DNA of 20,189 bases, from the NCBI GenBank assembly GCA_026770595.1, contig MU633897.1:1-20189 (forward strand), written 5' to 3'. This DNA is from Ochromonadaceae sp. CCMP2298. Its lineage: Eukaryota > Sar > Synurophyceae > Ochromonadales > Ochromonadaceae. A program made the translations under genes and the position numbers. The notes beneath the pieces were generated by a model, which saw only the letters and a list, made by a program, of their open reading frames with translations, was not told the DNA's origin and made no database searches. Below, piece by piece: positions 1-20,189 of the stretch (positions within the stretch are counted from its first letter, which is position 1; the number at the start of each line of letters is the position of its first letter).

Positions 1-1
1 T

Positions 2-355
2 ATGCAGGGCTACATCGATAGGGGTATGCCTATGAAGCTCCTCGCTGCCGGAGCTACGTCTGTGTCGAATGGGGTGTTTGGCCAGGGCCCCTCGGTGCCA
101 GGCTACCAGCACCAGGCCACGCCCAGACCCCCCTCCCACGGTCACCCAATGACCAGCGATGCGGACATGCCCTACTGGCTGAAGCCCCCCCCCCAGCGCG
201 GCTCCGCCCCCTTGGATCCCCGCAACGACAAGAGGGTGAGACGCCAGGGGAACGAGAACAGCGCCCCCGTCTACAACTTTAACATCACTGTCACTGGTGA
301 TGTTAACGCTCCCCTGCACCTCAACGCGGGCCAGGGGAGCAGCTCCGACCTGTGA
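2..355 (+). CDS. C-terminal part of an unrecognised protein (5' end outside window)
   Basis: An open frame enters from the left edge and ends at a stop at 353-355, giving about 117 residues. The ATG at position 2 may simply be an internal Met, so the gene is treated as truncated by the window. The visible protein is rich in Pro, Gly, His and Gln over its first 65 residues and looks disordered. It ends in a more ordered stretch (VYNFNITVTGDVNAPLHLN, about residues 90-108) that could form beta strands, followed by a Gly/Ser tail. I do not recognise the family. The gene is convergent with the small minus-strand gene at 714-1145. A strong hairpin follows the stop by about 20 bases. Confidence 0.5.
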   Translation: MQGYIDRGMPMKLLAAGATSVSNGVFGQGPSVPGYQHQATPRPPSHGHPMTSDADMPYWLKPPPQRGSAPLDPRNDKRVRRQGNENSAPVYNFNITVTGDVNAPLHLNAGQGSSSDL

Positions 356-713
356 GGTCGAGGCTGAAGACTACGGCCACCGCAGCTATGGAAGCTGCGG
401 GGCCAACTACACTAGTACAGCACGTCGGCTGGTGTAGCATCGTAGACTAGACCAGACACTACATTAGCTGAGCTGCTAGTTATTGCTCTTAACTTAAAAG
501 AAGCAGATTTTAATTCAACTTGCTTCAATTCACAGATTACAATTCAACTTCAGGAGAAGAACAGTGGGCACCTGCAGCAGAGACAATCGGCAGTAGGGCT
601 GTTCTAGAAACGAAGAGCACTTCGTGTGCAAGTGCGTGTTCTCTGCTATACCCAGCTTACCTATGCAGTCGGCCATCCAGCCAGCTTGCCAGCCGGTGCA
701 CACATGCTACCAG
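356..713. other. Intergenic space between convergent genes
   Basis: This is the presumed 3' flank of the first gene and of the minus-strand gene at 714-1145. Apart from the stem-loop at 375-404, and a change near 470-545 to more AT-rich sequence, I see no gene, RNA or repeat. Confidence 0.4.
375..404 (+). other. Stem-loop in the 3' flank of the first gene
   Basis: GGCC-a-CCGCAGCT at 375-387 pairs with AGCTGCGGGGCC at 393-404. This makes a 12-bp stem with one bulged A and a 5-base loop, starting 20 bases after the stop codon. It could be a 3'UTR structure. There is no evidence for its function. Confidence 0.5.
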
Positions 714-1145
714 CTACAGGTCTGCGAGCATGAGGGGACTGGCGATGCGCAGCTCCTCCTCCTTGGCCCACATGGTCAGCAGCTCAAGCGTCCCCTGGCA
801 CTGGATGTTGATATCCTCCATCCACGTCAAAAGCCACCACCTGCGCAGCTGCGAGAAGCGCTTGCGAAGCACGCAGACTGACTTGCCCTCGCGGCGCCAC
901 TCCGACATGAGTACTGGCACCGAGTCGAGAAGCTGGTCTAAGTGGCACACGGGCTGGAAGCGATGGAAATCGATCAGGTTGAACACGACCTGTGGAGAAC
1001 CTTCAGTCACGCGTGCGGCTTCCAAATACAAAGAGCCGACACGTCGCCTGACGCCGGCGAACTCAGTCTCGTCGGAGTCCTCGCCGGAGTCCACGCCGGA
1101 GTCCACGCCGGCGTCCTCCAGATGCTGCTCCTCGAAGAGGTCCAT
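714..1145 (-). CDS. Small acidic-N-terminus protein of unknown family (143 aa)
   Basis: This is a complete minus-strand frame from ATG (1145-1143) to TAG (716-714) with no intron needed. The first 25 residues are strongly acidic and contain a short tandem (VDSGVDSGEDSDE) that comes from a 12-base DNA repeat. The rest (residues about 35-143) has a natural-looking mix of hydrophobic, aromatic and charged residues, including a Trp-rich run (RRWWLLTWMEDI) and a helix-like C-terminus. I do not recognise the family. It lies on the same strand as, and about 450 bp downstream of, the SQD2-like gene, with a foldback repeat in between. Other frames across this stretch are also open, so the call is moderate. 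Confidence 0.5.
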   Translation of the reverse strand: MDLFEEQHLEDAGVDSGVDSGEDSDETEFAGVRRRVGSLYLEAARVTEGSPQVVFNLIDFHRFQPVCHLDQLLDSVPVLMSEWRREGKSVCVLRKRFSQLRRWWLLTWMEDINIQCQGTLELLTMWAKEEELRIASPLMLADL

Positions 1146-1205
1146 GGCAAGCCCTTAAAAACACTATCACCACAGGCAATAAGTAATATTCGCAGTCTCC
1201 GCCTC

Positions 1206-1327
1206 AGTGGCGCTTTCCTGCCTCGTCTTCTGGATGGTGCCTCGATTTTTTCCCGCCCTCGGCCTGCGGCCTCGTGCTGGGAAAAAATCTCGTCGCCACC
1301 CAAAAAACTCGGCTGGAAAGCGCCACT
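1206..1327. repeat. Foldback inverted repeat, about 49-bp arms
   Basis: The left arm at 1206-1254 (AGTGGCGCTTTCC ... TTTTTTCCC) is the imperfect reverse complement of the right arm at 1279-1327 (GGGAAAAAAT ... GGAAAGCGCCACTT). A 24-base GC-rich loop separates them. Both arm ends match well and the middles are diverged. The repeat sits between the SQD2-like gene and the small gene at 714-1145. It could be a small foldback transposon or an intergenic RNA structure. The rest of 1146-1591 holds a weaker 11-base inverted repeat (1483-1493 with 1534-1544) and nothing else I can support. Confidence 0.6.
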
Positions 1328-1591
1328 TTCGGGCGTCGACACGAAATTACTAATCGGAGAAAATCGGACCCAAATCGGTCCCCATTTTCCAGCCTGCACC
1401 TGATGATCAACCCGCAACTTATTTTCAAGTAACTAGGTTCCTATGAGCTTCTTATGTAATTACATCTCCAGTATCTCCATACCTGGCGGCGGTTGCACGA
1501 TCCAGCATACTGCGTTTTGAATACCTGCGTACTACCGCCACCAGCCCGCATAAACAATATGTACCCCCGCCCCCCTCCCACTGCCGCATTT

Positions 1592-3152
1592 CTATATGCG
1601 CTGCATCAGCGCGTCCTCGATCTCCCTCACGTGCGCGCCGCTCTCGTCTCTGGATCGGTGGATGGCGATGGCGCGGCGGTAGTGCACGTTTCGCAATCTG
1701 GCGGTCGCCGCCTCCCAGCTCCAGCCCTGCGCCCACTCCCACCCCTGCTGGCCCATCTGCTTGCGCAGCGGCTCGTCAGCGATGAGGTCCTTTACGTGCC
1801 TTGAGAACTGCACCATGTCGTCCTTGTTGACAGCTAGCAGCCCGGTCTTCATGGGCTGGATCAGATCCACCACGCCGCCCGCACCCACGCCCACCACTGG
1901 CACTCCTGATGCCATGGACTCCATCACCACGAAGCCTAGTGTCTCTGAGTCCGAGGGCATGGTGAAGATGTCCACTGAGGCGTAGGCTTGGCTCAGCTCC
2001 TCGCCTGGGGGTGGTGGAATGATGTGGGGGGGCGGGGGCTATTAATGCAAGAGTTCGGGCAGAGGGCAGGGAAGAGGGCAGAGGGCATCCCGTTGCACGT
2101 AACATATCTGATATTCCACAGTACACAAAATCCATAGTTTCCCCATGCACACAGGCATACGGTCTAAACAGTCAACACAGTCCATAGAATACACTGTACA
2201 CACTATATGTACTGTACGTACCGACGACCTGTCCCGCGAAGTGCACCGGGTAGTCCCGGAAGAGCTCTCGCAGATCCGCCTCTGCTGGGCCCTTGCCCAC
2301 CAACGCCAAGCGGGCACCCGGGTTAGCGTCCAGCACCGCCTTTAGGCGATCCAGCTTCTTCTCGTACCCCAGCCGCCCCACGTAGAGCAGCAGCGGGGCC
2401 TCGGGGTGACCGTCGCTGAGCCGGGCGCGCATCTTGGCGTCTCTGAAGGTGGGAGAGAAGACCTCCGTGTTGATGCCCTTCTGCCACACATCCACGCGCC
2501 GCACGCCCGCCTGCGTTAGCGTCTCCTGCAGCTGCGGAGAGGTGCAGAGCACCAGATCTGCGAACTGGTGGTAGTAGCCGATGCAGAACTTGGCCAGTTC
2601 GATGCTGCCCGGGACGTTCGCGTAGGCGCGTGCGTAGCTGACGAGGTCAGTGTGGTAGCTCATGAGTAACGGTACGTCCAGCAGACGCGCCCACAGGATG
2701 GCCGGGTTCAGGATGGCCGAGGGCGAGCTGACGTGGATGATGTCTGGCTTGAACTCCTTGATGAGCTTGAGCACGTTGCCCTTGAGGTCGAAGGTGACAG
2801 TGACGAACTTGTAGAGGGGGAACTCGAACCCGCGCGCTGAGGTGATCGGGTACCCCAGGAAGTCCGTGGGCCTGTTGGGGTCCGCGTCAGGCGTTATGAT
2901 GGACACTTCGTCGCCGGCGTTTTTGAGATATTTGAGCATCTCTTTGAACCTGTTTGCATAGCCGCTCACGTAGTTGAAGGGCGTGGGCTCCACCAGGAGC
3001 AGCACCTTCATGGGTTTCTCCACGTGGGGTGGGATCTCGGAGACGGTGGCAGCAGTCCTCTGGCGAGTGATTGTTTTCGCAAGCGGCACGAAAGCCTGGT
3101 GCGGCAGCAGCAATGAGAGCCATAGGAGCTGCACGAAGATGGTTGCAAGCAT
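1592..3152 (-). CDS. SQD2: Sulfoquinovosyltransferase SQD2-like (sulfolipid synthase), plastid targeted
   Basis: The expected reaction is transfer of sulfoquinovose from UDP-sulfoquinovose to diacylglycerol, making the thylakoid lipid SQDG. Exon 1 is 3152-2222 and exon 2 is 2004-1592. The intron (2221-2005, 217 bp) starts GTACGTAC and ends CCCCCAG, and splicing joins VVG to EELSQAYASVDIF in frame. The product is 447 aa. Residues 1-20 form a signal peptide, and HQAFVPLA follows with a Phe near the predicted cleavage site, then a basic, Ser/Thr-containing region, typical of plastid import through secondary membranes. The GT-B fold of family GT4 follows: KVLLLVEPTPFNYVSGYANR (about 49-68), DIIHVSSPS, the YVGRLGYEKKLDRL donor-side motif, and E331-x7-E339 within PSDSETLGFVVMESMASG. 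Length and order fit SQD2. Other GT4 enzymes are possible but less likely. Confidence 0.88.
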
Positions 3153-3271
3153 CGTTAAGCGCGCTGTGTGTGAGAGATCGAGGAGACGCGCCGGAACAGG
3201 TCAGCCGGCTCTGGAACGCGTGCGGGAATGCCGGCGCAGGGTTCACCTACCCTAACAGCAGGTCTGGGCCC

Positions 3272-3365
3272 AACGAAAGCAGAGTGGAGCGTCCAGCGGG
3301 AGGACTGGAGGTTCGAAAGTACCTGGAGGGTAGATCCTCGTGGGCAGATCCACTCTGCTTTCGTT
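3272..3365. repeat. Perfect 17-bp inverted repeat with a 60-base loop
   Basis: AACGAAAGCAGAGTGGA at 3272-3288 is exactly complementary to TCCACTCTGCTTTCGTT at 3349-3365. It lies upstream of the SQD2-like gene (-) and just before the decayed coding fragment at 3449-3898 (+). It may be the remains of a mobile element or a structured leader. The remainder of 3153-3448 shows no gene I can support. Confidence 0.55.
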
Positions 3366-3448
3366 TGATCTCTCCGCCCAAATGTTCAGAGTTCCCAGGT
3401 CCAGGTGAGGTCCCCTTATGTCTCCCAAAGATCTCCCAAAGTTAACTA

Positions 3449-3898
3449 CGACTCACCACTGTCAAGGACTCCTCAAAGAAATCGAAATCCAAAGACTATG
3501 AGGCACTGTTTGAATACTTTATAAAACATGCAGAGGGAAATTTAGCCTAGGATGTTCAAAACATGCCCAACTCTCGACGCGCGATCCTGGGGTTGTTCTA
3601 TAAGTTTCTGAAGAACACATATAATAAGGAAAAAGCTAATACGGTTGCTCTGCATTTGAAGGGTGCTGGATGCGCACATCTGCAGTGATTCCGACATGCA
3701 AGACTACATAAAAAAGGCCGCTCTTGTACAAGGTGGTGACTGTCTGCAGCGGATCTGGCCTCTCAGAAGCAGAAGGTCAACAGAGAAAAGCTCCAAGCCG
3801 AGCAGCTGGAGGGCAGACGCTCAGATTGGTTAGAAGAACACCTACCCATCATCCACAAGGAACTCGGGGTCAATGTGAGCGACGAAGAGGCGCACTAG
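3449..3898 (+). pseudogene. Decayed coding fragment of unknown family
   Basis: Protein-like sequence can be followed across this stretch only by tolerating damage. Frame 1 reads SKDYEALFEYFIKHAEGNLA and meets TAG at 3548-3550. It then continues as RRAILGLFYKFLKNTYNKEK. Near 3664 the sense shifts by one base (HICSDSDMQDYIKKAALVQ). Near 3745-3758 it returns to the first frame as QKQKVNREKLQAEQLEG, then WLEEHLPIIHKELGVNV, and ends at TAG 3896-3898. The residues are Lys/Glu-rich with helix-like patterns. The base composition is more AT-rich than in the neighbouring genes, which suggests a different origin. I do not recognise the family; it could be the C-terminal part of a mobile-element protein or of an ordinary gene. 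The shift near 3745 could alternatively hide a tiny intron. Confidence 0.45.
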
Positions 3899-4080
3899 CT
3901 AAGTGTTACGGTATATCTCATCGAATGCACCTGAATCTGATGTAATTCGAATAATGCAAGTCTGTCTGTCAAGCCCTCGGCAGAGAGTTCAATGCCCCAG
4001 CCGAACATTACAAAGAAAAGAATCAGTGATGCACCCGCCCAGAGCACAGGGGACCAAAGCGGGCCGCGCTTGGGTACCAT

Positions 4081-5189
4081 CTATGTACACCTCCACCTGT
4101 TCCCGCACCCGAGGCACTCCACGAAGACCGTCATGGGCTCGTCCGAACTGCGCGTCTGCAGCGAGTAGTGAGACGTCTTGGTGCCCTTGCACTTGCGGCA
4201 CGTGAACTCGCCCCCCTTGTCAGGGTCGATGCCGTTGGCCTGCAGCATGGCGTTGCGGGTGATCTCGTACAGATCCGACCGCCGCGCGAGCATGGCTTGC
4301 TTGGCTACCACCTCCCTAGCCCCACGCACATCGTCAGCAGCGAGATCGTTGGTGCTCAGGAACGCAAGGTCTCCAGGGTCGATAATGCCGCCAATAAGAT
4401 CTTGCCGCAGACGCTGAGGTATTTCGGAGGTTAGGGGAGGCTAGGGGGGCGCGAGGAGGCAGTAGAGAGTCAGGCGTGCTTACCTCATTCTTCTTCAAGT
4501 TGAAGTTAAGCGACTTGGCTTTGTTGAGATACGCCTTCATGTCGGTGTCCATGTTGAAGAGCTTGTTCACGGACGCCTCGACGTTGAAGCCGATAAAGTT
4601 CGAGAAGCTAGCGCTCACCTGCCCGTGGAAACGCTGCGCAAACATATCCATAATCTGTAGACGAGGAAAGGGCAGAGGGAATCAGCAACCATCACAGCGC
4701 AGTATGCTGACTAAGGCTTACGTTTCGCCGACCGAGGGAGAGCAGTGCAAACCTGCTATCCTGGAAGTGGCTGTCGTCGTTATCGTCGATCTCCTCGCTC
4801 TTCGACGCCTGCGCATTCTCCGGCTTCTCCAGCTTCTCCTCAACCTTCTGTGCCGCCTCTCCCTTCACCTCAACCTTTAATTCTCCCTTCACCAACTTTA
4901 CGGACGGCGCTGGCTCGCCCTTTGGCTTCTCTTGCTCTCCAGAGCAATCTTTCTTCCACTTCGAGAGCAGCACTTTCGACTCCGCGCCGATGTTGTCCCC
5001 GGCGTGCTTCTTCTTCAGTTCCTGTATCGTCAGGCCTATCTTCGTCCTCCGCAAGATGTCTATCGTAATCGGGACAGCAGTGAGTGCCTTCAGGACGTCT
5101 TTGATTTCCTCCTGCGCATCATCGGACTCGAGAGCTTTCTCCAGCGCGGTGCGGTAGCCCACGACCTCGTTCTCCGCCCGAGAACTCAT
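4081..5189 (-). CDS. TFIIS: Transcription elongation factor S-II (TFIIS)
   Basis: TFIIS rescues backtracked RNA polymerase II by inserting an acidic hairpin into the active site to stimulate transcript cleavage. The exons are 5189-4722, 4654-4484 and 4413-4081. The introns are 67 and 70 bp, both GTAAG...AG and both phase 0. The product is 323 aa, close to the 300-310 of yeast and human TFIIS. Residues 1-80 match the N-terminal LW domain (ITIDILRRTKIGLTIQELKK, then LLSKWKK). A Lys/Glu-rich linker follows. The central polymerase-binding domain spans about 155-265 (AYLNKAKSLNFNLKKNE, then LRQDLIGGIIDPGDLAFLST). The C-terminal zinc ribbon has CxxC...CxxC (CRKCKG, CLGCGNRW) and the catalytic hairpin QTRSSDEPMT, with the invariant Asp-Glu pair. 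The upstream TTG extension of the frame is rejected in favour of ATG at 5189. Confidence 0.95.
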
Positions 5190-5355
5190 GGCGCCAGTCA
5201 ATTAACTATGCAGAACCGAAGCCACGTGAAGGTGGTCGATCGACGGGGACTCGTCCAATCACTCTTGCAGCAAGTGAGCTGTTACTCGTATCAGTCCTTC
5301 ACAAGTGCAGGCATCACGACATTGACCTCTCGAGCTCCCTCGGGCCCTCACACGG

Positions 5356-5771
5356 GGCAAAAAATCGCAACAAAAAAATAATAAGTCGCAAACATTTTGA
5401 CAGGTGGAAACGGCCCAATTAGCGCCAACCTGAATTCCAGTTATTGATCAATATTACATTTGCATCAAAGTTATACGTATTTATAACAATGATTTAGTAC
5501 TGTAACATATATATTGCACATCAAGAAAACATGTCATTTTGAACAAAGTGCTCGTCGTAAACGATGCGCATAGATGGATCCGATGATAATGCGGTATATA
5601 AGTTATTGATGTGCAATACCTATATTACATTACTAAAACATTGTTATATATGCATATAACTTTGATGCAGATGTAATATTGATCAATAACTGGAATTCAG
5701 GTTGGCGCTAATTGCGCCGTTTCCAACTGTCAAAATGTTTGCGACTTATTTTTTTGTTGCGACTTTTTGCC
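5356..5771. repeat. Inverted-repeat element between the divergent TFIIS and DHHC genes
   Basis: The left arm begins GGCAAAAAATCGCAAC at 5356. The right arm, read on the minus strand from 5771, begins GGCAAAAAGTCGCAAC. The two arms agree at most positions for about 170 bases, including the runs AAGTCGCAAACATTTTGACA and CCAACCTGAATTCCAG. The centre (about 5530-5600) is unique and includes GGATCC. Arms are AT-rich against a GC-rich background. No internal gene and no clear target-site duplication are visible. A half copy lies at 16782-16985. It could be a MITE-like transposon, or a divergent promoter module since it fills the TFIIS-DHHC promoter space. The rest of 5190-5951 holds only a (CAG)-type run with two GCAGCACCTGGAG units at about 5848-5894, upstream of the DHHC start. 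Confidence 0.85.
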
Positions 5772-5951
5772 GAACGGGAATTGGATGCGAGCCTCCGCGG
5801 TGGAGTTGGATTTCCAAGTATCCAAGGATATTCATTATAATCCCTTGAGCAGCACCTGGAGGAGCAGCAGCACCTGGAGCAGCAGCAGCAGCAGGCCCCT
5901 CTCTCTGCGGCCTTGCGAAGCTCCCCCTTGGAACACGACACAGCAGCGACA

Positions 5952-7027
5952 ATGATTCATCAACATATTCGAGAGCCTTTAGAGCGGTGGTTCTGCCCCT
6001 GCGTCCAGGCGAGCTCGGATCTCTCAGATGATGGCCAGTGGGTGAGCTCACCCGTGAAGATAGGCAGCTCCATCCTCCTGTACGGCAGGCGGAAGTCGGC
6101 CTTCCCCGCTCACTGCCTGGTGGGACCGGACTGGCCCTTCGTCTGCTTAGTGTTGTTCTTGATAGTGGCCGTCAACGCCGTCGTTCTCGGAGTCATCTCC
6201 CCCATCGGATGGCCGCCGGTGCTTATCGGGCTGGTCGGGACGTTGGTGCTGATGGTGACCTACTGCCGCACTGCTTTCTCCGACCCTGGCATCGTCTACA
6301 GGAACGACTGCGATGCCCCGCTCAGACCCAGTCGAGACATAGAGAGCATAGAGAGCATAGAGAGCATTGACGACAAGCCCACCCTGCAGACGCCCATAAT
6401 GCAGGGTGAGGGTGGGCCCTCTCTGCACCTCCCGCACAGTATGGACTGCGGCCAGTGCGATTTCAAGCGCCCCTACTCAGCGAGGCACTGCGATTACTGT
6501 GGGACCTGCGTAGATCAGCTCGACCACCACTGCCCCTGGTAAGCACACGCCCTAAACACCGCCGCTACTCTCTCCCATCCCTCCCTTGCTTTGCTTTTGC
6601 ATTCTCCACGCGCCTCGTTCCATGTCCCATGTCCCCTGCTTTCTGTCCCCTATTCCCTATTCCCTGTAACCCTGTAACCCTGTAATTCTGTCCTCTGTAA
6701 CCCTGTAACCCTGTAACCCTGTCCTCTGTACCCTGTAAATCTGTCCTCTGTCCTCTACCACATGGGTCCCATATCCCTGCCCCATGTCACCTATTCCATG
6801 TCCCCTATTCCCTATTCTCTATCCTCTGTTCCCTGTACCTTGTCCTCTATCCTCTATCCTCTGTCCCCTGTTGCAGGTCTGGCAAGTGCATCGGCGCGAA
6901 GAACCTGAAAGCCTTCTACCTGTTCACCGGCATGCTGTGTCTGCAGATCTACTACCTTATGGGCTGCTTCCTCTACTACATCATCTACTTAGCTGACGTG
7001 GGGGCGCCTACGGGGCCTCACTTCTAA
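5952..7027 (+). CDS. DHHC-type protein S-palmitoyltransferase
   Basis: DHHC enzymes attach palmitate to cysteines of membrane-associated proteins from the cytosolic face of the secretory membranes. Exon 1 is 5952-6538 and exon 2 is 6877-7027. The 338-bp intron (6539-6876) interrupts the Trp codon right after DHHCP. The product is 245 aa. Two membrane helices (about 60-82 and 87-104) precede the DPG motif (FSDPGIVY, 109-116). The cysteine-rich domain follows (CGQCDFKRPYSARHCDYCG, 166-184) with the catalytic DHHC at 191-194. A third helix spans about 208-235. The usual fourth helix and TTxE motif are absent: the frame stops 10 residues after helix 3. Either this is a shortened form or a further exon has been missed. 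Residues 130-139 carry a small IES tandem. The ATG at 5952 is chosen over an upstream TTG. Confidence 0.88.
6545..6870 (+). repeat. Pyrimidine-rich microsatellite intron of the DHHC gene
   Basis: The intron is almost entirely low complexity. CTGTAACC-type units run at about 6663-6760, followed by CCCTATTC and CCTCTAT variants to about 6865, ending TTGCAG. It is read as simple-sequence expansion inside an intron and nothing in it looks coding. Confidence 0.7.
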
Positions 7028-7968
7028 CAGCCCGGTGGGCAGTCTCTGCTCTCTCGCCGCCCTGAACATAACGAGGGAGCACAGCTCAGCTCTCAGCATT
7101 CCAATATGCGTTGAGAGTAGTCTGGGTCTGCAGCACATTTTTGAAAGTACATTTGTCTTTGAACGATTAGCACCCTATATGCACGTGGACCACCCCGCTT
7201 CTTTATGCTGAGTTAGAAATGCTGGCTTGGTACAGTAGGGGGGGATGACGGAAGCGTGGGCTCTACGGGCAGCCTCACAGCGGGCGCGTTTTGTATATTT
7301 GATTTGTTTGTGTGCGTAAATGAATTAAATCTTGAAAAGCGCGCTACGGGCACTTTCGGCCCGACAAAAGTCGTACAATTATAATCCCATTGATAAGCAA
7401 CCCCTCTTACAGTATTAATTAGTGTGAAGCCAAAGTATAGAAGTATAGTAAAAGCGATTCCAGACAGAGGTTTCCACCGTAAGTTACAGCAATTGCGGGA
7501 GTGCCCCTGTTCCCATTTTTGCGTTTTTTTCGTCTATTTAGGCGCTGTTTATCCTGTTTTCTCGCATACTTGACGAGACCGGGCTTTTCGCCAAACGGCC
7601 GGCTTCTGGAGCTGGCTCGTCGAAAAGTGATGATGCTTTGAGGCCACGCGATCTGAAAACTGAGGAGGCCACAGTGGCGGAGCAATCTCACCTTCTGGTC
7701 GCACTTTGGAAGTTTGGGCAGTGCGTCCTCAGGGGAAAGAAAACCCCGAGTTGACCCAGCAGGCAAAAAGATCCAGCTGCTGCGAATTAAGATCAAGGCA
7801 AAGATCCGCTTGGCTCCGTAGACTTGATCTTCGCTGCCCCCCGCTAGATCCTTTATTTCTTTTTACTGCACGTCTGCGAGGCTATGCCCACAGTGAAGAT
7901 ATTTAAGTGTGTAGCTTCCAATTGAGTCCAGTGATAACCTAGACCGTGCTCTGACCGAACCGCGGATC
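7028..7968. other. Intergenic region between the DHHC gene and the fusion gene
   Basis: About 940 bp hold the DHHC 3' flank and the promoter of the downstream gene. I see no convincing gene. A 125-codon minus-strand frame at 7419-7796 lacks protein-like features. There is a short inverted repeat, AAGATCAAG (7789-7797) with CTTGATCTT (7823-7831). No tRNA or promoter motif could be supported. Confidence 0.4.
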
Positions 7969-10900
7969 ATGTCCAAGCTCGGCAACTATATAGACGGAAA
8001 ATTTGTGGCGCCAGAGTCCGAAAATCTTCGGGACGTTCTGAGCCCCCACGACGGCAAAGTAGTAAGGTGTGTTGTGGAGTCAACTGCGGAGGATGTGAAA
8101 GCCGCGGTTAAGTGTGGCGCTGATGCGTTCGAGAAGTGGAGCCTGCTGTCCAGCAAGGAAAGAGCCGCCAAGCTGCTCTTGATGTACCACGCCATCGAGC
8201 AGCACCTAGACGAGCTGGCGGGGATAATTAGCCTCGAGAGCGGGAAGAGCCGCGTGGAGGCGGTGGCGGAGCTGCGCGAGGGAATGGAGGTGCTGCGCTG
8301 GGCGGCGGCATTACCCTACCAGAGCCGGGCCAGGCAGCAGCAGCTGAGCGACGGGCTTGTGTGCCAGGAGTCGCGCAGGGCGGTGGGAGTGGTAGTCGCC
8401 ATTACCCCCTTCTGCTCGCCAGGTAAGCTTCCGCTTTCTCTTGCTGTTGCCCACCCTCGGTCAGCCACTCACCTCTCCCTTTCTTTCCCCTCTTCCCTCT
8501 CCTCCACGCACTTCTTGTTTCTTCTTCCGACATAAATTCTCTCATACATCAACCTACCGACCCCAGTGCTGGCGCCCCTGTGGACCATCCCCTTAGCACT
8601 GGTGCTGGGCAACTGCGTCATACTCAAGCCCTCTTCGCGCGCGCCCTCCGCGATGGTGCGCGTCTTGGAATTGATGGACAAAAGCTGGCTGAGTGCGGCT
8701 GGTGCGGGGTCGGATCCCTGCCTGCCCCCGGGAGTGCTGCAGATCATACACGGGAACTGTGACATCGCGCTGGATCTGTGCAAGCAGCCGGACGTGCGCG
8801 CTGTGACATTCGTAGGCGGCACGCAGGGAGCCCAGGGTGTGTACCATTACGGTAGTGGGATGTCCAGGCGCGTGATGGCGCTGGGCACGCTGCGCAACAT
8901 CGTGCTGGCGCTGCCCGACTGTGACACAGACAGGGCGGCCGCACAGGTGGTGGGCAGTTTCACGCACTGCGCGGGGCAGAGCGCCATGGCTGCGCGGCTG
9001 CTGCTGCTCGTGGGCGGATCCCGGGACAGCCCCCTGCTGCAGAAGATCCTAGAGGGGGTTGGCGCGCTGGGGGGGAAGGGAGGGCAGGTGGGACCTATGA
9101 TAGACAAGGCTTCCTACGGGAGGGCGGTGACTACGGTAAGGCAGGCAGCAGCCCGCGGTGGAGAGTTGCTTGTGGATGGGACGGACCCGAACACAGGCTG
9201 GGGCACAGGGACAGCTCCGTCGGCTCCTTTCTTCCTCGGGCCTACGGTAGTGCTGCTCTCCGAGTGGACGGAGGAGCAGGTGGTCTGCGCGGGGCCCGTG
9301 CTGCTGGTCTACTGCCCCGCCACACGCGAGGAGGCCGTGGCTATAGAGAGAGCCAACCCGCACGGCAACGCGGCCTGCGTGTTCACCGAGAGCGGCACTG
9401 CAGCTGACTGGTTCCTCCGACGCCTCAATGCCTCTCTAGTGGGGGTCAACAGCACCCACCCCCGCACCGCCGGGCCCTTCTGCTATGGGGGGCAGCTTGG
9501 CCTCAGCCAGTTCGGCTATCCAGGCGGGGGAGAGGCAGCCGAGGACTTCTTCTCAGACCGAGTGCTGACCGCGTCGGCATGGACTGGCTACAGCGTGGGC
9601 GAGCGCGCAGAGCCCACAAACCCCAACCCCAACGCGGAGCCCTTGCCTGCGCGCGCGACCGTTAGCGTCACGGTCAGCCTCCCCAGCCTCCCCTGCCCCA
9701 CCATCAACACCGCTCGCGCCGCTCCAGAGGCAGCGAAGGAGGCTGACCGCGCAAGCCAGGCGGCGCAGGCGCAGGTGCAGGGTATAACACTGGCGCAGGG
9801 TATGGGTATGGGACAGGCGAACTGGAAGCCCAACCCCAACAGGGCAGAGTTCGTGCCAGGCGCGCAGAGGGCCCCTACCCCTACCCCTACCCCTACCCCT
9901 ACCCCTACCCCAGCTGCGGTATCAGCCCCCGCCCCCTTCAGCTCCGCTGCTGCCGCCGCTGCTGCACAGTCCGCCGCCATCATAGCAGCCGCCGCCGCGG
10001 AAGCTGGCTCTGGCGCCCTGATAAACGGGGCGGGCTCGGTCGCCGCGGTCGCTGCGGTGGCCGCCATCGCTGCCGTCGCTGCGGCCGCAGATGTGAAGGA
10101 CGGTCCGAGGGATGTGCTTTTTGTTCCCAGTTTCCCCCTGGACGCGGCGTCCGCGAGTGCCGTGGGCAGCGGGCTGGCCTGGGTGCCCGAGGAGATCGCT
10201 GCGGACCCCCGGGAGGAGACCCCACCCTTGAACGAGGGATCCCTGGCGGAGGCGGGGGCTGTGGCTGTGGAGGCGGGTCCGCCGCTACCCCCGACCACGC
10301 GCTACCACGACATCGACCTGCTGCTGCCCCCCGATGATGGCTTGGTATCTGCAGTGGACGACTTCGTGGGGCGCCTGTCCCCGCACGAGACGCAGATCGC
10401 CTACCGCGCCTCGGCAGTGCGCTACATGAAGAAGCACATACGCAAGGCCCTGCAGTGCAGCGTGTTCGAGTGCGGGCTGCACGCACTGCGTACCTTCCTG
10501 CCTTCTGACGAGATCCTGCTGACGGTGGTGCTCTCGGGGCGCCTGGAGAGCTGCTGGAGCAGGCAGCTGTACGAGTCGCTCATCAAGGCGCAGAGCCAGG
10601 CCACCGACGTGCCTGACGGACAGGTGGTGAACGGCAAGCACCGCATCCGCCACGTGCGCTCTCTGCAGGGCGACGCGACGCACAAACTGCTGTGCCTGTG
10701 CGACGGAACGGAGGTGAGGGTTTCTTTGAACGCGCGTCCGGACATCTGTCTGCTGGCTTTCTTCGAGGAGGTGGCGCTGCTAGTGGGGAGGGACAATCTA
10801 CTCAAGCGCAGTCTGCTGCTAATTCGCGCCTGGTGGCTGGAGCAGGGCTCTGGGGGGGCGGGGGGGCAGCTGGGGGACTTCACTGTGTGCGTGATGGTGT

Positions 10901-13900
10901 GCGCGGTGTTCAACACCCACCCCGAGATCTGCTCGCCCCTGCACGCCCTCTGCGTGTTCCTGCACATGTACGCGGGGTACGTGGGGGGCACGCACGTGAT
11001 CACACTGCAGGGGGTGGTTCCCTTCGCGGCCCCCAACAGCAGCCAGTTCACCCCCCTGGCCCCGCAGCCGCACCACCTGATCAGTCGCGATGCCCTGGAC
11101 CGCTACTGGCAGCTGTTCAATCTCGACGAGGTCTTCAAGGGCCGGGGCACGCGCCCGCCCTCCACGCCCGCGCAGACGCGCACGCCCTTCCAGCGCGCAG
11201 GCTTCAACGTGCAGCATCCCTTCATGCTGAAGAACATGCTGGGGGGTCTGCAGGAGCACGCGGCTGCCCTGCTGAGTGTCGCCTTCGCAGATGGGGCCAG
11301 AAAGGTGTCCCTGGCGATGTCCCAGAATTGGGATGGGAATCCCCGCCAGCTTGTGGACTCTCTGTTCCTCACAGTGGCGCCTAGGTACCGCATCGATGCT
11401 CGCCCTGATGCCCTGGGCAACTCAGTGCTCACGCAGGGGGAGAGCCCCACAGAGTAAGTAGGAGTGTGTGAGTGCGGTGCATGAGTGCCTGAACCCTTCT
11501 CGCCTGATTTCATACAGCTAGTCTTTATTATTGTCAGCTTTACCTGTCCGTAGTTCGTTAGTCCGCATTGCGCAGTCCACAGTCACAGTGTCAAGAGTGT
11601 TTTTTAACCCCCCCTCCTCCCTCCCCACCCCCCGCAGGAGCAAGTACGGCGGCGACCTGATGTCCGTCTCGATGGACAAAAACTGGCAAAACATATTGTT
11701 CTGCAACTTCATCGTGGAGAGCATCGTCTCCGAGTCCGCTATCCTCACCTTCTGCATAGGTACGTACTATACATGTGTTTATTGAACCCTATATTTTATA
11801 CCTATATGTGTGTATGTGTTTATGTGTGTATTAAACCCTATATATGTATTAAACCCTACATTACCCACCTTATAGACGCGCTCTCCATGGCCGGCCTCAT
11901 GACCACGGACGACCTCTCCAAGCGACTCAACGAGGCCTCCAAAATACCCCAGCTGATGGTGGAATTGAAAGAGCAGGTGGGGGGGCTGAAGAAATTCCTG
12001 ACGAGGTTTCCGGATGTGTTCGTGTTCTCGTACGAGCACCCGTACAACCCGCACATCATCCTGCGCATCGCGCTCTCCGCAGAGCTTCAGGGACAGGTAC
12101 GTACTACCTATATTGCATTAAACCCTATACTATATACCTATATGTGTGTACTAAACCCTGTATATGTATTAAACCCTATAGGTGGTCAAGGGCGAACTGC
12201 CTGTGCGGCTGCTCTCCAACCTCATCGCCAAATTCGGACGATACAAGGCCCCCCCCACCGTGCTCAAAACAGAAGCCTACCGGGCAAAGCACCCAGGGGC
12301 GCCGGCGGCAGTGCCGGGGGCGGGGATTGCGGCGCCGAAGCAGGAGGTGGGGGGCTCTTACCCCGGCTACGCACTGCCGGTCTATGAGTACGAGGGGGCG
12401 CGCACTGGTTCCGGCTCCTACCCCTTGCTGCCTGCTGGGGCGGGGGAAAGTCCCATGGAGAGATCGCAGAGCTTCTCTGTGGGGCAGGAACAGCAGGGAC
12501 AGGGACCGGAGCAGGGACAGATGCAGGGACAGGGGCAGATGCAGGAACAGATGCAGAAACAGATGCAGAGACAGATGCAGGGGCAGGGGCAGAAGCAGGG
12601 GCAGGGGCAGATGCATGGGCAAGGGCAGGGACAGATGCAGAGGCAGCAGGGACAGGGACAGATGCAGGGGCAGCAGGGGCAGATGCAAGGGCAGATGCAG
12701 GGGCAGATGCAAGGGCAGCAAGGACAGGGGCAAATGCATGGGCAGGGGCAGCAGGGGCAGGCACAAGGACAGCATATGCAAGGACAGGGGCAAGGACAGG
12801 GGCAGGGACAGGGGCAGAGCGGCTCGCACTACTACTCAGGGGGCATTTCCGCCAGCCCCCCAGCCCCGGGCTTGAGCCAGGGGAGGAGCCAGACACAGTC
12901 CCAGCAGAATATGCGCGGCCCCGGCCCCGACTCGTCCCCAATGTCCTTCCAAGATCTTGATTTCTCCAGCCTGGGACAGGGGCAGGGACAGAGGCATGGG
13001 GAGTACCGGGGCAGGGACGATGAATACCGAGGCATGGACGAGATGCAGGGGCAGATGCAAGGACAGGGGCAGATGCAGGGACAGATGCAGGGGCAGGGGA
13101 ATGGGGAGTACCGCGGTAGGGACGATGAGTACCGGGGTAGGGACGATGAATACCGAGGCAGGGACGAGATGCAGGGGCAGATGCAAGGACAGGGGCAGAT
13201 GCAGGGGCAGATGCAGGGGCAGATACAGGGACAGATGCAGAGGCAGGGGCAGGGGAATGGGGAGTACCGCGGTAGGGAGGATGAGTACCGGGGCAGGGAC
13301 GATGAGGACCGGGGCAGGGACGAGATGCAGGGACAGATGCAGGGACAGGGGCAGATGCAGGGGCAGATGCAGGGACAGGGGCAGATGCAGGGGCAGGGAC
13401 AGGGGCATGGAGAGTACCGCGGCAGGGACGATGAGTACCGGGGCAGGGACGATGAGGAGTGGGTGGAGCCGGGTTATGGGGACAGGGGCCTCGGCGCCTC
13501 CACGCACAGGGATGACGACATGCACAGCGGGCTGCTCTCCAGCCTGAGAGAAAACTCACTAGAGTTCACGATGCCCCGGTTCACGGGGCAGGAGGGCAGC
13601 CTGGACCTATACCTGGGCGGCCAGGCGGGCGTGGGCGCCCTGGGGGCCCTGGGGGGGGCTCGTTCCACAGGGTCCCACAGCCTTTCCTCGCCCATGACTA
13701 GCGTGAATGGTATGGGCATGGGTGGGGCGGGTATGGGCATTGGGGCATTGGGGGGTGAGGACTTGGCGGCGTCTATGGGGTTCGATTCGTACTTCGGGGC
13801 GCTTCTCCCCGCAGAGCCACTGTCGTTGCCGCCCGCGCAGCTGCCCACGTCTGTGGGAAGCACTCCCGCCGGACGGTCAGTTGCCACCTCTGCCCACGGC

Positions 13901-14008
13901 TCTGTCTCTTCCTCCACCTCTGCCTCCCCCTTAGCCCCGCCCTCTCCCTCTATCGCAGCCTCTCCTGTGCGTCTGGCACTAGACCCGCAGCTGGGGGACC
14001 TGCAGTAG
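7969..14008 (+). CDS. Giant fusion: ALDH-like + nucleotidyltransferase-like + Q/G/M-rich tail, likely double pseudoenzyme
   Basis: The exons are 7969-8422, 8567-11453, 11638-11759, 11876-12096 and 12182-14008, which join in frame to 1836 aa. Residues 1-490 follow the aldehyde dehydrogenase fold, nearest to the methylmalonate-semialdehyde type (PLWTIPLALVLGN, ILKPS, TFVGG, GPVLLVY). The catalytic Cys in GQxC is Ala (A291), the Asn of PFNFP is Cys (C149), and the EIFGP Glu is lost. Residues 491-740 are an Ala/Pro-rich linker with (PT)n. Residues 741-1115 resemble plant PAP/OAS1-like nucleotidyltransferases (LKRSLLLIRAWW, GFNVQHPFMLKN), but the expected DID is EIL and the third Asp is Arg. Residues 1165-1260 (VGGLKKFLTRFPDVFVF, HPYNPHIILR) may be a LOTUS/OST-HTH-like fold. 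Residues 1329-1655 are Gln/Gly/Met repeats, then a low-complexity end. Exon 2 stays open through the ALDH-linker-nucleotidyltransferase join, so the fusion is direct. Function is probably scaffold or RNA-related (inference). Confidence 0.75.
9872..10095 (+). repeat. (CCCCTA)n and Ala-codon low-complexity linker DNA
   Basis: A CCCCTA hexamer repeat at 9872-9911 encodes alternating Pro-Thr. It is followed to about 10095 by GCN-rich DNA encoding long Ala runs. This lies inside the linker between the two enzyme-like domains of the fusion gene and is translated in the open frame. It may also act as a recombination hotspot. Confidence 0.7.
11760..12181 (+). repeat. Two homologous introns flanking exon 4 of the fusion gene
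   Basis: Intron 3 (11760-11875) and intron 4 (12097-12181) both begin GTACGTACTA. They share TATACCTATATGTGTGTA and TATGTATTAAACCCTA in the same order, and both end TATAG. They interrupt the gene in different phases (1 and 0) and the exon between them is unrelated, so the intron sequence itself has been copied. AAACCCT recurs several times within them. Confidence 0.8.
12482..13460 (+). repeat. Coding tandem repeat (GQMQ units and EYRGRDD higher-order units)
   Basis: Two blocks, at about 12482-12822 and 12975-13460, are built of 6- to 12-base units (CAGATGCAGGGA/G types) encoding Gly-Gln-Met-Gln. The second block has a higher-order unit: GEYRGRDDEYRG-type acidic/basic segments alternate with GQMQ runs, four times. 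A non-repeat spacer encoding PMSFQDLDFSSLGQG precedes the second block. The protein is expected to be disordered and prone to self-association. Confidence 0.85.
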
Positions 14009-14550
14009 GGGCAGTAGGGATAGTAGGGGTGGCCGCAGGAACTCTCTACCCAGCATCTACCGGGTCAGCCCGAGCAGCAGTTAGGTTAAGCAGAAGCAAC
14101 AGCATAAGTAGTAGGTAGGGTAGTAGGGTAGTAGGTAGAAGGAGTAGGTAGGAGTAATCGGGCGTGGGCAGCAGTGCCGCGCTATCACTATGGGCTAGCG
14201 GCGTCTCCATTTGTCTCCAGCCACATCGTCTGAAGCCGTACTGACGATTCGACTGGAGAACAACTGGAATCCGTTGGCAGCTCTGCGCTAGATTATGATA
14301 ATATATTAGTGTAGTCGAGGGCAGAGCAACCGATAGTAGAGGGCAGTCTTTGGGGTTCGGAAGTAGCGGTAAATAGGTAGAGTTGTAGTGCGGAGGCGCG
14401 AGCGGTAAACTTAGTTTAGACGACGCTCAGGCAGAAGCAAACCTAAGTCCAATTCGAATTTACAAACTCATTAACGATATTAAGCAATCAAGATAGTATT
14501 GACTTCTTCCTGCTTATGAGCGAGCAAATCCGAGGGCCGAGGCTGGGGAC
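14009..14550. other. Intergenic region between convergent fusion and P2 genes
   Basis: This is the presumed 3' flank of both genes. The stretch 14010-14160 is rich in imperfect TAGGTAG/GTAGGG tandem units. The remainder becomes AT-richer and shows no gene or RNA I can support. Confidence 0.45.
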
Positions 14551-14901
14551 TTAGTAGTCGCCGGTCTTCTCCGAACCGCCGAACATGTCCATGCCGCCCG
14601 CAAGCGCGTCCACCTCCTCCTCCTTGGGCTTCTCGGGCGCGGCCGCTGCCGCAGCAGCAGGGGCACCGCCAGCAGCGGCAGCGGGGGCCGGGCCGCTGGA
14701 CGCGCCAGCAGCCATGAGCTTCAGCTTGCCATCCGCGATGATCTCGCCAATGTCCTTGCCCTCGAGTTCGCCGAGCATCTGGGTCAGACGCTCTGTCTCC
14801 ACCTCAATGCCAGCCTCGCCGAGAAGGGTAGTGACCTGCTCAGCAGTGGGGGCGGCGTTTCCACCCGCGACCAGAAGAAGGTATGCTGCCAAATGCCGCA
14901 T
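14551..14901 (-). CDS. RPP2: 60S acidic ribosomal protein P2 (stalk protein)
   Basis: P2 forms heterodimers with P1 on the P0 base of the large-subunit stalk and recruits translational GTPases. The 116-aa frame has no intron and starts with MRHLAAYLLLVAGGNA, the diagnostic P2 N-terminus. The helical dimerisation domain follows (VTTLLGEAGIEVETERLTQM, IGEIIADGKLKLMAAG), then the Ala/Gly-rich hinge (about 68-88) and an acidic end. The length is normal. The oddity is the C-terminus: animals, fungi and plants end in a DDMGFGLFD-like motif, whereas this protein ends EEEVDALAGGMDMFGG and then SEKTGDY, keeping only the Met-x-Met/Phe part. This may be a lineage feature. It is convergent with the fusion gene. 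Confidence 0.95.
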   Translation of the reverse strand: MRHLAAYLLLVAGGNAAPTAEQVTTLLGEAGIEVETERLTQMLGELEGKDIGEIIADGKLKLMAAGASSGPAPAAAAGGAPAAAAAAAPEKPKEEEVDALAGGMDMFGGSEKTGDY

Positions 14902-15354
14902 CTTGAATCAATTTAAGGATCTAGGGGAGAGGGAAAAGAGGAGGGAGATGCTCGTTTACCAACTGCGCGAGGGGGGAAGAAGAGCATGCACGGGCAGAGC
15001 ACTCACCAAATCCGGACACAAGAAAGACGATATATGATAAGTATATGATTCAAAGCAAGGGGCAGGGAGGAAGATGGAGGACGTGCTGTGGACCTCTCTC
15101 TGCTTTGGGCGCCCCCAAAGCCACACGAATGCCCAAAAAGTAAAACAGCAGGGAATTAGCCCCCCAGCAGGTCCCCTTGCTGCTTCATGGGAATTACGGT
15201 GGCTTGAGGGATTTAACCGGCCCAATAACTTACCCACTAAGACCACTAATAAGACGACTAAGACGACTAAGACGCTTTGACAATTTATTTACAATAGTAC
15301 ATTTTGAAAACTGCCTAATGTAATCGATTCGTAAATGATTCGTTGAAAGTGATG
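14902..15354. other. P2 upstream region with a small tandem repeat
   Basis: This region holds the promoter side of the P2 gene and the 3' flank of the membrane protein gene, both on the minus strand. An (ACTAAGACG)-type tandem lies at about 15235-15275. No other gene or motif could be supported. Confidence 0.45.
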
Positions 15355-16601
15355 CTAAAATAGTACGGTGTCTTCGTCCCCTGCATCCTCTCCCTTAACG
15401 CCCCTGTCGTGCTGGGGCGAGAATGCGATCATGAGTGTTTGGTACTTCATGGGCGCCTTCATGTTCAGCATCTCGATCTGAGACACGCTCCCCTTCTTGG
15501 ACGTTCTGTGGAAGACCATGGAGAGCACGATGTACAGCTGCATCAGCAAGCCCAGGCAGAAGAAGAAGCTCGAGGCGATGCGCGTGTCACCATCGTCCCC
15601 AGAGTTCGTGTCGTCGAACTCCAGGCTGTCGTAGCGGATGAAGAACTCGCCGCACATCCACACGTAGTTGGCCATGATCCAGGAGACCGTGGAGAGGCTG
15701 TCGATCAGCTTAAGAGTGTTTCTGCGGTGCAGGTAGGCCACGAAGCAATAGATAGCCATCGCCAAAAACCCACAAGCCATGGCCGCCGCCTCGCAGAACA
15801 CCACCACGTCGTGCGTCTTGGTGAGGTCCCCGGTCCCGAATGACCAGAAGAGGTCTTTGGCAATCCAGAAGATGATGTAGGCGTTCTCGATGAAGGCCAG
15901 AGTTATCTTAGACCGACTGTGTTGCGGGCTGTCGATGGACGTGTCGCTGAAGCTGATGCCATCGTCGGGGTTGTCGTCGTTGAGGTAAAGCACGTCGTCG
16001 GCCTCGTTCTCATTGGTGCTGGCGTAAGACTTCTCCCCGAAGAGCATAACCGTGGCCATGTTGCGAGTCACCACGTCCTCCTGCTGCTCCTCCGGCATGG
16101 GCGCCCAGCCACAGTAGACCAGCAGATACATCGTCAGCTGTATCAGCACGCCGAACAGAAAGAGGAAGGACTTTGTGCGGGTCAGTATGTTGATGTCGTG
16201 GTTGGATACGCCGCCGATGGGGACTGGTGGACCCATATGCACGCTGGAGGATGGGTTCGTAGCCGTCAGCTCCGTCGTCATCCACAGGAAGTTACCCACC
16301 ACCCAAAGAAAGAGTGAGGAGTTGTAGAAGGAATAGGCCCTGCGCGATTCCACTCCCAGCAGCAGGGCATGCAGAGTCACGGATACAACACCGAACGGAA
16401 AGGCCAGGATTACGTTCGTCGTCATCCAGCCGAAGTCCTTCAACAGCCCTGTGAGGTACAAGGTACCGTGCGGGAAAGAGAAAAGTGGCAATGAGGGACT
16501 GCAAGAAAAGTCATCACCACGATCTACTTACATGAGATGAGGAGGATTCGGTCGATGATTGGGATCAGAGGCTCGACCTTTTTTTGTATCTTCGACCTCA
16601 T
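15355..16601 (-). CDS. Polytopic membrane protein with two homologous halves (387 aa)
   Basis: Exon 1 (16601-16532) and exon 2 (16448-15355) are joined across an 83-bp GTAAGT...CACAG intron that splits a Trp codon. The family is not recognised. The protein shows about eight hydrophobic helices in two homologous halves. Half 1 has RSKI (2-5), WLLKDFGW (24-31), VVGNFLWMTTEL (73-84) and SFLFLFGVLIQLTMYL (117-132). Half 2 has RSKI (202-205), WIAKDLFW (218-225), IMANYVWMCGEF (281-292) and SFFFCLGLLMQLYIVL (317-332). The repeated RSKI and W-x-x-K-D-x-x-W supports the chosen start and splice. An acidic, Asn/Asp-rich loop (about 168-200) joins the halves, and the tail is cytosol-like and charged. Function is unknown: the internal symmetry suggests a channel, transporter or sensor (inference). 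Confidence 0.85.
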
Positions 16602-16781
16602 CGACCCAGACGCCTTCATCGTGTCGACGAATGAGCCAATCTGCAGTCCAGCGCACTATCACCGAGTCATTACGAAACAGCGCTTCCCCGCTCAGTCCCA
16701 CCAGAAGCTGCAAGCTCGATTGTGGCGAACTATCCAAGTATCGTGGGCTCTCGCTCAAGGCACCGGTTGGGGCGCCAGTTG

Positions 16782-16985
16782 GGCAAAAAGTCGTGAACAA
16801 AAAAGTCGCAAACATTTTGAAGCAGAGAAACGTCCCAATCAGCGCCAACTTGAATTCCAGTTATTGATACATATTACATCGGCATCAACGTAATAAGTAT
16901 TTATAGCAATATTTTGGTACTGTAACATAAGTATTGCACATTACTATGATATATTTTTTACCATTATTGGATCCATCTACGCGCA
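16782..16985 (-). repeat. Half copy of the 5356-5771 inverted-repeat element
   Basis: The copy starts GGCAAAAAGTCG and contains AAGTCGCAAACATTTTGA, CTTGAATTCCAGTTATTGAT and GTATTGCACATTA, and runs into the element centre (GGATCCATCTACGCGC). It matches the reverse complement of the right arm of the first copy, with many point differences. The second arm is missing. It lies between the membrane protein gene (-) and the START-like gene at 17191 (+), again in a divergent promoter space. The rest of 16602-17190 shows nothing further that I can support. Confidence 0.8.
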
Positions 16986-17190
16986 AGAGGGGGTGAGTAA
17001 ATTGTGCCGTTTTTGCCCCCATCGCCTCGGTTTTAGTGATGGGACAAAAGCTGGCACCCTCCAAAATGAGGAGGGGGGATGACCAAATGCACAGGAATCT
17101 TCAGGAGGCAGAGCTAGGTTGCACTGTTGTTTTGTGGCAACGAGCCCCCGCATTCCTTCGTCCCAGTGCTTCAAGATCCGCTCACCGCAA

Positions 17191-18666
17191 ATGACGACCA
17201 TGCACCAGACGCGGCTGCTGCGCGTCGTGCTAGTGCTTGTGGCGTTGCTGCAGCTGACTCTTGCAGGATCCATGTCCAAACCCCACTCCAACAACGGCAT
17301 CCTGCAGCCCTACGACGGGAAGCACATTTCCTACAACATAACGGTGGAGCAGAACAACCAGCTGAACGCAGGCCAGCCCGTGGCTTACAGTGACAGGTCG
17401 GGCAAGGCTGGTCGCGGCGTGGCTCTGCAAGACATTGCTGCGCCGCCCCACATCTGCATGGACAGAATCAGCGACTTGAAGAACTACCCCAAGATGGTGC
17501 CCAAGGTACGCAAGGTGGAGATCTACCAGGACGAGAAGTTCGAGAATGGGACTTCGAAGGTGGGCGCGAACTTCGAGGTGGGACTGTTCCCGCTCACCTT
17601 CAGCTACTACCTGCTGCTGAAGTATGAGCCCAGATACCACACCTTCACCTGGACGCTGGACTACAGATACAGCAGCGACTTCGGTAAGTTTCGTGAAATC
17701 CTCACTCTCAGCTGCACGACTGACATCACTCTACTCTACCACTCTATCACTCGCATTCCTCCCCTCCGCCGCTGTCCCCCTTGCCCCCCCTGAACCCCAT
17801 TAACCCCCTTAACCCTCTTGCCCCCGCTGTTACTTTACCCCTGCAGAGGACAACACCGGGCACTGGCAGGTGATGCCGCACCCCACCAAGGAGTAAGTCG
17901 AACTTCAGCCCACAACCCTCGCTACCTTTACCACCTTAGTTCTCCACCTCCTTGCCTTCTTACCTTCTCACCTTACATTCTCACCTTACCTTACCTTACC
18001 TTACCTAACCATCTCGCCTTCCTAGGGGCTGGTCGAGAGTGCTCTACTCCACGGAGGTGCAGCTGCTACCCTGGATCCCCGAGTTCGTCATCACCTTCCT
18101 CACCAAGACGGCGCTTGTGGAGGTACACGTGTAGGCAGTAGGCAGTAGGTGGTAGGCAGTAGGTGTTACTAGTTAGCAATAGGGAGTAGGCAGCACAGGA
18201 CAGCCTGAGCAGGTTGCTATTTTCATCTGCACCGCGACTCTGACCTTGCTCTCTCCTCTCTTCCACCCCTCTCCTACCCCTCTCCTACTCCTTTCCTACC
18301 TCTCTCCTACCCCTCTCCTACCCCTCTCCTACCCCTCTCCTACCCCTCTCCTACCCCTCTCCTACCCCTCTCCTACCCCTCTCCTGCCCCTCTCCTACCC
18401 CTCTCCACCCCTCTCCATCCCTCCAGTCCACCACATGGGTGCGTAAGGAGTCGGAGAAGCTGGTGAACTCACCTGCCGTCAAGGACGTGCCCGTAGTGTC
18501 CATGCCCGACCTCAGCGCCTGCTTCCTCGAGGACGAGTTCGGCGCCAGGTACGAGACGCACTGCATTGAGGCCAGTGCAGGGGACAGTGAGGTGGTGACT
18601 GACAGTGAGACCGACAGCGAGGTAGAGGCGGAGGCGGAGGCGGCAGTGGGGACGGAAGAGTTGTAA
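17191..18666 (+). CDS. START/SRPBCC-like protein with signal peptide, copy A (291 aa)
   Basis: The exons are 17191-17683, 17847-17892, 18026-18122 and 18427-18666. Introns are 163, 133 and 304 bp, in phases 1, 2 and 0. The Met at residue 1 (17191) precedes a basic and hydrophobic signal peptide (residues 8-25, RLLRVVLVLVALLQLTLAG). The body resembles the polyketide-cyclase/coenzyme-Q-binding branch of the START fold: HICMDRISDLKNYPKMVPKV (about 88-107), YLLLKYEPRYHTFTWTLDY, GHWQVMPHP and WIPEFVITFLTKTALVE. Proteins of this fold bind lipids or other hydrophobic ligands. The C-terminal 50 residues are acidic (SETDSEVEAEAEAAVGTEEL) and differ from copy B. It should enter the secretory route, or the plastid if a transit signal follows. 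It is convergent with its paralog at 18835-19959. Confidence 0.85.
18255..18420 (+). repeat. 11-bp minisatellite in intron 3 of START-like copy A
   Basis: The unit CTCTCCTACCC is repeated in tandem with few changes, making most of the pyrimidine tract before the CTCCAG acceptor. CTTAC-type units also fill the end of intron 2 (about 17960-18005). These are simple-sequence expansions inside introns. Confidence 0.85.
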
Positions 18667-18789
18667 ACATTCCCACACACCCCTACACGTACGCTTAACG
18701 TGCTAAACCAAGCTCGATTTAAAAATGTAATCGGCGCACGCTTAACTAAACCTCCAACTATTGCGACTGTGAATTTAACGACTAGTAGA

Positions 18790-18805
18790 CAGGGGCGAGC
18801 CCCTG
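18790..18805. other. Perfect palindrome between convergent paralogs
   Basis: CAGGGGC-GA-GCCCCTG forms a 7-bp GC-rich stem with a 2-base loop in the 168-bp space between the two stop codons. It may mark a shared 3'-end region. The function is not established. Confidence 0.35.
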
Positions 18806-18834
18806 ATACTTTAATATGACGCACCTCCACCGCC

Positions 18835-19959
18835 TCACATACGACTGCCGAATTTGGGCATCTTGACGAAGGAGCTGAGCCTATGCCTCTGCGTTCTCAG
18901 ATCGCTCTCTACGCCCGCCAGTCTCGCGTCGAGCTTCTTCCTGATATCGCTCGCCCCGCCCTTGATGTTGAACCACGAAGGCACCTTGGCGATGTCCCCA
19001 TTCTTGCTCTGCTCCAGCTCGGCCTCCCGCTTGACCCAGCCGGTGGACTCCGTCAGCGCCTTGGTGGTGAGGAACTTGATCACGAACTCGGGGATCCACG
19101 GGAAGAGCTTTATCTTGCACGAGTAGAGCACGCGCGTCCAGCCCTTCTTGGAGGGGTGCGGCTGCACTTGCCAGTGCCCCACGTTGTCGTCTAGGGGGTA
19201 AGGAATGGAAGGGATGCGGGGATGGGGATGGGGATGGGGATCAATGTGAGCACAGGTCGAGGACGCAGACACGGCCTCCCGCACAGTGCGAGTGGGCTGT
19301 ACTTACCGAAGTCACTGTTTTTCGTGTAGTCCAGCGTCCACGTGAGTGTGTTGTACCTGGGCTCGTGCGTGAGCAGCAGGAAGTAGCCGAAGCCCATGCC
19401 CAGCAGACCGATGTCCATCTTAGCGCCTGTCTTGGACGTGCCCTGTATTGGGAGGGGAGAGGGGGAAGAGGTGGGGGGCCGAGTACAGTGAGAAGTCTGT
19501 CAGCCACTGTGTGAGCATACGGGTCTACAGCTCTACAGCGGCTCTTACGTTCATGAACTTCTGCGTGTGGTAGATGTTGACCTTCTTGACGTGCGGAACC
19601 ATCTTGTTGTAGTTGCCCAGGTCTCTGATCCTACCCATGCAGATGGGCATTGACGCGTTCACGTCCTGGATAACAACGCCTCTGCCGGACTTCCCGTCGC
19701 GCTCGTTGTAGGTGACCTGCAGAGAGCACAGAGCAAGCAGACGATGGAGTTAGATGATGCATGAAAGACGATCGGCCCTCGTCCGACTTACAGCGTCGCC
19801 TTTGTCTAGCTTCTCCTTCTGCACAGAAGACAGTTTCATGGGAAGGGGTTTTCCGTCATAGGCCCCCAAGATGCCCTGATGGCCGTGCGGCTGTTTGTCC
19901 GACGAGGCAAGAGCCCCCGGTAGGGCGAGGAGCGCAATCAACAGTAGGATTCGCAGCAT
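18835..19959 (-). CDS. START/SRPBCC-like protein with signal peptide, copy B (275 aa)
   Basis: The exons are 19959-19792, 19716-19549, 19442-19307 and 19190-18835. Introns are 75, 106 and 116 bp, in phases 0, 0 and 1. ATG at 19959 gives a clear signal peptide (MLRILLLIALLALPGALAS). The body aligns with copy A along its length: HGHQGILGAYDGKPL against HSNNGILQPYDGKHI, ICMGRIRDLGNYNKMVPHVK, LLTHEPRYNTLTWTLDY, GHWQVQPHPSKKGWTRVLY and WIPEFVIKFLTTKALTESTG. The C-terminal part (KVPSWFNIKGGASDIRKKLD, then basic to the end) differs from copy A's acidic tail. The expected role is binding a hydrophobic ligand in the secretory or plastid route. Only the intron after SDF (phase 1) is shared with copy A. 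Confidence 0.87.
19215..19241. repeat. (GGGGAT)n microsatellite in intron 3 of START-like copy B
   Basis: Four tandem GGGGAT units at about 19217-19241 lie inside the intron between exons 3 and 4. Confidence 0.7.
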
Positions 19960-20189
19960 CGTCGAAGTTCGCTGGGGGTGCAACGCCGCAATGGTCTTCG
20001 AGCAGTTGTAAGGCCGGCAAGCAAGAAGTGCAGGCAGAACGCGAGGAAACTACTGCGAAAGAGGGGTGAGATCGAGCTGCACCATGCCCTAATCACCATT
20101 ATCTATTGCTCAGCTGGGAATCGAGAGGGGAAGACGGGAAAGAATTCCTTACGTACTAAATCCATAACGGTACTCGTGTTAATAAACAC

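Follow-up and report, generated by a model that had tools for sequence, protein, structure and literature searches.

Does a single gene join an aldehyde dehydrogenase (ALDH) fold to a nucleotidyltransferase fold after both have lost their catalytic residues and, if so, what could such a protein do? The question is raised by a locus in a 20,189-nucleotide stretch of DNA from Ochromonadaceae sp. CCMP2298 (contig MU633897.1), all of which was analyzed and which we call the window. The original prediction, made from the letters of this DNA alone, described two dead enzyme folds followed by a possible winged helix and a prion-like tail. As an observation on the sequence it is confirmed as a whole: within one spliced reading frame, an ALDH-like and a nucleotidyltransferase-like domain are followed by a winged-helix segment and by a tail of repeats rich in Q and G (Table 1).

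The single-gene model is also upheld. Spliced translation of the five exons is free of stops over 1836 residues and the introns are of the GT-AG type; reading through introns 1 to 3 brings in-frame stops, and reading through intron 4 shifts the frame. At splice junctions 1, 3 and 4 the joined sequence aligns to relatives without gaps, as judged by eye. Junction 2 sits within a variable stretch, and the tail past residue 1262 has a shared exon as its sole anchor. An in-frame stop is located 19 codons 5' of the ATG, so that in the gene model the ALDH domain begins at its first strand, without a presequence. A further 5' exon carrying a presequence may exist.

Table 1. Positions of the fusion gene, its parts and neighboring genes in the window
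Feature	Position	Strand	Basis or remark
Glycosyltransferase family 4 gene, in pieces	1592-3200	-	PF13439, PF00534
TFIIS transcription elongation factor, in pieces	4081-5201	-	PF08711 (TFIIS helical-bundle-like), PF01096 (TFIIS zinc ribbon)
Start of DHHC palmitoyltransferase	5841-6542	+	PF01529 at 28.4 bits (cut-off 28.7)
Whole predicted gene	7969..14008	+	5 exons, 1836 residues; stop-free spliced translation, GT-AG introns
ALDH6-like pseudoenzyme domain, residues 1-490	7969..9582	+	PF00171, TIGR01722, PDB relatives; intron 8423-8566 within
Cys149 replacing active-site Asn (PFNFP in P0001, PFCSP here)	8413..8415	+	Alignment to P0001, position checked
Loss of the catalytic Cys: Ser290-Ala291 replacing Arg-Cys (AGQSAMA here, P0001 has AGQRCMA)	8980..8985	+	Alignment to P0001, position checked
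Low-complexity linker, residues 491-729	9583..10299	+	Exon shared with flanking domains; open frame, codon score
Predicted Cid1/GLD-2-type pseudo-nucleotidyltransferase core, residues 730-1110	10300..11442	+	Predicted structure, sequence family
Degenerate catalytic motif CGLHALRTFLPSDEILLTVV, without GS, without D-h-D	10471..10530	+	Family alignment, position checked
Winged-helix segment, residues ~1140-1225	11714..12087	+	Family alignment, P0002 model, weak Egalitarian matches; intron 11760-11875 within
Low-complexity C-terminal tail, residues 1262-1836, plus stop codon	12281..14008	+	Q/G/M-rich tandem repeats at 12493-13458
60S acidic ribosomal protein gene, convergent with fusion gene	14551-14907	-	PF00428
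Frame EPRYHTFTWTLDY, resembling the next	17083-17793	+	Open reading frame
Frame EPRYNTLTWTLDY, resembling the previous	19191-19499	-	Open reading frame

The ALDH superfamily fold is still recognizable, as had been claimed, to judge from a PF00171 match at 4e-76 that covers positions 2-456 of 461. The methylmalonate-semialdehyde dehydrogenase (MMSDH) family TIGR01722 is the top NCBIfam family, about 100 bits ahead of the runner-up (267.3 against 165.6 bits), and every one of the ten best PDB sequence matches of this half is an MMSDH. The domain thus shares its full-length fold with ALDH6/MMSDH enzymes (PDB 4zz7, 1t90), but it scores below the TIGR01722 cut-off of 448.5 bits, has lost the Cys, Arg, Asn and cofactor contacts, lacks a presequence in the model and is fused. 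By comparison with P0001, a protein named MMSDH at its source, the catalytic Cys and Asn are replaced by Ala291 and Cys149, which bears out the claim of a dead ALDH half. LKPSER has become LKPSSR, with the Glu lost and the Lys retained, FVGS has become FVGG, and the Glu and Phe preceding the GPV motif are Val and Ala. We take the replaced Glu of KPSE, Glu and Phe before GPV and Ser of FVGS to be NAD or cofactor contacts. With these residues gone from the sequence, catalysis by this half is very unlikely and NAD binding of the usual kind is doubtful. P0001 also starts with a leader some 40 residues long, which has no counterpart in the window gene model.

A canonical MMSDH above the cut-off was not found in the source assembly, which at 11.2 Mb may be incomplete and in which genes match exon by exon. 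By our reading, other ALDHs of the assembly look betaine-aldehyde-like (C38 and C340) and succinate-semialdehyde-like (C159). An intron that seemed common to C38, C340 and the window ALDH was discarded, as the positions differ by eye.

The second enzyme fold is equally recognizable. Residues 730-1110 are confidently modeled as a Cid1/GLD-2-type nucleotidyltransferase, the structural match spanning the whole core, and the nearest folds to this model are RNA-tailing enzymes; a structure search with the model of a relative, P0002, gave solely RNA-tailing nucleotidyltransferases among the best 50 matches listed. Active template-free nucleotidyltransferases (TUTases and PAPs) carry a GS motif and a D-h-D metal-binding Asp. 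Each is present in 0 of 31 aligned rows, comprising the window and 30 relatives and omitting the family rows P0009, P0011 and P0035, the non-member P0012 and the distant P0036. The predicted loss of catalytic residues is therefore real, but it characterizes the family as aligned and did not happen in the window gene in particular. Compared with Cid1, GLD-2 and URT1, the core shows only about 12-17% identity, besides lacking GS and D-h-D. The distant relative P0036 has GSGSYTSRTYLPTSDIDL at the catalytic motif; this nucleotidyltransferase, with GS and D-I-D motifs, also bears precomputed PF07679, PF13895 and PF13927, presumably immunoglobulin-type domains.

Ten relatives match the window over the nucleotidyltransferase and winged helix with E-values from 2.4e-96 to 1.4e-39, which places the gene in their family. 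The family is tagged PF26180 in precomputed annotation; the PF26180 model itself gave no match in the window or the relatives with the Pfam copy used. All three family rows bearing an organism name are stramenopiles: P0014 (labeled Ochromonas), P0027 (Triparma) and P0028 (Scytosiphon). Nucleotidyltransferase residues are kept across deep divergence in the family alignment. The window itself was the sole match when nucleotidyltransferase paralogs were sought in the source assembly (two candidates scored), and among viral contigs 15 stretches fit a pattern, none of which encodes a relative. We found no paper on PF26180 or on inactive stramenopile terminal nucleotidyltransferases in open-licence full texts, which is weak evidence of absence; this apparently is an undescribed and uncharacterized pseudo-TUTase family.

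Is the fusion seen elsewhere? In P0003, from a 5503-base JGI contig, and in P0017, from a 4768-base ENA contig, the N-terminus matches the end of the ALDH domain, of which no more than the final 29-36 residues are visible; a linker leads from there to the nucleotidyltransferase. These ALDH ends were first spotted by eye, and all 35 rows P0002-P0036 were then tested alike. Against the window ALDH end, P0003 scores 65 and P0017 scores 60 (0/2000 shuffles each), whereas none of the remaining 33 rows exceeds 29 (22/2000). Against the canonical ALDH tail, shuffle counts are 3/2000 for P0003, 2/2000 for P0017 and 3/2000 for P0027 (score 36), the last of which is likely a false positive and gauges the false-positive level. 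A profile built from the window ALDH and P0001 finds P0017 at E 0.0025 (positions 490-525 of 533) and P0003 at E 0.0043 (500-524), the only two of 33 family rows under E 0.1, the next being at 0.14; E-values for this profile and for the PX profile below refer to a set of 34 sequences. NCBIfam detects no ALDH in these two proteins, whole or as their first 45-50 residues, nor does Pfam in the whole proteins, and 40 residues of P0003 gave no match in a PDB search. In a 31-row tree based on nucleotidyltransferase columns alone, the window, P0003 and P0017 form one clade (100/100), and they are about 38-45% identical to each other. The ALDH ends and this clade together suggest that the fusion arose once and long ago; a single, old origin is probable, judged from fragments. 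The ALDH segment present in all three fused lineages is, we assume, the C-terminal oligomerization strand. The original prediction had held that a fusion would be contradicted if relatives always kept the two domains unlinked. Most relatives do, but P0003 and P0017 have them linked as far as the fragments allow. We found no paper on an ALDH-nucleotidyltransferase fusion in open-licence full texts, which is weak evidence of absence and agrees with the remark in the original prediction that no such domain order was known to it.

Could the gene be an illusion or a relic? Two neighboring genes, or an artifact of the assembly or the gene model, may give the look of a fusion across a linker that is of low complexity, has about 69% GC and contains long open frames on both strands, all the more so as the gene model was read from genomic DNA alone. 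Codon score in the linker is best in the gene's frame (-0.009 against -0.062 to -0.571), yet the runner-up, a reverse-strand frame with one stop, nearly equals it. However, the gene's frame is the sole stop-free frame of six over 9568-10299, and both P0003 and P0017, from JGI and ENA, respectively, show the ALDH end in frame before the module, in agreement with the clade. An assembly error or two genes thus appear unlikely, and we grant such an artifact very little weight. Less credence still is due to a decaying pseudogene, to which the missing catalytic residues and the repeat-rich tail might point: 1836 codons remain open between GT-AG introns, the ALDH fold is still detected at 4e-76, and the nucleotidyltransferase residues are conserved over deep divergence, their catalytic losses being family-wide rather than recent.

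PF26180-marked relatives share the pseudo-nucleotidyltransferase and winged helix with the window gene but have a PX domain, a receiver or no recognized domain at the N-terminus, where the window has ALDH. A PX domain, a phosphoinositide-binding module, is precomputed in 5 of 31 rows retrieved by one family search, and a PX profile built from P0026 and these five rows picks up P0032, P0020 and P0014 as well (E 8.3e-5 to 1.4e-4); the same profile finds no match in the window up to E 1. P0016 bears two receiver domains (PF00072, two stretches) between its N-terminus and the pseudo-nucleotidyltransferase. A precomputed ALDH domain is present in none of the retrieved family rows. Since PX, receiver or ALDH can precede the same core, the N-terminus behaves as an exchangeable module and, judging from these searches, ALDH occupies in the fused clade the place of PX in others. 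No paper joining a PX domain and a nucleotidyltransferase in oomycetes was found in open-licence full texts, again weak evidence of absence.

Downstream of the core, the possible winged-helix segment is supported by the family alignment, where relatives share the signature GGLKKFLERFP...DHPFNPHV, and by the P0002 model, in which the winged helix (~624-730) is of high confidence, with a mean pLDDT of 65.2 for the whole model. The window matches WH_Egal (PF23713) at E 0.015 and 16.2 bits, below the cut-off of 27, and Egalitarian tops a PDB search with the family profile at a sub-threshold E of 0.05. From both search directions the winged helix would thus lean, weakly, to this RNA-binding protein. 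In the tail, which is encoded by tandem repeats, Q makes up 30% and G 24% of residues 1326-1660. This putative prion-like stretch, with its Q/G/M-rich repeats, reaches at most 52% Q+N in 60 residues, and N is nearly absent from it. Tails as rich in Q+N, or richer, also occur outside the fusion: among 12 unfused relatives in which a long tail follows the winged helix, three (P0016, P0020 and P0023) have at least 55% (55-62%) Q+N in 60 residues. Net charge is -5 for the ALDH domain, +2 for the nucleotidyltransferase, -3 for the winged helix and -20 for the tail.

We propose, with a probability of about one half, that the product serves as an RNA-binding scaffold of several domains, two of them pseudoenzymes, and that its N-terminal module has been exchanged. 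The conserved core, a dead terminal nucleotidyltransferase with an Egalitarian/LOTUS-like winged helix, would hold an RNA or RNA-protein partner without extending it. The ALDH6-derived domain would provide a dimer or tetramer platform, or an additional contact to RNA or protein, while the Q/G-rich tail would contribute weak multivalent contacts. The ALDH6-derived domain has lost its catalytic residues and, in the model, leaves no room for a mitochondrial presequence; the protein may reside in the cytosol.

Several parts of this proposal have a precedent. ALDH16A1 belongs to a different ALDH family and, to our knowledge, carries no nucleotidyltransferase. It is, however, described as an ALDH pseudoenzyme, its fold lacking the catalytic triad as in the window (PMC10650815). 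Human ALDH6A1 itself is reported as an RNA binder validated by PNK assay (PMC6581911) and is tabulated among RNA-interactome enzymes (PMC4671484). The DZF domains of NF45-NF90 are presented as pseudo-nucleotidyltransferases within RNA-binding complexes (PMC11952958), that is, a dead nucleotidyltransferase fold inside an RNA-binding protein, as the window protein may be; in that description they are carried with dsRBDs and no ALDH, and the likeness is one of description. In Egalitarian, winged helices adjoin an enzyme-like domain, as in the window, and the putative catalytic residues of that domain are reported to be dispensable for RNA binding (PMC13186709); yet Egalitarian is exonuclease-like rather than a nucleotidyltransferase, and the winged-helix similarity is weak (E 0.05). 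The RNA binding of human ALDH6A1 and the pseudoenzyme precedents favor an RNA-binding scaffold in which the ALDH domain oligomerizes and perhaps contacts RNA.

Some observations argue against an RNA scaffold: the net charges computed from the sequence seem atypical for an RNA binder, and the putative Egalitarian link lies below the cut-off. The PX domains of relatives may just as well speak for membrane traffic. The protein may then be a traffic or signaling adaptor in which the dead nucleotidyltransferase docks proteins, as MiD51-type dead nucleotidyltransferases act as receptors, and in which ALDH substitutes for PX as oligomerizer, the PX-bearing kin binding phosphoinositides. PX in several relatives, the two receiver domains of P0016 and the acidic winged helix and tail would fit such an adaptor; however, the nearest folds of the core are RNA-tailing enzymes and the winged helix leans toward an RNA-binding family, and we consider this explanation possible but rather unlikely. 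The original prediction had suggested RNA granules and metabolite sensing as roles; both are somewhat disfavored by the lost NAD contacts and the acidic ALDH domain, winged helix and tail. A metabolite sensor, in which the dead ALDH6 domain would switch the RNA-binding half through a retained affinity for NAD(H) or a CoA ester, could build on the retained LKPS Lys and general ALDH fold, but the replacement of the KPSE Glu, the Glu and Phe before GPV and the FVGS Ser leaves it improbable.

A more specific version of the RNA-binding scaffold, which we put forward only as a speculative scenario, would be that of a captured moonlighting enzyme: ALDH6 would have been fused once, at the PX site, to a pseudo-TUTase/winged-helix RNA adaptor, would have lost catalysis and mitochondrial targeting, and would have become a permanent RNA-binding or oligomerizing subunit. 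If true, the gene would be an evolutionary record of an enzyme-RNA link. Whether cells make biological use of the RNA binding of metabolic enzymes has long been asked. With a dead ALDH6 fused to a dead RNA-tailing enzyme, apparently in a single old event, the gene lends itself to a natural test of whether an ALDH domain that has given up chemistry can still bind RNA. More broadly, the locus points to a pseudo-TUTase family with swappable N-terminal modules (PX, receiver, ALDH).

Among the other genes of the window, in which an Rfam search gave no match, the glycosyltransferase presumably resembles the sulfolipid synthase SQD2, which would fit a photosynthetic organism. The two look-alike frames toward the end of the window are possibly a divergent duplicate pair; that on the forward strand has a weak, sub-cut-off Pfam match to Polyketide_cyc2, and that on the reverse strand has no Pfam match. 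Within the fusion gene, the adjacent introns 11760-11875 and 12097-12181 have the unit ATTAAACCCTATA and the donor GTACGTACTA in common, as if one were a copy of the other.
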